Positions 1-64,000 of a DNA stretch of 64,000 bases are shown here, one piece after another (within the stretch, counting starts at the first letter, position 1; each line of letters starts with the position of its first letter). The translations under genes were made by a program, and so were the position numbers. The stretch is from Sinomicrobium weinanense (GTDB taxonomy: Bacteria > Bacteroidota > Bacteroidia > Flavobacteriales > Flavobacteriaceae): NCBI RefSeq assembly GCF_018863395.1, contig NZ_JAHKRR010000001.1, forward strand, positions 1,178,001 to 1,242,000. The letters run 5' to 3'. The notes under the pieces were generated by a model. The model searched no databases. It was given only the letters and a program-made list of their open reading frames with translations, and was not told where the DNA came from.

Positions 1-573
1 GTGGAAGTACCACAACGAAAAGGAGATCCTGTTCTGGTAAAAGAAGACGAAGAATATAAAAATGTTATCCTCGATAAAATACCTTCCCTGCGTCCTGCGT
101 TCTCTAAAGACGGTACGGTAACCGCTGCCAACGCCTCAACCATAAACGACGGTGCCGCAGCCTTTGTATTGATGAGTGAAGAAAAAGCAACAGCACTGGG
201 GCTTAAACCCCTGGCTACCATTAAGGGATATGCCGATGCTGCCCAGGAGCCGAAATGGTTTACCACCGCCCCGGCCAAAGCACTTCCCAAAGCTCTTGAA
301 AAAGCAGGAATAGCCCTGGAAGATGTTGACTTTTTTGAGTTTAACGAAGCCTTTTCCGTAGTGGGACTGGCCAATATGAAAATACTCGGACTGTCGGACG
401 ATAAAGTCAATGTTAACGGCGGAGCTGTTTCTCTCGGCCATCCCCTGGGATGTTCCGGGGCCCGTATCCTGGTGACGCTGATCCATGTCCTGAAACAAAA
501 CAACGCAAAAACAGGTGCCGCTGCCATATGTAACGGCGGAGGCGGAGCTTCGGCCATCATTGTTGAAAGATAG
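1..573 (+). CDS. Thiolase (acetyl-CoA acyltransferase), C-terminal part
   Basis: This is the C-terminal 190 residues of a thiolase, which makes or cleaves 3-ketoacyl-CoA in fatty-acid or acetoacetyl-CoA metabolism. The thiolase C-terminal domain is clear: NEAFSVVG, then NVNGGAVSLGHPLGCSGAR with the active-site His of GHP, then CNGGGGASAI, whose Cys acts as the second catalytic cysteine. A complete thiolase has about 390 residues, so roughly the first 200, including the nucleophilic Cys, lie before the window. The gtg at position 1 is only the first codon inside the window and not the real start. Substrate chain length cannot be told from this part. Confidence 0.93.
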   Translation: MEVPQRKGDPVLVKEDEEYKNVILDKIPSLRPAFSKDGTVTAANASTINDGAAAFVLMSEEKATALGLKPLATIKGYADAAQEPKWFTTAPAKALPKALEKAGIALEDVDFFEFNEAFSVVGLANMKILGLSDDKVNVNGGAVSLGHPLGCSGARILVTLIHVLKQNNAKTGAAAICNGGGGASAIIVER

Positions 574-589
574 TAAATTAGTTTTGGAG

Positions 590-668
590 TCTTGGAGTCC
601 TGGAGTTTATTAGTATAAACAGCCACAAAATAAGAACTCCCCAAGTCCGGGACTCCAAAACTAAAAAA
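590..668. repeat. Inverted repeat of GGAGTC units between thiolase and NlpC gene
   Basis: The left arm contains tandem TTGGAGTC-type units and the right arm contains GGGACTCCAAAAC, so the two can pair. It lies 20 bp after the thiolase stop and could act as a transcript 3' end, but there is no clean terminal T-tract. Confidence 0.5.
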
Positions 669-692
669 CTAAAAAAACTGACGATAAAATAA

Positions 693-1442
693 ATGCAATA
701 CGGAATTTGTAACCTTAGTATCGTTCCTTTACGATCTCATCCTTCCGACACGGCCGAACTTACCTCTCAGGTCTTGTACGGCGAACATTTTAAAGTACTA
801 GAACAACAAAAATACTGGAGCAGAATCCGTCTGGCATTCGACAGGCACGAAGGGTGGATAGACAACAAACAATTCCTGAAAATAGAAGAAGAAACGTATA
901 AAAATATGGACAAAGACGCCCCGGGGCTGTCTTCTGACATGGTGGAATTTATCACAGACCACAACGGGCAGCTTATGCCCGTTTCCATAGGGTCGCATGT
1001 AAGCACTTCTTCTTTTTTTTCACATCAGTTCGAAGGCCGGGTGCAATCCGGAAAACAAGCCAAGGAAAACCTGGTCGATACTGCTTTCCTGTTTCTGAAC
1101 TCCCCACACCAGCACGGCGGAAAAACTCCATTTGGCATCGATGCCGCAGGACTGGCACAAATGGTCTATAAGTTAAACGGATATTCCCTGTTAAGAGAAG
1201 CCGCACAACAGGCTACACAGGGAGAACCCCTGAGCTTTATCGAAGAATCGGAACCGGGCGACCTGGCGTTTTTCGACGATGACGAAGGCAATATCGTACA
1301 TGTTGGGATCATCATGGAAGACAACTATATTATCCACGCCTACGGCAAGGTCCGCATTGACCGTATCGACCACACAGGCATTTTTAACACAGATGCCCGA
1401 AGGCATACACACAAGCTCCGGGTTATTAAAAAGATCATTTGA
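693..1442 (+). CDS. NlpC/P60-like (C40) protein with SH3 domain, catalytic Cys replaced
   Basis: The 249-residue protein has a bacterial SH3-like domain (about residues 1-65) followed by an NlpC/P60 fold (about 110-249), the architecture of gamma-D-glutamyl-diamino acid peptidoglycan endopeptidases. The family expects DCSGF at the catalytic Cys. Here residues 150-154 read DAAGL, so position 151 is Ala (codon gcc at 1143-1145). The probable catalytic His (H203 in VHVGI) and a third polar residue (H215 in IIHA) remain. The fold is therefore intact, but hydrolysis by the usual mechanism is not possible. No signal peptide is evident. It may bind peptidoglycan peptides or another ligand. Fold assignment is confident; the role is unknown. 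Confidence 0.85.
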   Translation: MQYGICNLSIVPLRSHPSDTAELTSQVLYGEHFKVLEQQKYWSRIRLAFDRHEGWIDNKQFLKIEEETYKNMDKDAPGLSSDMVEFITDHNGQLMPVSIGSHVSTSSFFSHQFEGRVQSGKQAKENLVDTAFLFLNSPHQHGGKTPFGIDAAGLAQMVYKLNGYSLLREAAQQATQGEPLSFIEESEPGDLAFFDDDEGNIVHVGIIMEDNYIIHAYGKVRIDRIDHTGIFNTDARRHTHKLRVIKKII

Positions 1443-1467
1443 CAACACATTTCAAACGCATAAACAA

Positions 1468-1545
1468 CTGTCAGGTCGAGCGCAGTCGAGACCTCTTTTA
1501 GAGACCATTCGGGCTAAAATCCCTCGACTACGCTCGGGGTGACAG
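1468..1545. repeat. Imperfect palindrome of the CTGTCA...AGTCGAGG family
   Basis: The left arm reads CTGTCAGGTCGAGCGCAGTC and the right arm is its near-complement ending in GGGGTGACAG. The element sits between the NlpC-like gene and the convergent ettA gene. Related half-copies occur at 17611-17635 and inside 21643-21782. Confidence 0.7.
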
Positions 1546-1617
1546 AAATGTCATTGCCAATTTATGCAGTTGCATAGATGTCACTTCTACTAATTAGGTG
1601 TTGAGATTTAGCGTTTG

Positions 1618-3312
1618 TTACTCCCTAATTAGCTTTTTATACTTAATCCGTTTCGGTGTTACATCAGTACCGAGGCGTTTTCGTTTGTTCTCCTCGTAAT
1701 CGGAAAAACCACCTTCGAAAAAGTACACTTCCGAATTGCCTTCAAAGGCGAGGATATGTGTACAGATACGATCCAGGAACCAACGGTCGTGCGAGATGAC
1801 CACGGCACACCCTGCAAAGTTTTCGAGGCCTTCCTCGAGTGCTCTCAGCGTATTTACGTCGAGGTCGTTCGTGGGTTCGTCCAGGAGCAATACGTTCCCT
1901 TCTTCCTTGAGGGTCATGGCCAGGTGGAGCCTGTTCCGCTCTCCTCCGGACAAGGCCTCTACTTTTTTGTTCTGCTCACTTCCCGAAAAGTTAAAACGGC
2001 TGAGATAAGCCCTGGAATTGACCTGCTTCCCTCCCATCATAACGAGTTCCTGACCTTCGGAAAAGTTTTCCCAGATAGATTTTTCCGGGTCTATATTGGA
2101 ATGCCTCTGATCCACATAGGCGATCCTGGCAGTTTCTCCGACCACAAACTCACCTTTGTCCGGCTTTTCCTCTCCCATGATCATTTTAAAAATGGTCGTT
2201 TTTCCCGCTCCGTTTGGGCCAATGATCCCTACTATCCCTGCCTGGGGAAGGTTAAAGTTCAGATTGTCATACAGGAGTTTGTCCCCGAATGCCTTGGCCA
2301 CCCCTTTGGCTTCTATGACATTGGTCCCCAGCCTCGGGCCGTTGGGAATATAGATCTCCAGCTTTTCGTCCAGTTTCTTCTGGTCTTCGTTAAGCAGTTT
2401 GTCGTAGTTATTAAGACGCGCCTTTTGTTTGGCCTGCCTGCCTTTCGGGGCCATACGCACCCATTCCAGTTCCCGTTCCAGGGTTTTCTGCCGTTTGGAG
2501 GCCTGTTTCTGTTCCTGGGCCAGGCGTTTGGACTTCTGATCGAGCCAGGAGGAATAATTCCCTTTCCAGGGTATGCCTTCTCCCCGGTCGAGCTCCAGTA
2601 TCCATCCAGCTACATTGTCCAGGAAATAACGGTCGTGGGTCACGGCGATGACTGTTCCGCTGTATTGTTGTAAATGCTGTTCCAGCCACAGTACAGACTC
2701 CGCATCGAGGTGGTTGGTAGGTTCATCCAGCAGCAGGACGTCCGGTTGTTGCAGCAATAACCTGCAAAGGGCCACCCTACGGCGTTCCCCTCCCGAAAGT
2801 ACTTTTATGGGAGTATCCGGCTCGGCAGTACGCAGGGCATCCATCGCAATCTCCAGCTTGGTGTCCAGTTCCCAGGCATTGGTGGCATCGATCTTGTCCT
2901 GAAGCACGGCCTGGCGGTCCATCAGCTTCTGCATTTTATCGGCATCTTCATACACTTCGGGCAGCCCGAACATATCGTTTATCTTGTTGTACTCGTCCAG
3001 TACGGCCACCACTTCTGCCATACCTTCCCTGACAACCTCGATCACCGTCTTTTCCTCGTCCAGTTGCGGTTCCTGTTCCAGGTATCCCACCGAATAACCG
3101 GGAGAGAACACAACATCGCCCTGGTAATTTTTTTCTACGCCCGCAATGATTTTCAGCAAGGTGGATTTTCCGGAACCGTTAAGCCCCAGGATACCGATCT
3201 TGGCCCCGTAAAAAAAACTCAGATAGATGTCCTTGAGCACGGTCTTGTTCGTACTCTGGTACGTTTTGGAAACGCCCGACATCGAAAAAATGACTTTCTT
3301 ATCGTCTGACAT
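1618..3312 (-). CDS. ettA: Energy-dependent translational throttle protein EttA (ABC-F)
   Basis: This is a soluble ABC-F ATPase of 564 residues, close to the roughly 555 of E. coli EttA, which binds the ribosomal E site and gates the first elongation steps according to ATP/ADP. Two ABC domains are present and there are no membrane segments. The first has Walker A GLNGSGKST (residues 43-51), signature LSGGERRR (172-179) and Walker B LLLDEPTNHLD. The second has GPNGAGKTT, LSGGERNR and LLLDEPTNDLD. A charged helical linker (about 250-310, rich in Lys, Arg and Gln) matches the P-site tRNA interaction motif arm. The 5' leader carries a heptamer array. Confidence 0.95.
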   Translation of the reverse strand: MSDDKKVIFSMSGVSKTYQSTNKTVLKDIYLSFFYGAKIGILGLNGSGKSTLLKIIAGVEKNYQGDVVFSPGYSVGYLEQEPQLDEEKTVIEVVREGMAEVVAVLDEYNKINDMFGLPEVYEDADKMQKLMDRQAVLQDKIDATNAWELDTKLEIAMDALRTAEPDTPIKVLSGGERRRVALCRLLLQQPDVLLLDEPTNHLDAESVLWLEQHLQQYSGTVIAVTHDRYFLDNVAGWILELDRGEGIPWKGNYSSWLDQKSKRLAQEQKQASKRQKTLERELEWVRMAPKGRQAKQKARLNNYDKLLNEDQKKLDEKLEIYIPNGPRLGTNVIEAKGVAKAFGDKLLYDNLNFNLPQAGIVGIIGPNGAGKTTIFKMIMGEEKPDKGEFVVGETARIAYVDQRHSNIDPEKSIWENFSEGQELVMMGGKQVNSRAYLSRFNFSGSEQNKKVEALSGGERNRLHLAMTLKEEGNVLLLDEPTNDLDVNTLRALEEGLENFAGCAVVISHDRWFLDRICTHILAFEGNSEVYFFEGGFSDYEENKRKRLGTDVTPKRIKYKKLIRE

Positions 3313-3329
3313 ATTTATGTTGTTTGTTG

Positions 3330-3360
3330 TTTATGGTTACAGGTTGCAGGTTGTAGGTTT
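3330..3360 (-). repeat. Degenerate heptamer array upstream of ettA
   Basis: On the ettA sense strand the units are AACCTAC, AACCTGC, AACCTGT and AACCATA, in strict 7-nt phase, ending about 18 nt before the ATG. It forms a partial inverted repeat with 3402-3436. Confidence 0.8.
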
Positions 3361-3401
3361 ACTAGTTTGTTTGTAGATAACTTTATTACAGGAGAAATTG
3401 A

Positions 3402-3436
3402 AACCTGTAACCTACAACCTGCAACTTTCAACTCCT
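3402..3436 (+). repeat. Degenerate heptamer array (AACCTGT type)
   Basis: Units AACCTGT, AACCTAC, AACCTGC, AACTTTC and AACTCCT run in phase on the plus strand. This array lies at the 3' end of the small membrane-protein gene and is the only one in the window not in front of a start codon in the sense direction. It may pair with 3330-3360 and end the upstream transcript. Confidence 0.75.
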
Positions 3437-3647
3437 ATACTCTCCCTTTTAATGCGTTGAATATCCATGACATGGCAAAAAAGCCGATGCCCACTACCGA
3501 AAACCCTATGGCGTAATCCTTGTATTTCAATACGCCAAGTAACACAAGTGCTGTGCCTATTAAAAACATGATCAAAGAAGCCCAGCCAAATATTGCATTC
3601 TTATTCATTCCCATCGATGTATCCATTAAATGATGATTTAAGTACAA
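3435..3647 (-). CDS. Small two-helix membrane protein (CAL67264-like family)
   Basis: The 70-residue protein has two hydrophobic segments (about residues 19-41 and 46-64) separated by the short loop KYKDYA, and ends in NALKGRV. It resembles the small flavobacterial membrane protein family named after Gramella CAL67264; I make this match from memory of the C-terminal pattern. The first 11 residues are not typical, and Met12 (MGMNKN) is a plausible alternative start. It lies upstream of ettA on the same strand, but 122 bp with two repeat arrays separate them, so cotranscription is uncertain. Function unknown. Confidence 0.7.
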   Translation of the reverse strand: MYLNHHLMDTSMGMNKNAIFGWASLIMFLIGTALVLLGVLKYKDYAIGFSVVGIGFFAMSWIFNALKGRV

Positions 3648-4008
3648 AAGTCCGTATTTGTACTAAATTAGCGCGCAAATATCGCACAATTTATGAAATA
3701 TTTAATGATTCCCGGTAGAGTTCCCTTGAAGTCTACCGGTCATACTGCTTAATTTCAAAAGCCCAAACTTTGTGTTCAGAGTGAAGAACCCGGTGTACTT
3801 TTTGATTTTCGATGTTGCGGGCTTTATTTTACCACAGAGCGGCACAAAGCAGGTACAAAGTGACACAGAGAATATTATCACTATCCCACAGACCACTTCC
3901 GGCTTCTGACTTCGGATCCAGACACAATGCATTGTGCCCCTACTTCTAACTTCGCACTTCGTACTTCTGACTTTGTTTCGTATTTTAGCAGCATTCTAAT
4001 CAAAAAGC
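3648..4008. other. Intergenic region of 361 bp with repeats and carboxylase promoter
   Basis: No convincing gene is present. The region carries a stretch of CACAGAG/ACAAAG-like words around 3830-3872, a heptamer array at 3942-3976, and a possible -7 box (TATTTTAG, 3981-3988) 20 bp before the carboxylase start at 4009. A 76-codon minus-strand reading frame here is composed of repeat sequence and is not supported. Confidence 0.5.
3942..3976 (+). repeat. Heptamer array ACTTCNN upstream of the carboxylase gene
   Basis: Five consecutive in-phase 7-nt units are seen: ACTTCTA, ACTTCGC, ACTTCGT, ACTTCTG, ACTTTGT. The unit differs from the AACCTGT type, but the period is the same. It ends 32 bp before the ATG at 4009. 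Confidence 0.85.
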
Positions 4009-5637
4009 ATGGACATTAACTTCAATAAAAACGAAGACCACAATAAGATGCTCTTGTCCGGACACAGGGGCCGGCTGGCCAAAATAAAAAAGGGAGGCGG
4101 AGAGAAACGGATCGAAAAGCTGCATTCGGAAGGTAAAATGACTGCCCGGGAACGTATAGACTACCTGCTCGACAAAGGTGCCAACAACATAGAGATCGGT
4201 GCTTTTGCCGGAGATGGCATGTATGAAGAACACGGCGGATGCCCTTCGGGAGGGGTCGTTGTAAAGATCGGGTATGTCAAAGGGCGGCAATGCGTTGTTG
4301 TGGCCAATGACGCCACGGTAAAGGCCGGGGCGTGGTTTCCCATTACAGGAAAGAAAAACCTGCGCGCCCAGGAGATCGCCATGGAAAACAGGCTGCCCAT
4401 CATCTACCTGGTAGACAGCGCCGGGGTATACCTGCCCATGCAGGACGAAATATTTCCGGACAAAGAACACTTTGGCCGTATTTTCCGCAATAATGCTATG
4501 ATGAGCAGTATGGGCATCACCCAGATCGCAGCGGTGATGGGGAGCTGTGTGGCCGGGGGTGCATATCTGCCCATTATGAGTGATGAAGCCCTGATCGTAG
4601 ACAAAACCGGCAGTATTTTCCTGGCAGGAAGTTATCTCGTAAAAGCCGCCATAGGAGAAACCATCGATAATGAGACCCTGGGAGGAGCCACCACACACTG
4701 TGAAATAAGCGGAGTAACGGACTACAAGGCCAAAGACGATAGGGATGCTCTGGACACCATAAAGAATATTATGGATAAGACCGGCGATTTTAACAAGGCC
4801 GGTTTTAACCGTACAAAACCTGCACGCCCCAGGGAAAACCCGGATGATATCTACGGTATCCTTCCCCGGTCGAGGGCAGATCAGTACGATATGACGGAGA
4901 TCATAAAACGACTCGTAGACGGTTCGGAATTTGAAGAGTACAAGGCCGGATATGGCAAAACGCTCATCACCGGCTATGCCCGTATCGACGGATGGGCCGT
5001 GGGTATCGTGGCCAACCAGCGCAAAGTGGTAAAGACCAAAAAGGGTGAAATGCAGTTTGGCGGGGTCATTTATTCTGACAGTGCCGACAAGGCTACCCGG
5101 TTTATTGCCAACTGCAACCAGAAGAAGATCCCGCTGGTATTCCTTCAGGACGTTACCGGGTTTATGGTGGGCAGTAAGAGCGAACACGGCGGAATTATAA
5201 AGGACGGTGCCAAAATGGTCAATGCCGTGAGTAACAGTGTGGTCCCCAAGTTTACCGTTGTCATTGGCAACTCTTACGGTGCCGGGAATTACGCCATGTG
5301 CGGCAAGGCCTACGACCCCAGGCTTATCTTTGCCTGGCCGAGCGCCGAACTGGCCGTTATGGGCGGTGCCCAGGCCGCTAAGGTGCTGTTACAGATAGAA
5401 ACGGCATCTTTGAAGAAAAAAGGAGAGAACATTACCAAAGAAAAGGAAGAGGAACTGTTCAACAAGATAAAATCGAGATACGATACGCAAACTTCTCCCT
5501 ATTACGCAGCCGCAAGATTGTGGACCGATGCTGTGATCGATCCTGCCGATACCCGGAAATGGATCAGTATGGGTATTGAAGCTGCGGATCATGCACCAAT
5601 AGAAAGGCCATTTAATCCAGGGGTGATGCAAGTGTGA
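4009..5637 (+). CDS. Acyl-CoA carboxylase beta subunit, MccB-like
   Basis: This 542-residue protein is the biotin-dependent carboxyltransferase subunit, which moves the carboxyl group from carboxybiotin to an acyl-CoA. The two crotonase-fold halves are recognisable: SAGVYLPMQDEIFPDKEHFG and GSCVAGGAYLPIMSDE in the first, then VTGFMVGSKSEHGGIIKDGAK and AVMGGAQAAKVL in the second. The spacing and the DEIFPD/HFGRIF region resemble methylcrotonyl-CoA carboxylase beta (leucine breakdown) more than propionyl-CoA carboxylase, but the substrate is inferred. The biotin-carrying alpha subunit is not in the window. No long signal or membrane segment is present, as expected for a cytosolic enzyme. Confidence 0.9.
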   Translation: MDINFNKNEDHNKMLLSGHRGRLAKIKKGGGEKRIEKLHSEGKMTARERIDYLLDKGANNIEIGAFAGDGMYEEHGGCPSGGVVVKIGYVKGRQCVVVANDATVKAGAWFPITGKKNLRAQEIAMENRLPIIYLVDSAGVYLPMQDEIFPDKEHFGRIFRNNAMMSSMGITQIAAVMGSCVAGGAYLPIMSDEALIVDKTGSIFLAGSYLVKAAIGETIDNETLGGATTHCEISGVTDYKAKDDRDALDTIKNIMDKTGDFNKAGFNRTKPARPRENPDDIYGILPRSRADQYDMTEIIKRLVDGSEFEEYKAGYGKTLITGYARIDGWAVGIVANQRKVVKTKKGEMQFGGVIYSDSADKATRFIANCNQKKIPLVFLQDVTGFMVGSKSEHGGIIKDGAKMVNAVSNSVVPKFTVVIGNSYGAGNYAMCGKAYDPRLIFAWPSAELAVMGGAQAAKVLLQIETASLKKKGENITKEKEEELFNKIKSRYDTQTSPYYAAARLWTDAVIDPADTRKWISMGIEAADHAPIERPFNPGVMQV

Positions 5638-5642
5638 TGGAA

Positions 5643-5685
5643 AATCCCAAATGTTGTTGAGCGAAGCATGACATTTGGGGTTTGT
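5643..5685 (+). terminator. Hairpin after the carboxylase gene
   Basis: CCCAAATG (5646-5653) pairs with CATTTGGG (5672-5679), followed by GTTTGTT. It overlaps the first in-frame codons before the M1 peptidase, which supports the downstream start at 5726. Confidence 0.6.
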
Positions 5686-5725
5686 TATTCAGGATTTAAT
5701 ACCTTTGTCCCAAAATCAGGAATCC

Positions 5726-7360
5726 ATGAAAAAAATTATACTTTTTAGTTTGCTGTTCACAGGTATTCTGGGCGTGAATGCCCAGTTACTTCAGGAGAAG
5801 GAAAGTTATACCAAGGGAGATACCTTAAGGGGTTCCCTCCGCAGGGAAAGGAATTTCAATGTGCGGGAATACCACCTGAACGTCAAAGTGGACCCCGGGA
5901 AAAAATATATCGAAGGCCATAACCGGATCGTGTTTGTCCCCCAGGAAAAACTGCACACCATTCAGATAGACCTTTTTGAGAATATGGATGTGGATTCCAT
6001 TCTATACCGTGGTAAACCCCTTCCTTACCGCAGGGAATACAATGCTGTTTTTATAGACAACAGCAAAGGTTTTCAAAAAAACAGGAAAGACAGCATTACG
6101 TTTTATTATTCCGGCAACCCCATCGCTGCCAAACGTGCCCCCTGGGACGGTGGTTTCGACTGGAAGACCGACAAAAACGGCAAGCCCTGGATCGCCACAG
6201 CCGTTCAGGGTACAGGTGCCAGCGCCTGGTGGCCCAACAAGGACCACCAAAGTGACGAACCGGAAAACGGGATGACCATAAAAGTGGCCGTACCCAACGG
6301 ACTCATGGACGTCTCTAACGGCAGGCTGACCGGCAAAAAAGACCTGGGCAACGGTTATACCCGGTGGGACTGGAAAGTGACCAACCCTATCAACAATTAC
6401 GATGTAGCGCTTAACATCGGGGACTATGCCCATTTCGGTGAAACCTACAAGGGGCTGGATATGGATTTTTACGTATTGAGCTACAACCTGAAAAAAGCTA
6501 AAATGCATTTTCAGGAGGTGAAACCGATGATGGACTGTTTCCAGGAAAAATTCGGAACCTATCCCTTTAAAGAGGACAGCTACAAAATGGTGGAGACCGC
6601 TCACCTGGGAATGGAACACCAGAGTGCCGTAGCTTACGGCAATAAGTATATGAAAGGCTACCTGGGGCGCGACCTTTCGGGTACGGGTATAGGTAACCGC
6701 TGGGATTTTATCATCATCCATGAAACCGGTCACGAGTGGTTCGGCAACAGCATTACCTCTTCCGATATTGCCGATATGTGGATCCATGAAGGTTTTACTA
6801 CATATTCTGAGGCGGTATACGTAGAATGCCGCTGGGGATATGAGGACGGCCAGGCCTACGTAAACGGGCTCAAACAGAATGTAAGGAACGACCGGCCCAT
6901 TATAGGCGATTACGGAGTGAACAAGGAAGGTTCGGGAGACATGTATCCCAAAGGGGCCTTAATGCTCAATACCATCCGCCATATGATCAATGACGATGAT
7001 AAATGGTGGCAGCTGATACGAAATTACAGCGAGACCTTTAAACACATGATCGTGGATACCGAAATGGTCCTCAATTTCTTTGAGCAGGAAACCAAACTGG
7101 ACCTCGAGCCTGTTTTCGATCAATACTTAAGACACAAAGACATCCCCGTGCTGGAGCTGAAAAGGGAAGGCTCTGGCACCGCCTATCGCTGGGTGGTTGA
7201 TGCGGATAATTTTAACATGCCCGTAGACGCCAGTATCAACGGGAAAACGGTCCGCCTCCACCCTACTTCGGAATGGCAGAAACTGGATGTTCCCCCGGGT
7301 GGAATATCCGTCGCCACCGACCGGTTCTTTATTAATGTAAAGGTCGGCAAACAGCCTTAA
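5726..7360 (+). CDS. M1 family metallopeptidase (aminopeptidase N-like), secreted
   Basis: The 544-residue zinc peptidase carries the gluzincin motif HETGH (H332, H336) with the third ligand E355 in IHEGF, spaced exactly HEXXH-X18-E. An M1 N-terminal beta domain precedes it. The start at 5726 is chosen because it gives a typical signal peptide (MKKIILFSLLFTGILG, ending VNAQ). The longer in-frame start at 5675 lies in the terminator hairpin of the previous gene. It is shorter than full aminopeptidase N (about 870) and lacks the long C-terminal helical domain, like many Bacteroidota M1 proteins. Likely periplasmic or surface peptide trimming. It is a distant paralogue of the M1 gene at 45823-47934. 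Confidence 0.92.
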   Translation: MKKIILFSLLFTGILGVNAQLLQEKESYTKGDTLRGSLRRERNFNVREYHLNVKVDPGKKYIEGHNRIVFVPQEKLHTIQIDLFENMDVDSILYRGKPLPYRREYNAVFIDNSKGFQKNRKDSITFYYSGNPIAAKRAPWDGGFDWKTDKNGKPWIATAVQGTGASAWWPNKDHQSDEPENGMTIKVAVPNGLMDVSNGRLTGKKDLGNGYTRWDWKVTNPINNYDVALNIGDYAHFGETYKGLDMDFYVLSYNLKKAKMHFQEVKPMMDCFQEKFGTYPFKEDSYKMVETAHLGMEHQSAVAYGNKYMKGYLGRDLSGTGIGNRWDFIIIHETGHEWFGNSITSSDIADMWIHEGFTTYSEAVYVECRWGYEDGQAYVNGLKQNVRNDRPIIGDYGVNKEGSGDMYPKGALMLNTIRHMINDDDKWWQLIRNYSETFKHMIVDTEMVLNFFEQETKLDLEPVFDQYLRHKDIPVLELKREGSGTAYRWVVDADNFNMPVDASINGKTVRLHPTSEWQKLDVPPGGISVATDRFFINVKVGKQP

Positions 7361-7381
7361 GCACTTAAACAAAGCACTGAA

Positions 7382-7416
7382 AAACAGCAAATTATTTAAC
7401 ATTTGCTGTTTTTTTT
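7382..7416 (+). terminator. Intrinsic terminator after the M1 peptidase
   Basis: AAACAGCAAAT (7382-7392) pairs perfectly with ATTTGCTGTTT (7401-7411), followed by a run of T. Confidence 0.9.
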
Positions 7417-7449
7417 GTACCTTAAGGGTAGATTTTAAAGACCGGAACC

Positions 7450-7872
7450 ATGGGAACAGTAAAAACTTTAAACAAATGGGCCAACGCGCATACCTATTAT
7501 CCGCTTGACCTTTTACGGATAGCCCTCGGGGTATTCCTTTTCCTGAAGGGGACTTCCTTTATCGTCAACAGCCAGTACCTGATCGACATCATAAAACCGA
7601 TACAGAACTGGTGGGGTGCCATGCTGACCGTTCACTACGTAGCCCATGCACATTTGCTCGGGGGTATACTGATCGTTTTCGGGTTGCTCACCCGTTTGTC
7701 CATTGCCGTACAGATCCCGATATTAATAGGGGCTATTGCTATTAATTTTATCGGGGAAATGCACAGCGGGAACCTTATTGCTTCTTCCGTCACCTTCCTG
7801 ATATGTATTTTCTTCCTGATCTACGGTTCAGGAAAACACTCGGCGGATTATTATTTTAAGATGCAGCAGTGA
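7450..7872 (+). CDS. DoxX-family membrane protein
   Basis: The 140-residue protein has four predicted membrane segments (about residues 18-36, 54-80, 85-102 and 107-125) and the DoxX-type opening LLRIALGVFLFLKG. DoxX/DoxD relatives are small quinone-linked or redox-associated membrane proteins, but the function of stand-alone members in Bacteroidota is not settled. It has its own position between two terminators, so it is likely monocistronic. A second, diverged DoxX gene is at 21224-21631. Confidence 0.85.
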   Translation: MGTVKTLNKWANAHTYYPLDLLRIALGVFLFLKGTSFIVNSQYLIDIIKPIQNWWGAMLTVHYVAHAHLLGGILIVFGLLTRLSIAVQIPILIGAIAINFIGEMHSGNLIASSVTFLICIFFLIYGSGKHSADYYFKMQQ

Positions 7873-7936
7873 TCGTTATCTCCTGATCATTACTGAATTT
7901 TAAAAATTAGCGTATCATCCATAGGATAGAAAAATA

Positions 7937-7972
7937 AAGAGGCTGCCCGGAAAGACAGCCTCTTCGTTTTTA
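7937..7972. terminator. Bidirectional terminator between DoxX gene and susD
   Basis: AAGAGGCTG (7937-7945) pairs with CAGCCTCTT (7956-7964). A-rich and T-rich flanks on both sides suit the convergent genes. The same AAAGAGGCTG arm occurs at 21643. Confidence 0.85.
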
Positions 7973-8004
7973 AGTTCTGATGAGGTGATGAAATATGTTT
8001 CCGG

Positions 8005-9522
8005 TTAATATCCGGGATTCTGTTCTATGGGCGCTGTTGTGTTATTCTGGATCTCAGATAGCGGAACAGGCCATATAAATCTATAATCGGAATACGGAAT
8101 GGCATGATCCAGGGCCACTTCTTCTTTTCCTGTATAAAAATCAAGAGATGTAACGGATCTCGAGGTGGCCTTAAGCGGTACTCCCTCCATCAGGCCTTCT
8201 CCGGACAACCTGTGTATATCGGGCCACCTTCTGCCTTCGGCCAGAAACTCTATTCTGCGTTCGTTCCACACCGCCTGCAGCACTTCGTTTTGTCCGCCCA
8301 AACCTCCTGAGGTATAGGAAGGGGTTCCTTCCGGGAGTGCCCTGTCACGTACTGTATTGAGGAGGTCTACCCCATCATCCAGTTTATTGAGGCGCGCATT
8401 GGCCTCCGCGGCGTTCAAAAGCACTTCTGCAAATCTTATGGTCGGGATATTATCGTCCTGGGTTACCTGGTTCATGTATTTACCGGTATAGATCCCTACA
8501 TTGTTGTTCGATGTTATATCTCTCCTCAGGTCATCTTCGAGCCAAAAATCGGCACGCCATATTACAGGGCTGATCTTTACCAGGCCCCTTCCGCCATTAT
8601 CCGGGTTTCCGTACATTCTGGACAACGTTCCGTTAGTCCCCGGGTTGGATTGTGCCGAATGCTGGAAACCAAAAATATTATCTGTACTTTCACTTTCATA
8701 TGGGGCAAGCAGGTTTGTCGTAACGGCATAATCCCCGGCAATTTTATCGTATTCGGCCAAAACTCCTTCCCAATCTCCCTGATGGAGTTTTATTCTTGTT
8801 TTTAATGCTATTGCAGCGCCTTTACCAGCCCTGTATGGTGTAGTCCCTATATCACTGAGCAACTCTTCTGCTTCATCGAGATCTGTGAGTAACTGGCCAT
8901 AGTCTTCCCCGACAGTTGACCTGCCCACAGCCTGGCCTTCCTCTACTTTACCTACTTCGTCTATGGCGAAAGTTCTGTAAGGGATTCCTAAACTTGAAGG
9001 ATCGTCTGAGTAAGGCCTTGAAAAATGGATCAGCAATTCGTGGTGAGACAGTGCTCTTATAAATAGCATCTCTCCTCTGTACCGATCACGCGTAGCCTGA
9101 TCTATCACTCCGTTTTCAACGGCTCCATCCAGGTTCTCAATAACCAGGTTAGATCTGTTAATAAGTCTGTACAGGGAAATCCACATCCCATTATTGTTCA
9201 ATGTATTAGGTGTATATCCCGCTGTATAGGTCGCTTCATAGAAAAGCTGGTCGTTATACATATCCTCCCCTCTCATGTCTCCCTGCTCGGTAGATGCTGC
9301 ACCAAAAGGATAACCGCGATCCACAACTCCGTTATAATATCCTGCCTGGGCCGCTTCGTACACTCCCAGCACAGCAGATTCTATCCTCTCGGCAGTGCTA
9401 TATGCCTCTTCATCCGGTACAATATCGGCCGGGCTCAGGTCTGTTACATCACAGGAAGCCAGGAAGATCACAGCAATTCCTGCCAGCGCCAGCCTTATTT
9501 TATCTAAAATGTTATTTTTCAT
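8005..9522 (-). CDS. SusD/RagB-family nutrient-binding lipoprotein
   Basis: The 505-residue surface lipoprotein partners the SusC transporter. The N-terminus has a lipobox ending LASC (Cys24) with following Asp residues, the lipoprotein export context of Bacteroidota. The RagB/SusD pattern is clear: the N-terminal TPR-like helices (ESAVLGVYEAAQ, ALSHHELLIHFSRPYSDD, GKGAAIALKTRIKLHQGDW) and the C-terminal RFAEVLLNAAEANARL, WNERRIEFLAEGRRWPDIHRL and the terminal IWPVP...NPGY. It follows susC by 33 bp in one operon. No enzyme lies in the locus, so the ligand, glycan or peptide, cannot be read from the sequence. Confidence 0.96.
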   Translation of the reverse strand: MKNNILDKIRLALAGIAVIFLASCDVTDLSPADIVPDEEAYSTAERIESAVLGVYEAAQAGYYNGVVDRGYPFGAASTEQGDMRGEDMYNDQLFYEATYTAGYTPNTLNNNGMWISLYRLINRSNLVIENLDGAVENGVIDQATRDRYRGEMLFIRALSHHELLIHFSRPYSDDPSSLGIPYRTFAIDEVGKVEEGQAVGRSTVGEDYGQLLTDLDEAEELLSDIGTTPYRAGKGAAIALKTRIKLHQGDWEGVLAEYDKIAGDYAVTTNLLAPYESESTDNIFGFQHSAQSNPGTNGTLSRMYGNPDNGGRGLVKISPVIWRADFWLEDDLRRDITSNNNVGIYTGKYMNQVTQDDNIPTIRFAEVLLNAAEANARLNKLDDGVDLLNTVRDRALPEGTPSYTSGGLGGQNEVLQAVWNERRIEFLAEGRRWPDIHRLSGEGLMEGVPLKATSRSVTSLDFYTGKEEVALDHAIPYSDYRFIWPVPLSEIQNNTTAPIEQNPGY

Positions 9523-9555
9523 CTGTTTATTTTTTATTGTCTTTTTAGCTATCGA

Positions 9556-12500
9556 TTAAAATCCAATATTAAGTCCCATGGACCATGTTCTTATTATCGG
9601 TGCCACGTTCCAGTCCACCCCCATTCTTAATTGCGGGGAATCTGCTCCTGTTCCGGAAGTATACCGGTTCAATTCAGGATCCAGTCCGGAATATCCCGTA
9701 ATAACAAACGGGTTTTGTACCTGGGCAAAGATCCTGACAGAAGTGATGGCTCCGCTAAAGGCCCTGTTCAGCCACTCCCTGGTGGGGCTGTAACCAAAAG
9801 CAATATTCTGTACCCTGAGGAAATCTCCTTTTTCCACAAACCTGGAGTTTGCGGCACTGGTCTGCCACATATTACTGTCCTGCCCGGAATACAGCTTTGG
9901 AATATCTGTTTCCTGCCCCGGGGCTGTCCAACGATTCAATATATCTTTATGGTTGTTAGAGAACCCTTGCCCTAAAAGGCCGGCCAGTGATTGGTTCATA
10001 ATATAGTTTCCACCGGAATACCGGACAAACAGTTCTGCATCGAAATTCTTGTATTTGAAATTATTGGTCCATCCACCATACCATTTGGGCAATGTGTTCC
10101 CCAGGTAATCCTGTGTAGGGCCTCCTTCTGCTGCGGTACTTACATCTCCGGGATTGTCAGGGTTATAAGTCTTCCATGCCAAATCTCCCTTCTGAAGGTT
10201 GTACTGTATAATATCGTCATTCCTGTAATACATGGGATTACCGTTCTCGGGGTTTACCCCGGCCCATTTATAGCCATACAATTGAGCTACGGACCCTCCT
10301 TCTTCAGTAATATTATAGGTGGTTATAATAGGAGCGTTCATTTCGGTAACTTCATTTTCTATAAAACTGAAGTTAAAGTCTGTGGTCCAGCTAAAATTAC
10401 CGTTATCGATGAGCTTGGTCATCAGGCGCAGTTCCACCCCTTTGTTGACCATGGCCCCGACATTCTGGGAAATATTGTTACCGGGAATACCGAGAGACGG
10501 GATGGTCGGCGCATCCAGGATAAGGTCGCTTATGTTATTCCGGAAATAGTCAAAATTCAGGTTAACATTGGCAATGGTCATGTCCAGACCTACATTGAAC
10601 TTTTTGGAAGTTTCCCATTGCAGACCTCTGTTCGACATATTATCATAACCGATCCCGGCCCCTATACCTCCGAGGACCGCGGCATAACCACCGGCATAGG
10701 GAAATGCCCCTATCTCGGTATTTCCTACCTCTGCATAGGATCCCCTGATCTTTAAATCGGTTATCAGCCCGCTATTGAAAAAGTTTTCGTCAGATATTCT
10801 CCATCCTACCGAACCCCCGAAAAAAGTCCCTCTCCGGTTGTCTTTCGGCAATGAAGAAATTCCATCGTTCCTGGCAGAGAACGAAAGCATATATTTTCCC
10901 TGATAGCTGTAATTCAATCTTCCGAAATAAGAGTCAAACCCTATTTCTTCATATTGTCCTCCTGAGAACTGGTTGGCATAAGATCCCGAGATCAGGTTTT
11001 CTTCCATAAAGAACCGGTCAGAAAAACCTGTTCCCGAGGCATTGAAATTATAAAAGCTGGTTTTCTGATACTCCGCCCCCGCCGTTACATTAAGGATATG
11101 ATGATCCGCAATCACCTTACGGTAGTTCAGCGTATTTTGCCAGTTCCACCTTTGAGCTGGCCTGTAGGACATATACATGCTTCCATTCGGGCCATTACCA
11201 TCGCCATGTCTCGGATCCCAGGACCTGAGATCTTCATTCAGGGTAAGGTCTACCCCAATCTGTGTCCTGGCTTTTAACCCCTCTATGATCTCCAGCTCTC
11301 CGAAAGCATTTCCGATGATCCTGTGGGTTCTGCTCCTGTACCGGTTGTTTGCAATAACAAAACCGATGTTCGGAATGTTATTGTCGGGTCCTGTCAGGTT
11401 ATTTCCCCAACCTGTTGACTGCCCGTCCTCAGTGACATTATACCCGTCATAAGCCGTGTTTTCAGGATCGTAGATAGGTACGTTCGGGAGGTTTCTGGTG
11501 GCGTTGTATATAGCGCCCGACAAGCTGTTTGCCCCCTGGTTCAGACCATTGAGCTCGGTAAATGAATACGACAAACTCGTCCCTATGTTAATCCGGTCGC
11601 CGATCTTATGATCTACATTTGACCGAAACGAATACCTTTTCATATCATTGGGCTTCACGATCGCTTCCTGGTCCATAAATCCGAGTGAGAAGAAAAATTT
11701 GGTCTGTTCATTTCCCCCGCTTAAGGACAGGTTGTGCTGTTGTGTAAAACCGGTCCTGAGCACATGATCCTGCCAATCCGTATTTACTCCGGGAGCAGCC
11801 AGCTCTGACTGTCCTGCATTGGTACGTTTTTCATTGGCTATGGTCACAAACTGGTCTCCGTTCAACAGGTCAAAGCGATCTACATCCTCGTTAAATCCTA
11901 CATTCATATTATAGGATACCTGGGTTTCTCCGGCTTTACCTCTTTTTGTAGTGATCAGAATAACCCCGTTGGCGGCCCTGGAACCGTATATCGCAGTAGC
12001 AGAACCATCTTTTAGAACTTCGAAAGATTCGATATCCGCAGGGTTGATATTTGAAAGCGAGTTGGCCGATTGAATGGCAGATCTGTCGTTATCTACCATA
12101 GGCACCCCATCTACAACAATCAGAGGATTAGCGCTGGATGTCAGTGAATTTACCCCCCGGATCCTGATAATAGGCCTTGCTCCGAGCACTCCTCCCGGGT
12201 TTGTTACCTGCACACCGGGAGCACGACCGGCAAGCTGCTGATCAAATGAAGGTGTTACAAGGTCTTGCATGGATTCGTTATTGATAGAGGTAATAGAACC
12301 GGTCAGTTCCCTTCGCTCCTGGGTACCATATCCTACGACAACCACTTCTTCCAGGGCCTGGGCGTCTTCTTCCATTTGCACGTTCACCTCTCCCGACGGG
12401 CCTACGGTCACTTCCCTGGTCCTTTGCCCTACATAGGAAAATACCAGCACCTGTCCTTCATTGGCAGAGATGCTGTAATTCCCGTCAAAATCTGTCTGGG

Positions 12501-13098
12501 TCCCTGTCTGTGTTCCTTTTACAACAATATTTACACCGGGTAACGGCATCCCGTTCTGGTCTGTGACATTCCCGGTTACAAGGTTCTGGAATGCCCTGGC
12601 CAGATTGGTTGTAGTTTCATTTAAAATCTTCTCTTTTGCTCTTTCCTTATCGGATCTTTTCTTTTCCTCTGCCGATTCCAGGAGTTCTTCTAAGATCTTA
12701 ACCACATAGGTATCGCCCCTGGGAAAAAGCACGATCTGGTTTTTTACCAGTTTATAATCGATATTTAAATTATAAAGCAACTGTTTCAGTACAACTTCCA
12801 GTTCCGTATTTTTCACATCAATGCTCACCTTTCTGGAAACATTGATCAACCGGGTATTGTAAAAGAAATGATAATCAGTTTTCTGTTCGATCTCTGCAAG
12901 AGCTTCCGACAGGCTTTTGCTTTCCATTTCCAGAGAAATGCTCTGGGCCCGGATGTCGGTTGCTAAAAGTTCTCCAAGGGTAAGACATATCAAAACAACA
13001 TAAATTTTCATGACCCTGATCATTTGTTTTACAGGAGCATTTCCGGGAAGTAGATAGAAATGCCTGTAAAACAATTTAAAACGATTGTTTTTTTTCAT
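9556..13098 (-). CDS. SusC/RagA TonB-dependent transporter with STN signalling domain
   Basis: This 1180-residue outer-membrane transporter has, in order: a signal region (about 30-51), an STN secretin/TonB N-terminal signalling domain (about 52-125), an unusual charged helical linker (about 130-165), a carboxypeptidase-regulatory-like domain (VTDQNGMPLPGVNIVVKG, about 172-248), a plug starting near VVVGYGTQ, and a 22-strand barrel ending in Phe (LNIGF). The STN domain is the part that contacts FecR, and FecR and an ECF sigma gene are directly upstream, so the transporter should switch on its own expression when its ligand binds. Met26 or Met30 are possible later starts. Confidence 0.96.
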   Translation of the reverse strand: MKKNNRFKLFYRHFYLLPGNAPVKQMIRVMKIYVVLICLTLGELLATDIRAQSISLEMESKSLSEALAEIEQKTDYHFFYNTRLINVSRKVSIDVKNTELEVVLKQLLYNLNIDYKLVKNQIVLFPRGDTYVVKILEELLESAEEKKRSDKERAKEKILNETTTNLARAFQNLVTGNVTDQNGMPLPGVNIVVKGTQTGTQTDFDGNYSISANEGQVLVFSYVGQRTREVTVGPSGEVNVQMEEDAQALEEVVVVGYGTQERRELTGSITSINNESMQDLVTPSFDQQLAGRAPGVQVTNPGGVLGARPIIRIRGVNSLTSSANPLIVVDGVPMVDNDRSAIQSANSLSNINPADIESFEVLKDGSATAIYGSRAANGVILITTKRGKAGETQVSYNMNVGFNEDVDRFDLLNGDQFVTIANEKRTNAGQSELAAPGVNTDWQDHVLRTGFTQQHNLSLSGGNEQTKFFFSLGFMDQEAIVKPNDMKRYSFRSNVDHKIGDRINIGTSLSYSFTELNGLNQGANSLSGAIYNATRNLPNVPIYDPENTAYDGYNVTEDGQSTGWGNNLTGPDNNIPNIGFVIANNRYRSRTHRIIGNAFGELEIIEGLKARTQIGVDLTLNEDLRSWDPRHGDGNGPNGSMYMSYRPAQRWNWQNTLNYRKVIADHHILNVTAGAEYQKTSFYNFNASGTGFSDRFFMEENLISGSYANQFSGGQYEEIGFDSYFGRLNYSYQGKYMLSFSARNDGISSLPKDNRRGTFFGGSVGWRISDENFFNSGLITDLKIRGSYAEVGNTEIGAFPYAGGYAAVLGGIGAGIGYDNMSNRGLQWETSKKFNVGLDMTIANVNLNFDYFRNNISDLILDAPTIPSLGIPGNNISQNVGAMVNKGVELRLMTKLIDNGNFSWTTDFNFSFIENEVTEMNAPIITTYNITEEGGSVAQLYGYKWAGVNPENGNPMYYRNDDIIQYNLQKGDLAWKTYNPDNPGDVSTAAEGGPTQDYLGNTLPKWYGGWTNNFKYKNFDAELFVRYSGGNYIMNQSLAGLLGQGFSNNHKDILNRWTAPGQETDIPKLYSGQDSNMWQTSAANSRFVEKGDFLRVQNIAFGYSPTREWLNRAFSGAITSVRIFAQVQNPFVITGYSGLDPELNRYTSGTGADSPQLRMGVDWNVAPIIRTWSMGLNIGF

Positions 13099-13157
13099 AA
13101 TTTTAAACGTTTTTAGATTAAAACAAGACTGGTTTTAGTTTAATTAAACACGAATCG

Positions 13158-13183
13158 GAAGAAGGTGTTGCCGCACCTTCTTC
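13158..13183. other. Hairpin between fecR and susC
   Basis: GAAGAAGGTG (13158-13167) pairs with CACCTTCTTC (13174-13183). In the leftward transcript the A-rich side comes first and no T-tract follows, so it is not a standard terminator for fecR. It may stabilise or process the susCD message so that susCD is expressed differently from fecR. Confidence 0.55.
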
Positions 13184-13189
13184 TTTTTT

Positions 13190-14155
13190 CTAATACAAGG
13201 TTATTTTCTCCTTTCCTTTTTTATAATTGATAGATGACGAGATCTTCAATACCCGTAACACTTCGTCGATCGTAAGATTGTCAAAAGTGCCGGTGAACAG
13301 ATAGTCATAGAGTACTGCCGACCCGATTTCGAATTGTACGTCGTACCTCCGCTCCAGGTCTTCCAGTACATCCTCCAGGGGTGTTTCCTTAAAAATGAGC
13401 TTTCCTTCTTTCCAGGAAACCGCTTCTTCTCTGGATACTTCTTTTATTTTGAGTTGTGTCTGCCCATGGTTGAGCATTGCGGCCTGTAACGGTTTTAGTT
13501 TTACCGGAGCTACATCATCGCTGCTCACTTCCACGGTCCCCTCTACCAGGGTAGTCCTGGTATCGGAATCGCCTGAATAGGAACGGACATTGAACGATGT
13601 TCCCAATACCCGGATATTCATATCCCCGGCGTGGACTATAAAGGGGAGCCGGGTGTCTTTGATCACTTCAAAATAGGCTTCTCCGGTAAGAAAGACTTCT
13701 CGTATACTGTCCTTAAACACCGGCGGATATTTTAGCCGGCTGTCTACATTCAGTACAACATGCGTACTGTCGGGCAGCACGATCTCCCGGCTTATTCCTC
13801 TCGGGGTGACCACTTCCACCATCTTTTCTTCTTTTGTGTTCACAACATCCTTTTTGGTGTCTGAAGAAGGGAGCATGTCTACAACAAACCACATCAAAAC
13901 AAAAATCGCCACGGCGGAGGTCAGTCGTAACAAAATCTTCCTTTGCCTCTGCTTTTTGTCGTGCTTTTTCCACCGGGAATAAATTTTTTCCACATCCAGG
14001 GCGGGCCTGTTAAACCCGGACACCGTGTGTTGCGCCTTCAGGAAATTGTACTTCTTCTGATGTTCTTCTGACGACGCTATCCACCTCATAACTTCCTGTC
14101 GTTCATTATCTTCCAGTTCTTCCCTGATGTATTTAACGATAGTTTCATCTTTCAT
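13190..14155 (-). CDS. FecR-family anti-sigma factor
   Basis: The 321-residue protein is a single-pass inner-membrane regulator. The N-terminal cytoplasmic part (1-70) should hold the sigma factor. One membrane helix lies at about 75-95 (LTSAVAIFVLMWFVVDML). A FecR domain follows (GISREIVLPDSTHVVLNVDSR to the FNVRSYSGD region), then a C-terminal DUF4974 domain that resembles STN (ETPLEDVLEDLERRYDVQF). It lies between the ECF sigma gene and susC on the same strand, the classic order of a trans-envelope signalling locus. Ligand signal would pass from the SusC STN domain through this protein to the sigma factor. Confidence 0.95.
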   Translation of the reverse strand: MKDETIVKYIREELEDNERQEVMRWIASSEEHQKKYNFLKAQHTVSGFNRPALDVEKIYSRWKKHDKKQRQRKILLRLTSAVAIFVLMWFVVDMLPSSDTKKDVVNTKEEKMVEVVTPRGISREIVLPDSTHVVLNVDSRLKYPPVFKDSIREVFLTGEAYFEVIKDTRLPFIVHAGDMNIRVLGTSFNVRSYSGDSDTRTTLVEGTVEVSSDDVAPVKLKPLQAAMLNHGQTQLKIKEVSREEAVSWKEGKLIFKETPLEDVLEDLERRYDVQFEIGSAVLYDYLFTGTFDNLTIDEVLRVLKISSSINYKKGKEKITLY

Positions 14156-14451
14156 GTCCCTGTGATAAATTGTTAAGCCTGTATTAATAAGACGTTAAAA
14201 TACTGTTACACCCTTAGTTTTATATGGATTTTTATGATATATCTGATTTTTTAGTGATAAAATATGGGGGTTATCGAAAATCCCCGTTTTATTTTAATCA
14301 CGCCTCAAAAAGGATAGAGAAATAAAGAGTAAGGACAGGGGTAAGTTGACAGTTTGAAGTTTAGGATGGGAGACTTGGTGATTGCGGGTTTTGTTTGGTT
14401 TATCGGCTTTTAATTAGGGATTAAGAATGTGTGTGCCGATCTCAAATGGGG
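14156..14451. other. 296-bp gap between sigma gene and fecR
   Basis: No gene is visible. The region is AT-rich with a weak GGGG/CCCC hairpin near 14265-14288. The gap is long for a sigma/anti-sigma pair and could hold a separate fecR-susCD promoter, but I do not see a clear TAnnTTTG box in the leftward direction. Confidence 0.4.
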
Positions 14452-15054
14452 TCAGCCAATCAGGGAAAAACAGGACAGGAACTCGCGCAAGTGCAGGCGC
14501 ATATGTTTTAATGCCTTGGTCATGTGGCTTTCTACGGTCTTTACGGAAATATGGAGCTCTTCGGCAGTTTGTTTGTAGTTAAGGCCATCCATCTTGGTCT
14601 TCAGGAATACTTTTTTACAGGTTTTCGGCAATAAGGCCACGGCTTCTTCAATACGTTTTTCCAGTTCTTCTTCGAGCAGGAAAGAGGCTTCCTTGTCTTG
14701 CAGGGCTTTAAAGTTTATCTTGTTTTCCAACAGGGTGGCCTCATCTTCCATGGAGACCAGTTTTCTCGGTTTTCTCAGGATATCCAGGCAACGGTTTTTT
14801 ACCATTTTAAATAGGTACCCTCCCATATTTCCCCGAATATGAAGGTCTTTTCTTCGGTCCCATAAAGAAATAAAAATATCCTGCACCACTTCTTCTGCCA
14901 GGTAATCATCTCTGAGATAAGACTTCGCTATAACGAACAGGTTGTTGGCATACAGGTGATAAAGGGTTTCGAAAGCTCTTTCGTCCCCCTGTTTTACGAG
15001 GTATATGAGATTATTTGAATTAGCTTGAGTCAAGAAATAATATTGTGTTAACAA
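14452..15054 (-). CDS. ECF-type RNA polymerase sigma-70 factor
   Basis: The 200-residue protein has sigma region 2 (ERAFETLYHLYANNLFVIAKSYL, then AEEVVQDIFISLWDRR) and region 4 (ALLPKTCKKVFLKTKMDGLNYKQTAEEL, then HISVKTVESHMTKALKHMR with the recognition helix). It matches the FecI-like ECF group that is expanded in Bacteroidota. With FecR and the STN-bearing SusC on the same strand it should drive susCD transcription. The M3 peptidase gene diverges from it across 250 bp. Confidence 0.94.
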   Translation of the reverse strand: MLTQYYFLTQANSNNLIYLVKQGDERAFETLYHLYANNLFVIAKSYLRDDYLAEEVVQDIFISLWDRRKDLHIRGNMGGYLFKMVKNRCLDILRKPRKLVSMEDEATLLENKINFKALQDKEASFLLEEELEKRIEEAVALLPKTCKKVFLKTKMDGLNYKQTAEELHISVKTVESHMTKALKHMRLHLREFLSCFSLIG

Positions 15055-15265
15055 TTTTTGATTTTCAATGCTAAATCTACAAAAAAAGCTCCCGTTTTGT
15101 TATTTTTTTTATCCGTTTTTCTCATCCCGGAAAATACGCGACTATATTTCAAAGGAATACAAAAAAATCCCCGGGCGGAAATAAGTACGAAATATATTCC
15201 CCGGCCACGGTATAAAAAGGGCGATAGGTTTAAACAAGGTTGAACCCGTACCTCTTTTTTTTCGT

Positions 15266-15299
15266 TTTTTTGATTATATTCCCCCAAATTCTAAAATTG
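15266..15299 (+). promoter_or_regulatory. Probable vegetative promoter of the M3 peptidase
   Basis: TTTTTTG ends at 15272 and a -7-like TAAAATTG lies at 15292-15299, with 19 bp between. The -7 box has one mismatch to TAnnTTTG. The ATG follows at 15305, so the transcript would be leaderless or nearly so. Confidence 0.5.
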
Positions 15300-15304
15300 C
15301 GTTT

Positions 15305-17458
15305 ATGAGTTTCAAATCTTTAAAACTGGGTCTCGTGATCACCGTTATATTGAGCGGTTGCCAGGAGAAAAAAACCAAAGATCATACGACAGATCGTGTC
15401 AATATTGACAATGTTCTGTTACAGGATTACCAGGGGCCTTACGAGGGTGTCCCCGCCTTTGATAAAATGGAAGTCTCCCTGGTACAGCCTGCCATAGAAA
15501 AAGGGATGGCCATGCATCTGGCAGAGATCGATAAGATCGTGGCCAGCCAGGAACCTCCTACTTTTGAAAACACCATTATCCCCTTTGAAAAATCGGGAGC
15601 AGCCTTAGACCGTGCATTTACCTACTACGGTATTTTCAGCAGCAATATGTCTTCGGATGCTTTTAGGGAAATACAACAAAAACTGGCTCCCGAGATCAGT
15701 GAATACACCTCAAAGATATCTCAGAACGAAGGCTTGTTTAAACGTATAAAAACGGTGTATGAAGCAGCAAAGGACAATCCGCTTCCTGCCCAGCAACAAC
15801 GTACGCTTCAACTTATTTACGAGGATTTTGCCATGAGCGGAGCCGACCTGAATGCAGAAGACAAAAAGAAATATGCTGCGATCAATAAAGAACTCTCCGA
15901 ACTTTACACCCGCTTTTCCAACAATGTCCTGGCGGATGAGGAAAACTATGTGGTTTACCTCACCGAAGATCAGCTTGGCGGCCTGCCCGATTCTTTTATA
16001 AAATCAGCAGCCAAAGCAGCGGCAGATCGCGGCAAGGAAGGCCAATTTGCCATTACCAACACCCGTTCGTCCATGGATCCTTTCCTCACCTATTCTACCG
16101 AAAGGGCCTTACGCGAAAAAGTCTGGAAAAATTATTATTCCCGGGGCGATAACGAAGATGACTACGACAACAATGCCATTATTGCCAGGATCCTGAAATT
16201 GCGCGATCAGCGGGTAGCACTATTGGGCTATGAGAATTATGCCGAATGGCGCTTACAGGACCGCATGGCCAAAACTCCCGAAAATGCCATGGACCTGATG
16301 ATGAAGGTATGGCCCGCGGCTTTGGCAAGGGTAAAAGAAGAAGTAAGCGACATGCAGGCCGTAGCTGATGAAGAAGGTGAAAACATCACCATAGAACCCT
16401 GGGACTACAGGTTCTATGCCGAAAAAGTGCGAAAGGCCACTTACGACCTGGACAGTGAAGAAGTAAAGCAGTATCTGGAATTGGGCAATCTTACCCAGGC
16501 CTTGTTCTTTACGGCGGGAGAATTATTTAATTTTAAATTCACCCCGGTCGAAAAAGGCAGTGTTCCCGTATTTCACGAAGATGTAAAAGTCTGGGAAGTT
16601 ACCGACAAAGGCTCCGGAAAACTTATAGGCCTGTGGTACCTGGATCCTTATGCACGGCAGGGAAAACGCTCCGGGGCCTGGGCAACTACCTATCGCAGCC
16701 GTACGGAACTGACCGGAAATCAACCGGTGCTGGCCTCCAATAATTCAAACTTTATTAAACCTGCCCCGGGAGAACCTTTGTTGATTTCCTGGGATGATGC
16801 CGAGACCTTTTTTCACGAATTCGGGCATGCCCTGCACTTTTTATCTTCTGATGTCAAATACCCTACCCTGAACGGCGGTGTCAGGGATTATACCGAGTTC
16901 CACTCGCAATTGCTGGAACGCTGGTTGTCTACCGACAAGGTGATCCACCAGTTTTTACGCCATTACAAAACCGATGAGGTCATTCCCAAAACACTGGTGG
17001 CCAAAATAAAAAAGGCAGCCACCTTTAACCAGGGTTTTGCCACAACCGAGTTTCTGGCCTCTGCACTGATGGATATGAAATACCATACCATGAGCGATGA
17101 AGACCTGAAAAACCTGGATCCCAGGCAATACGAGAAAGAAACACTGAAAGCATTGCATATGCCCGGGGAGATCGTTATGCGGCACCGCACTCCGCATTTT
17201 GGGCATGTGTTCTCCGGAGAAGGTTATGCAACCGGTTATTACGGGTACCTGTGGGCTGATGTTTTAACTGCTGATGCGGCAGAAGCCTTTGCCGAAGCTC
17301 CCGGTGGTTTTTACGATAAAGAACTAGCCCAAAAACTGGTGAGGTATTTATTTGCGCCGCGTAATTCGGTAGACCCTGCCGAAGCGTACAAAAAATTCAG
17401 AGGCAGAGAAGCCAACATAGATGCTTTGATGCGCGACCGCGGCTTTCCGGTTGAGTGA
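15305..17458 (+). CDS. M3-family metallopeptidase (Dcp/oligopeptidase A-like) lipoprotein
   Basis: The 717-residue zinc oligopeptidase has the M3 motif FHEFGH (H504, E505, H508) with E531 as third ligand. The N-terminus is a lipoprotein signal with lipobox LSGC (Cys near residue 19), so the enzyme is exported and lipid-anchored, in contrast to cytosolic E. coli Dcp. Length and the C-terminal YGYLWADVLTADAAEAF region fit peptidyl-dipeptidase Dcp. It faces away from the sigma/FecR/SusCD locus, and together with the M1 peptidase on the other side it gives a weak hint that this uptake system handles peptides. Confidence 0.93.
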   Translation: MSFKSLKLGLVITVILSGCQEKKTKDHTTDRVNIDNVLLQDYQGPYEGVPAFDKMEVSLVQPAIEKGMAMHLAEIDKIVASQEPPTFENTIIPFEKSGAALDRAFTYYGIFSSNMSSDAFREIQQKLAPEISEYTSKISQNEGLFKRIKTVYEAAKDNPLPAQQQRTLQLIYEDFAMSGADLNAEDKKKYAAINKELSELYTRFSNNVLADEENYVVYLTEDQLGGLPDSFIKSAAKAAADRGKEGQFAITNTRSSMDPFLTYSTERALREKVWKNYYSRGDNEDDYDNNAIIARILKLRDQRVALLGYENYAEWRLQDRMAKTPENAMDLMMKVWPAALARVKEEVSDMQAVADEEGENITIEPWDYRFYAEKVRKATYDLDSEEVKQYLELGNLTQALFFTAGELFNFKFTPVEKGSVPVFHEDVKVWEVTDKGSGKLIGLWYLDPYARQGKRSGAWATTYRSRTELTGNQPVLASNNSNFIKPAPGEPLLISWDDAETFFHEFGHALHFLSSDVKYPTLNGGVRDYTEFHSQLLERWLSTDKVIHQFLRHYKTDEVIPKTLVAKIKKAATFNQGFATTEFLASALMDMKYHTMSDEDLKNLDPRQYEKETLKALHMPGEIVMRHRTPHFGHVFSGEGYATGYYGYLWADVLTADAAEAFAEAPGGFYDKELAQKLVRYLFAPRNSVDPAEAYKKFRGREANIDALMRDRGFPVE

Positions 17459-17586
17459 AGATGACCGGGAGATGGGGTGACGAGGGAGGAGACAGGGAGA
17501 ATTGATGATTTGTAGTGACTTGTTGTGATAGATGCAAATTGAAGATCATCGCTATTGAGTTTGGAAGTACAAAACAACAACAGGTA

Positions 17587-17621
17587 AACTTTGAACTTTG
17601 AACCTTGAACCTGTCACCCTG
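17587..17621 (+). repeat. Heptamer array upstream of rplS
   Basis: In-phase units are AACTTTG twice, AACCTTG, AACCTGT and CACCCTG. The last unit runs straight into the GAGTGCAGTCGAAGG repeat, so the two repeat classes are fused here. Confidence 0.85.
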
Positions 17622-17660
17622 AGTGCAGTCGAAGGATTGAATTTTAATATGTTAAAAGCC

Positions 17661-17693
17661 TTTTGCTCCAATTAAAATAATTATTTATATTTG
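17661..17693 (+). promoter_or_regulatory. Vegetative promoter of rplS
   Basis: TTTTG (17661-17665) and TATATTTG (17686-17693) are separated by 20 bp, matching the TTTG/TAnnTTTG promoter of Bacteroidota. A leader of roughly 65 nt precedes the ATG at 17767. Confidence 0.85.
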
Positions 17694-17766
17694 CACCCGA
17701 TTTCAGACCAACCTCTGGCGATAGACGTGAATGTTGCTTTGAAAAAACCTTGTTAAACATAATATC

Positions 17767-18117
17767 ATGGAAGATTTAGTAAAATTCGTTCAGGACGAAT
17801 TTGTTTCCAAAAAAGATTTTCCGGAATTTTCTGCCGGAGACACAATCACTGTGTATTACGAGATCAAAGAAGGTGAAAAAACCCGTACACAGTTCTTTAG
17901 AGGTGTGGTCATACAAAGAAGAGGCAGCGGTGCTTCAGAGACCTTTACCATCAGAAAAATGTCTGGTACCGTTGGTGTAGAACGTATTTTTCCTATAAAT
18001 ATGCCTGCCCTCCAGAAGATCGAAGTGAACAAAAAAGGTAAAGTACGAAGAGCCCGTATATTCTATTTCCGCGGACTTCGTGGTAAAAAAGCAAGGATCA
18101 AAGAGGTTAGATCATAA
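17767..18117 (+). CDS. rplS: 50S ribosomal protein L19
   Basis: The 116-residue protein matches L19 along its length: FSAGDTITVYYEIKEGEKTRTQ near the start, then FRGVVIQRRGSGASETFTIRKMS, GVERIFPINMPALQKIEV and the basic end KVRRARIFYFRGLRGKKARI. L19 lies at the 30S-50S interface near bridges to 16S rRNA. Here it is alone, not in the usual rpsP-rimM-trmD-rplS operon, with its own strong promoter and terminator. Confidence 0.98.
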   Translation: MEDLVKFVQDEFVSKKDFPEFSAGDTITVYYEIKEGEKTRTQFFRGVVIQRRGSGASETFTIRKMSGTVGVERIFPINMPALQKIEVNKKGKVRRARIFYFRGLRGKKARIKEVRS

Positions 18118-18141
18118 TCTTTTTTTGTACAGAAACATTTC

Positions 18142-18172
18142 AAGGTCATCCTTCTCGGGTGACCTTTTTTTA
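18142..18172 (+). terminator. Intrinsic terminator of rplS
   Basis: AAGGTCA (18142-18148) pairs with TGACCTT (18160-18166), followed by seven T. Confidence 0.9.
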
Positions 18173-18251
18173 TTAACCATTGTTAATAACTCCGGTTTAT
18201 AAAATGTTGATTTTAAATAGGCTAAATATTCTTTTTATGAATTTTTTTTTG

Positions 18252-18625
18252 TATATTTATACCTCTCCTACCAATTAAGGAATGTTCTTGTACATAAATG
18301 CTTTTTTAACGAAGGTCTCGAAAAGTTACTATTGCGATTGCAATGCAAGGGCTTGACAGAAATTTGGAAATCCTGTTTCCATGCCGAAAAGATTAGTTAA
18401 GCGATTAACAAATGGAGTAGGAAGTTAAAAAAGTATATAGGAAGCACGATAGATGACGAAAGTCACAAAAAAGTGTTTCTGTTAGGAAATAGTTGAGCGG
18501 ACTGGCAACCGGAGTTTGCAAACTCGGTATTAAAACCGAGGGATAAACGGATTTGCACAACTATTTCCAGAAAGCCATATCAACATGGAAACAGTGATGA
18601 TATGGCTTTTGTTTTTCCTTTTTTA
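18252..18625 (+). ncRNA. Candidate structured noncoding RNA of about 350 nt
   Basis: A 670-bp gap between rplS and icd has no protein gene but is rich in pairing. It has a possible -7 box TATATTTA at 18252-18259. Hairpins follow: ATTGC/GCAAT near 18331-18344, GGAAA/TTTCC near 18366-18380, and GTTAA-GCGA-TTAAC near 18396-18409 with a GNRA loop. A long domain is closed by GGAAATAGTTG (18485-18495) with CAACTATTTCC (18558-18568) and contains the hairpin CTCGGT-ATTAAA-ACCGAG (18523-18540). A strong terminator ends it at 18571-18625. It does not contain the conserved words of RNase P RNA, tmRNA or SRP RNA, and I cannot assign a known family. An attenuator upstream of icd is an alternative. Confidence 0.6.
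18571..18625 (+). terminator. Terminator of the candidate noncoding RNA
   Basis: AAAGCCATATCA (18571-18582) and TGATATGGCTTT (18598-18609) form a perfect 12-bp stem with a 15-nt loop, followed by a T-rich run. Confidence 0.85.
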
Positions 18626-18722
18626 AAGTTATTGATTTTTTTTCCGCTTTTATTCTGACAATTTCTCAATTTACCCCACCATTTTTTGAAACATCTAACC
18701 TCCTCATTCCCACATTTAATTG

Positions 18723-18730
18723 TATATTTG
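18723..18730 (+). promoter_or_regulatory. -7 box of the isocitrate dehydrogenase promoter
   Basis: TATATTTG matches TAnnTTTG exactly, 59 bp before the ATG at 18790. No TTG is found at the ideal upstream distance, so an activator may help. Confidence 0.65.
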
Positions 18731-18741
18731 CTGTCGCTTAA

Positions 18742-21024
<2,283 letters not shown>

Positions 21025-21050
21025 ATATCCCTGTTATTTAAAATACCGGA

Positions 21051-21082
21051 GAGACCGCCTCAATACGGCGGTCTCTTTTTTA
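21051..21082 (+). terminator. Intrinsic terminator of icd
   Basis: GAGACCGCC (21051-21059) pairs perfectly with GGCGGTCTC (21067-21075), followed by a T-run. Confidence 0.93.
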
Positions 21083-21223
21083 TATGCCCCCTGCATATAC
21101 GGATATCCGCTTCTTTTCAGAGCTTTTCCCTGCTTATTTTATCATCCTCTCACACACTTAACTGCCCTATATCAGATATAATTTCCTATTTTAGTAAAAT
21201 ACAAACTAAAAATAATCATTAAA

Positions 21224-21631
21224 ATGAAAAGAGAAAAGTCATCGTCCAACCTGGGACTGGCCCTACTTAGAATCGGTGCCTCCGCTCTTATAATGACACA
21301 TGGTTACGGAAAATTACAAATGTTATTGAGCGACGAAGAAATCCAGTTTGGAGATCCTATTGGCCTGGGGATAAAAACCTCGTTTGTCCTTGCCATGATC
21401 AGCGAGTTTATTGCTCCTATCCTGGTTATCATAGGTTTTAAGACCAGATGGGCCACCATACCCCCCATCATCACCATGGCAGTTGCGGCTTTTATAGCAC
21501 ATAGCGGCGATCCGATAAATGTTAAGGAAATGGCTTTATTATACCTGATAGCCTTTATAACCATCGCCCTGCTTGGCCCGGGCAAATACAGTGTAGACGG
21601 CGCCATGGCCAAAAAGAAGTATTTCATATAA
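21224..21631 (+). CDS. DoxX-family membrane protein
   Basis: The 135-residue protein has four hydrophobic segments and the DoxX signature LGLALLRIGASALIMTHGYGKL near the N-terminus, followed by LGIKTSFVLAMISEFIAPILVIIG. This subgroup is common in Bacteroidota, where its role is not defined. It is only weakly similar to the DoxX protein at 7450-7872. The A-rich leader gives a plausible start at 21224. Confidence 0.87.
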   Translation: MKREKSSSNLGLALLRIGASALIMTHGYGKLQMLLSDEEIQFGDPIGLGIKTSFVLAMISEFIAPILVIIGFKTRWATIPPIITMAVAAFIAHSGDPINVKEMALLYLIAFITIALLGPGKYSVDGAMAKKKYFI

Positions 21632-21642
21632 AGTATTAATAC

Positions 21643-21782
21643 AAAGAGGCTGTCTTCTGAAAAATAACCTTTACGTCAACCTGAAACGACCCTTCGACAT
21701 TTCGACTGTACTCAATGCAGGCAAGCTCAGGATGACAGTTCAGCATGACGGATTATAGGATTTTTCAGAAGGCAACCTCTTT
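21643..21782. repeat. 140-bp full-length imperfect palindrome (MITE-like)
   Basis: The left end AAAGAGGCTGTCTTCTGAAA (from 21643) and the right end TTTCAGAAGGCAACCTCTTT (to 21782) are inverted repeats, 21 of 23 positions matching. Pairing continues inwards (CGTCAACCTGAA with TTCAGCATGACG). The centre holds a copy of the CTTCGAC...CTCAGGATGACAG family. It lies exactly between the convergent DoxX and holA genes and could serve as a bidirectional terminator. Confidence 0.75.
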
Positions 21783-21807
21783 TATCTGTACCGGCCGGGA
21801 ACCTGTA

Positions 21808-22812
21808 TCAGTTCATGATCTTTACCAGTAATTCCTTGAGCAGGTCGGCCTGGGGTATGCCTGCAGCTCCGACCCCTTTTCCTTTCACATCCATATCCCG
21901 CAATACGGCAACGGCTGCACTCACTTTTTTCATCGGGTAATTCCGGGCTGCTACATCGTATTCCTTTACAAAATACGGGTTTATACGCAACGCACCGGCC
22001 ACGCTCTTCGGAGAATGGTCGCTGAGCCCGTGGTACTGCAATAACTGGGAGAAAAAATTAAATAACAGTGCTACGGTGACCACCAGTGGATTGTCTTTGG
22101 GATTCTGGCCAAAATAGTGGACGATCCTCGTAGCCTTTACTACATCTTTTTCGCCAATGGCCTTACGAAGTTCAAAATTGTTATAGTCCTTGCTTATCCC
22201 GATGTTCTCTTCGATATGGGAGGGAGTGATCTCCGTACCCTGAGGCAGGATAAGCTGTAGTTTTTCCAGCTCATTATTGATCTTCCCCAGGTCCGTACCC
22301 AAAAATTCCACCAGCATCAGCGCTGCTTTCGGGGAGATGGTGTATTTTTTCCCGGCCAGTACCCTTCTGATCCAGTCGCCAACCTGGTTTTCGTACAGTT
22401 TTTTGCTTTCAAACAGAACCCCGTTCTTTTTTACGGTCTTGTAGAGTTTTTTCCTTTTGTCCAGGGTCTTATATTTATAGCACAATACCAACACGGTAGT
22501 CGGTTGCGGGTTCTCCGCATACGAAGCGAGGTTTTCGATGGTCCTGGACAGCTCCTGGGCTTCCTTTACGATAACCACCTGCCGTTCGGCCATCATCGGG
22601 TAGCGTTTGGCGCTTTCAACAATATCTCCAATAGCCACATCCCTGCCGTAAAGCACTACCTGGTTAAAGCCCTTCTCTTCTTCAGAAAGCACATTCTTCT
22701 CAATATATTCCGCGATCCGGTCAATATAATAAGGTTCCGCTCCCATCAATACGTAAAGCGGTTTTATATCTCCCTTCTTTATATCCGTGACTATCCGTTT
22801 TACTTCATCCAT
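21808..22812 (-). CDS. holA: DNA polymerase III subunit delta
   Basis: The 334-residue subunit opens the sliding clamp in the clamp-loader complex. HolA features include the N-terminal KPLYVLMGAEPYYIDRIAEYIEKNVL, ARRYPMMAERQVVIVKEAQ-like AKRYPMMAERQVVIVKEAQ, the conserved LVEFLGTDLGKINNELEKL and the C-terminal RNYPMKKVSAAVAVLRDMD. I place the start at the ATG at 22812 (MDEVKRIV). The in-frame TTG at 22824 falls inside a heptamer repeat array. An orphan HsdR-N protein gene diverges from it, and repeats fill the shared promoter region. Confidence 0.93.
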   Translation of the reverse strand: MDEVKRIVTDIKKGDIKPLYVLMGAEPYYIDRIAEYIEKNVLSEEEKGFNQVVLYGRDVAIGDIVESAKRYPMMAERQVVIVKEAQELSRTIENLASYAENPQPTTVLVLCYKYKTLDKRKKLYKTVKKNGVLFESKKLYENQVGDWIRRVLAGKKYTISPKAALMLVEFLGTDLGKINNELEKLQLILPQGTEITPSHIEENIGISKDYNNFELRKAIGEKDVVKATRIVHYFGQNPKDNPLVVTVALLFNFFSQLLQYHGLSDHSPKSVAGALRINPYFVKEYDVAARNYPMKKVSAAVAVLRDMDVKGKGVGAAGIPQADLLKELLVKIMN

Positions 22813-22819
22813 GTGTCTG

Positions 22820-22896
22820 TTCAAAATTCAAAGTTCAAAGTTTTACTCGGTCCCTAAGCAGAGTCGAAGGGAAAGTTCAAGGTTTCTTGTTCAATT
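22820..22896 (-). repeat. Heptamer arrays in the holA leader
   Basis: On the holA sense strand, AACTTTG (twice) and AATTTTG precede the ATG within 22820-22842. A second set (ATTGAAC, AAGAAAC, CTTGAAC) occupies 22875-22895. The copies are separated by a CGGTCCC...GTCGAAGGGA element. Confidence 0.75.
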
Positions 22897-22927
22897 TTTA
22901 CCCGGTTCCCGGGCGGAGCCGAGGGAT
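22848..22927. repeat. Two copies of a CGGTYCC...GAGYCGARGGGA element
   Basis: CGGTCCCTAAGCAGAGTCGA (from 22848) and CGGTTCCCGGGCGGAGCCGA (from 22903) are direct copies 55 bp apart. The second copy ends 5 bp before the -7 box TATATTTG (22932-22939), so it occupies the place of the -33 region of the HsdR-N gene. Confidence 0.75.
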
Positions 22928-22943
22928 TCTTTATATTTGCGGC

Positions 22944-23390
22944 ATGCAGCCGTTAAATTTCCCTCCATATGACTTTCGCATCAAAAATAGAGAAAATAAA
23001 CCCTATATTTTTGATCCGATCCGTAAAAAATTCATTGCCCTTCAACCTGAAGAATGGGTACGCCAGCACGTGGTCCGGTTTCTTATGGATGAAAAAGGGT
23101 ATCCAAAATCTCTCATCAATGTAGAAAAGGAACTCCGGATAAACCATATGAAAAAGCGCTATGATGTGGTGGTCTACACCCCTCAGGGCCATATTACCCT
23201 GATCGTGGAATGCAAAGCCCCCGCCGTACGTATAACACAGGAGACTTTTGACCAGATAGCCCGGTATAATCTTGCCCTGAAAGCCGATTTTCTTATGGTT
23301 ACCAACGGCCTGCGCCATTATTTTTGCCGTATGGATTATTCTGAAGAAAAATATATATTTTTAGAGGATATTCCCGTATATAGTCGTTAA
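22944..23390 (+). CDS. Stand-alone HsdR N-terminal (PD-(D/E)xK nuclease-like) protein
   Basis: The 148-residue protein matches the type I restriction HsdR N-terminal domain. The core KKRYDVVVY ... LIVECKAP carries the Asp and the Glu-x-Lys of the PD-(D/E)xK nuclease fold, and AQDQIARYN-like ETFDQIARYNLAL follows. There is no helicase part and no hsdM or hsdS nearby, so it is not a restriction system. The start at 22944 is preferred because a -7 box (TATATTTG, 22932-22939) ends four bases before it, which implies a leaderless message. Single-domain proteins of this type next to holA appear conserved in flavobacteria as far as I recall. Function unknown, possibly DNA repair. Confidence 0.85.
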   Translation: MQPLNFPPYDFRIKNRENKPYIFDPIRKKFIALQPEEWVRQHVVRFLMDEKGYPKSLINVEKELRINHMKKRYDVVVYTPQGHITLIVECKAPAVRITQETFDQIARYNLALKADFLMVTNGLRHYFCRMDYSEEKYIFLEDIPVYSR

Positions 23391-23474
23391 TTTGTGCCCT
23401 TGAACTATAATCTGACGGAATATTCCCGCAGCTGTTCCCCGTCCGCAGGGGAATAGTCCACCTGTAACCTATGA

Positions 23475-23495
23475 AAAAGTCAGAAGTCAAAGGTC
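23475..23495 (+). repeat. Short heptamer array (NAAAGTC type) before the GT2 gene
   Basis: Units AAAAGTC, AGAAGTC and AAAGGTC are in phase. The array is short and its unit is the complement of the ACTTCNN type at 3942. Confidence 0.5.
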
Positions 23496-23562
23496 GGCAG
23501 TAGAACAGATCCCTATACAATCTTTCGAACTCCGGGCACCACGCTTCAGATCAAAAAAACAG

Positions 23563-24564
23563 ATGAAAATAGCTGTAGTTATACTAAACTGGAACGGAAA
23601 ACAATTACTGGAACAATTTATGCCTTCAGTACTGGCCTATTCTCCGGGAGCCGATATTTATGTAGCGGACAATGCCTCTACGGATGATTCGGTCCGTTTT
23701 CTCCGGGAAACCTATCCGCAGGTGCAAATCGTTCAGAACAAGGTAAACGGTGGTTTCGCCAAGGGGTATAACGATGCATTGAAACAGGTGGATGCCGATA
23801 TTTTCTGTCTGCTCAATTCGGACATCGAGGTGACCGAAGGCTGGCTGGGCCCTGTGATGCAGGTTTTCCGCGAACGCCCGGAGGTTGCCATCATTCAGCC
23901 CAAGATCCTGGACTACAAACAAAAAGATCATTTCGAATATGCCGGCGCTGCCGGAGGATATATCGATATGCTCGGATATCCCTTTTGTCGCGGAAGAGTA
24001 TTCCAGACTCTGGAACGGGACAACGGACAGTATAACGATACCCGGGAGATATTCTGGGCAACCGGGGCCTGTATGTTCATACGCCGTGAAGTTTTTGAAG
24101 GCCTGAAAGGGTTTGACGAGGATTATTTTGCCCACCAGGAAGAAATAGACCTTTGCTGGCGTGCCAGGAATGCAGAACATACCGTTTTATATGTAGGACA
24201 AAGCCACATCTATCACGTGGGCGGGGCCACACTGCACAACATGAACCCGAAAAAAACCTTTTTGAACTTTCGGAATTCCCTGTTTTCCATCACCAAAAAT
24301 GCGCCTTCACGACTGGTGTTCCCCTTGATTTTCATACGCCTTTCCCTGGACGGTATTGCAGGGATACGCTTTATATTCCAGTTAAAGTTCGGGCATTGCC
24401 TGGCCATCCTCAGGGCACATGTCAGTTATTACTATCATTTAAAAAATACCATAAAAAAACGGGAGAAAGGTAATAAGAAAGGACATTACTACGTTATTAA
24501 GTCGATTGTTTGGGCATATTACATCGCAAATGTAAGAAGATACCCCCAATTAGTTAAAGATTAA
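23563..24564 (+). CDS. Glycosyltransferase family 2 (rhamnosyltransferase-like)
   Basis: The 333-residue GT-A enzyme opens with VVILNWNGKQLLEQFMPSV, then YVADNASTDDSV for the nucleotide site, and LLNSDIEV (83-90), which holds the DxD-like metal site. The acceptor-side block FDEDYFAHQEEIDLCWRARN is typical of GT2 proteins of the WbbL/rhamnosyl group. A weak hydrophobic segment near 255-275 could associate it with the membrane. It should add a sugar to an envelope glycan. No other glycan genes adjoin it. Confidence 0.9.
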   Translation: MKIAVVILNWNGKQLLEQFMPSVLAYSPGADIYVADNASTDDSVRFLRETYPQVQIVQNKVNGGFAKGYNDALKQVDADIFCLLNSDIEVTEGWLGPVMQVFRERPEVAIIQPKILDYKQKDHFEYAGAAGGYIDMLGYPFCRGRVFQTLERDNGQYNDTREIFWATGACMFIRREVFEGLKGFDEDYFAHQEEIDLCWRARNAEHTVLYVGQSHIYHVGGATLHNMNPKKTFLNFRNSLFSITKNAPSRLVFPLIFIRLSLDGIAGIRFIFQLKFGHCLAILRAHVSYYYHLKNTIKKREKGNKKGHYYVIKSIVWAYYIANVRRYPQLVKD

Positions 24565-24574
24565 CAAAAACATG

Positions 24575-24604
24575 TTGTTTACTAAGAAGATTTTAATACT
24601 TTTG
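24575..24604 (+). promoter_or_regulatory. Vegetative promoter of the OmpA lipoprotein
   Basis: TTG (24575-24577) and TACTTTTG (24597-24604) are 19 bp apart, a full match to the TTG/TAnnTTTG pattern. The leader is about 90 nt. Confidence 0.85.
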
Positions 24605-24700
24605 GGAACTCATTTTTAAAACCAAATATAACACAAACAAGAAAAACAGGCCTTGCACTAAATAATGTAAGAACCGTGCAGGCATAAATCATTAAGACCA

Positions 24701-25540
24701 ATGAGAAAAATAGTTTTGTTAGGGGCAGGTATTGCCATTTTCTTCTCTTCTTGTGTATCGCAAAAGAAATATTCAGAACTTGAAGCGAAGCAAAAAGAAA
24801 CACAGGATCTGTTGAATTCAGCTACGGTAAAGCTCAATTCCTGCCTGGAAAGCAAATCCAGACTTGAAGCTGACAATCAAAGTCTGAGAAGCGAAAAGAA
24901 TGCTCTTATAGACAATATGGGCAACCTTACCACACTGTCTAAAAAAGGAGCAGAAAACCTGGAAAGATCTCTCGAGAGCTTGCAGGAAAAAGACCTGCGT
25001 ATCCAGCGTTTACAGGATGCCATAAACAAGAAAGATTCCGTAACTCTCGCCCTGGTTACCAGCCTCAAAGGAGTGTTGGGTAACCTGAATGACGAAGACA
25101 TCGAAATAAGCGTGGAAAAAGGTGTGGTATTCGTTTCTATTTCCGATAAACTCTTATTCCGAAGCGGAAGTTATACCGTAACGCAAAGAGCCAAAGAAGT
25201 TCTCGGAAAAGTGGCCAAGGTGGTCAACAACAAGCCTGACTTCGAATTTATGGTGGAAGGACACACTGATAATGTGCCGATCAAGCGACCCGGGCTCGAG
25301 GATAACTGGGACCTGAGTGTACACAGGGCTACTGCCGTGGTTAGGATACTCCAGAACGACTTTAACGTAGCACCCGCAAGGATGACTGCCGCAGGTAGAA
25401 GCTACTACATTCCTGTAGACAGCAACGAGACTGCTTCCGGACGTGCAAGGAACAGAAGGACAAGGATCGTTGTTCTTCCTAAGATAGACCAGTTCTACGG
25501 TATGATCGAAGACACTATGAAAGATATGTCCGGTAAATAA
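24701..25540 (+). CDS. OmpA-family peptidoglycan-binding lipoprotein
   Basis: The 279-residue protein has a lipoprotein signal with SSC (Cys18), a long coiled coil (about 25-115, heptads rich in Leu, Glu and Lys), and an OmpA C-terminal domain (about 145-265) with VEGHTDNVPIK, NWDLSVHRATAVVRIL, AAGRSYYIPVDSNETASGRARNRRTRIVV. The Asp in TDN and the Arg in RNRRTRI bind diaminopimelate of peptidoglycan. The protein should tie the outer membrane to the cell wall, with the coiled coil as spacer. It is preceded by a strong promoter and followed by a terminator. Confidence 0.94.
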   Translation: MRKIVLLGAGIAIFFSSCVSQKKYSELEAKQKETQDLLNSATVKLNSCLESKSRLEADNQSLRSEKNALIDNMGNLTTLSKKGAENLERSLESLQEKDLRIQRLQDAINKKDSVTLALVTSLKGVLGNLNDEDIEISVEKGVVFVSISDKLLFRSGSYTVTQRAKEVLGKVAKVVNNKPDFEFMVEGHTDNVPIKRPGLEDNWDLSVHRATAVVRILQNDFNVAPARMTAAGRSYYIPVDSNETASGRARNRRTRIVVLPKIDQFYGMIEDTMKDMSGK

Positions 25541-25562
25541 GAACCGAACACTTAAAATATAA

Positions 25563-25597
25563 AAAGGCCGCCCTTTTAAGAAGGAGCGGCTTTTTTT
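25563..25597 (+). terminator. Intrinsic terminator after the OmpA gene
   Basis: GGCCGCCCTT pairs with AAGGAGCGGC with one bulge, followed by seven T. Confidence 0.85.
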
Positions 25598-25644
25598 ATG
25601 GCATAAAAATGCATTTCTCCCGGAAATTTTGTATTTTTAATACT

Positions 25645-26094
25645 ATGAAGGCCTGCTTTACATACCTGTCTGTTATTTTACTGGCCATAACGGCCATAGT
25701 GGCCTGCAATACGGGAAAGTTAACCTATTCTTCAGAAGAGTCGGAGATCTTTAACGATACTTCCGGTGATACCGTTGCTATTTCCAATGACAGCCTGGAG
25801 TACGAGATTATCATTATAGAACCCGGTTTTGATACCTGGCTGCACAGCGTGGCCCGTCCCGAAGGCTATTATTCCCAGCATTTCCTGGAAAACCGGAACT
25901 GGATCTACGTCACTAACTGGAACCAGAGGGTCCTGGAGCCTTTCCGGTACGACCCGGACCTTTACACCCTGCAGATCGATTATGATCCCAATATCGACTA
26001 CGGTTATGAAGTCAATTACAAACTCTACAACTATTTTATTTATTTTCAGCGGAAATACAATCAGAGACTGGCAGGTTTTATTCCCCGGATATGA
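25645..26094 (+). CDS. DUF6146-like lipoprotein
   Basis: The 149-residue protein starts with a lipoprotein signal (LLAITAIVACN, Cys21 from the Met at 25645). The mature part is acidic and then rich in Trp and Tyr: FDTWLHSVARPEGYYS, LENRNWIYVTNWNQRV, INYKLYNYFIYFQRKYN-like VNYKLYNYFIYFQRKYNQ. This matches my recollection of the flavobacterial DUF6146 family, whose function is unknown. The longer reading frame start at 25609 would bury the signal peptide. A small membrane protein gene follows 60 bp downstream on the same strand. Confidence 0.75.
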   Translation: MKACFTYLSVILLAITAIVACNTGKLTYSSEESEIFNDTSGDTVAISNDSLEYEIIIIEPGFDTWLHSVARPEGYYSQHFLENRNWIYVTNWNQRVLEPFRYDPDLYTLQIDYDPNIDYGYEVNYKLYNYFIYFQRKYNQRLAGFIPRI

Positions 26095-26154
26095 CCAAAA
26101 TAATCCGCGATATCACAAATCTTCACTATCTTTATCCCGTCAAATGGATATCGT

Positions 26155-26460
26155 ATGAACAAATTAAAAAAGCGTTGGGGAATCCGTTCCAATTTTCAGC
26201 TTTTCATCATACTTGTCGTATTCGCCCTTACCGGGTCGTCGGCCGCTAAACTCGCCGGCCCGTTCCTCACCTTTTTGGAAATACACGAGGGAGAGATACA
26301 CTCTTTCCTCTACTGGACACTGAGAATATTGCTCATCTTCCCGATATACCAGGCACTACTGGTTGCTTTTGGCTGGATATTCGGACAATTTGAATTTTTC
26401 TGGAATTTCGAAAAAAAGATGCTGAAACGAATGGGATTGGGATTTATCTTTACGAAGTAG
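26155..26460 (+). CDS. DUF6787-like small membrane protein
   Basis: The 101-residue protein has two or three hydrophobic segments (about 14-35, 48-66 and 62-80) and the end WNFEKKMLKRMGLGFIF. It fits the DUF6787 family of Bacteroidota, recalled from the KKRWGI...LVVFALTGSSAAKLAGP pattern. Function unknown. It probably shares a transcript with the lipoprotein gene upstream. Confidence 0.75.
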   Translation: MNKLKKRWGIRSNFQLFIILVVFALTGSSAAKLAGPFLTFLEIHEGEIHSFLYWTLRILLIFPIYQALLVAFGWIFGQFEFFWNFEKKMLKRMGLGFIFTK

Positions 26461-26556
26461 GCTCCGAGGATAACACAAATTACCCTGAACAGGCCCGGGC
26501 AGAAAACTCCAATGCCGGGAACGCAATTGAGACCGGTCATTCCATGACATCCCACC

Positions 26557-26979
26557 CTAGGAACAATACTTACAGGTACCGTTGATAAGCAGAGATGACG
26601 TTCTGACGATAAAGCCTTCAGGGGTACTCACCCGTGGTATACCGGTATTCGGAAGGCAATAGGTCTGCTCGCAATGATCGCATTTAAAGTGTACATGTGC
26701 TCCCGGGCTCTCTATTTTTGTAACGGCGTATTTAATACCCCCGCTACCGTCGTTCACAGCATGAATGATCCCTTTTTCCTCAAAGCTGTTCAAGGTGCGG
26801 TAAACGGTAGATTTGTCGAACCTGTCGCCCAACTCCTCGTTGATATCGTTATAGGAAATGGCATGCCCGCTGCCTAATAACAACTGCAATATATCCATCC
26901 GTGCCAAAGTGCGTTTTAAACGATGTGACTTCAGCACCTTATTGATGTCCTTTTCCAAATTTGCTACCTCTGCACTCAT
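26557..26979 (-). CDS. Fur-family transcriptional regulator, probable zinc sensor (Zur-like)
   Basis: The 140-residue repressor has a winged-helix N-terminus (LKRTLARMDILQLLL, DRFDKSTVYRTLNSFEEKGI as recognition helix) and a Fur dimerisation domain. The structural zinc cysteines are present: CDHC (with HVHFKCDHCEQTYC) and the C-terminal CKYC. It lacks the extended His-rich tail of many Fur proteins. Its neighbours are an ABC system with a His-rich permease and a MerC gene, so I favour zinc sensing, but PerR or Fur function is not excluded. A leftward -7 box (TATATTTG at 27015-27008) precedes it. Confidence 0.87.
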   Translation of the reverse strand: MSAEVANLEKDINKVLKSHRLKRTLARMDILQLLLGSGHAISYNDINEELGDRFDKSTVYRTLNSFEEKGIIHAVNDGSGGIKYAVTKIESPGAHVHFKCDHCEQTYCLPNTGIPRVSTPEGFIVRTSSLLINGTCKYCS

Positions 26980-27067
26980 ACGTTTTTGTATTAATCCGGT
27001 ACTTTAACAAATATACGAAGAAACTGTCTATGTTTCATCGCCTTCGGCAAGGTTAAAAGATTGATGG

Positions 27068-27114
27068 AAGATTGAATGAGATTGACCCTAAACATTTCAA
27101 TCTCATTCAATCTT
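27068..27114. repeat. Perfect 18-bp inverted repeat of GATTGAATGAGATTGA
   Basis: AAGATTGAATGAGATTGA (27068-27085) and its exact complement (27097-27114) flank an 11-nt loop. Related CAATCTCATTCAATC words occur singly near 36528-36570. It lies between fur and the DUF3299-like gene. Confidence 0.85.
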
Positions 27115-27167
27115 TCCGCGTAGCGGAATTCAATCTTATAAAAAGACATCCATTCCGGAACACTTCG

Positions 27168-27605
27168 TTACAAAGCGAACCCACTGGCCCCCGTTAGGAT
27201 GTAATTACAATGATTGATATCATCGGCATTCAGTTTCAGCTTGCCGGTTATGGTCACCACTTCGTCCGTTTTAAAGGAAGGCTTTTCTTTAAACTTGATC
27301 TCCAGCACCGATTCGGGTCCGCCTCCACCGCAGAAAAAGCAGGAAGCCATCGGGTTCTGGGAAAGCATGTAGACTCCGTCTTCCGGAGAAAGGCTTAAAA
27401 AATATCCCGTAATAGAGATCTCTTCCCCTTCCAGTTCCTTTACACTTTTGCCAAAATCGGGGACCAGGAAATAATCGTCCGAGCTTTTAAAATACTTGGA
27501 TTCAAAGGAAACATCCGACAGGTCTTGCCAGGTGACTTCCTGCTGGGCGTGCATACAAAATACTGTCAGTAAAAATATCCCTGTCAAAAAAACATTCTTA
27601 ATCAT
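27168..27605 (-). CDS. DUF3299-like secreted protein of a metal-responsive operon
   Basis: The 145-residue protein has a signal peptide ending MHAQ. The mature part is an OB-like beta protein: EISITGYFLSL, then YMLSQNPMASCFFCGGGGPES, then VVTITGKLKLNADDINHCNYIL. The Cys pair CFFC next to GGGGPES could bind metal. The pattern GY..PL...LL..P...C......P resembles DUF3299, a family known beside an FtsE/X-like ABC transporter in Zur-regulated loci of Pseudomonas (PA4064-PA4066) and in the Vibrio Zrg system. It overlaps the permease gene by 8 nt, so translation is coupled. The biochemical role is not known. Confidence 0.75.
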   Translation of the reverse strand: MIKNVFLTGIFLLTVFCMHAQQEVTWQDLSDVSFESKYFKSSDDYFLVPDFGKSVKELEGEEISITGYFLSLSPEDGVYMLSQNPMASCFFCGGGGPESVLEIKFKEKPSFKTDEVVTITGKLKLNADDINHCNYILTGASGFAL

Positions 27606-28857
27606 CCTTAGCTAAAATTTTAGATACGTTGAGATAAAAAACCGGAACTGCCGCCAGTACAGTGGCAAATATCGTCAATAGTACGGTAAAAATAAACAAA
27701 AAAACTTCCTCTTTCATCATCCCCGAACTTCCTATGGTATACCTGTAACTGTCCTCGACATATCCGGATAGTATCCACATTCCGAGCCTGCTGAACAGTA
27801 TTCCGGCCACAAAACCGGTCACACCGATAAGCAGTCCCTCCACCATTACGGAAAGCAGGAGTTGTAGTCTGGAAGCCCCATAAGTGCGCAACAGGGCCAT
27901 TTCGTATTTGCGCTCCCGGACGGCCTTGTACAGGTTTACAAAAATGCTGATCCCGGAAACCAGCATAATAACCACGGCTATGAGTGTTATGGCCCTGCTC
28001 CCGGCATTCAGAAGATTAAAGAGCCGTTCTACCTCATAGTTGGGCAGGGCGGCCTGCATATTGGTGTTTTCATTGATCATCCTTGGAAGCCGCACCATGG
28101 CCATCGGGTTCTTGAACTTCACCAGCATTGAAGTGATCTCCCTGTCCTCTTCCGGGATATCGTGCTCGTGTTCATGCCCGGAATGATCGTGGTCGTGCGC
28201 ATCACCGTGTTCTTCTGCGCCATCGTGTTCCTCCTCTCCATGTTGATGAACAAGCCACACACTTTCCAGGTTACCAATAATCAATTGGTCGGCCACGGTG
28301 TTGCCGGGTTTCAATATGCCCACCACGGTAAAAGGGTGATGGTCATGGGCCTCCGTACTGTTCTCCATCAGGCCGTGCGACCCGGAAAATGTACTGCCCA
28401 GGGTTAACCCAAGTTTTTCAGATACAGTGGCGCCGATCACCACCTCGAAAGGTTTCTCCCAGAGCCTTCCTTCTTCCGGTTCGGCACCGTAGAGCTCCAG
28501 AAAGCTCTTTTCCGTTCCCAATATCCGGTATCCTTTGTAATTATCGCCATAAGAAACCGGGATGCCTTGTTTTACCAGTGGGTTCCTGGCTATTTTTTCG
28601 GCGTCCTTGAGCTTTATGTTACCTGTGGGGACATCGATATGCAACACGGAAGACAATACCAGTTGTAAAGGGCTTCCCTTGGCCCCTATAACCATATCTA
28701 CCCCCTTGATGTTCCTTTCCAGCTTGCCATCGAGCTGCCTGGTAATCTGTAACATCAATGAAATAAGGCCAATACTGAGCACAAGTAACAAAGTGCTTAG
28801 CAAGGTGCTCAACGGGTTGGCCAGGGCATTCTTTATTCCCAGTTTATAGATGTTCAT
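27598..28857 (-). CDS. ABC transporter permease, MacB/FtsX type, with His-rich loop
   Basis: The 419-residue protein has the four-helix FtsX/MacB layout: one helix near residues 16-38, a large extracytoplasmic domain, then three helices (about 280-305, 335-360 and 385-410). The external domain contains a His/Asp/Glu-rich stretch at 204-232 (VHQHGEEEHDGAEEHGDAHD and onward) that should bind zinc or a similar metal. The ATPase gene overlaps its start by 4 nt (ATGA) and the DUF3299-like gene overlaps its end. MacB-type permeases usually act by mechanotransmission on envelope partners and not by simple import, so the direction of metal movement is open. Confidence 0.9.
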   Translation of the reverse strand: MNIYKLGIKNALANPLSTLLSTLLLVLSIGLISLMLQITRQLDGKLERNIKGVDMVIGAKGSPLQLVLSSVLHIDVPTGNIKLKDAEKIARNPLVKQGIPVSYGDNYKGYRILGTEKSFLELYGAEPEEGRLWEKPFEVVIGATVSEKLGLTLGSTFSGSHGLMENSTEAHDHHPFTVVGILKPGNTVADQLIIGNLESVWLVHQHGEEEHDGAEEHGDAHDHDHSGHEHEHDIPEEDREITSMLVKFKNPMAMVRLPRMINENTNMQAALPNYEVERLFNLLNAGSRAITLIAVVIMLVSGISIFVNLYKAVRERKYEMALLRTYGASRLQLLLSVMVEGLLIGVTGFVAGILFSRLGMWILSGYVEDSYRYTIGSSGMMKEEVFLFIFTVLLTIFATVLAAVPVFYLNVSKILAKDD

Positions 28858-29480
28858 AATCGGATGTTATTGGAAAATTGAGAGGCAATTCTTTGATCGT
28901 GGGTAATGACTACCAGGCTGGCATTGGTATGCCCGGCCTGTTCTTTGAGTAATTCGGTCACGGCCATACAGTTTTTATCGTCCAGGCTGGAGGTCGGTTC
29001 GTCGGCCAGGATAACATTGGGATTGTTCACCAGGGCTGCGGCTATGGATACTCTTTGTTTCTGCCCTTCACTGAGATTTGCTCCCCTGGCCCCTGCCTTT
29101 TCCGCAATATTCAGCCTCTCCAGTATATCCCGGACGCGCAACCTGTCCTGCCCCACCCCGGAAAGGCGCTGAATAAGCAGGAGGTTTTCTTCTACCGTAA
29201 GGGCATGTATAAACCGGGCTTTCTGGAATACAATACCAATATGCCTGCCGCGGAATTTATCCAGTTTACGGTGAGAAAGCCGGGTAATATCTGTTTCTCC
29301 TATATTTACGGTACCGCTGTCGGGCGTAAGTAAGCCCGCGAGCAGATGAAGAAAGGTGGTCTTCCCTACTCCGGAATCGCCCAGTATGAGCAAATGCCCC
29401 TTCTTTTCTATCGCTATATCCGGAAACCGGAATTGTTGTTCTCTGTCATAACCGAAACAGAGTTCTTTTGTCAGTATCAT
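28854..29480 (-). CDS. ABC transporter ATP-binding protein (LolD/FtsE-like)
   Basis: The 208-residue ATPase has Walker A GDSGVGKTT, Q-loop VFQKARF, signature LSEGQKQRVSIA (Glu in place of the common Gly-Gly) and Walker B VILADEPTSSLDDKN, with H-loop THDQR. I place the start at the ATG at 29480. The upstream in-frame TTG at 29501 is part of the -7 box of the leftward promoter. GAAGGA lies directly before the ATG. It powers the permease encoded next in the operon. LSEG in place of LSGG is a small variation seen in this subfamily. Confidence 0.9.
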   Translation of the reverse strand: MILTKELCFGYDREQQFRFPDIAIEKKGHLLILGDSGVGKTTFLHLLAGLLTPDSGTVNIGETDITRLSHRKLDKFRGRHIGIVFQKARFIHALTVEENLLLIQRLSGVGQDRLRVRDILERLNIAEKAGARGANLSEGQKQRVSIAAALVNNPNVILADEPTSSLDDKNCMAVTELLKEQAGHTNASLVVITHDQRIASQFSNNIRL

Positions 29481-29498
29481 TCCTTCGAATTTTATGCA

Positions 29499-29528
29499 CA
29501 AATATACACAATGCTTTTATTAATGCAA
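29499..29528 (-). promoter_or_regulatory. Promoter of the ABC/DUF3299 metal operon
   Basis: Read leftwards, TTG (29528-29526) and TATATTTG (29506-29499) are 19 bp apart. The TTG lies inside operator-like palindrome 1 (29524-29538). The transcript would start about 12 nt before the ATG at 29480. Confidence 0.8.
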
Positions 29529-29538
29529 TTTTGTTGCA
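29524..29538. promoter_or_regulatory. Operator-like palindrome 1 (TGCAAT-N3-GTTGCA)
   Basis: The 15-bp site TGCAATTTTGTTGCA is extended by outer matching bases to a 19-bp inverted repeat (29522-29540). It covers the -33 elements of both divergent promoters, so a bound repressor would block both. Confidence 0.75.
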
Positions 29539-29561
29539 TTTATATTTTTATTATATATTTG
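29531..29561 (+). promoter_or_regulatory. Promoter of the MerC gene
   Basis: TTG (29531-29533) and TATATTTG (29554-29561) are 20 bp apart. A second TTG at 29534 gives a 17-bp spacing. The ATG follows at 29578. Confidence 0.85.
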
Positions 29562-29574
29562 CAACAAAGTAGCA
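29560..29574. promoter_or_regulatory. Operator-like palindrome 2 (TGCAAC-N3-GTAGCA)
   Basis: TGCAACAAAGTAGCA has the same 6-3-6 layout as palindrome 1, each with one mismatch to TGCAAC-N3-GTTGCA. It covers the start point of the MerC transcript. Centres of the two sites are 36 bp apart. Confidence 0.7.
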
Positions 29575-29577
29575 TTT

Positions 29578-29973
29578 ATGAAATACAGCAAAACAAATTA
29601 TCGGTACCTGTACGATTATCTCGGTTTTTCCGCCTCCTTTCTGTGTGCCATACATTGTGCCGTGGTCCCTCTTCTGATCACTTTTTCTGCCCTGGGCAGC
29701 CTGGCCTTCCTGGCCAATCCTGCCATAGAATGGACCTTTATCGGTCTCGGTCTTTTTCTGGCCTTGTTATCCCTGTGGCCTTCGTATAAAAAGTATCACC
29801 ATAAAAAACGGCCGCTCCTGTGGGCCATATCAGGGTTTGCACTTATTGCCCTCAGCCGCATAGAGGTTCATGAACTCTGGGAAGCTGTCCTTACTCCCCT
29901 GGGAGCACTGGGAATTTCTATGGCACATTATATCAACTGGAAATATCTGAAGCAATGCAGACATAAACACTGA
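29578..29973 (+). CDS. MerC-domain membrane protein
   Basis: The 131-residue protein has four hydrophobic segments (about 17-40, 46-64, 77-93 and 98-117) and the MerC hallmark FLCAIHCAVVPLL, where two cysteines and a histidine sit in the first helix and can bind a soft metal. A cytoplasmic basic loop (PSYKKYHHKKRP) and a His-rich C-terminus (CRHKH) add ligands. In mer operons MerC imports mercury. In Bacteroidota, lone MerC genes with zinc-type regulation are more likely to handle zinc; this is inference from the shared operator region with the ABC operon. Confidence 0.88.
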   Translation: MKYSKTNYRYLYDYLGFSASFLCAIHCAVVPLLITFSALGSLAFLANPAIEWTFIGLGLFLALLSLWPSYKKYHHKKRPLLWAISGFALIALSRIEVHELWEAVLTPLGALGISMAHYINWKYLKQCRHKH

Positions 29974-30011
29974 GCCCCGTACCCATACTTTTTCTCATAA
30001 CTATATAAATA

Positions 30012-30046
30012 GCCCTGTATCCGTTCCTCTGACCGGATACAGGGCC
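30012..30046. terminator. Strong hairpin between convergent genes
   Basis: CCCTGTATCCG (30013-30023) pairs perfectly with CGGATACAGGG (30034-30044). It lies between the MerC gene and the convergent small membrane-protein gene and can end both transcripts, though the T-tracts are weak. Confidence 0.75.
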
Positions 30047-30081
30047 GGGGCTTGGTTATATGCATTTTAACTGTTGAAGGA

Positions 30082-30387
30082 TCAGGGATTATTTTCTTCG
30101 ACTTCAACTACCCTTTTCTTTTCAAAGACATAGACATAAAACCAGGTCAATGTAAATGTAGGGATCACATCCAGGCCGGGGGCCAGTTCTTCTATCAGGG
30201 ACACTACGGCTGCCACTTTACCTGTTTGTCCCTTATACATCCGGGAAATGAGCCATGCCGAGGCCGGAGCCCATAATACGTCGACAAATTCTCCATAGCC
30301 GGGGACTATATAGGAAACATAGCCTATCGCATCGAACAATAGCCCGAACAGGAGTTTTTTATACTTTCCGCTGTTATTTTTTTCCAT
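30082..30387 (-). CDS. Conserved hypothetical membrane protein, 101 aa
   Basis: The protein starts MEKNNSGKYKKLLFGLLFDAI and has two hydrophobic segments (about 12-30 and 72-90), with WAPASAWLISRMYKG and LIEELAPGLDVIPTFTL between. I do not recognise a named family, although similar proteins occur in flavobacteria. The start is the ATG at 30387. An open frame continues upstream to 30543 through the 18-copy heptamer array and would encode a repeated TVNRQPS leader. I regard that extension as accidental, since 18 copies of a 7-mer are in-frame only because 126 is divisible by 3. Confidence 0.8.
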   Translation of the reverse strand: MEKNNSGKYKKLLFGLLFDAIGYVSYIVPGYGEFVDVLWAPASAWLISRMYKGQTGKVAAVVSLIEELAPGLDVIPTFTLTWFYVYVFEKKRVVEVEENNP

Positions 30388-30407
30388 ATCATTCTTCGGA
30401 GTTTGCG

Positions 30408-30533
30408 GGTTGACGGTTGACGGTTGACGGTTGACGGTTGACGGTTGACGGTTGACGGTTGACGGTTGACGGTTGACGGTTGACGGTTGACGGTTGACGG
30501 TTGACGGTTGACGGTTGACGGTTGACGGTTGAC
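30408..30533 (-). repeat. Perfect array of 18 GGTTGAC heptamers (GTCAACC on the sense strand)
   Basis: Exactly 18 uninterrupted copies cover 126 bp, and a partial GGTTA follows. The array ends 20 bp before the ATG of the 101-aa membrane protein. It is the longest and least diverged heptamer array in the window, so the most recently expanded. Confidence 0.98.
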
Positions 30534-30664
30534 GGTTAGTCAATATCAGTTATATTTTGTTATTGTCGTTCAGGAGTCTATTTGTTTTTTTAACTTTTTT
30601 TCAACACATTCTCATCCTCAATCTACTATCAATCTCCAAATCTCCAAGCAACAACAACCTACAT

Positions 30665-31261
30665 CTACGACAGATCGGACCCTATGAGCCTCAGAAATTC
30701 CGTTCTGGTCTCCACGGTTTCAAACACTCCCCGGAATCCTGATGTTGTGGTCACGGAATTTTGCTTTTGGATGCCCCGCATCATCATACACATATGTGAG
30801 GCTTCGATCACCACAGCAACTCCCTGGGGCTTCAGGGTTTCGTTGATACATTCCAGAATATCGTGTGTCAGGCGTTCCTGTACCTGCAAACGCCGGGCAA
30901 AGACATCTACCACCCGGGGGATCTTGCTCAGGCCTACGATCTGTCCATCTGGAATATAGGCTACATGGGCTTTGCCGAAAAAAGGCAGCATGTGGTGTTC
31001 GCACAGTGAATACAATTCGATATCCTTGACGACCACCATATCGCTATACCCTTCCCTGAACATGGCGCTTTTCAGTATCTTTGCAGGATCCTGGTGATAG
31101 CCCTGAGTAAGGAACTGCATGGCCTTAGCCGCCCTTTCGGGAGTTTTCTTCAGGCCTTCCCTCACCGGGTCCTCTCCCAATTCGGAAAGAATGGTTTGAT
31201 AACTGCTCCTTATCCCGTCAGTTACTTTAACATTGTATTCTTCAAATCTCTTATACCCCAT
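30665..31261 (-). CDS. folE: GTP cyclohydrolase I
   Basis: The 198-residue enzyme opens GTP to 7,8-dihydroneopterin triphosphate, the first step of folate and pterin synthesis. Zinc ligands are visible in [13 protein letters not shown] (Cys and His) and CMMMRGI (second Cys). The conserved [27 protein letters not shown] block and the C-terminal EFLRLI follow. The length is typical (about 180-220). It is a type IA zinc enzyme. No other folate genes are adjacent. Confidence 0.97.
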
Positions 31262-31348
31262 TTTTTGTTGTTTTATAATTAAACCGGTTTAATGTTTTTA
31301 TCGATGATTTGGTTTTTGGTAATACTATTAATTATCCGAGCGGGCACA

Positions 31349-31951
31349 TCAGATATTGAGTTCTCCCCGATCGCCCCCCGGAACACGTTTAGCTGACTTC
31401 AGCGCGCATTTCCTTTTCTTTAGTACTTCCCGGCCGTAAACCAGTAACTCTGCATAGGGATCGGTCTGTATTCCCAGTAACATCCCGAAAGCGGGTTCTG
31501 TTTTGTGCCCTTTTCTTTTGAGGTCCAATATTCTCTGCCTGAATATCTTTCCCCGCTCTTGCAACAATGAATCTTCCGCGATCATGTGTATGTATGCGGC
31601 CTGTTCACATACGGGAATATCCTGCCCGAAAACCTCGATCTTAAAGCCATCGGCATCAAACCTCGCCAGTACGGTATCCGAACCGGATATTGTCTTGGTT
31701 TTCAGCAAAAATCCCGGATAGTTCCCGAAGCAGTCTTTCAGATTCCGGATAAAAGTTTCCTTGTCTTCCCAGTAACATATAATATCCAGGTCACTGTCTT
31801 CTATGGCCATATCTAACGGAATGGTCCCCGCCAGAACAGGATCGTAAGCGTTCAGCTGTTTGAGAATACTGTGTTCTGTAAGCACCTGATACGTCTTTTT
31901 TTGTATTTCACTACCTGTCTTCAGGTAGGTTATATCTTCAAAATCGATCAT
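31349..31951 (-). CDS. DUF4269 protein, nucleotidyltransferase-like
   Basis: The 200-residue protein shows GTIPLDMAIEDSDLDIICYW, which resembles the nucleotidyltransferase core G-S/T...D-x-D, followed by a typical DUF4269 C-terminal helix region (ILDLKRKGHKTEPAFGMLLGIQTDPYAELLVYG). The DxD-like acids (DSDLD) could bind metal and a nucleotide. The substrate is unknown. The start at 31951 sits 2 bp after the msrA stop, so the two genes are cotranscribed, but nothing links their functions beyond that. Confidence 0.85.
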   Translation of the reverse strand: MIDFEDITYLKTGSEIQKKTYQVLTEHSILKQLNAYDPVLAGTIPLDMAIEDSDLDIICYWEDKETFIRNLKDCFGNYPGFLLKTKTISGSDTVLARFDADGFKIEVFGQDIPVCEQAAYIHMIAEDSLLQERGKIFRQRILDLKRKGHKTEPAFGMLLGIQTDPYAELLVYGREVLKKRKCALKSAKRVPGGDRGELNI

Positions 31952-31953
31952 TT

Positions 31954-32502
31954 TTATGCACCTTGCAGCTTGTCATTATACAAATGATGTAGTTTTTGCA
32001 GTTTCGGGGCAATGATCACCTGGCAGTAGGGCTGGGTGCTGTTGCGATCGTAATAATCGAGATGATCTTCTTCCGCGGGGTAAAAAGGCCCGGCCTCCGT
32101 GACTTCGGTAACAACAGGATCGTTATACACTTTTTCTTTTTCCAGCCATGCTATGAAGTTCAAGGCCTTTTGTTTTTGTTCCTCATCCCTGTAAAACACG
32201 GCAGACCGGTATTGTGTTCCCACATCATTTCCCTGGCGGTTCAGTGTAGTGGGATCGTGCGTAGCGAAAAAAACTTCCATCAATTCTTCAAGGCTTATCT
32301 CGTCCTGGTTATACGTGACCCTAATCGCCTCGGCATGGCCTGTTCTTCCCGAGCAGACTTCCCGGTAGGCCGGGTTCTTTATATGTCCGCCCGTATAGCC
32401 CGGTTCTGTTTTTATCACACCTTTCAGCCGTTTGAATACTGCTTCTGTACACCAAAAGCACCCTCCTGCAAATACTACTTCTGCCGATTTTTCGTTTTCC
32501 AT
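31954..32502 (-). CDS. msrA: Peptide-methionine (S)-S-oxide reductase MsrA
   Basis: The 182-residue enzyme reduces the S-form of methionine sulfoxide in oxidised proteins. The active-site GGCFWCTEA contains the catalytic first Cys. GYTGGHIKNPAYREVCSGRTGHAEA, DPTTLNRQGNDVGTQYRS and PFYPAEEDHLDYY are family blocks. No signal peptide is present, so it is cytosolic. A DUF4269 gene follows 2 bp downstream. Confidence 0.97.
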   Translation of the reverse strand: MENEKSAEVVFAGGCFWCTEAVFKRLKGVIKTEPGYTGGHIKNPAYREVCSGRTGHAEAIRVTYNQDEISLEELMEVFFATHDPTTLNRQGNDVGTQYRSAVFYRDEEQKQKALNFIAWLEKEKVYNDPVVTEVTEAGPFYPAEEDHLDYYDRNSTQPYCQVIIAPKLQKLHHLYNDKLQGA

Positions 32503-32579
32503 AGTTATATTGACTTATTAAAATTAAAGGTAATAATAAAAATTTACTCTGATATTTTCCCAAAACCCCATTTAAAGGT

Positions 32580-32587
32580 TATTTTTG
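32580..32587 (+). promoter_or_regulatory. -7 box of the LolD-like ATPase gene
   Basis: TATTTTTG matches TAnnTTTG. The inverted repeat at 32598-32636 would lie at the start of the transcript. Confidence 0.65.
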
Positions 32588-32597
32588 CCCCTCGACC

Positions 32598-32636
32598 CCG
32601 CTCGGGAACCGGACTTACTTCTTGGTTCCCGAGCGG
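32598..32636 (+). repeat. Perfect 13-bp inverted repeat in the leader of the LolD-like gene
   Basis: CCGCTCGGGAACC (32598-32610) pairs with GGTTCCCGAGCGG (32624-32636). The right half is a copy of the CGGTTCCCGGGCGGAGCC element at 22903. Confidence 0.85.
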
Positions 32637-32660
32637 AGCCAAGGAAGAAAATTACCATTC

Positions 32661-33320
32661 ATGATCAAAGCAGAGAATATCCACAAGCGTTTCGGAGACC
32701 TGGAAGTACTCAAGGGAGTAGGTTTACATATTAACAAGGGAGAAGTGGTTTCCATCGTCGGGGCCTCCGGTGCCGGGAAAACCACCCTGCTCCAGATACT
32801 GGGCACCCTGGAACGAATGAGTGGTAACGGCAAAGGCCGGCTTCTCATTAACGATGTGAACATAGAGCTGCTCAATCCCAAAAAGCTGGCCCGGTTCCGC
32901 AATAAACACATAGGGTTTATCTTCCAGTTCCACCAGTTACTGCCTGAATTTACCGCAGTCGAAAATGTTTGTATCCCGGCCTATATTGCAGGGACATCCC
33001 GCAAAGAAGCCGAAAAAAAGGCAAGGGAACTACTGGATTTTCTGGGATTGTCTCACCGGTACGACCATAAACCCAAGGAACTTTCCGGCGGAGAACAACA
33101 AAGGGTCGCCGTAGCCAGGGCCCTGATCAATAATCCGGACATCATTTTTGCAGACGAGCCCAGCGGTAACCTCGATTCGGAATCTGCCGAAAACCTGCAC
33201 CGTCTCTTTTTCAGGTTGCGGGACGAATATCAGCAAACCTTTGTTATCATAACCCACAACGAGGACCTGGCCGATATGGCCGACCGCAAACTGGTTATGG
33301 TAGATGGAAACATCGTCTGA
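32661..33320 (+). CDS. LolD-like ABC transporter ATP-binding protein
   Basis: The 219-residue ATPase has Walker [11 protein letters not shown]-loop [16 protein letters not shown], signature [15 protein letters not shown] and Walker [14 protein letters not shown], then the H-loop THNEDLA. It belongs to the LolD/MacB/FtsE group, and [10 protein letters not shown] is typical of LolD, which powers lipoprotein release from the inner membrane. The matching permease (LolC/E) is not in the window, so the role is by similarity only. The ATG at 32661 gives the expected N-terminus; the earlier start at 32622 runs through the repeat. Confidence 0.88.
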
Positions 33321-33497
33321 TCACCATCCCCGGAACTACCATACCTTAAAACTGCCCCCTATTTTATAACAATTCGTAATGATTTATAGGGACTTATGGT
33401 CTTGCAAAAGCCCCTCTTCGCATACCTTAAAAAATAACATCCTAAATTACAACAACTTAACCTTATCCTTCCGATCCGAACATCCTTTTTAAAAACT

Positions 33498-33514
33498 TTG
33501 GCACGCTCATTGCA
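33498..33514 (+). promoter_or_regulatory. Sigma-54 (RpoN) promoter before the Arg/Tyr-rich gene
   Basis: TTGGCACG (33498-33505), four bases, then TTGCA (33510-33514) fits the consensus YTGGCACG-N4-TTGCW. The GG (33500-33501) and GC (33512-33513) are 12 nt apart. Predicted start is near 33525, leaving a 45-nt leader with AAAGGAAA before the ATG. Confidence 0.82.
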
Positions 33515-33569
33515 GTTCCTTTAGCGTAGCCGATCAAAAAAAAGATTTTATCAATTAAAAAAGGAAATC

Positions 33570-34814
33570 ATGAAAAGGTTATTAATATTATTTACGGCAA
33601 CATTATTCAGTTTCAGCTATGTCCGTGCCTCTACGGCAAGTACTGCTGCGGCCAGCACTTATCAGTATAATGATTCGTTCATCTTTGTGGAAAATGGGAT
33701 CACTTTTTCCGTATTCCCCGACGGACAGTTCGATTTTTATGTCGACAACGGTCCGAATGTAAGTGCCAATATCAATCTCGGAAACGTAAACATCGGTTTT
33801 AACTCCGGGTACGATTATAACTCTTATGTACAGTATGACGATTATGGTGCTGTGATCCAGGTGCTCAACACTCCCGTGTTTTACGACTATTACGGTAGGG
33901 TTTCCAGGATAGGTTCCATTAACGTATATTACAATGGCGGCAGAGTGATCCGGGTCGGAGGCCTCCATGTTTATTACGACCCTTATGGAGCGTTCAGCCG
34001 TTTTACCGGATATATTAACGTCTATAACCGCAGGTATGTGTACAGTCCTTACCACCGTTATTTTATGAGGCCGCACAGGCATTATCGCATTATAGATTAC
34101 AGGCCTTACAGAAGGTATTATCACCCGGCACGATACAGCTATCACAAGCCTTACAGGCACAATCGCAGAAGGGCATATGCCACGGTGGGAAGAACTTATC
34201 ACTATAAGGAAAACAACAGAAGGCGATCTGTGTATAACAACGACAGGAGGGTAAAAAGACATAACTACGATTCCTATCGTAAAGAAGTTGCACAAAGAAG
34301 TGGTAACAAGAATGCCAGAAGGTCTTCCTATAACACCCGCGGAAATAACAGCCGGGACACCCACGCCAGAAGAAGTGTTGCACCTAATTCCAGGAATGCA
34401 GTAAAAAAATCTTCTTCTACGCGTAACAAAAATGTAAGATCGCATACTAATACAAATAGAAACAGGCCCAATGCTGTTCGAAACAGGACTTCAGGAAATC
34501 AAAGAGGTACTTACAGCCGGGGGTCCGGACAATACAAAGTAAAGTCAAGGACCGGGCAGAATGCCAGGAGAAGTTCTGCTCCCCGTGTGAATAACAGGTC
34601 GAGGAATGTACAATCCAAACGAAGTACTTCCCCCAGGGTAAACAATCGTTCAAGGAGTGTACAACGCAAACAGTCTGCAGCCCCCCGGCAAAAAAGCCAG
34701 GTAAGGAGATCCGCCCCGCAAAGGAAACAGGTAAGATCTTCGGCCGGAAAGACAAGAAGTGAAGCAAGAACTTCCCATCGATCTTCTTCCAGAAACGGGA
34801 GAGGACGGGGATAA
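33570..34814 (+). CDS. Secreted Tyr-rich/Arg-rich low-complexity protein
   Basis: The 414-residue protein has a signal peptide (MKRLLILFTATLFSFSYVRA). Residues about 30-140 form a Tyr/Asn/Asp-rich beta domain with repeated GRVSRIGSINVYYNGGRVIRV-type strands, known in several flavobacterial hypothetical proteins. Residues about 150-414 are very basic (Arg, Lys, Ser, Asn) and include near-repeats APRVNNRSRNVQ and SPRVNNRSRSVQ. The tail could bind nucleic acid, acidic polysaccharide or peptidoglycan outside the cell. A sigma-54 promoter suggests conditional expression. No domain name can be given with certainty. Confidence 0.85.
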   Translation: MKRLLILFTATLFSFSYVRASTASTAAASTYQYNDSFIFVENGITFSVFPDGQFDFYVDNGPNVSANINLGNVNIGFNSGYDYNSYVQYDDYGAVIQVLNTPVFYDYYGRVSRIGSINVYYNGGRVIRVGGLHVYYDPYGAFSRFTGYINVYNRRYVYSPYHRYFMRPHRHYRIIDYRPYRRYYHPARYSYHKPYRHNRRRAYATVGRTYHYKENNRRRSVYNNDRRVKRHNYDSYRKEVAQRSGNKNARRSSYNTRGNNSRDTHARRSVAPNSRNAVKKSSSTRNKNVRSHTNTNRNRPNAVRNRTSGNQRGTYSRGSGQYKVKSRTGQNARRSSAPRVNNRSRNVQSKRSTSPRVNNRSRSVQRKQSAAPRQKSQVRRSAPQRKQVRSSAGKTRSEARTSHRSSSRNGRGRG

Positions 34815-34852
34815 AAATAAGGTTTAGTTAGTTAGTTTTTAGGTTTGAAGAT

Positions 34853-34886
34853 AAAGTCCGCAGTATAATTACCTGCGGGCTTTTTT
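34853..34886 (+). terminator. Terminator of the Arg/Tyr-rich gene, overlapping the flippase stop
   Basis: AAAGTCCGCAG (34853-34863) pairs with CTGCGGGCTTT (34873-34883) with one G-T pair, followed by T. The right arm includes the last codons of the convergent flippase gene. Confidence 0.8.
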
Positions 34887-36335
34887 CTTTAACACCTTTC
34901 GTATTGCCTCTACAATATCTTCAGACAGGTGAAATTGATACACCAGAAACAAGTATACTGCACCGATTAGCACGGACTTAAGCCCGATATTCACCAGCGG
35001 ATAAAAGTCAAAATCCCAAAAACCGAATACCAGTAATACAAAGAGTATGGCCAGGGTAGTTTTCCATGTTTTATCGGTAAACGGATGCATTTTTAATTTA
35101 AAATATACAAAGCCGATTTTAGTACTGTTATATACCAGTATGGCCAGGAGCGTGGCAAAAGCGGCTCCGTGAATGCCCCAAACCGGGATAAAGATCATAT
35201 TGAGCACTACGGTAAGACCGGCAAGGAATACACCAAAAAAGAGGATGATACGATAATAGTCGGAATTGAACAGGATGGAATTGTTATTCCCCATAAGATT
35301 TTCAGATAATTTGGCCACGGCAATAAAGAACACCACCGTGATCCCGTCGCTGTAATTCCCGGGTATTACCCGGTACAGCTCCCCGACATTCAATGTGATC
35401 CACAGGAATAACAGCCCCCCGATCACGTAAAGGGTCAGGGAACTGCGTTTGTAAAGCAGCCCGAGCTCCTCCCTGAGATTGTTGTTCATCAGTTTTGCCG
35501 TCATCGGATAGGTGATCTGGTGCATAGCCCGGGACGGGACTACAATGACCATGGCTATATACACGGCTACATTGTAAAAGGCCACATTATCGATGACTAC
35601 ATACTGCCCGATCATAAACTTGTCGATGTCCAGCAATACTACTGCAATGGACCCTGCGAGAACGATCAGTCCTGAATATTTCCATACCTGGGTTGCATTC
35701 ACGGGAAAAGCACGGATAAAATGGGGTTTTTGAACCTTCCAGGCATAGATCATCATGAGAAGGGTACGCAAAATATACATCCCCATCAGATAAATAACAA
35801 AACGTTCCACACCTATCCAGTTGAAATATACGGCAAAAAGTAGGATCATGACCACCGCCCGGGAAAACACTTCCTTCATAAAATTCCCGAAAGTGGAGCG
35901 CATATGCACCTTGACCCAGGCAAAGAATACCTCGAAATAGGCCATAGCGAAGGCCACTCCGTAAATAGCCCAGACATAATCCCTGACCACCGGGTTCTTT
36001 TGCGAGAGAAAAGCGGCGATATAATTGTATCCCACTATTCCCAGTAAACCGGCAGGAACAATAACGAACAAAGGCAGCACAAACATCATAAAAACGAATT
36101 TCCGCTGCTCCTCCCCTTCTTTATAGAAAGAAAAATACTTAACCATCGTATTGTGCACCCCGAAAGCAAACAAGGGCATCAGTATATTGGCTGTGGAAAG
36201 CAGGTATCCCACCAGACCGTAATATTCTTCTGTAAGGAAATTCGTGTAAAGAAAAAGCGTATTGACCGCCCCAAGGGCAAACCCCGAATAGGTACTAACC
36301 GTATTTTTTAATGTCTGCCGGGCTACTATTCCCAT
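34869..36335 (-). CDS. Polysaccharide flippase (Wzx-like, MATE/MOP superfamily)
   Basis: The 488-residue inner-membrane protein has about 12-14 hydrophobic helices. It opens GIVARQTLKNTVSTYSGFALGAVNTLFLY, as in O-antigen and teichoic-acid flippases of the polysaccharide-synthesis family, and ends in a short basic tail KVLKKKARR. It should move lipid-linked glycans across the inner membrane. It is the last gene of the leftward glycan cluster with the GT4 and YfhO genes, although a 309-bp gap with repeats separates it from GT4. Confidence 0.9.
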   Translation of the reverse strand: MGIVARQTLKNTVSTYSGFALGAVNTLFLYTNFLTEEYYGLVGYLLSTANILMPLFAFGVHNTMVKYFSFYKEGEEQRKFVFMMFVLPLFVIVPAGLLGIVGYNYIAAFLSQKNPVVRDYVWAIYGVAFAMAYFEVFFAWVKVHMRSTFGNFMKEVFSRAVVMILLFAVYFNWIGVERFVIYLMGMYILRTLLMMIYAWKVQKPHFIRAFPVNATQVWKYSGLIVLAGSIAVVLLDIDKFMIGQYVVIDNVAFYNVAVYIAMVIVVPSRAMHQITYPMTAKLMNNNLREELGLLYKRSSLTLYVIGGLLFLWITLNVGELYRVIPGNYSDGITVVFFIAVAKLSENLMGNNNSILFNSDYYRIILFFGVFLAGLTVVLNMIFIPVWGIHGAAFATLLAILVYNSTKIGFVYFKLKMHPFTDKTWKTTLAILFVLLVFGFWDFDFYPLVNIGLKSVLIGAVYLFLVYQFHLSEDIVEAIRKVLKKKARR

Positions 36336-36343
36336 CGTTTTCT

Positions 36344-36383
36344 GGGTTTCAGGTTCAAGGTTTAAAGTTTAAGGTTCAAAGTT
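36344..36383 (-). repeat. Heptamer array upstream of the flippase gene
   Basis: On the sense strand the units are AACCTTA, AACTTTA, AACCTTG, AACCTGA, then AACCC, all in 7-nt phase, ending 9 nt before the ATG. Confidence 0.85.
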
Positions 36384-36394
36384 TTAGCCCCTGG

Positions 36395-36456
36395 CCCTTC
36401 GGTTAAATACTATACTGAGTTTATCGAAGTACTCAGGATAAACCAAAGCCGAAGGG
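36395..36456. repeat. CCCTTCGG...CCGAAGGG palindromic element, copy 1
   Basis: CCCTTCGG (36395-36402) and CCGAAGGG (36449-36456) enclose CTGAGT...ACTCAG. Copies 2 and 3 lie at 37978-38020 and 44806-44858. Confidence 0.8.
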
Positions 36457-36644
36457 AAGGTTCAAATTAAAGATTTTATTGGGGATTTTATCTCTTTCCA
36501 TAATTCAATACTATTAATACATGAGCTCATCTTCAATCTACCATCAATCTCATTCAATCTCCTATCAATCATATTAACATAGTATCCGATCGGGCGGGCA
36601 CATTAAATATTCCACTTCCCCCTATCTCCAAGTCTCCCCGTCTC

Positions 36645-37934
36645 CTACTTCTCCTCCTCTTTTATAATAGCCGCCAACTTTCCGGCCAGGGACTTCCGGC
36701 TGTATTTTTGTATCCCGGTAGGTGATACTTTGAGCTTGTTCCAGAGATATCTTTCATAGCTTTGGTACAATTTGTTTTTTATCGCTTCTTTTTCCGGGTA
36801 GGTAAAGGTGGTCCCGCATCCGGTTTCTGCGATGATCTTCGCTACATCCCAACCTTCAGGCCCTATGGCAATGACCGGTCTTTTAGCGGCCATGTATTCG
36901 AACAGTTTGCCGGGAATAATACCCCGGGTCTCGGGCTTATCCATCTCGAGAAGCAGCAGGATCCGGGAGGACCTTTGCAACTTTAAGGCTTCTTCGTGAG
37001 GCAGGTATCCCAGTAGCTTCATATACTTGTCAAGGCCGTGTTTTTCCAGGCTTTGCAGTACTTCTCCGCTGACCGTGCCGGCAAATTTGAGTATGAGGCT
37101 ATCTGCAAAGTCCTTGTGTTCCCGTACAAGTTCGGCCAGGGCTTCCCAAAGGGCTTCCGGGTTTCTTTCGGTAAGTAGTGAACCTATATGCGCAATGGTA
37201 AATGTTTCATCAGGTTCTGTCTTTTCCACAAACATCGGGTCATAACCATTAGTGATAACTTCCACGAGTTTTGAGGTCTTGGCCCGGAATTCCTCAGCTG
37301 TTATATAACTGGTCACTATAAGCCTGTCCGCCGTATTCAATACCTTTTGCTCCAGTTTTCGATGCTTTTTCTGTGATAAGCGGGACAATTTTAATTTTTC
37401 GTGATAGCTTATATTGGTCCAGGGATCCCTGAAATCGGCGATCCATCGTATACCGGTCCGTTCCTTTAGCTTCATCCCGATAAGATGTACGCTGTGCGGT
37501 GGCCCGGTGGTGATCACCGTATCTATATTTTCCCGGCGAAGGTACCCGGAAAGGTAGCGGACAGAAGGCTTAACCCAGAATTTCCTGGCATCGGGAATAA
37601 AGAAGTTGCCCCGTATCCACAACAAGGCCCTTTCTGCAAAAGATTGTTTCTGCTCTGAGATAAGGCCGGAGCTGATCTGCTTTGTTTTCTTCCCGGAAAA
37701 AAGGGAAGCCAGCGCATAGGGCTCGAAAATAGGGCGTTTAAGGACAGTTATATCTTTGGGTACCTCTTTTTCAAAACTTTTGTCTACAATAGGATAATGT
37801 GGGTTTTCGGGAGCATACACCACAGGTTCAACATCAAATTCGTCCAGGTATTTTACGAACTTGAGCCACCGCTGTACCCCGGGACCGCCCGCGGGAGGCC
37901 AGTAATACGTAATGATAAGTACTTTCTTTTTCAG
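36645..37934 (-). CDS. Glycosyltransferase family 4, without an ordinary start codon
   Basis: The 429-residue GT-B enzyme includes the donor site GNYTDP-like NGYDPMFVEKTEPDETFTIAHIGSL and the C-terminal ILLLLEMDKPETRGIIPGKLFEYMAAKRPVIAIGPEG with the sugar-nucleotide Glu. The usual N-terminus KKVLIITYYWPPAGGPGVQR is encoded just upstream of the first ATG/GTG/TTG (GTG at 37823), at 37931-37872. The open frame reaches back to a stop before 37950 with only CTG (37934) or ATT (37943) as possible starts. The homologous N-terminus argues against 37823. Either a rare start codon is used or the original start was lost where the repeat array begins. It should act in exopolysaccharide or surface glycan synthesis. 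Confidence 0.8.
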   Translation of the reverse strand: MKKKVLIITYYWPPAGGPGVQRWLKFVKYLDEFDVEPVVYAPENPHYPIVDKSFEKEVPKDITVLKRPIFEPYALASLFSGKKTKQISSGLISEQKQSFAERALLWIRGNFFIPDARKFWVKPSVRYLSGYLRRENIDTVITTGPPHSVHLIGMKLKERTGIRWIADFRDPWTNISYHEKLKLSRLSQKKHRKLEQKVLNTADRLIVTSYITAEEFRAKTSKLVEVITNGYDPMFVEKTEPDETFTIAHIGSLLTERNPEALWEALAELVREHKDFADSLILKFAGTVSGEVLQSLEKHGLDKYMKLLGYLPHEEALKLQRSSRILLLLEMDKPETRGIIPGKLFEYMAAKRPVIAIGPEGWDVAKIIAETGCGTTFTYPEKEAIKNKLYQSYERYLWNKLKVSPTGIQKYSRKSLAGKLAAIIKEEEK

Positions 37935-37943
37935 AACAAAAAT

Positions 37944-37976
37944 GGTTTCAGATTACAGGTTTCAAGTTACAGGTTT
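37944..37976 (-). repeat. Heptamer array abutting the GT4 gene
   Basis: On the sense strand the units are AACCTGT, AACTTGA, AACCTGT, AATCTGA and AACC, directly before the codons ATT-TTT-GTT-CTG of the GT4 frame. Confidence 0.85.
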
Positions 37977-37977
37977 C

Positions 37978-38020
37978 CTGAGCCCTTCGGTTAAACTCAG
38001 GATAAACTAAAGCCGAAAAG
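37978..38020. repeat. CCCTTCGG...CCGAA palindromic element, copy 2
   Basis: CTGAGCCCTTCGGTTAAACT starts at 37978, and the element ends with AAAGCCGAAAAG. It is fused to the heptamer array on its left. Confidence 0.8.
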
Positions 38021-38090
38021 CAGGTCTGGAAGTTGATAAATACCGGAGGAAGCACACCTAACTTACACTACTTCTCCTCATCTCACTTTC

Positions 38091-40514
38091 TCACCCTCTC
38101 ACTTTCTCACCTCTTTTCTTCCCTAAAAAAATCCCTCCTAAGAGCAACAGTCCCAAAATTATATTCCCGGCAAGGGCAATGGTACTTCCCTTCTCCACTA
38201 CTTCAGGTTTAAACCTGAATTCGATAGTGTGTTTCCCTGCCGGAACCTGCATACCCCTCAGGGTATAATTTACCCGGAAGAACGGAACTTCCTTCCCGTC
38301 AATCATCGCTTTCCAGCCGTGGGGATAGTACATTTCAGAAAATACGGCCAGGCCGTCATTGGGATTGTCCGAGACATATTTCAGGAAATTCGGTTTATAC
38401 TCCACAAGTGATATCGAAGCTCCGGGGCTCAGGTCATATACAGCATTGCCTCCTTTAAATTTACTGTGGTCAAAAACCGCTTCATTTTTGATATTAAGGC
38501 TGTCCAGCGCATTCATTTCCGCGTCGGCATTGTTCACCGGAGTGAGTTTTTTGACGAACCAGGCGTTTCCGGCGGCATCCGGGTTTCTGGCCGGGTATAG
38601 CTTACCTTCGTTATCTTTTTGGATGATGTATTTTACATTGAGCATATTCAATACCTCCATATTGTTCCTGACCACCTGGTACTGGAACAGTTCCTGTAAT
38701 TTTCCGGGCTTTGCCGCATGATACCCGCCTACGGAGTGGTGAAAATAAGATGCCCTGGAACCATTAAGCCCCTGGGACGGCTCGTAAACCCTGTAATAAG
38801 TGGTATCCTTTAATATCTCTTTATCCACCGGGGTTGCCTGGAAAGGAACGTCCATGGCCTTGGCCTGGACAAAATCGTCCTTATTCACATAGCGTTTAGC
38901 CACACCTCCGAGATCAAACAAAACAAGAGCAGTAAAACCTGCAACGGCATACATATATTTTAAACGGCCTTTCAGGTAAAACCAGAGTACTCCGGCCGAC
39001 AAGGCAATAAATATCAGTGTACGCAAAAGGTCACTGCCATACATGGCCTTGCGATCGGCCCGGATCATATCTACGATCTCATTGCCGTAATATTGCCTGA
39101 TCATTTCGTCTCTATCCCCGATAAAATCAAAAGTCCCACGTCCGAGAAAAAGCAATACCACGACTCCCAAAGTGATGATCGCCGTCCATTTCAGAGCCCG
39201 TTCTTTTTGCGCTTCGGGTACAGAAGTGTCCAGGAACCTGGCCAGTCCGAGGATGGCCAGAACAGGGATGCACAGTTCCAGGATCACTTGTATGGAAGAG
39301 ACCGCCCTGAACTTGTTGTACATCGGGAAATAATCGATCATCAGGTCGGTCAGTAAACTGAAATTCTTGCCCCAGGAAAGCAACAGGGACAACAACACTC
39401 CGGCCAGAAGCCATCTTTTGGCTTTTCCTTTCACCAGGAACAGGGCCATCACAAACAGGAACAGGATCACTGCACCTATGTAAGCCGGTCCGGCCACACC
39501 GGGTTGTTTTCCCCAATACGACGGAAGGCTCTCTGCAAAGTCCAATGCCTGAACCCTGGGCACACCCTGTTTCAGCAAAAAATCATAGGTCTTGGATTTC
39601 TCACCCAGATTTTCGTGGTTAGACCCTCCGAAAAGCCTGGGTACAAAAAGGTCCAGCGTTTCCAGGATACCATAACTGTATTGCGTAATGTATTCTTTAT
39701 CCAGTCCGTCGGTATCTTTTTTAGGTGAACCATCGGGATTTATGGTGAGTTCACTTGTGCCCCGGGTACTCCATGCTGCATACTCTTTTGTAGCCATCAG
39801 ATTCGTGGCATTCGTAAGTACAGCCAGCACCACCGCTACCACGAGTATTCCGCAGGTCTTCAGAAAACGGGGAATCTCTTTTTCTTTAACGGCTTCTATG
39901 GCATAGACTACGCCCATGGCCAGTACCAGTAACATCAGGTAATAGGTCATCTGAATGTGATTGGCACTGATCTCCAGCGCCATACCAAAGGCCGTAAGCA
40001 AAAAACCGGTAATATATTTTTGCCGGAAGGCCAGCAATATTCCTGCTAATATTATGGGAAAATAACCTATGGCATGTGCCTTGGCATTGTGCCCCACCCC
40101 GATGATGATGATGAGGTAGGTAGAAAAACCAAAGGCCAATGCTCCCAGAAATGCCAGTTTATAATCTATTTTCAGAACCAGGAGTAATATATAAAACCCT
40201 ATAAAATAGAGAAACAGATAATCCGCAGGCCGGGGTAAAAAACGGATAATCCTGTCCAGCTTTTTTATGTAATCATGCGGGTAATTGGCGCCCAGCTGAT
40301 ATGTTGGCATTCCTCCGAAGGCACTGTTGGTCCAGTAGGGTTCCTCTCCTGTTTTTTTGATAAAGTCCCGCTGTTCCTTGGCCATACCATTGAACCAAAC
40401 GATATCGCTTTGAAAGATCTTTTTCCCTTGCAGTACGGGAGTAAAATATCCCACGGAAATAACGATAAACACCAGAACTATGATAGCATGAGGCAGTAGT
40501 TTTTTTATCTGCAT
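38091..40514 (-). CDS. YfhO-family multipass membrane protein
   Basis: The 807-residue protein has about 12 membrane helices in the first 520 residues and a final helix near 780, with a large extracytoplasmic domain between. YfhO proteins are GT-C-like membrane glycosyltransferase relatives; in Firmicutes they help glycosylate lipoteichoic acid or other surface polymers. The N-terminus YFTPVLQGKKIFQSDIVWFNGMAKEQRDF and a PYWTNSAFGGMPTYQLGANYPHDYI motif are conserved features of the Bacteroidota branch. It follows the DUF4834 gene by 20 bp and precedes GT4, so surface glycan work is likely. Confidence 0.9.
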   Translation of the reverse strand: MQIKKLLPHAIIVLVFIVISVGYFTPVLQGKKIFQSDIVWFNGMAKEQRDFIKKTGEEPYWTNSAFGGMPTYQLGANYPHDYIKKLDRIIRFLPRPADYLFLYFIGFYILLLVLKIDYKLAFLGALAFGFSTYLIIIIGVGHNAKAHAIGYFPIILAGILLAFRQKYITGFLLTAFGMALEISANHIQMTYYLMLLVLAMGVVYAIEAVKEKEIPRFLKTCGILVVAVVLAVLTNATNLMATKEYAAWSTRGTSELTINPDGSPKKDTDGLDKEYITQYSYGILETLDLFVPRLFGGSNHENLGEKSKTYDFLLKQGVPRVQALDFAESLPSYWGKQPGVAGPAYIGAVILFLFVMALFLVKGKAKRWLLAGVLLSLLLSWGKNFSLLTDLMIDYFPMYNKFRAVSSIQVILELCIPVLAILGLARFLDTSVPEAQKERALKWTAIITLGVVVLLFLGRGTFDFIGDRDEMIRQYYGNEIVDMIRADRKAMYGSDLLRTLIFIALSAGVLWFYLKGRLKYMYAVAGFTALVLFDLGGVAKRYVNKDDFVQAKAMDVPFQATPVDKEILKDTTYYRVYEPSQGLNGSRASYFHHSVGGYHAAKPGKLQELFQYQVVRNNMEVLNMLNVKYIIQKDNEGKLYPARNPDAAGNAWFVKKLTPVNNADAEMNALDSLNIKNEAVFDHSKFKGGNAVYDLSPGASISLVEYKPNFLKYVSDNPNDGLAVFSEMYYPHGWKAMIDGKEVPFFRVNYTLRGMQVPAGKHTIEFRFKPEVVEKGSTIALAGNIILGLLLLGGIFLGKKRGEKVRG

Positions 40515-40534
40515 GAAAGAGAATTTGGTTTCGG

Positions 40535-40816
40535 TTAGTCAATTTCTTCAAAATCTATGTATTCCCCTATTTTTTTTCCGGATTTTGAAGTTTTCCGTTT
40601 TCTTAGACTTTCGGGTGGGGTATCGATCACTACTTCACCTTCCTTATTCATTTGCTGTTTTCTGTTACCCTGTGTGTACTTCCCCTGCTGACCCTGGTAT
40701 TTTTCCTGTGCTTTTCGGGATGCATACCGAAGCAGGTAAGGCCCGAATATCCTTGCAAGGAACTTAAAGAGGTAATAAAAAATAATGATAAACGCTATGG
40801 TTCTCAGTAACTGCAT
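40535..40816 (-). CDS. DUF4834-like small membrane protein
   Basis: The 93-residue protein has one N-terminal membrane helix (LLRTIAFIIIFYYLFKFLARIFGPYLL) and a charged tail ending IGEYIDFEEID, which matches the DUF4834 family as I recall it. It is the first gene of the leftward cluster with YfhO. Function unknown, perhaps an accessory of the membrane glycosyltransferase. Confidence 0.8.
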   Translation of the reverse strand: MQLLRTIAFIIIFYYLFKFLARIFGPYLLRYASRKAQEKYQGQQGKYTQGNRKQQMNKEGEVVIDTPPESLRKRKTSKSGKKIGEYIDFEEID

Positions 40817-40939
40817 GCAACTTCAATATTTATTCTAACGTCAAAAATACAATTCTCTTGCCTTAAAATGGCCTGCAATTTCATAAAAAAATAATAAAAT
40901 CCCGGGATTTATGATTTCAATCGGGGCCTCACAAGCCGT

Positions 40940-40974
40940 AAATCGCAAATCTAAAATCGTAACCCGTAAACCGC
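40940..40974 (+). repeat. Heptamer array upstream of the outer-membrane protein gene
   Basis: Units AAATCGC, AAATCTA, AAATCGT, AACCCGT and AAACCGC are in exact phase. The series passes from the AAATCGT type to the AACCCGT type within one array, which links the two unit types. Confidence 0.88.
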
Positions 40975-40993
40975 GTGTAACTCAAAAAATCTA

Positions 40994-41001
40994 TATATTT
41001 G
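40994..41001 (+). promoter_or_regulatory. -7 box before the outer-membrane protein gene
   Basis: TATATTTG is an exact TAnnTTTG match, 86 bp before the ATG at 41088. It lies 20 bp downstream of the heptamer array. Confidence 0.65.
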
Positions 41002-41087
41002 GCAAATATAGGAGCAGGTCGTACGTTATAATTTTTAAAATGGCATCCGTCCGAAATGCCGGAAACACTAACTCCTGATTCGCAATT

Positions 41088-42158
41088 ATGAAACACATTC
41101 ACTGCAAACTGCTCATCCTGATATTGATCGGAAGTCATCCGTTATACGCTCAATATACAGATATCATCAACTCCAACCGTCCCGGAAGGTCTGTGAGCGC
41201 TTATTCGGTAGGCAAAAATGTTTACCAGGCAGAGCTGGGTGGTTTTTACGAAAGGCGCAAACACAATGGCCTGCTCACCGAAAACGACCAGTATGGTGTT
41301 GACTTTGCCTTAAGATGGGGAGTTCTCGAGGAAAGCCTGGAAGTCTCCTGGGAAGGTACCTATATCTGGGACCGGACAACCTACAACAATACAGCTTCGC
41401 CTTATACCCAGAATCAAAGTAATTTTTACGCGCATTCCCTTGGGGTTAAATACCTCATTTTCGAACCCAAAAAAAGGGAGGCCAACCTGTATAGCTGGAG
41501 GGATGACCACACGGCCTTTCACCTGAAAGACCTCATTCCTTCCATATCTGCATATCTCGGCACGGACCTGCTCTTTGGCGGCAATCCTTTTTACCCGGGA
41601 GAGTCCGGCCTTGCTATGAAGGCTATGATCATCACTCAAAGCCATTTTGCCGGCCGATGGGTGCTCAACACCAATATAATGTTCGACCGGGTTGGCTGGG
41701 AAGACCCTATGTTCAGTTATATCCTCACTCTTACACATTCACTGAGAGATGCCCGGTATTCCGTCTTTGCAGAACACCAGGGCTATAAGAGCGACGCTTA
41801 TAGCGATGGAGTCTTTCGGCTGGGAGCGGCAAGGCTGATAAACAGCAATCTGCAGGTCGACGCCTCGGCAGGGATAAACATAAAGGACACCCCATCCCGC
41901 TTGTTTGCCGGCCTGGGGGTTTCGTACCGCCTCGATTATCACATCAATGAGCTCGTACCCCTCCCCATTGAAGAAGAAGAAACCAAAGAAGGCCTGGAAC
42001 AAGAACAGGAAGACCCGGAAAAACTGGAAGAGCTGGAAGAATTTGACCATAAAGCGGGGAAAAAGGTCCGAAAACGAAAAAAGAAAGACCGAAAGAAAAA
42101 CAAAAAGAAAAGGCGCAGAAAGAAGAAAAACCCGTTCGATATAGACAACACCCTATGA
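41088..42158 (+). CDS. Outer-membrane beta-barrel protein (transporter-like) with Lys-rich tail
   Basis: The 356-residue protein has a signal peptide ending YAQ, then IINSNRPGRSVSAYSVGKNVYQAELGGFYERRKH, an opening shared by flavobacterial proteins annotated as transporter or phenol/MetA-degradation type barrels. Alternating strands continue to about residue 290. The last about 60 residues are first acidic (EEEETKEGLEQEQEDPEKLEE) and then extremely Lys/Arg-rich. Such a charged tail on a barrel protein is odd and may be periplasmic. The stop overlaps the start of the GNAT gene by 4 nt (ATGA). Confidence 0.75.
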   Translation: MKHIHCKLLILILIGSHPLYAQYTDIINSNRPGRSVSAYSVGKNVYQAELGGFYERRKHNGLLTENDQYGVDFALRWGVLEESLEVSWEGTYIWDRTTYNNTASPYTQNQSNFYAHSLGVKYLIFEPKKREANLYSWRDDHTAFHLKDLIPSISAYLGTDLLFGGNPFYPGESGLAMKAMIITQSHFAGRWVLNTNIMFDRVGWEDPMFSYILTLTHSLRDARYSVFAEHQGYKSDAYSDGVFRLGAARLINSNLQVDASAGINIKDTPSRLFAGLGVSYRLDYHINELVPLPIEEEETKEGLEQEQEDPEKLEELEEFDHKAGKKVRKRKKKDRKKNKKKRRRKKKNPFDIDNTL

Positions 42159-43285
42159 TTACCGTAAAAGAAGTAAAGCACCCCAGAGAAATAAAGGCTT
42201 TCGTAAAATTCCCTTTTAAACTCTATAAAGGGTCACCATACTGGGTACCCCCGATCATCAAGGAGGAAATCGCAGTTTTTGACAAGGACAAAAATCCTGC
42301 ATTCGAAAATGCCGATGCCAGGCTTTTTCTGGCCTATAAGAATGGAGAGATCGCAGGGCGCATTGCTGTTATTATTAACCGGATCGAGATCGAAGAACAG
42401 CAAAAGAAAAAGGTGCGCTTCGGATGGTTTGATGTTATTGATGAAATCGAAGTCACCAAAGCCCTGCTCGACAAGGTTACGGAAATTGGCCGGGACCACG
42501 GACTGGAATACATGGAAGGCCCTGTCGGCTTTTCTCAAATGGACAAGGCGGGTATGCTGGTCAGGGGTTTTGACAAGCTCAGTAACATGACAACCATATA
42601 TAACTATCCCTACTACCCGGAACATTTCAAAGCGCTCGGTTTCGAGGAAGGCGCCGCCTGGCTGGAATACCTCATACGTATACCGGACGAGATCCCGCAA
42701 AAGATAGACAAGTTTTCCGATGTCATCCTCCGCCGGTACAAACTGAGGGTGCTCCGCTTTAAATCCTCCAAAGAACTGGTAGCTTACGCAGACGATATGT
42801 TCGACCTGATGAACCGGTCTTTCAAGGACCTGCAATCATTTGTTCCCATACAAAAAGCACAGATAGAGCAGTACAAGCAAAAATACCTGAAGTTCATCCA
42901 CCCCGATTTCATAAAGTTCATTGTGGATGAAAACGACAAAATGGTGGCATTTTCCATTACCATGCCTTCCTTTTCCAGGGCATTACAAAAGGCCAACGGC
43001 AAACTTTTTCCCTTCGGTTTCCTACATATACTTCGCGCCCAGAAAACGAACGATTCCGCCTCTTTATACCTTATCGGGATCGACCCTAAATACCAGAACA
43101 AGGGTCTTACGGCCATTATTTTTAAAGAAACCAACCGCCTGTTCCAGCGACGCGGTATGAGGTATGTGGAATCCAATCCCGAACTCGAGGAAAACACTGC
43201 CGCCCATCTGCTCTGGAAATATTACGACGACAACGAGCAGCACAAACGAAGGGTGACCTGGGTAAAGCAACTGCACGATATGTAG
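42155..43285 (+). CDS. GNAT-superfamily protein (YghO-like)
   Basis: The 376-residue protein resembles the YghO-type proteins often described as acyltransferases: FPFKLYKGSPYWVPPIIKEE, FLAYKNGEIAGRIAVIIN, FGWFDVIDEIEVTKALLDKV, YMEGPVGFSQMDKAGMLVRGFD, then a second GNAT-like half ending LYLIGIDPKYQNKGLTAIIFKE, where NKG fits the acetyl-CoA loop. It is predicted cytosolic. It is translationally coupled to the outer-membrane protein gene before it. The substrate is unknown. Confidence 0.82.
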   Translation: MITVKEVKHPREIKAFVKFPFKLYKGSPYWVPPIIKEEIAVFDKDKNPAFENADARLFLAYKNGEIAGRIAVIINRIEIEEQQKKKVRFGWFDVIDEIEVTKALLDKVTEIGRDHGLEYMEGPVGFSQMDKAGMLVRGFDKLSNMTTIYNYPYYPEHFKALGFEEGAAWLEYLIRIPDEIPQKIDKFSDVILRRYKLRVLRFKSSKELVAYADDMFDLMNRSFKDLQSFVPIQKAQIEQYKQKYLKFIHPDFIKFIVDENDKMVAFSITMPSFSRALQKANGKLFPFGFLHILRAQKTNDSASLYLIGIDPKYQNKGLTAIIFKETNRLFQRRGMRYVESNPELEENTAAHLLWKYYDDNEQHKRRVTWVKQLHDM

Positions 43286-43700
43286 TAGCGGAAGGCGGTT
43301 AACAAAGAAGTGATTTAAATTTTTTAGAAATATATAAGGCTCCTCCCTTGTGATGAAGGGAGGTGTCAGGCGTATAGCCTGACGGAGGGTTAGAAAGCTC
43401 AAACCATTAGTAAAGCGCAAACGTTTGGGATTACTCCCTAAGGTTTAGGCGGGGTCAAACTCCCCGACCCACTGAAGTGGCCCACCCCTATTCATCTGAA
43501 GAGGGGAGCCCTTATTTTAAACTTCAAAAGTTCATTTTCATTTCAAATTAAAGTAATCCGAAAAGTTTTTCTAATCGTTATGCTGAACCCCTATGTATTG
43601 GGACAGGCTTTGTTTCAGGTTCTCATAACGATCGTCCTATCAACGTGATGGGATGCTGGAACAAGTTCAGCATGGCGTAGTTATGGCTTTACGGATCGGT
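43286..43700. other. 415-bp repeat-rich gap
   Basis: No gene is visible. The region contains hairpins CCTCCCTT/AAGGGAGG (43342-43363) and TCAGGC/GCCTGA (about 43366-43382), then CTCCCC, GACCCACTGAAGTGGCCCACC and GAGGGGAGCCC stretches to about 43516. It looks like a composite intergenic element. A related CCCCCCTCA/TGAGGG element occurs at 59929-60014. Confidence 0.6.
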
Positions 43701-44687
43701 TTAATTGTCCGATATTTTTTTTCTGTCCGGAGAATATCCCGTTTTTTCCGGCCGGGGTGTTCCGTTTATGGGCTGCCCTTCGTTTTCAGCAGCCTGTTCG
43801 GCGAGTTTTTCCTGTTTTTCAAGGGCGTAAGCATAGCCTTGCTCCCACCAGGAAGCCATGAGTTTCTTATTGAACACCAGGGAATTTTCGGTGAGTTTGG
43901 TAGGCGTGTAATATAAATTGAGCTTTACATTTTTATTGATGGCCGACAGCTTTCCTTCCACAATATCGTGAAATTCCACCTGGTCCAGTAAAAAGCCGAA
44001 GAGGTTTACCATCAGTGAAAAGGGATTTTTTCCCAGCACCTTGTTATATTCCATATTCTCGGCCTCTAGGATAATGGCATCTACTTCCGTGGCACCTCTT
44101 TTTATGGCCTCCCTAATAGGCACCACACAACCCAGTCCGCCATCGGCATACTCAAAGCCTTCTTTTTTGGTCAGGGACATAAAAGGTACGTAATTGCAGG
44201 AGATCCATATCCAGTCGCAAAAATCGGCATAGTCGAAATCGTGGATAGACTTGTATTCTACCCGGTTCTTGGAAAGATTAGACACGGTAACGATCACCTC
44301 TTTTCCCTGTTCTTTTAACCTGTGAAATTCTTCCGGGGTAAAATTTCTTTTAATGTTACGCCTCAGGTTCTTGCTTTCACCAAAGGTCCGTTTTCCTTTG
44401 ACAAGCTGCCATATCACATTGAGATAATTGATGGTCACATATTCCCGGCCTTCCTTTTTTCTTACGAGAAAAGGATTGTTACTGAATATTTTCCGCTGGT
44501 TAACGGAGGTGTAAATATCGTATATCTTGGGAATATCATTGGCAGCCAGGTGAGGTATAAGCAGGCTTCCGGTAGAAGTTCCCACGAACATGTCGTACTG
44601 CTTTTTGCGCTCTTCTATCAGATATTGAGCCACTCCCCCGGCAAAAGCACCTTTGCTTCCTCCTCCCGATATGACTAAGGCTTTCAT
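43701..44687 (-). CDS. Patatin-like phospholipase, copy 1
   Basis: The 328-residue serine lipase-like protein has the oxyanion loop GGGSKGAFAGG (residues 8-18), the nucleophile elbow GTSTGS and the catalytic Asp in YADGGLG (DGG). These are the Ser-Asp dyad marks of patatin phospholipases. It lacks a signal peptide. The C-terminal tail (after about residue 300) is charged and low-complexity. It is paralogous to the gene at 44859-45755, with the same start MKALVISGGGSKGAFAGGVA. A CGTAAAT array abuts the ATG. Confidence 0.93.
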   Translation of the reverse strand: MKALVISGGGSKGAFAGGVAQYLIEERKKQYDMFVGTSTGSLLIPHLAANDIPKIYDIYTSVNQRKIFSNNPFLVRKKEGREYVTINYLNVIWQLVKGKRTFGESKNLRRNIKRNFTPEEFHRLKEQGKEVIVTVSNLSKNRVEYKSIHDFDYADFCDWIWISCNYVPFMSLTKKEGFEYADGGLGCVVPIREAIKRGATEVDAIILEAENMEYNKVLGKNPFSLMVNLFGFLLDQVEFHDIVEGKLSAINKNVKLNLYYTPTKLTENSLVFNKKLMASWWEQGYAYALEKQEKLAEQAAENEGQPINGTPRPEKTGYSPDRKKISDN

Positions 44688-44722
44688 ATTTACGATTTAC
44701 GATTTATGATTTACGATTTTAG
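44688..44722 (-). repeat. Heptamer array abutting patatin copy 1
   Basis: On the sense strand CGTAAAT units (with CATAAAT and CTAAAAT variants) are repeated five times and run directly into the ATG. Confidence 0.88.
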
Positions 44723-44786
44723 AATTTTTGATTAAGCTAAAGAATTCGTTTAACATTCACAGTTAACAGTTCAGCATTCGTAAATC

Positions 44787-44858
44787 CGGTTCCCGGGCGA
44801 CGGTTCCTGAGCCCTTCGGTAAACTCAGGATAAACCGGAGTCGAAGAGGGCCGAGGGA
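44787..44858. repeat. CCCTTCGG...CGAAGAGGG palindromic element, copy 3
   Basis: GGTTCCCGGGCGACGGTTCC leads into CTGAGCCCTTCGGTAAACTC and ends CGGAGTCGAAGAGGG. Both repeat types of the window meet here, just after the stop of patatin copy 2. Confidence 0.75.
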
Positions 44859-45755
44859 TCAGATCTCCGAAGACCCCTGGTTTTTCATCTTGGCAAAATC
44901 ATACCCGTTCTTCCACCACTTGGTCATTTTCTCCTTGTTAAAGATAAGGGAATTTGTGGTTAAAACGGTCGGGGTATAATAAAAATTGATAATGGCTCCC
45001 TGATGCGAGGCTACATACTTTCCTATTTTGATATTCTGGTGTTCTATCCTGTCGAGCATAAACCGGAACATATTGGTCAGCAGGTCAAAGGCGTTCCGGG
45101 AAGGCATCCGGTTCATATAGGTTACTTCGGTATGAAGGATTATAGTGTCGATCTCTTTAGCTCCCCTCCTTATCGCTTCTTCAATTGGCACCATTGTACT
45201 CAGCCCCCCGTCTGCATATTCGCAGCCATTTTTACGTACCAGGGTCATAAACGGGGTGTAATTGCACGATATCCATATCCATTCGCAAAACTCGTCATAA
45301 TCGAAATCATTGATGGATTTGTATTCCACCTGGTTCAACGACAGGTTAGATACGGTAACTATAATATCTTTGGTCTGTTCTTTTAAGGTATGGAACTCTT
45401 CGGGAGTAAGGGTTTCCCGGATCAGTTTCTTCAGGTTATAGCTTTCCCCGAAAGTCTTGCTCCCCTTTAAAAAGCTGCGCAATACGGTAAAGTGATTGAT
45501 CGCTATCTGCTGCGCACCGTACTTCTCTTTTATCGTAAACGGGCAATGACTAAAGATCTTGTCCTGGGTTACCGAGGTATATACGTTTTTTATCTTTTCC
45601 ACTTTTTTCAACGCCAGGTGCGACACCAGCAGGCTTCCCGTGGAAGTCCCGAGATATAACTGATAATCTTTCCGCAGCCCTTCGATGAGAAATTGTGCTA
45701 CACCACCGGCAAAAGCCCCTTTACTCCCTCCCCCGGATATGACTAGAGCCTTCAT
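44859..45755 (-). CDS. Patatin-like phospholipase, copy 2
   Basis: The 298-residue protein has GGGSKGAFAGG (8-18), GTSTGS (nucleophile Ser) and YADGGLS (Asp), so it is a complete patatin-like hydrolase. It is a tandem paralogue of copy 1, with blocks such as DYDEFCEWIWISCNYTPFMTL matching FADFCDWIWISCNYVPFMSL-type sequence nearly residue for residue. Divergence is large enough for an old duplication. Each copy has its own heptamer array at the start codon but with a different unit. Confidence 0.93.
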   Translation of the reverse strand: MKALVISGGGSKGAFAGGVAQFLIEGLRKDYQLYLGTSTGSLLVSHLALKKVEKIKNVYTSVTQDKIFSHCPFTIKEKYGAQQIAINHFTVLRSFLKGSKTFGESYNLKKLIRETLTPEEFHTLKEQTKDIIVTVSNLSLNQVEYKSINDFDYDEFCEWIWISCNYTPFMTLVRKNGCEYADGGLSTMVPIEEAIRRGAKEIDTIILHTEVTYMNRMPSRNAFDLLTNMFRFMLDRIEHQNIKIGKYVASHQGAIINFYYTPTVLTTNSLIFNKEKMTKWWKNGYDFAKMKNQGSSEI

Positions 45756-45797
45756 ATTTATGGTTTATGGTTCAAAGTTTAAAGTTCAAGGTTTGAG
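45756..45797 (-). repeat. Heptamer array abutting patatin copy 2
   Basis: Six in-phase units on the plus strand (ATTTATG, GTTTATG, GTTCAAA, GTTTAAA, GTTCAAG, GTTTGAG) start at the base next to the start codon. Confidence 0.92.
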
Positions 45798-45822
45798 CAG
45801 TTCAAGGAGGGGGTGTCCTCCT

Positions 45823-47934
45823 TCAATCTCTATCAATTTGCTCCACCGCCATGACCCCTTCCAAAAACGCTTTTTCCTTCTCCCCGAATTTAGGCATTAA
45901 TTCCCGTACCTCACGGGTGTATTCTTCGCTTTTTAAAAGGCTTTTCAACATGTTCCTGGAATCCCGGGCAAAACCCCAGGTATGGTGCACGCAGGCCCGG
46001 ATCAGGTTTTTAAGCACTTCACCATGAAGCAATCCCATCTGGTACAGCATACCAAAGGCATTCTGCCTCACTTCATAGGCATACCGGGGAGAGGTGTAGC
46101 CCTCCAGCTCTTCTTTCCACCTGTTTTTAGCCCGGAAAACATCGGTTTCTGTTCCGGTCGGATAAGCGGGTGCGGACATGGCCAGAGCCAGCCACAGCAT
46201 ACGGATGTTCTTTCGTGCAAATCCCGCTATATTTTTCGTTTTTTCCAGGTAGGCCGGGGCATTTTCCGGAAAGTTCACCCATAGTTTTATCAGGGCATTT
46301 TCCGCGGTTATATAGCTGCGGTCTGCCAGCAGGGACTCAAATGCCGTTTTCAGTTCCTGCGGAATGGTATCGATACTCAGGGCCAGGGCCTGGCGCGTTT
46401 TAAGGTCCCCGGAACGGAACCATTTTCTGTTCCATTCCACATCTACGGTGTCGGCATTTTTCTGAAAGACGATCTCCTGCTTTACGGGATAATAAATATC
46501 GGAATGCAACAACTTTTCCCGTTCTTTCTGAGTGATCTCCCCATCTTTCAAAGCCATATAAGTACGGATAAAATTACTTTTTTTCAGGGAAGCCAGCGCT
46601 TCTTCGGCCGGGAAAACGGTATCCCGGAGCCACCGGTCCGTAAAAGCGGACAGGTCTTTTCCGCTTGCGAATTCCATTTCTTTCATTAGCTCCGATGTCA
46701 CAGCGTTACCAAACTTGTATTTTTCGAGATACTGCCGTACACCTTTCCGGAAAGCACTGTCCCCTATTTTATCCCTTAATATATACAATACGAAAGCTCC
46801 TTTTTCGTAAAAAGTGAGGCTGCCGGCTTTCGGGTTGAGCACCGCTTCTCCTTCCCCGTCTTTAGACCATTCTATAAGCGTCTGGGCGGACCGGTACAAT
46901 TTCCAGTAATAGTGATCTTCCCCAAAAACTGCTTTTTCGGCCAACAACGCGTAATAGGTGGCAAATCCTTCCTGAAGCCAGTGATGTTCACCACTCCGGG
47001 CTGTTACCATATTACCGAACCACTGGTGGGCCAGTTCATGAGCGTTCACATTGAGGTAGTTCATATCGTTATATCCTATGGAATCTACCATAAAATGGTC
47101 AGAAAACAGGGTAAGTGTGGTATTCTCCATACCCGCATGCAAAAAATCGCGTACCGGGGCCTGCTTGTATACCTGCCAGGGAAAAGGCATCCCTATTTCT
47201 TTTTCCAGCACATCAAAGATCTTTTTGGTATAACGGTATGTCGGTTCTGATCTCGCCTTGTCTTCAGGATAATAATACATGTCTACCGGAACACCACTTT
47301 CAGAAAAATCCCGGATCATATCATATTCCCCTATGGCCAAGGCAAGCAGATAACTGCTCATAGGATGCTGCATATCATAGCTCCACACATTTAAACTGTC
47401 ATTTTCAATAATGTTATTTAACTTCCCATTAACCAACACTTTGAAGTTTTTATCAAAATGAACAGTGAGATCAAATTCCACTTTTTCGTTGACATCGTCA
47501 AAAGACGGGAGCCAGTTACTGGTATATCTTCCCTGCCCTTGTGTCCATACCTGTTTTTTGGCACCTTCCGTTTCCCATCCAGGAAAATACATTGCCTTTT
47601 CGGGGGCTGCCCTGTATGTAAATGTCAGCTTGTTCTGTTCAGAAGGTTTAAAATGCCCCGTGATCCACAGTTTGGTACCATCATTGTAAAACCCTGTTTT
47701 TTTGCCGTTCAGCATCACCCTGTCAAACTTCATATTACGGGCATCTATATAAAGGGAATCCGCCGGACGGAGGACATCAAAAAAATAAGCCACCTTTCCG
47801 GAAACTTCTTTTTTATAAGGATCTATGCTTATATCGGCTTCTGCCCGGGTAAAATCGGCCGTCTTCATTTGCTGTGCGCAGGCCGGCAGGATGTAATATC
47901 CGCAAATCAGGAAGTACAGTAACTGTTTTTTCAT
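45823..47934 (-). CDS. M1 family metallopeptidase, exported
   Basis: The 703-residue zinc aminopeptidase has HELAHQWFG and, 18 residues further, LQEGFATYYA with the third zinc ligand Glu. GMENTTLTLF is the GxMEN-type substrate-binding motif. The start at 47934 (MKKQLLYFLICGYYILPACA) gives a clear signal peptide. The longer frame from 47970 would mask it. A C-terminal helical part is present (HEAT-like, about 520-700), so it is more complete than the M1 protein at 5726-7360. A divergent recG gene lies upstream. Confidence 0.94.
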   Translation of the reverse strand: MKKQLLYFLICGYYILPACAQQMKTADFTRAEADISIDPYKKEVSGKVAYFFDVLRPADSLYIDARNMKFDRVMLNGKKTGFYNDGTKLWITGHFKPSEQNKLTFTYRAAPEKAMYFPGWETEGAKKQVWTQGQGRYTSNWLPSFDDVNEKVEFDLTVHFDKNFKVLVNGKLNNIIENDSLNVWSYDMQHPMSSYLLALAIGEYDMIRDFSESGVPVDMYYYPEDKARSEPTYRYTKKIFDVLEKEIGMPFPWQVYKQAPVRDFLHAGMENTTLTLFSDHFMVDSIGYNDMNYLNVNAHELAHQWFGNMVTARSGEHHWLQEGFATYYALLAEKAVFGEDHYYWKLYRSAQTLIEWSKDGEGEAVLNPKAGSLTFYEKGAFVLYILRDKIGDSAFRKGVRQYLEKYKFGNAVTSELMKEMEFASGKDLSAFTDRWLRDTVFPAEEALASLKKSNFIRTYMALKDGEITQKEREKLLHSDIYYPVKQEIVFQKNADTVDVEWNRKWFRSGDLKTRQALALSIDTIPQELKTAFESLLADRSYITAENALIKLWVNFPENAPAYLEKTKNIAGFARKNIRMLWLALAMSAPAYPTGTETDVFRAKNRWKEELEGYTSPRYAYEVRQNAFGMLYQMGLLHGEVLKNLIRACVHHTWGFARDSRNMLKSLLKSEEYTREVRELMPKFGEKEKAFLEGVMAVEQIDRD

Positions 47935-48030
47935 CTTCAAAAATTCGGTAAGCGATCTCCTAAAATACATATTCGGTGTAAATCAGGAAATATTTCTGGA
48001 AGAATTAACGATATTTGGTTGGAAATTTCG

Positions 48031-48058
48031 GGTTGCCGGTTGCTGGTTACAGGTTGCA
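48031..48058 (-). repeat. Heptamer array on the M1 peptidase side
   Basis: Plus-strand units GGTTGCC, GGTTGCT, GGTTACA and GGTTGCA are in phase. On the M1 sense strand they read as AACC-type units. Confidence 0.85.
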
Positions 48059-48072
48059 TGTTTAAAACTTTC

Positions 48073-48106
48073 AACCTGTAACCTGTAACTTGAACCTTGA
48101 ACTTTA
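48073..48106 (+). repeat. Heptamer array on the recG side
   Basis: Units AACCTGT (twice), AACTTG (one base short), AACCTTG and AACTTTA. The array overlaps the -33 element of recG. Confidence 0.83.
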
Positions 48107-48127
48107 GATGCTGATTAATTATCTTCG
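48097..48127 (+). promoter_or_regulatory. Probable recG promoter inside the heptamer array
   Basis: TTG (48097-48099), contributed by an AACCTTG unit, is followed 20 bp later by TATCTTCG (48120-48127), one mismatch from TAnnTTTG. The ATG is at 48133, so the message is nearly leaderless. Confidence 0.6.
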
Positions 48128-48132
48128 CCCTC

Positions 48133-50238
48133 ATGAACTCTAACCTGTTACAAACTCCTATCGATTACCTCAAAGGCGTAGGGCCCAATCGGGCCGACCT
48201 GCTTCGCAAGGAGCTGGGAATACACACGTACCAGGACCTTATCAACCTGTTTCCGAACAGGTATATAGACCGGACCCGGTATTACAAGATCAGGGAATTA
48301 CAGGAGAATATTTCGGAGGTACAGGTAATCGGCAGGATCGTGCACCTGAAAACCGTACAACAAAAACGGGGGAAACGCCTGGTAGCTACTTTTGTAGACG
48401 ATACGGGAGAAATGGAACTGGTGTGGTTTCGCGGGCATAAATGGATACGGGAAAGCATTAAGATCAACGTACCCTACGTCATTTTCGGCCGCTGCAACCG
48501 TATAGGGCATCTCTTTTCCATGCCCCACCCGGAAATGGAACTCCTCGCCGACCATGAACGCAGCCTGCGCACAGCCATGCAACCGGTATATCCTTCTACG
48601 GAAAAGCTCGGCAATAAAGGTATCACCAACAGGGTGATCAACAAGCTGATGCAGCAACTCTTTACGGAAACGGGCGGAAAGTTCACAGAAACCTTGTCCC
48701 AGCCCCTTCTCAGTGAACTGAGCCTCATTTCAAAACCGGTTGCCCTCTTTAATATCCACTTCCCGAAAAGCCAGGAATTACTGGCCAAAGCACAATACAG
48801 GTTAAAGTTTGAAGAACTTTTCTACATACAACTGCAACTGCTTATAAAAAACCAGATCAGGAAACAAAAGATCAAAGGATATGTCTTTGACCAGGTGGGC
48901 GGACAATTTCTCCGCTTCTACAACGAACTCCTTCCCTTCCCCCTTACCGGGGCGCAGAAAAAAGTGATCAGGGAGATACGGAACGACCTGGGCAGCGGCG
49001 CCCAGATGAACCGCCTGCTCCAGGGCGATGTGGGTTCGGGAAAAACCATTGTGGCCCTGATGTCCATGTTGCTCGCCATAGACAACGGTTTTCAGGCCTG
49101 TATCATGGCCCCCACCGAGATCCTGGCCACACAACACTACAATGGCATCAAAGAATTAGTTAAGAAACTGGGGGTGAATATACAACTGCTTACAGGTTCA
49201 ACTAAAACTTCAATAAGAAATGAAATACACGAGCAACTGCAAAACGGGGAATTGCATATCCTTGTAGGCACTCATGCCATACTGGAAGACAAAGTAAAAT
49301 TCCACAATCTGGGACTGGCCGTTATCGATGAACAACACCGTTTCGGGGTAGCCCAACGAGCCAAGTTATGGCACAAGAACACTACACCCCCCCACGTTCT
49401 GGTCATGACCGCCACCCCCATTCCCCGCACCCTGGCCATGAGCCTCTACGGCGACCTGGATATTTCGGTGATCGATGAACTTCCCCCGGGACGAAAACCT
49501 GTAAAAACAGTGCACCGTTACGACAGCAACAGGCTAAAAGTCTTCCGCTTTCTGAAAGACGAGATCGCCAAAGGCAGGCAGGTCTATATTGTATACCCAT
49601 TGATACAGGAGTCCCAAAAAATGGACTACAAAGACCTTATGGATGGTTATACCAGTATAGAAAGGGAATTTCCGAAACCGGATTACCAGGTATCCATAGT
49701 ACACGGCCAGATGAAACCGGCAGACAAGGATTATGAAATGGACCGTTTTGTCCGGGGGGAAACACAGATCATGGTGGCTACTACTGTTATCGAGGTCGGT
49801 GTAAACGTTCCTAATGCCTCGGTAATGATCATAGAAAGCGCCGAAAGGTTCGGCCTGTCGCAACTGCACCAGCTCCGCGGAAGAGTGGGCCGGGGCGCCG
49901 AACAAAGTTACTGTGTACTCATGACCGGGCATAAACTCTCCAACGACTCCAAAACACGCCTGGAAACCATGGTACGGACCAACGACGGTTTCGAGATCGC
50001 CGAGGTTGACCTGAAACTCCGCGGACCGGGAGACATTATGGGTACCCAGCAAAGTGGTGTACTTCACCTTAAAATAGCGGATATCGTCAAGGATAACCAG
50101 ATACTGAAAGCGGCACGATACTACGCACAACAATTACTGAAACACGACCCCGCCCTCGCTACGGAAGAGAACGGGGTCATACGGTATACTTACGGCCAGC
50201 TGAGCAAGTACAAGAATATCTGGAATTATATTAGCTGA
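48133..50238 (+). CDS. recG: ATP-dependent DNA helicase RecG
   Basis: The 701-residue helicase remodels stalled forks and Holliday junctions. The wedge domain (about 1-150, LKGVGPNRADLLRKELGI and an OB fold) is followed by the helicase core: LTGAQKKVIREI, Walker A GDVGSGKT, Walker B DEQHRFG (the RecG/Mfd form of DEAD), TATPIPRTLAM, and motifs V/VI in TTVIEVGVNVPNASVMIIE and QLRGRVGRG. The C-terminal GPGDIMGTQQSG lies in the expected place. Confidence 0.98.
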   Translation: MNSNLLQTPIDYLKGVGPNRADLLRKELGIHTYQDLINLFPNRYIDRTRYYKIRELQENISEVQVIGRIVHLKTVQQKRGKRLVATFVDDTGEMELVWFRGHKWIRESIKINVPYVIFGRCNRIGHLFSMPHPEMELLADHERSLRTAMQPVYPSTEKLGNKGITNRVINKLMQQLFTETGGKFTETLSQPLLSELSLISKPVALFNIHFPKSQELLAKAQYRLKFEELFYIQLQLLIKNQIRKQKIKGYVFDQVGGQFLRFYNELLPFPLTGAQKKVIREIRNDLGSGAQMNRLLQGDVGSGKTIVALMSMLLAIDNGFQACIMAPTEILATQHYNGIKELVKKLGVNIQLLTGSTKTSIRNEIHEQLQNGELHILVGTHAILEDKVKFHNLGLAVIDEQHRFGVAQRAKLWHKNTTPPHVLVMTATPIPRTLAMSLYGDLDISVIDELPPGRKPVKTVHRYDSNRLKVFRFLKDEIAKGRQVYIVYPLIQESQKMDYKDLMDGYTSIEREFPKPDYQVSIVHGQMKPADKDYEMDRFVRGETQIMVATTVIEVGVNVPNASVMIIESAERFGLSQLHQLRGRVGRGAEQSYCVLMTGHKLSNDSKTRLETMVRTNDGFEIAEVDLKLRGPGDIMGTQQSGVLHLKIADIVKDNQILKAARYYAQQLLKHDPALATEENGVIRYTYGQLSKYKNIWNYIS

Positions 50239-50297
50239 AGTTACCTCAATCCTCTCCCTCCAAAGAAATTCTCTTTCCAGATTTTAAAAAAAATTCG

Positions 50298-50534
50298 TAT
50301 ATTTAAGTCTCACCTTCCCGCACAATAATTGAGCTGAACGGGAAGCAACTACCTCAAAAAGCAATATTCTGCCGGGCGACCCTTACCTGTTACCGGGTCC
50401 CGCTCCGTCTTCTGATTGCGGATTTTCAGGCCCCTTGCCTTTTCGCAATACCTTCATACGGCATAACACCAACAGGCTCCGGACAAAACGGTTTTATTCC
50501 CTGTCCGGATAATCAGGAAAAATGAATAAAAAGC
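50298..50534 (+). promoter_or_regulatory. Structured leader of the porin-BCCT-Usp operon
   Basis: A -7-like TATATTTA (50298-50305) is followed by about 220 nt without a gene. Hairpins CTTCCCG/CGGGAAG (50314-50345) and TCCGGACA/TGTCCGGA (50478-50509) can form. An ATG at 50522 with AGGAAAA before it opens a 9-codon frame that overlaps the porin start at 50535. No known riboswitch class is recognised. Confidence 0.45.
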
Positions 50535-51701
50535 ATGATTATACGTTTTAGAAAATTACTTCCATTTATCATTTTTCTTCCTGTCTACGGTATATCTCAG
50601 GATAAACCCATGGTGAAATTCGGCGGGGCACTCCGTTTTAACTACATCTACTCTTCCTGGAAAAAAGAACAGAAAAAGCAGGGAGGTGATTTTATGTACG
50701 ATATGTTCCGCATTAATGCTGAGGCTTCCTATAAAGGGATCGCACTCAATGCCGAATACCGCTTGTATTCCGATGAGTTCGGCGGCGGGGTCCTGAAACA
50801 GGGATGGCTGGCCTACAAATTCGACGAAAAGAACGAGATCCAGGTAGGGCTCACCCAGGTACCATTCGGGATCCAGCAATACAACTCGCACAACTGGTTC
50901 TTCAATATAGGATATTATATAGGCCTCGAAGACGATCACGATATCGGCGTCAAATTCATTCATCAGAAAGAAGAAGGGCTCAATTATCAGTTCGCCTTTT
51001 TTAAAAATGCAGAAAGTATCGCTTTCGGAGGTGCTTCAGATGTTTCTCACAGCAGGTATTCCTATGATGTGGCTTCCATGGATGTGGACGGTGACGGCGA
51101 GCCTGACTACCGGAACAAAGAGGTGAACCAGTTTAACATAAAACTCAATTACAAGATCGCACGCAACGACTTCAAACACCAGCTTGGCGGTTATGCCCAA
51201 TATGGCGGGCTCTATAATCTCGATACCGAAGAACTCGGCCATCATTACGGATATGGCCTCTTTTACGAGCTGGATTACAAGGCTTTCAACCTGAAATCTG
51301 AAGTTCTGCATTACGCCAAGTCTCCGGAAAATCCGGAAACGGAAAATCCGGATATTTTTGCGATGGCCGCTTATGGTTCGCCCTATCTGGTGGCGGCTAA
51401 GGCCAACCTCCTTTCACTGGCGGTGGCCTACACTCTTCCCGTATCCTGGGGGCCCGTGGAATCCCTTCAGTTCTACAATGATTTTGGCTATATCCATAAG
51501 ATCGAAAAAGAGTTTGCAGACAGTTATATGAATGTCACCGGGATAGGTGTGGCAGCCGGACACCTGTATACATACATCGACTTTGCAGCAGGAAAAAACC
51601 ACTCCTGGCTGGGCGGTAATTTTAAGGACGATTTTGCCCGCGGAATCCCGGATGCTAAATGGGAAGCACGATTTAACATCAACATAGGATATTATTTCTA
51701 A
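50535..51701 (+). CDS. Porin-like outer-membrane protein
   Basis: The 388-residue protein has a signal peptide (LLPFIIFLPVYGISQ) and beta-barrel alternation: MVKFGGALRFNYIYSSW, GIALNAEYRLYSD, NEIQVGLTQVPFGIQQYNSHNWFFNIGYYIGLEDDHD, ending WEARFNINIGYYF with terminal Phe. The QVGLTQVPFG block resembles OprO/OprP-type or short-chain porins. It is 19 bp upstream of a BCCT transporter gene, so it probably lets quaternary amines such as glycine betaine, carnitine or choline cross the outer membrane. Confidence 0.85.
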   Translation: MIIRFRKLLPFIIFLPVYGISQDKPMVKFGGALRFNYIYSSWKKEQKKQGGDFMYDMFRINAEASYKGIALNAEYRLYSDEFGGGVLKQGWLAYKFDEKNEIQVGLTQVPFGIQQYNSHNWFFNIGYYIGLEDDHDIGVKFIHQKEEGLNYQFAFFKNAESIAFGGASDVSHSRYSYDVASMDVDGDGEPDYRNKEVNQFNIKLNYKIARNDFKHQLGGYAQYGGLYNLDTEELGHHYGYGLFYELDYKAFNLKSEVLHYAKSPENPETENPDIFAMAAYGSPYLVAAKANLLSLAVAYTLPVSWGPVESLQFYNDFGYIHKIEKEFADSYMNVTGIGVAAGHLYTYIDFAAGKNHSWLGGNFKDDFARGIPDAKWEARFNINIGYYF

Positions 51702-51720
51702 TCAGGAAAAAACAATAATT

Positions 51721-53340
51721 ATGGCAAAAAAAGTGGTTCGAAGCGATGAAAAAAAATCCATATTGGGGCTGGAGATCAACGGCCCTGTATTTTTTTCCTC
51801 GGCGATCATTATGATTATCAGCATTACCCTGACGCTTATCTATAAAGACAGCGCAGGAAAATATTTTAACCGGATCCAAAGCCTTGTGGCCGACAATGGC
51901 GGATGGTTCTTTGTCCTGGTCGTCAATCTTTTTCTCTTTTTTATGATCTATATGGCCTTCAGCAAATTCGGCAGGCTCCGCATCGGGGGACAAAATACGA
52001 AGCCCGAGTTTAAAACGATGTCCTGGTTTGCCATGCTGTTCAGTGCCGGAATGGGTATAGGGCTGCTGTTCTGGAGTATTTCAGAGCCCATTTCCCATTT
52101 TGTTTCTCCCCCTACAACCACGGGCAACACCGTAGAAGCAGCACAGGAAGCTATGAACTTTACTTTTCTGCACTGGGGGTTTCACGCCTGGGGCATCTAT
52201 GCACTGGTGGGCCTTGCCCTGGCCTACTTTACTTATTCAAGAGGGCTGCCCCTGACCATCCGTTCCGTATTTTATCCCTTCCTAGGAGATAAGGTGTATG
52301 GCATACTCGGCGATATCATCGATATTATTGCCGTACTGGCCACGGTATTCGGGCTGGCCACTTCCCTGGGCCTAGGGGTAAGACAGATAGCCGGAGGGCT
52401 TAACCATGTCTTTGATATACCCGGCGGGACCGTTACACAGATATTGCTTATCGCCGGAGTTACCCTCGTGGCAACCACTTCCGTAGTCCTTGGAGTAGAT
52501 AAAGGCGTAAAATTCCTCAGCGAATGGAACATGCGCATTGCAATATTATTTCTTCTCCTGATCGTGATATTAGGCCCTACGATATACATTTTCCAGTCTT
52601 TCGTTCAAAACACAGGAAGCTATTTTTACAACTTCCTGAACATTGCCACATGGACAGAAAATTATGTCGATACCCACTGGCAAAATGGCTGGACCATCTT
52701 TTACTGGGGCTGGTGGATTGCCTGGGCACCGTTTGTAGGTATCTTTATCGCACGAATATCCAAGGGAAGGACCGTACGTGAATTTATCCTCGGGGTTTTG
52801 ATCGTTCCTGCACTGGTCACATTTTTCTGGATCAATGCTTTCGGTAGTACCGCCGTGCAGGATGCTCTTGCCGGCAACATGGCCGTGGTGAACGAGGTCA
52901 AGATAGATGAGGCCCTTGCCATGTTTGTCTTTCTGGAAGACTTTCCCCTGCCCATGGTATTGAATATCATCGCCATTATCCTGGTGGCGGGCTTTTTTAT
53001 CACATCGTCCGACTCCGGATCGCTTGTGGTGGACAGTATCACCTCCGGCGGAAAAATAGACTCCCCGGTAGGACAACGGATCTTCTGGGCGGTCCTGGAA
53101 GGTGCAGTTGCTGCCGTACTATTGGTAGGTGGCGGGCTCAAGGCGCTCCAGACTGCAGTTATCGTTTCCGGGCTGCCGTTTGCCATTATCCTGCTCGTGA
53201 TGTGCTATTCCCTCTACAAAGGGCTTAGCGAAGATTACCGTAAATTAGAACGGCGCGAAGAGCAGAAAGAACTGGATAATTATAAAGACATTGTATCTGA
53301 CATCCTGAAAAGAAGAAAACCCAAGGAAAACAAACAATAA
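51721..53340 (+). CDS. BCCT-family betaine/carnitine/choline transporter
   Basis: The 539-residue protein has 12 membrane segments and BCCT marks: MLFSAGMGIGLLFWSISEPI in the third helix and WTIFYWGWWIAWAPFVGIFIARISKGRTVREF, whose Trp residues build the quaternary-ammonium site and whose end is the family signature. The G-M-G-I-G stretch in place of GMGIG-D suggests sodium or proton coupling by family rules, but this cannot be settled here. A charged C-terminal tail (ERREEQKELDNYKDIVSDIL) may sense osmotic stress. The gene lies between porin and Usp genes with short gaps (19 and 15 bp). Confidence 0.95.
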   Translation: MAKKVVRSDEKKSILGLEINGPVFFSSAIIMIISITLTLIYKDSAGKYFNRIQSLVADNGGWFFVLVVNLFLFFMIYMAFSKFGRLRIGGQNTKPEFKTMSWFAMLFSAGMGIGLLFWSISEPISHFVSPPTTTGNTVEAAQEAMNFTFLHWGFHAWGIYALVGLALAYFTYSRGLPLTIRSVFYPFLGDKVYGILGDIIDIIAVLATVFGLATSLGLGVRQIAGGLNHVFDIPGGTVTQILLIAGVTLVATTSVVLGVDKGVKFLSEWNMRIAILFLLLIVILGPTIYIFQSFVQNTGSYFYNFLNIATWTENYVDTHWQNGWTIFYWGWWIAWAPFVGIFIARISKGRTVREFILGVLIVPALVTFFWINAFGSTAVQDALAGNMAVVNEVKIDEALAMFVFLEDFPLPMVLNIIAIILVAGFFITSSDSGSLVVDSITSGGKIDSPVGQRIFWAVLEGAVAAVLLVGGGLKALQTAVIVSGLPFAIILLVMCYSLYKGLSEDYRKLERREEQKELDNYKDIVSDILKRRKPKENKQ

Positions 53341-53355
53341 AAACAGTAAAAGATC

Positions 53356-54216
53356 ATGAAAACCGATATTAAAAACATACTGGTGGCCCTGGACCTTTCC
53401 GAAATGGACGATACGCTTATCTCCTATGCGGCCTTTCTCTCTGATACACTGCATGCTGATAAGGTTTACTTTGTACACAACATTAAAAAATACGAGATCG
53501 GCGAACTCTTTGAAGATGAACTCGGCGATATCAACATCGAGGAAAGTATCGGGGAAGAACTGAATGAAAAAGTAGCTGCCGGGTTCAAAGGTCATACGGA
53601 GTGGGAAGTACTTATATCCAATGACCCTTATACCGAATCGTTAATTGCTTATATCGTGAACAAGTATGCCATACACCTCACCCTGGTGGGCAGTAAAAAC
53701 CGGGTAAAAGGCACCGGGGTAGTGAGCAGCAAACTCCTGCGAATGCTGCGTTGCCATATCCTTACCATCCCGAAAAACACCACACCAAAAGTTGAGAACA
53801 TATGGATCGGCACCGACTTTTCCAATGCATCCAGGCGCGGTTTTGTTATGGCACAGGTTGTCGGGAAAGCCATGTCTGCCCCGATAAAAGCCATACATAT
53901 CTATAATATTCCGTTACAGTTTGCCCCTTATCTGCCAAAAGAAACCCTGGTCCCAGTCGTAGAAAAACACACTACCGAAAAAGGCCGGAAATTCATGAAA
54001 AAAATTCCCGGGGCAGACCATATCCCGCTCGAGATCGTCCCGGGAAGGAGCTCAAGCATCACCGAAAACCTGGCAGAACACGGTAAAAAGGAAAGAACAG
54101 ACCTGCTGTTTATTTCCGATAAAGGGGGCAATACATTTTCCTCCCTTCTCGTAGGCAGTGTCGCCGAAGAGTTGTTTAATGAAGACCTGCATTTTCCTTT
54201 GTGGGTATGTAAATAA
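53356..54216 (+). CDS. Tandem universal stress protein (UspA family)
   Basis: The 286-residue protein has two Usp domains (about 1-145 and 150-286). The first opens NILVALDLSEMDDTLISYAAFL. The ATP-binding motif G-2X-G-9X-G-S appears as VGSKNRVKGTGVVSSK in the first half and as KGGNTFSSLLVGSVAEELF in the second, both somewhat degenerate. It is likely cytosolic and may modulate the BCCT transporter. The three-gene operon links solute entry with a stress sensor. Confidence 0.93.
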   Translation: MKTDIKNILVALDLSEMDDTLISYAAFLSDTLHADKVYFVHNIKKYEIGELFEDELGDINIEESIGEELNEKVAAGFKGHTEWEVLISNDPYTESLIAYIVNKYAIHLTLVGSKNRVKGTGVVSSKLLRMLRCHILTIPKNTTPKVENIWIGTDFSNASRRGFVMAQVVGKAMSAPIKAIHIYNIPLQFAPYLPKETLVPVVEKHTTEKGRKFMKKIPGADHIPLEIVPGRSSSITENLAEHGKKERTDLLFISDKGGNTFSSLLVGSVAEELFNEDLHFPLWVCK

Positions 54217-54267
54217 TATAATTCGTATTTTGGTTCGAACTAACTTTTTTAACCAATATACACTCCA

Positions 54268-56285
54268 ATGAAATTAAAAGCCTTCCTACTCCTGCTTTTT
54301 TGTTGCACTATCATGCCAGCTCAGGTATCGGACAAACTTGAGCTTACAGACGTGTTTAACCTGGAATACATTTCCAACCCCAAAATTTCCCCCGACGGGA
54401 AAAAGATTGTTTACGTTCGGCATTTTTCAGACATCATGACGGATAAAAACCTGTCCAACCTCTGGATGGTGAATGTGGACGGGACCAACAACAGGCCGTT
54501 AACCTCCGGAAACCAAAATGATGTACAACCTGTCTGGTCTCACAACGGTAAAATGATCGTATACAAATCCAATAAAGACGGCAAAATGCAATTGTATCTC
54601 CACTGGATCGACACCGGGGAAGAAAGTAAACTCACCAACTCCGTCACTACTCCGGGAAGTGTAGGTTTTTCCCCGGACGACAACTACCTGGCCTTTACCA
54701 TGTTTATCCCTTCGAATAAAAAACAAACAGCCATTAAACTACCGGAAAAACCCAAGGGAGCCAAATGGAATGCCCCTCCGAAATATATAGACGATCTGAA
54801 ATACAGGGCAGACGGTACCGGCTATTTAAAAGAAGGCTACTCCCATATCTTTACGCTACCCGTTACCGGGGGCACTCCCCGGCAGCTTACATCCGGAGAC
54901 CTCGATTACGGCACCCCGGTCTGGGATGGCAGCGGATCGCACCTGCTGTTTTCGGCCAACCTGCACAAAGACCGGGAATACGAACCGAACAACAGCGAAA
55001 TTTATCGTATTTCCGTAGCCAGCGGAATTATCGATACATTGACTACAAGGAAAGGCCCGGACAGAAACCCGGCAGTCTCTCCCGACGGTAAGACCATAGC
55101 CTACCTCGGAAACGACGAACGCTATATGGGCTACCAGGTTTCAAGGCTATACACGATGAACAGCGATGGTTCATCGCCAAGGCTTATCTCGGGCGATCTC
55201 GACAGGGACGTCAGGAATATCTTCTGGGCAGGAAACGGCAGGTCGTTGTATTTCCAGTACGACGAAAAGGGAGATACCAAAATAGGCACCATAGACCTGA
55301 ACGGAAAGGTAAAGACCCTTGTTGAAGGAGCGGGAGGATTAACCCTTGGGCGCCCGTATAATGCAGCAGATTTTTCTGTTTCGGAAAACGGGACCGTCGC
55401 CTACACCTTGGGAGGGACACAGCATCCGGCGGACCTGGCCGTTCTCAACGGAAAAAAACCGTTGCGCCTTACCCATGTGAATAAAGATGTATTCGACTAT
55501 AAAAAACTGGCTCAGGTCGAAGAAATATGGTACAAGTCTTCTTATGACGGAAAAGATATACAGGGCTGGATCGTAACACCGCCCGATTTTGACCCTTCCA
55601 AAAAATATCCCATGATCCTGGAGATCCACGGCGGGCCTTTTACCAGCTATGGCCCGGTTTTCTCGGCAGAGATACAGATGTATGCCGCTCAGGGATATGT
55701 TGTTCTTTATACCAATCCCAGGGGAAGTACGAGCTATGGAGAAGCATTCGGTAACCTGATCCATCACGACTACCCTAACCACGATTATGACGACCTGATG
55801 AGCGGCGTGGACGAAGTCATTAAAAAAGATATATCGATACGGACAACCTGTTTGTCACCGGCGGAAGCGGTGGCGGCGTGCTCACGGCCTGGATCGTTGG
55901 CCATACCGACCGTTTTAAAGCTGCGGTAGTGGCCAAACCGGTGATCAACTGGTATAGCTTTGTGCTCTATGCAGACAATCCTGCGTTTTTTGCCAAATAC
56001 TGGTTCGGGGAATATCCCTGGGATAATCCGGAGCCGTATTTAAAACGGTCCCCGTTGAGCCATGTGGGGAATGTAACAACCCCTACCATGCTCCTTACTG
56101 GGGAATCCGATTTCCGGACGCCTATCCCGGAATCCGAGCAGTTCTATACCGCCCTGAAACTTCGGAAGGTCGATGCAGCCATGGTCCGGATACCAGGGGC
56201 TTCCCACGGTATTGCTTCCAAACCGAGCAACCTGATCGGGAAAGTAGCAGCAGTCTTGTACTGGTTTGAAAAATATAAAGAATAA
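54268..56285 (+). pseudogene. S9 family prolyl-oligopeptidase with a -1 frameshift
   Basis: The reading frame is that of a secreted DPP/acylaminoacyl peptidase of about 672 residues. A signal peptide, a beta-propeller with PD40-type repeats (LTSGNQNDVQPVWSHNGKMI, ISPDGKKIVYVRH), and an alpha/beta hydrolase with EIHGGPFTSYG are read in frame 1 until about 55828. The sequence then reads AAAAAAG-ATATATCG where homologous enzymes need a codon for Gly-Tyr-Ile-Asp, so one G is missing after the A6 run (55822-55828). The frame resumes with TDNLFVTGGSGGGVLTAWIVGHT (nucleophile Ser) and ends with the His-containing PGASHGIASK at 56285. It is either a recent inactivation, a slippage site on A6, or a sequencing error. 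Confidence 0.9.
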
Positions 56286-56322
56286 TCCGATTTCCAAACC
56301 CGGAAAATATTACTTGTTATTA

Positions 56323-56330
56323 TATCTTTG
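56323..56330 (+). promoter_or_regulatory. -7 box before the DUF4412-like gene
   Basis: TATCTTTG is an exact match to TAnnTTTG, 26 bp upstream of the ATG at 56356. Confidence 0.65.
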
Positions 56331-56355
56331 CCACTTCACAAAAAACAATGTTGAT

Positions 56356-57045
56356 ATGCTAAAAAAATTGCTTTTTATTCTGACATTTACCCTCGGGGTA
56401 TCTTCTGTATTTGCACAGAAAACATTTGACAATGGGGTTATCACCTATGAGATGAACCAGACAAAGGAGGCCCGGGACGGATCGGAAATAAAAACCAAAG
56501 CCACCACGGTATTCCACATCAAAGGAAAAGAAGCCAAAATGAATATGGCCTTGAAATATATGAATATGGACCTTCGTATGGAATACCTTATCAATGCGGA
56601 AAACAAAACAGGCCTGTTTCTCACAGAGGGCATGGACCAAAAAATGGCCTCTAAGTTAACACCGGCGGACTACGACGATCTTGTTAAAAAGAACCAGTTT
56701 CCCATTGAAGAAATAGAACCTACGGATGAAACCAAGGAAATTCTGGGCTATACGTGTAAAAAGGTTATTGCGACTGTCAAACAGGGAGAAGGAATGAAAA
56801 TGGATATCTATTATACCGAAGCCATAAAACCCCTGGCCGTGGAAGGATTAGGTTATGCCTATGTGAAAGAGATCAACGGCCTGCCATTGGAGTATAACAT
56901 GTACAATTCAACATCAAATACCACCTTTAAGGCAACGGAGATCAAGGAAGGTGATGCAAAAGATTCGGATTTTGATTACGATATTCCCGAAGGATACGAA
57001 GAAATCCCGTATTCAGAGTTAAGCAAGATGATGGGGGGTATGTAA
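56356..57045 (+). CDS. Secreted DUF4412-like protein
   Basis: The 229-residue protein starts with a signal peptide (MLKKLLFILTFTLGVSSVFAQ). The mature part is a beta-sandwich type with FDNGVITYEMNQTKEA, KEILGYTCKKVIATVKQGEGMKMDIYYTEAIKP and GLPLEYNMYN, the last resembling the DUF4412 and GLPGLI-like families of Bacteroidota. A single pair of functions cannot be named. The start at 56266 proposed by the longest frame is too far upstream and would put 30 residues before the signal peptide. Confidence 0.78.
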   Translation: MLKKLLFILTFTLGVSSVFAQKTFDNGVITYEMNQTKEARDGSEIKTKATTVFHIKGKEAKMNMALKYMNMDLRMEYLINAENKTGLFLTEGMDQKMASKLTPADYDDLVKKNQFPIEEIEPTDETKEILGYTCKKVIATVKQGEGMKMDIYYTEAIKPLAVEGLGYAYVKEINGLPLEYNMYNSTSNTTFKATEIKEGDAKDSDFDYDIPEGYEEIPYSELSKMMGGM

Positions 57046-57065
57046 TTTACGGGCATCTGTCATTT

Positions 57066-58841
57066 TCAATCATCCACGATCTCCATTTTCCGGAGGAGAA
57101 AAGAAGCATTCATATTCCGGCAGATCCCGTCCTTGAAAGTATAGTCGAAATGTAATTCGTCATTGATGATCTCGGCATCAAAATAATGGTTCTTTACCCG
57201 GTCGATCTTATCGGCCACCTCACACAGGCTTAAATCGTGCGTAGCGATGATCCCGGTGGCACCGGAAGCAACGAGTTTTTCTACAAACTTACGGGAGCCA
57301 ATAGCTTTGTCAGTGCTGTTGGTTCCCTTTAAAATTTCATCGAGGATTATAAAATAATTATCCTTACCGATCTCATCTACAATAAATTTTAACCGGCTGA
57401 GTTCCGCATAAAAATACGAAGCCTCATCGGCCAGGGAGTCGACCGTCCGCATACTGGTAATGAGTTTTATGGGCGTATATTCACAAGTACGGGCACAAAC
57501 GGGTAAACCGGCATTGGCCATAATGATCTGGAGGGAAACCGTTCGCAAAAACGTACTTTTCCCGGCCATATTGGCCCCGGTGATAATGAAAAACTCCTCT
57601 TTTTGAATGGTGTAATCGTTCCTTACCGCTTCCTGCGGATCGATCAGGGGATGGACCGCCTGTGTGGTCTTTAAAATGGTATTCCCCGGCTTAATCTCCG
57701 GAAAAACATATCCCGGATGATTAAAGGCAAAATTCCCCAGGGAATTTCCGGCATCCATAAAATGAATAATTTCAAACCAGTCCCCTACCTTGTCCCGATA
57801 GGTTTTTATCCATTTTTCGAGCTTATAGCATTGCCTGAGGTCCCATAACAGAAAACCATTGCCCAGCACCCCGAAGATCATATTGTTTCGCTGGTCCAGC
57901 GCATCTATGTTCCCGGAGAACTGCCTGAAGATACCGGAGGCCTTTCGCGATGATTGCTGAATCCGGTCTTTTCGGTGTTTAAGTAAGGATGAAGTAAATG
58001 CCTCTTTCTCCATGAGATCCAGTAACTGGTGATACTGGCGAAAAGTATCCTGTATTTCACCCAGGTGCGTGGAAAGCAGATTGATCTTTTTTAACTTATT
58101 CGCAGTAATACCCAGCCCCAAAAAAAAGACCCCTGCAACGAAATAACCCGATACCAGATCGAAAAAATTCAGGCAGACAAGACCGATCGATATCAAAGAA
58201 AATAAAAATGGCAACCATCTAAAATACAATGGAACAAATGTCTTGTATTCAATAAACCATTTAAGTATAGTGTCAGGCGGTGTTTCAGTATCTATGATCC
58301 GTGCAACGGCTGTAAATTCCTGCCTGAATTTTACTTTTTCCGCCAGTTCCTTTACAGCTTCCTGTTTTTGAGGAATATCTTCAATATCGTTAGAGGTCAG
58401 GAATTTTGCCAGTTTTTGCTTTCCCGATAGTAAGGCCGTCCGGTTCAGGTATTGAAAAAAAGAACGATCGCCAAACAGGTCAACATCCTGGCTGAACTCA
58501 TGCGTTGCATCCGTGAATTCTTTACCGTTGGGAAGATGATGAAAATTGCGATGCAGAACTTCGATCTCGGTCTCATTCAGCAAAATGAGTTCCTGCAATT
58601 TTCTTTTCTGCTGTCGCAGATTGGCATGACGGGTGACCAAAAACAGGAAAACCCCTATCCCGATCAAAAGAGACACGATAAGCAACCTGGCATTACCGAA
58701 AAACCGATAAACAAGGAATGCCAATACCAGAAATACCGCCAGCCGGAGCATACTAAAAGTAAAAAGCTGCTTTTTTACCCTGCTTAATTCCTCGCGGTAT
58801 TGTTTGATGTTTTGCCGATAAACCGATAAGGGTGAATTCAT
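57066..58841 (-). CDS. MutS-family ATPase with membrane segments
   Basis: The 591-residue protein ends in a MutS ATPase domain: Walker A ITGANMAGKSTFLRT (residues about 418-432), MRTVDSLADEASYFYAEL, Walker B YFIILDEILKGTNSTDK and IATHDLSL. The N-terminal mismatch-recognition and connector domains are missing. Instead, four hydrophobic stretches are seen: two at about 27-47 and 50-70, and two at about 212-250. This is a membrane-tethered MutS-like protein, a type conserved in Bacteroidota but not clearly linked to mismatch repair. It overlaps no neighbour and is convergent with the DUF4412-like gene, 20 bp apart. Confidence 0.88.
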   Translation of the reverse strand: MNSPLSVYRQNIKQYREELSRVKKQLFTFSMLRLAVFLVLAFLVYRFFGNARLLIVSLLIGIGVFLFLVTRHANLRQQKRKLQELILLNETEIEVLHRNFHHLPNGKEFTDATHEFSQDVDLFGDRSFFQYLNRTALLSGKQKLAKFLTSNDIEDIPQKQEAVKELAEKVKFRQEFTAVARIIDTETPPDTILKWFIEYKTFVPLYFRWLPFLFSLISIGLVCLNFFDLVSGYFVAGVFFLGLGITANKLKKINLLSTHLGEIQDTFRQYHQLLDLMEKEAFTSSLLKHRKDRIQQSSRKASGIFRQFSGNIDALDQRNNMIFGVLGNGFLLWDLRQCYKLEKWIKTYRDKVGDWFEIIHFMDAGNSLGNFAFNHPGYVFPEIKPGNTILKTTQAVHPLIDPQEAVRNDYTIQKEEFFIITGANMAGKSTFLRTVSLQIIMANAGLPVCARTCEYTPIKLITSMRTVDSLADEASYFYAELSRLKFIVDEIGKDNYFIILDEILKGTNSTDKAIGSRKFVEKLVASGATGIIATHDLSLCEVADKIDRVKNHYFDAEIINDELHFDYTFKDGICRNMNASFLLRKMEIVDD

Positions 58842-58963
58842 GTAAGATCGTTATGGATTTCAATGGCTAAAATACATAAACTTCGCAGATTTTTGCTTTA
58901 TAGCCCGGAAATGCCTTAAGGTAAACGGGGTAAAAGGGTGTTCGGTTATTTCCATTATACCCT

Positions 58964-58971
58964 TATCTTTG
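58964..58971 (+). promoter_or_regulatory. -7 box before the AEC transporter gene
   Basis: TATCTTTG matches TAnnTTTG. The in-frame TTG at 58969 is part of this box, so the ATG at 58999 is the start. Confidence 0.65.
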
Positions 58972-58998
58972 CCAACGAATTATAACATCCTGCGGTCA

Positions 58999-59904
58999 AT
59001 GACCAATTTTATCCTTATCGCTGTATGCATCCTGTCCGGTATCTTGGTAAAACGCTACAAGGCCCTGCCTCCGGATAGTTTTAAAGCTGTCAATGCCTGG
59101 TTGATCAACATTGCACTGCCTGCTGTGGCATTGAAATACCTGCCTCGGATGCAATGGACGGAAGAACTGCTTTTACCCCTGCTCATGCCTTTTTTTATCT
59201 GGACAGCAGCTTATTTTTGCATCAAGGGCCTGGCCCGGGTACATCCTATGGACAAAAAGACAAAGGCTGCCCTGCTGCTCACTGCCGGACTGGGGAATAC
59301 CTCCTTCCTCGGATTTCCGCTTACCCAGGCCTATTTCGGGGATAAAGGACTTCCCATCGCTGTTTTTTACGATCAGGCCACTTTTATCATCATTTCCACC
59401 CTGGCTATTTTTACAGCAGTAAAAACATCCAATGGCGGGGTCTTTCATCCTGTTACAACCTTGAGAAAGATCTTCTCCTTTCCCCCTTTTATAGCATTTA
59501 TCCTCGCTTTTGTCCTGCCGCCCTTTATCGACCTGAGCCCTGCGCTTCCCGTGTTGGACGCCCTGGCCGTAACCCTGGTCCCCCTGGCTCTTTTTTCGGT
59601 GGGGATGCAGCTCCCTTTCAAAGGCTGGAACACAGACGGAAAACTCATTGCCTTTGCCCTTTCCTATAAACTTGTCCTGGCTCCCCTGGTGCTCTTCCTC
59701 GTCTGCCTGTTTTTTTCCATAAAAGGGCTCGTAGCCGAAGTGAGCATCCTGGAATCGGCCATGGCCCCGATGGTAACAGGAGCCATCATTGCCACCGATT
59801 ACGAACTGAATCCCGGACTGGCCAACAAGATCCTCGGTATTGGTATCCTGGTCTCGTTCCTTACTACTTTTATATGGTCGCTTGTAATCCCGGGGATCGG
59901 TTGA
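58999..59904 (+). CDS. AEC-family (auxin efflux carrier) transporter
   Basis: The 301-residue inner-membrane protein has about 10 hydrophobic helices in two five-helix halves, as in bacterial AEC carriers such as malonate or amino-acid exporters. Sequence blocks TNFILIAVCILSGILVKRYKALPPDSFKAVNAWLINIALPAVAL and GLGNTSFLGFPLTQAYFG are typical. The conserved N-A-W-x-x-N in the first half is present. The substrate is unknown. Confidence 0.9.
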   Translation: MTNFILIAVCILSGILVKRYKALPPDSFKAVNAWLINIALPAVALKYLPRMQWTEELLLPLLMPFFIWTAAYFCIKGLARVHPMDKKTKAALLLTAGLGNTSFLGFPLTQAYFGDKGLPIAVFYDQATFIIISTLAIFTAVKTSNGGVFHPVTTLRKIFSFPPFIAFILAFVLPPFIDLSPALPVLDALAVTLVPLALFSVGMQLPFKGWNTDGKLIAFALSYKLVLAPLVLFLVCLFFSIKGLVAEVSILESAMAPMVTGAIIATDYELNPGLANKILGIGILVSFLTTFIWSLVIPGIG

Positions 59905-59928
59905 AGAAAATTGAGCTCTCTTAAATGG

Positions 59929-60014
59929 GACACCCCCCTGCCCCCCTCATGGGGGGAGCTTAACGCTCTTTAAAAGAAATAAATCCCCCCTTGAGGGAGG
60001 ACACAGGGAGGTGT
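59929..60014. repeat. G/C-rich inverted repeat after the AEC gene
   Basis: ACACCCCCCTGCCCCCCTCA starts at 59929, and its near complement TGAGGGAGGACACAGGGAGGTGT ends at 60014. It may end the AEC transcript. It shares words with the composite element at 43342-43516. Confidence 0.75.
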
Positions 60015-60020
60015 ATCCCG

Positions 60021-60041
60021 CAACTGGCAACTCGCAACCGG
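60021..60041 (+). repeat. Heptamer array upstream of pheT
   Basis: Units CAACTGG, CAACTCG and CAACCGG are in phase. Confidence 0.8.
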
Positions 60042-60081
60042 AAATCATCCCTCCCCCCTTTTATAGGAAATTCATAACCAT

Positions 60082-60089
60082 TATCTTTG
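60082..60089 (+). promoter_or_regulatory. -7 box of the pheT promoter
   Basis: TATCTTTG is a full TAnnTTTG match, 81 bp before the ATG at 60171. No TTG is at the best distance. Confidence 0.6.
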
Positions 60090-60170
60090 CGCTTCTATAA
60101 CCAAGGAAAAACAGCACGTACGGGAATCCCGTCCGTACAACAACCTGTAAGCTACAAATATTCGAAATAG

Positions 60171-62597
60171 ATGAAAATATCTTACAACTGGCTCAAACAG
60201 TTCATCAAGCTGGACTGGGAAGCGGAAAGGACCGCAGAATTGTTAACAGATCTCGGCCTGGAGATTGAAGGGGTCGAACCTTACCAGTCGGTTCAGGGCG
60301 GATTGAAAGGCGTTGTGGTGGGCCATGTCGTATCTTGTGAGCAACACCCTAATGCCGACCGGCTAAAACTCACCAAAGTAGATGTCGGCGACGGCGACCC
60401 GATACAGATCGTATGTGGTGCCCCCAATGTAGCGGCCGGGCAGAAAGTTCCCGTAGCTACCATAGGAACGATATTGTACGATGACAAGGGAAACCCCTGG
60501 AAGATCAAAAAAGGGAAGATCCGCGGAGAGGAATCCCATGGCATGATCTGTGCAGAGGACGAGCTGGGCCTCGGTCAGGGGCATGACGGTATTATGGTAC
60601 TGGACGAAAGCCTTAAACCCGGAACTCCGTGCAGCGAAATATTCCAGGTAGAGGACGATATAATATTCGAAATAGGCCTTACCCCAAACCGCGCAGATGC
60701 CATGAGCCATTTCGGCGTGGCCAGGGATCTCCGGGCAGGTCTCATACAACAAGATATACAACTGGAGATGATCACACCTTCCGTGAGCAGTTTCCGCGTA
60801 GATAACAGAACACTCCGCATCGATGTGGATGTACAGGACAAGGCCCTTGCCCCGCGATATGCCGGGGTAACGATCTCCGGGATCAGGGTCATGGACTCTC
60901 CCAAATGGCTCCAGAACCGTTTAAGGGCCATCGGGATCACCCCGAAAAACAATGTGGTGGATGCCACCAATTATGTACTGCACGAACTGGGCCAGCCCCT
61001 ACACGCTTTTGACGCTGCAAAGATCGCGGGAAACAAGATCGTTGTAAAAACCGCCGAACCGGGAACAAAGTTCACCACCCTCGACGACGTGGAAAGAGAA
61101 CTGCACGAAGAAGACCTGATGATCTGCGATGCTGAAAAGCCCATGTGTATTGCCGGGGTTTTTGGAGGAACTTATTCCGGCGTAACCGAAAATACGACGA
61201 GTATTTTCCTGGAAAGTGCCTATTTTAACCCTGTATCTATCCGTAAATCCGCCAAGCGGCACAATCTGAACACCGATGCTTCCTTCCGTTTCGAAAGGGG
61301 AATCGACATCAACAATGTGGAGTATGCCCTGAGAAGGGCAGCACTTCTTATACAGGAAGTTGCCGGCGGAGAGATCACCAGCGACGTGGTAGACCTTTAT
61401 CCCAGGAAATTTGAGGATTTCCAGGTATTTCTGCACTATGAGAAGATCAACCGCCTCATCGGCCAGAACCTGCCCGAAGAAGTCGTAAAATCCATTCTCA
61501 GCTCCCTGGAAATCAAGGTCAATAATATTACAGAGGCAGGTATGGGACTTACCATTCCTTCCTACCGGGTGGATGTACGACGCGAGGCCGATGTTATCGA
61601 GGAGATCTTACGGGTATTTGGCTATAACAACGTAAAATTCGGTGAAAAGCTGAACGCCTCCATCTCCAATTCATCCAGGTTCGAAGATTACAAGATACAG
61701 AACAAAGTTGCCAGCCAACTAATAGCACAGGGCTTTTTCGAGATCATGTCCAATTCGCTTACTTCTCCCAAATACAATACATTGTCGGCCAAAATAAAGG
61801 ACGAGAACAATGTGGTCATGCTCAATCCGCTGAGCAACGATCTGTCTATCATGCGAAGGACACTGCTCTTCTCCGGGCTGGAAGCCATAGCCTATAACAT
61901 CAACAGGAAGCAGGCCGACCTGAAACTTTTCGAATTTGGTAATTCCTATCATCAATTCGGAGAGGAAAGGGTGGAAAACAAACACCTTGCCCTTTTCCTT
62001 ACAGGGAACAAGACCGGGGAAAACTGGAACAATCCCCATGAAAAAAGTAATTTCTTCTACGCCAAAGGTATCATATCCGGAGTCCTGGAACGCCTTCGCT
62101 TTGAAGATATCAAATACACCCCTGTAAAGAGCGATGTCTTTTCGGAAGGGATCACCTTTAATCTCGACAAGGTTAAACTCGTAGATATAGGTGTGGTCAA
62201 CTCCGAAATACTGAAAACCTTCGATATTAAACAGGAAGTACTGTATGCAGATTTTTACTGGGACAATATCCTGGAGCACCTGCAAACGGACGGGATAAAA
62301 TATAAAGAAATCCCGAAATTCCCCGAAATACGAAGGGACTTTGCCTTATTGCTGGACACTTCGGTGCAGTTCAGCGATATTTATACCACTGCACGCCAGG
62401 CAGAGCGAAAGCTCCTGAAAAATATCAACCTGTTCGACGTTTATGAAGGCGACAAGCTGCCGGAAGGCAAAAAATCCTACGCGGTGAGTTTTACCTTCCG
62501 GGACGAAAACAAGACCCTTACCGATAAACAGGTAGACAAGATCATGGACAAGTTCCGTCAGGCTTTTGAAAAGCAGTTACAGGCAGAATTGCGATAA
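60171..62597 (+). CDS. pheT: Phenylalanine-tRNA ligase beta subunit
   Basis: The 808-residue subunit forms the alpha2-beta2 PheRS. It has the tRNA-binding EMAP-like domain (about 40-150: VVGHVVSCEQHPNADRLKLTKVDVG), B3/B4 editing domain (about 210-380: NYVLHELGQPLHAFDA), B5 (about 400-470), the catalytic-like core (about 480-690) and an FDX-ACB anticodon domain at the C-terminus (PKFPEIRRDFALLLDTSVQFSDI). No pheS adjoins it; the two genes are often apart in Bacteroidota. Confidence 0.98.
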   Translation: MKISYNWLKQFIKLDWEAERTAELLTDLGLEIEGVEPYQSVQGGLKGVVVGHVVSCEQHPNADRLKLTKVDVGDGDPIQIVCGAPNVAAGQKVPVATIGTILYDDKGNPWKIKKGKIRGEESHGMICAEDELGLGQGHDGIMVLDESLKPGTPCSEIFQVEDDIIFEIGLTPNRADAMSHFGVARDLRAGLIQQDIQLEMITPSVSSFRVDNRTLRIDVDVQDKALAPRYAGVTISGIRVMDSPKWLQNRLRAIGITPKNNVVDATNYVLHELGQPLHAFDAAKIAGNKIVVKTAEPGTKFTTLDDVERELHEEDLMICDAEKPMCIAGVFGGTYSGVTENTTSIFLESAYFNPVSIRKSAKRHNLNTDASFRFERGIDINNVEYALRRAALLIQEVAGGEITSDVVDLYPRKFEDFQVFLHYEKINRLIGQNLPEEVVKSILSSLEIKVNNITEAGMGLTIPSYRVDVRREADVIEEILRVFGYNNVKFGEKLNASISNSSRFEDYKIQNKVASQLIAQGFFEIMSNSLTSPKYNTLSAKIKDENNVVMLNPLSNDLSIMRRTLLFSGLEAIAYNINRKQADLKLFEFGNSYHQFGEERVENKHLALFLTGNKTGENWNNPHEKSNFFYAKGIISGVLERLRFEDIKYTPVKSDVFSEGITFNLDKVKLVDIGVVNSEILKTFDIKQEVLYADFYWDNILEHLQTDGIKYKEIPKFPEIRRDFALLLDTSVQFSDIYTTARQAERKLLKNINLFDVYEGDKLPEGKKSYAVSFTFRDENKTLTDKQVDKIMDKFRQAFEKQLQAELR

Positions 62598-62617
62598 AAA
62601 CATACAAAGACAAAATC

Positions 62618-62667
62618 AAAGAGCAGATAACGGCATCTTCGCCCCGTTGTCTGCTCTTTTTTTATTG
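62618..62667 (+). terminator. Intrinsic terminator of pheT
   Basis: AAAGAGCAGATAACGG (62618-62633) pairs with CCGTTGTCTGCTCTTT (62644-62659) with one mismatch, and T-residues follow. Confidence 0.93.
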
Positions 62668-62765
62668 CCGACTGCCACCGGTTATTCACCCCACAACCCG
62701 TACGGTATACTGTTTTTTCGCATTCAAAATAATCAATAACAATAAAAACAGATATCTATATAACT

Positions 62766-62834
62766 AAAATCGATTTTATTATTATAACATTCTATCCAAA
62801 GAATTGAGTTCAGGCAGATTTTTTAGTAATTTTA
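62766..62834 (+). promoter_or_regulatory. Putative katG control region
   Basis: A palindrome AAAATCGATTTT (62766-62777) and an adjacent ATTATTATAAC stretch resemble the right half of a PerR box (ATNATTATAA), while the left half matches poorly. TTG (62804-62806) and TAATTTTA (62827-62834) could be a weak promoter with 20 bp between. Confidence 0.35.
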
Positions 62835-62863
62835 AAGACAAGAACTTACGTATAATACAATAA

Positions 62864-64000
<1,137 letters not shown>

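Follow-up and report, generated by a model that had tools for sequence, protein, structure and literature searches.

The locus described here, part of a 64,000-nt stretch of the Sinomicrobium weinanense genome (the window), is likely a zinc-starvation gene cluster of Flavobacteriaceae, as judged from sequence. Considered as a whole, it is probably best explained as a Zur-repressed zinc-starvation locus in which an ABC system for zinc handling is combined with MerC. Zinc (Zur) control is supported by a predicted operator common to this locus and to other zinc-related genes.

Gene organization of the locus

All five genes recognized in an earlier note on this DNA are present (Table 1), and the arrangement it described was borne out. 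The ATPase, permease, and small secreted protein genes overlap by 4 bp (28854-28857) and 8 bp (27598-27605), respectively, a Fur-family gene adjoins the 3' side of the small-protein gene after 188 bp, and merC diverges from the ABC operon. The 188-bp gap contains a perfect 18-bp inverted repeat, possibly a terminator or attenuator. For the ATPase, the ATG at 29480 is a likelier start than the TTG at 29501, since it agrees with the starts in Sinomicrobium.

Table 1. Predicted genes and putative regulatory elements of the locus, in window coordinates.
Feature	Position	Strand	Basis or remark
Fur-family regulator, Zur-type candidate	26557..26979	-	PF01475 48 bits; 140 aa
Perfect 18-bp inverted repeat	27068..27114	n/a	between small-protein gene and fur gene
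Secreted OB-fold protein, ZrgE/DUF3299-like	27168..27605	-	model, structure match, hhalign, motif conservation
MacB/FtsX-type permease, ZrgB-like	27598..28857	-	PF12704 (MacB_PCD) 49 bits and PF02687 (FtsX) 50 bits
His-rich loop coding stretch, permease residues 203-238	28144..28251	-	10 His
ABC ATPase, ZrgC/LolD/MacB-type, 208 aa	28854..29480	-	PF00005 109 bits
-7 element TATATTTG, putative ABC promoter	29499..29506	-	direct reading
Operator 1 TGCAATTTTGTTGCA (putative)	29524..29538	n/a	overlaps -33 region of putative merC and ABC promoters
-33 element TTTG, putative merC promoter	29530..29533	+	direct reading; 20 nt upstream of -7 element
-7 element TATATTTG, putative merC promoter	29554..29561	+	direct reading; fused -7/operator pattern recurs elsewhere
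Operator 2 TGCAACAAAGTAGCA (putative)	29560..29574	n/a	merged with merC -7 element
MerC-family inner-membrane protein, CxxHC motif	29578..29973	+	PF03203 84 bits (cut-off 27.6); homologue alignment

Operators, regulon, and regulator

The 97-bp spacer between the ATPase gene and merC contains two palindromes of the form TGCAAY-N3-RTWGCA, 36 bp apart. Of the putative merC promoter they cover both the -33 and the -7 element, while the -33-like ATTG of the putative ABC promoter lies inside operator 1. The sigma-A -7 consensus of Flavobacterium is TAnnTTTG (PMC9723704); a scan for E. coli-type -35/-10 elements yielded nothing above chance. Two Sinomicrobium retain the operator pair at a spacing of 38 bp, and Subsaximicrobium and a Cytophagales MAG have operators as well; sites were found at the homologous spacers (L019, L020, L021, and L022). 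Among 49 loci chosen by protein search, independently of the motif, 11 had the ABC or MerC gene preceded by a site with at most one mismatch, against a mean of 0.05 and a maximum of 1 in shuffles.

Perfect matches to the -7-fused operator in the S. weinanense genome were confined to three promoters, namely merC/ABC, a TonB receptor, and a second folE. Most other one-mismatch sites fell within ORFs, and a relaxed scan allowing 3 mismatches was dominated by noise (161 forward against 102 control). The TonB receptor with the perfect site is divergent from DtxR-ZIP, ZIP being a zinc importer. DtxR itself was rejected as the box binder: its gene adjoins one site pair, but the sites of that pair lie on the divergent TonB receptor promoter, and a DtxR neighbour is missing at most other sites. 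In other Flavobacteriaceae the site was found upstream of Fur|MerC-FolE, ZigA (assigned at 536 bits against a cut-off of 600), ZIP, HisI, and a metal-independent-carbonic-anhydrase-like gene. An FAD-oxidoreductase gene was also among the box-associated sites.

Zur targets in other bacteria include folE2, yciC/zigA, hisI2, zupT, and carbonic anhydrase (PMC6103462). By its predicted members, the operator-linked gene set is a typical Zur regulon, in which a single operator serves genes for zinc uptake and for zinc sparing. It has in common with the Zur regulons of Proteobacteria, Firmicutes, Actinobacteria, and Cyanobacteria (PMC6103462) the target classes of zinc import, COG0523/ZigA, folE, hisI, carbonic anhydrase, and TonB receptors, but differs in its operator, in which TGCAAC-N3-GTTGCA is fused to TAnnTTTG, the Bacteroidota -7 box, and in having MerC as a frequent target. 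The same review makes no mention of Bacteroidota, and a literature search turned up no Zur operator defined in the phylum. Predicted zinc control of the locus, in line with the inference in the earlier note that the system handles zinc, is strongly supported by the operator shared among the ZIP-neighbour, ZigA, folE-paralogue, HisI, carbonic anhydrase-like, Fur-family, and MerC genes. With the operator, its fusion to the -7 box, and the target list, zinc control in Flavobacteriaceae can be tested directly.

Family names alone would have MerC mark a unit for mercury resistance and make the Fur gene a regulator of the iron or peroxide type. This is extremely unlikely and was set aside on regulon grounds: the boxed genes serve zinc sparing and zinc transport, not iron or peroxide, the sole MerC of the genome diverges from the ABC operon, and in relatives MerC, followed by folE, faces a Fur gene across the same box. 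A mercury-resistance context (merA/merR) was absent, the neighbours of MerC in the window and in relatives being ABC, Fur, and folE genes. The PF03203 domain is common to window MerC and the MerC of mercury-resistance operons, but the former has a zinc-type regulon, a CxxHC motif, and no adjacent mer genes. MerC lies within 6 kb of the ABC operon in 14 of the 27 genomes having both; in many genomes that contain the ABC operon, MerC is not close by or no site can be recognised. Divergence, common operators, and conserved proximity support, as a genomic link, the suggested role of MerC as a partner of the ABC system in Bacteroidota, and a role in zinc supply is likely for those MerC proteins of the phylum that are not concerned with mercury.

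The window Fur protein contains an HxH motif, a CxxC plus a further Cys, and a C-terminal CxxC; it has the Fur fold with the structural CxxC...CxxC site. In a tree with long branches and few references it was placed on the E. coli Zur side of the Fur|Zur split (support 98/94), while the canonical Fur of S. weinanense grouped with E. coli Fur. Of the curated Fur-family equivalog models, which cover other phyla, none reached its cut-off for this protein (Zur 28 bits against a cut-off of 167 for the E. coli-type model, Fur 37, PerR 37). It is a candidate Zur-type regulator and presumably the protein that binds the operators. It lacks the Cys that follows the preceding strand in E. coli Zur and in most box-adjacent Bacteroidota Fur proteins, and this Cys is retained in a third, Zur-like paralogue (at about 139546-139971 of C25 in the S. 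weinanense genome) whose gene adjoins a metal P-type ATPase and has a weak site nearby. The locus could thus be zinc-regulated by the third paralogue, with the window Fur sensing something else. This is unlikely, however, given that the operon with the conserved sites ends in a Fur gene in both Sinomicrobium and in Subsaximicrobium, and that 13 of 30 exact-site loci have a Fur gene right next to them.

The ABC system and its proposed role in zinc handling

Kinship of the ABC genes to PA4064-PA4066 of Pseudomonas aeruginosa and to the Zrg genes of Vibrio, as noted earlier, is supported by gene order, sequence identities, and the ZrgE-like protein; the locus is nevertheless not a plain copy of Zrg. 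The order ATPase-permease-DUF3299 is identical to that of PA4063-PA4066 (PMC11481552, PMC8561739; PDB 4hsp), with the ATPase 32% and the permease 29% identical and a third protein of similar fold. In contrast, PA4063 (DUF2796/ZrgA) has no counterpart here and the P. aeruginosa permease, encoded between the DUF2796/ATPase and DUF3299 genes (E 2e-44 to the window permease), is without the His loop. Identity of the ATPase to proteobacterial ZrgC-type ATPases was 32-34%.

ZrgABCDE of V. cholerae and V. parahaemolyticus (PMC9820375, PMC9817125) likewise comprises a MacB-like permease, a separate ATPase, and secreted ZrgE (a PA4066 homologue), and is zinc-regulated, as the window locus is predicted to be from its operators. 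Separate, adjacent ZrgC-type ATPase and ZrgB-like permease genes, which characterize Zrg systems, are present, as is a DUF3299/ZrgE-like protein (by profile comparison, fold, and intermediates). The window locus differs in having no detected ZrgA and no ZrgD seen, a divergent MerC, a CFFCG-type rather than GCxHxPPP-type motif in the ZrgE-like protein, and, within the permease, the His-rich stretch that in relatives belongs to a protein of its own. A ZrgA/DUF2796 (PF10986) profile, which detected its family in P. aeruginosa and Phaeobacter records, found none in the S. weinanense genome, and in 296 Bacteroidota genomes no protein scored above the cut-off. For this reason the window system is termed a variant and not a Zrg system proper.

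Permease residues 203-238 contain 10 His and about 16 Asp/Glu, exceeding the 15 or so metal-binding residues of the earlier note. Among window ORFs of at least 330 aa this is the most His-dense 40-aa stretch (10 His, next 6). At least five His within some 40-aa stretch were found in 45 of 51 homologous permeases, reaching 20 His per 40 residues, and neither of two proteobacterial permeases compared showed the loop. By this count it is a family trait across Bacteroidota permeases, and its location points to the permease itself as the place where free metal of the periplasm is handled. A His-rich stretch in the permease combined with no ZrgA bears on the question of zinc import versus metallophore export by Zrg/PA4063-66. 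The permease structure model (pLDDT 40) was unusable.

With MacB/LolCDE the permease shares MacB_PCD and FtsX domains and a large periplasmic domain placed between membrane helices 1 and 2, and the best curated-model scores of the ATPase were to DevA, FtsE, and LolD, all below cut-off. These are the features expected of a LolCDE- or MacAB-like envelope transporter for lipoproteins, peptides, or drugs, standing beside the Fur gene and MerC by chance. Such a transporter is very unlikely in view of the conserved ATPase-permease-ZrgE-like synteny, the His-rich loop, and the operators common to zinc genes, and the LolCDE reading was set aside on regulon grounds. Unlike MacB/LolCDE, the window system has a split ATPase, the His loop, zinc-type regulation, and no MacA/TolC: neither a MacA adaptor nor a TolC partner was found in the operon, which encodes only the ATPase, permease, ZrgE-like protein, and Fur.

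Less readily dismissed, though still improbable, is a zinc-regulated exporter, in which the MacB-type pair would export a metallophore or metal-metallophore complex in zinc starvation and uptake would proceed separately by MerC or ZIP. PA4064-65 has been argued to export pyochelin-cobalt and not to import zinc, PA4065 mutants accumulating cobalt in a pyochelin-dependent manner (PMC11481552), and MacB-type permeases lack the path through many helices that known metal importers have (PMC9820375). Boxes in relatives also lie upstream of RND efflux operons, a poor fit to a pure uptake regulon. On the other hand, the operon has no MacA/TolC partner, the His/Asp/Glu loop points to free metal and not to a metallophore, and V. 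cholerae zrgABC deletions behave like zinc-import mutants (PMC9820375).

Under the preferred reading of a Zur-repressed zinc-starvation locus, the Zur-type Fur would, with zinc present, sit as two dimers on the 36-bp-spaced operators, covering the merC -33 and -7 elements together with the -33 region upstream of the ABC genes. Under zinc scarcity, Fur would leave the operators and both the merC and ABC units would be transcribed, possibly with co-derepression of the fur gene at the end of the ABC unit. The ATPase-permease pair would act as a MacB-type (mechanotransmission) machine like ZrgBC/PA4064-65, with zinc captured in the periplasm by its His/Asp/Glu loop in place of the missing ZrgA. 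The ATPase stroke, aided by the secreted ZrgE-like OB-fold protein, would then hand the metal on, with MerC (inner membrane, CxxHC site) as the likeliest route across the inner membrane. We infer zinc as ligand and substrate, hand-over of metal to MerC, and import as the direction. A more specific version, held as a doubtful possibility, is that the Bacteroidota MacB-type pair is an ATP-driven periplasmic loader, with the His loop standing in for ZrgA, and not a zinc channel, feeding MerC as the inner-membrane zinc importer. If true, loader and MerC would be the two parts of a route for zinc uptake that resembles neither ZnuABC nor ZIP.

The small secreted protein

The assignment of the third ABC operon protein as DUF3299-like failed in the direct Pfam scan and stood on other grounds. 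PF11736 (DUF3299) matched neither the protein nor any other in the S. weinanense genome, and support for the kinship therefore came by indirect routes. The profile-profile comparison proposed in the earlier note gave 98.4% (hhalign against a DUF3299 set, E 7e-15), and intermediate proteins match both PF11736 and the window-family HMM. A search of PDB sequences with the small-protein profile returned chance matches only. For the predicted structure (pLDDT 76), the best VIA-align match was 4hsp (PA4066; Z 10.6, 109 aligned, rmsd 2.9), only slightly above other OB folds (9.7), so that the fold match was not relied on alone. PA4066 ranked first by VIA-align only; Foldseek returned OB-fold proteins (RPA, tRNA synthetases) at E about 1e-3 and TM about 0.4. 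Together, structure prediction, profile-profile comparison, and operon order support a ZrgE/DUF3299-like protein. H132/C133 were rejected as metal ligands, being kept in the five closest homologues and not family-wide. The protein has a C-F-F-C-G-x-x-G-P-E motif; only C89 is conserved throughout the family, and C92 nearly always.

Gene block and putative divergent promoters

The gene arrangement proposed earlier for positions 26557-29973 was recovered, with overlapping ABC and small-protein genes, an adjacent Fur-family gene and a divergent merC. The window is part of a 5.36-Mb Flavobacteriaceae genome, and the nearest named relatives found were Sinomicrobium oceani and Sinomicrobium pectinilyticum, whose small proteins are 77-78% identical to the one here. 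Both Sinomicrobium genomes repeat the arrangement, MerC diverging from ATPase-permease-small protein-Fur and folE lying past MerC, and have two operators at the equivalent position, spaced by 38 bp. Subsaximicrobium wynnwilliamsii has its ATPase and permease genes split into several ORFs (L021 4323-5797), but intact MerC, ZrgE-like and Fur genes and an operator; either assembly errors or decay confined to the transporter may account for this.

Features of the locus and intergenic operator-type sites (0-1 mismatch to the palindrome) in the S. weinanense genome
Feature	Position	Strand or setting
ABC ATPase gene	begins 29480	minus strand
MacB/FtsX-type permease gene	after ATPase, 4-bp overlap	minus strand
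Small secreted protein gene	after permease, 8-bp overlap	minus strand
Fur-family gene	188 bp past small-protein gene	minus strand
MerC gene	starts 29578	divergent from ABC operon
Operator 1, TGCAATTTTGTTGCA	29524-29538	97-bp ATPase/MerC spacer
Operator 2, TGCAACAAAGTAGCA	29560-29574	97-bp ATPase/MerC spacer
Putative merC promoter, TTTG-N20-TATATTTG	29530 (TTTG); 29554-29561 (TATATTTG)	-33 and -7 elements
Putative ABC promoter, -7 TATATTTG	29506-29499	opposite strand to merC
Window ATPase/MerC spacer		2 operator sites
TonB-dependent receptor promoter		2 operator sites, 38 bp apart; gene divergent from DtxR-ZIP operon
Second folE gene		operator site
FAD/NAD oxidoreductase gene, -33 region	L023 6292-6306, C1:1061291	operator-like palindrome
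Third Fur gene and metal P-type ATPase gene	L027 5363-7972, C25	weak palindrome between the two

A scan of the whole window found no further operator matches with 0-1 mismatch. TTTG is a -33 promoter element, and in the putative merC promoter it lies under operator 1 while the -7 element is merged with operator 2; operator 1 also contains the -33 region of the putative ABC promoter. The Flavobacterium sigma-A -7 consensus is TAnnTTTG (PMC9723704). Of 49 loci gathered by protein search only, 11 carried a site (0-1 mismatch) in front of the ABC or MerC gene; dinucleotide shuffles averaged 0.05 such loci and never gave more than 1. Operator-type sites extended to Subsaximicrobium and a Cytophagales MAG. 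A blind search of the upstream regions of the 49 loci for exact 6-bp inverted repeats ranked the operator palindrome and its offset versions at the top.

Regulator and predicted zinc regulon

The window Fur protein passed the Pfam FUR model and none of the curated Zur, Fur and PerR models. In a 30-sequence tree it grouped with E. coli Zur (split 98/94, with long branches and few references), and the canonical Fur of the same genome grouped with E. coli Fur. It has HxH, CxxC plus another Cys, and a C-terminal CxxC, but E. coli Zur and most of the box-adjacent homologues in Bacteroidota possess a further Cys, following the preceding strand, that it lacks. The third Fur protein, a paralogue whose gene immediately precedes that of a metal P-type ATPase, retains this Cys. 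Based on position, we infer that the window Fur protein, not the third, binds the operators.

Perfect matches to the operator including the -7 box numbered exactly three in the genome (merC, TonB receptor and folE), the receptor promoter repeating the -33/-7 layout of merC; the remaining one-mismatch sites examined were inside ORFs. Across 120 Flavobacteriaceae genomes the exact palindrome occurred 48 times versus 6 for the reversed control (summed over columns), and the -7-fused operator 27 times versus 8 in 239 genomes. The commonest setting was a Fur-family gene facing MerC and FolE; other genes behind the sites were those for TonB receptors, small-protein/RND operons, ZigA-type COG0523 GTPases (one in a same-genus genome), a ZIP transporter, HisI and a carbonic anhydrase-like protein (L192, below). 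These gene classes are recognised Zur targets (PMC6103462), and no iron or peroxide genes were seen behind the operator sites. The zinc reading of the earlier note is supported by this comparison, the operator being common to ZIP, ZigA-type, folE and HisI genes; regulon content, as predicted from sequence, is the main evidence and supports a response of the locus to zinc. In the paper library searched, no prior report of a Bacteroidota Zur operator was found.

Look-alike genes also lie behind the operator at L183, L191, L192 and L195; the L192 product resembles metal-independent carbonic anhydrase (109 bits, below the cut-off of 350), and a zinc-sparing carbonic anhydrase switch is possible. 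In seven Flavobacteriaceae loci (L146, L147, L150, L164, L166, L167 and L169) the palindrome is just 5' of a small Cys/His-rich protein gene, after which comes a CusA/CzcA-like RND pump gene. RND efflux behind a zinc-uptake operator is unexpected, and Zur acting as an activator is one possibility. The RND pump gene divergent from the oxidoreductase gene at L023 carries a fused outer-membrane efflux domain. At L212 (C1:1047101) a weak match lies 32 bp upstream of a gene for a large secreted protein that looks like an M1-type metallopeptidase candidate.

A ZrgA-less transporter and a proposed MerC partner

The ATPase and permease were 32% and 29% identical to counterparts in a P. aeruginosa record with the order DUF2796-ATPase-permease-DUF3299 adjoining oprG, which is the PA4063-66 arrangement; a Phaeobacter plasmid operon reads Fur-DUF2796-ATPase-permease-DUF3299. 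Two PLSDB plasmid records (L174, L175) look chromosomal, one a 4.9-Mb Aeromonas caviae 'plasmid' and the other a P. aeruginosa record with the oprG/PA4063-66 region. Although a direct DUF3299 model search gave no match for the small protein (27168-27605), its description as DUF3299-like held by other routes: alignment of its family with DUF3299 (98.4% probability), a predicted structure nearest PA4066 (4hsp; Z 10.6, 109 residues, rmsd 2.9), and operon position, as other Bacteroidota proteins passing PF11736 occupy the equivalent slot and also match the window-family HMM. The Flavobacteriales family has a nearly invariant CFFCGxxGPE-type motif where DUF3299 proper has GCxHxPPP-type residues. 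In family f7 of the order (L089-L106) the ZrgE-like gene is in tandem duplicate with strongly diverged copies (146 and 105 bits at L089).

The likeness to PA4064-66/Zrg stands, but the system is not a plain copy. No ZrgA (PF10986) over the cut-off was found in this genome or in 296 Bacteroidota genomes, the search being positive on both proteobacterial records. In the P. aeruginosa and Phaeobacter operons the His-rich loop is in ZrgA (11 and 14 His per 40 residues) and not in the permease (3), whereas Bacteroidota permeases have a median of 8 and a maximum of 20 (at least 5 in 45/51); the His stretch is therefore on a different protein here, making this a ZrgA-less, permease-loop version. MerC is the second departure from the proteobacterial operons. 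Its proposed partnership is supported at the sequence level by shared operators, divergence and proximity: among 27 same-order genomes with both small protein and MerC (compiled from two surveys), the two lie within 6 kb in 14, although MerC is usually single-copy. In other families of the phylum (L126, L128) a MerC-like gene comes directly after the DUF3299-like gene and has the same orientation.

MacB-type permeases pass ATP-driven movement to the periplasm, and no ion path through them is known, which makes a separate inner-membrane route attractive. The leading candidate available for it is MerC, which carries a CxxHC motif. We therefore favour a scheme in which zinc starvation would derepress the locus, the permease loop would capture zinc, and the ZrgE-like protein and MerC would transfer it. 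Alternatively, the ABC transporter may export rather than take up, as the pyochelin-dependent cobalt build-up of PA4065 mutants could indicate (PMC11481552), but Vibrio zrg mutants act like import mutants (PMC9820375).

Near merC, the heptamer GGTTGAC is repeated perfectly 18.6 times (30408-30537), shortly before the likely start, at about 30388, of a gene for a small membrane protein. Such a perfect array could confer phase-variable expression on this gene, whose Sinomicrobium orthologues start without it.
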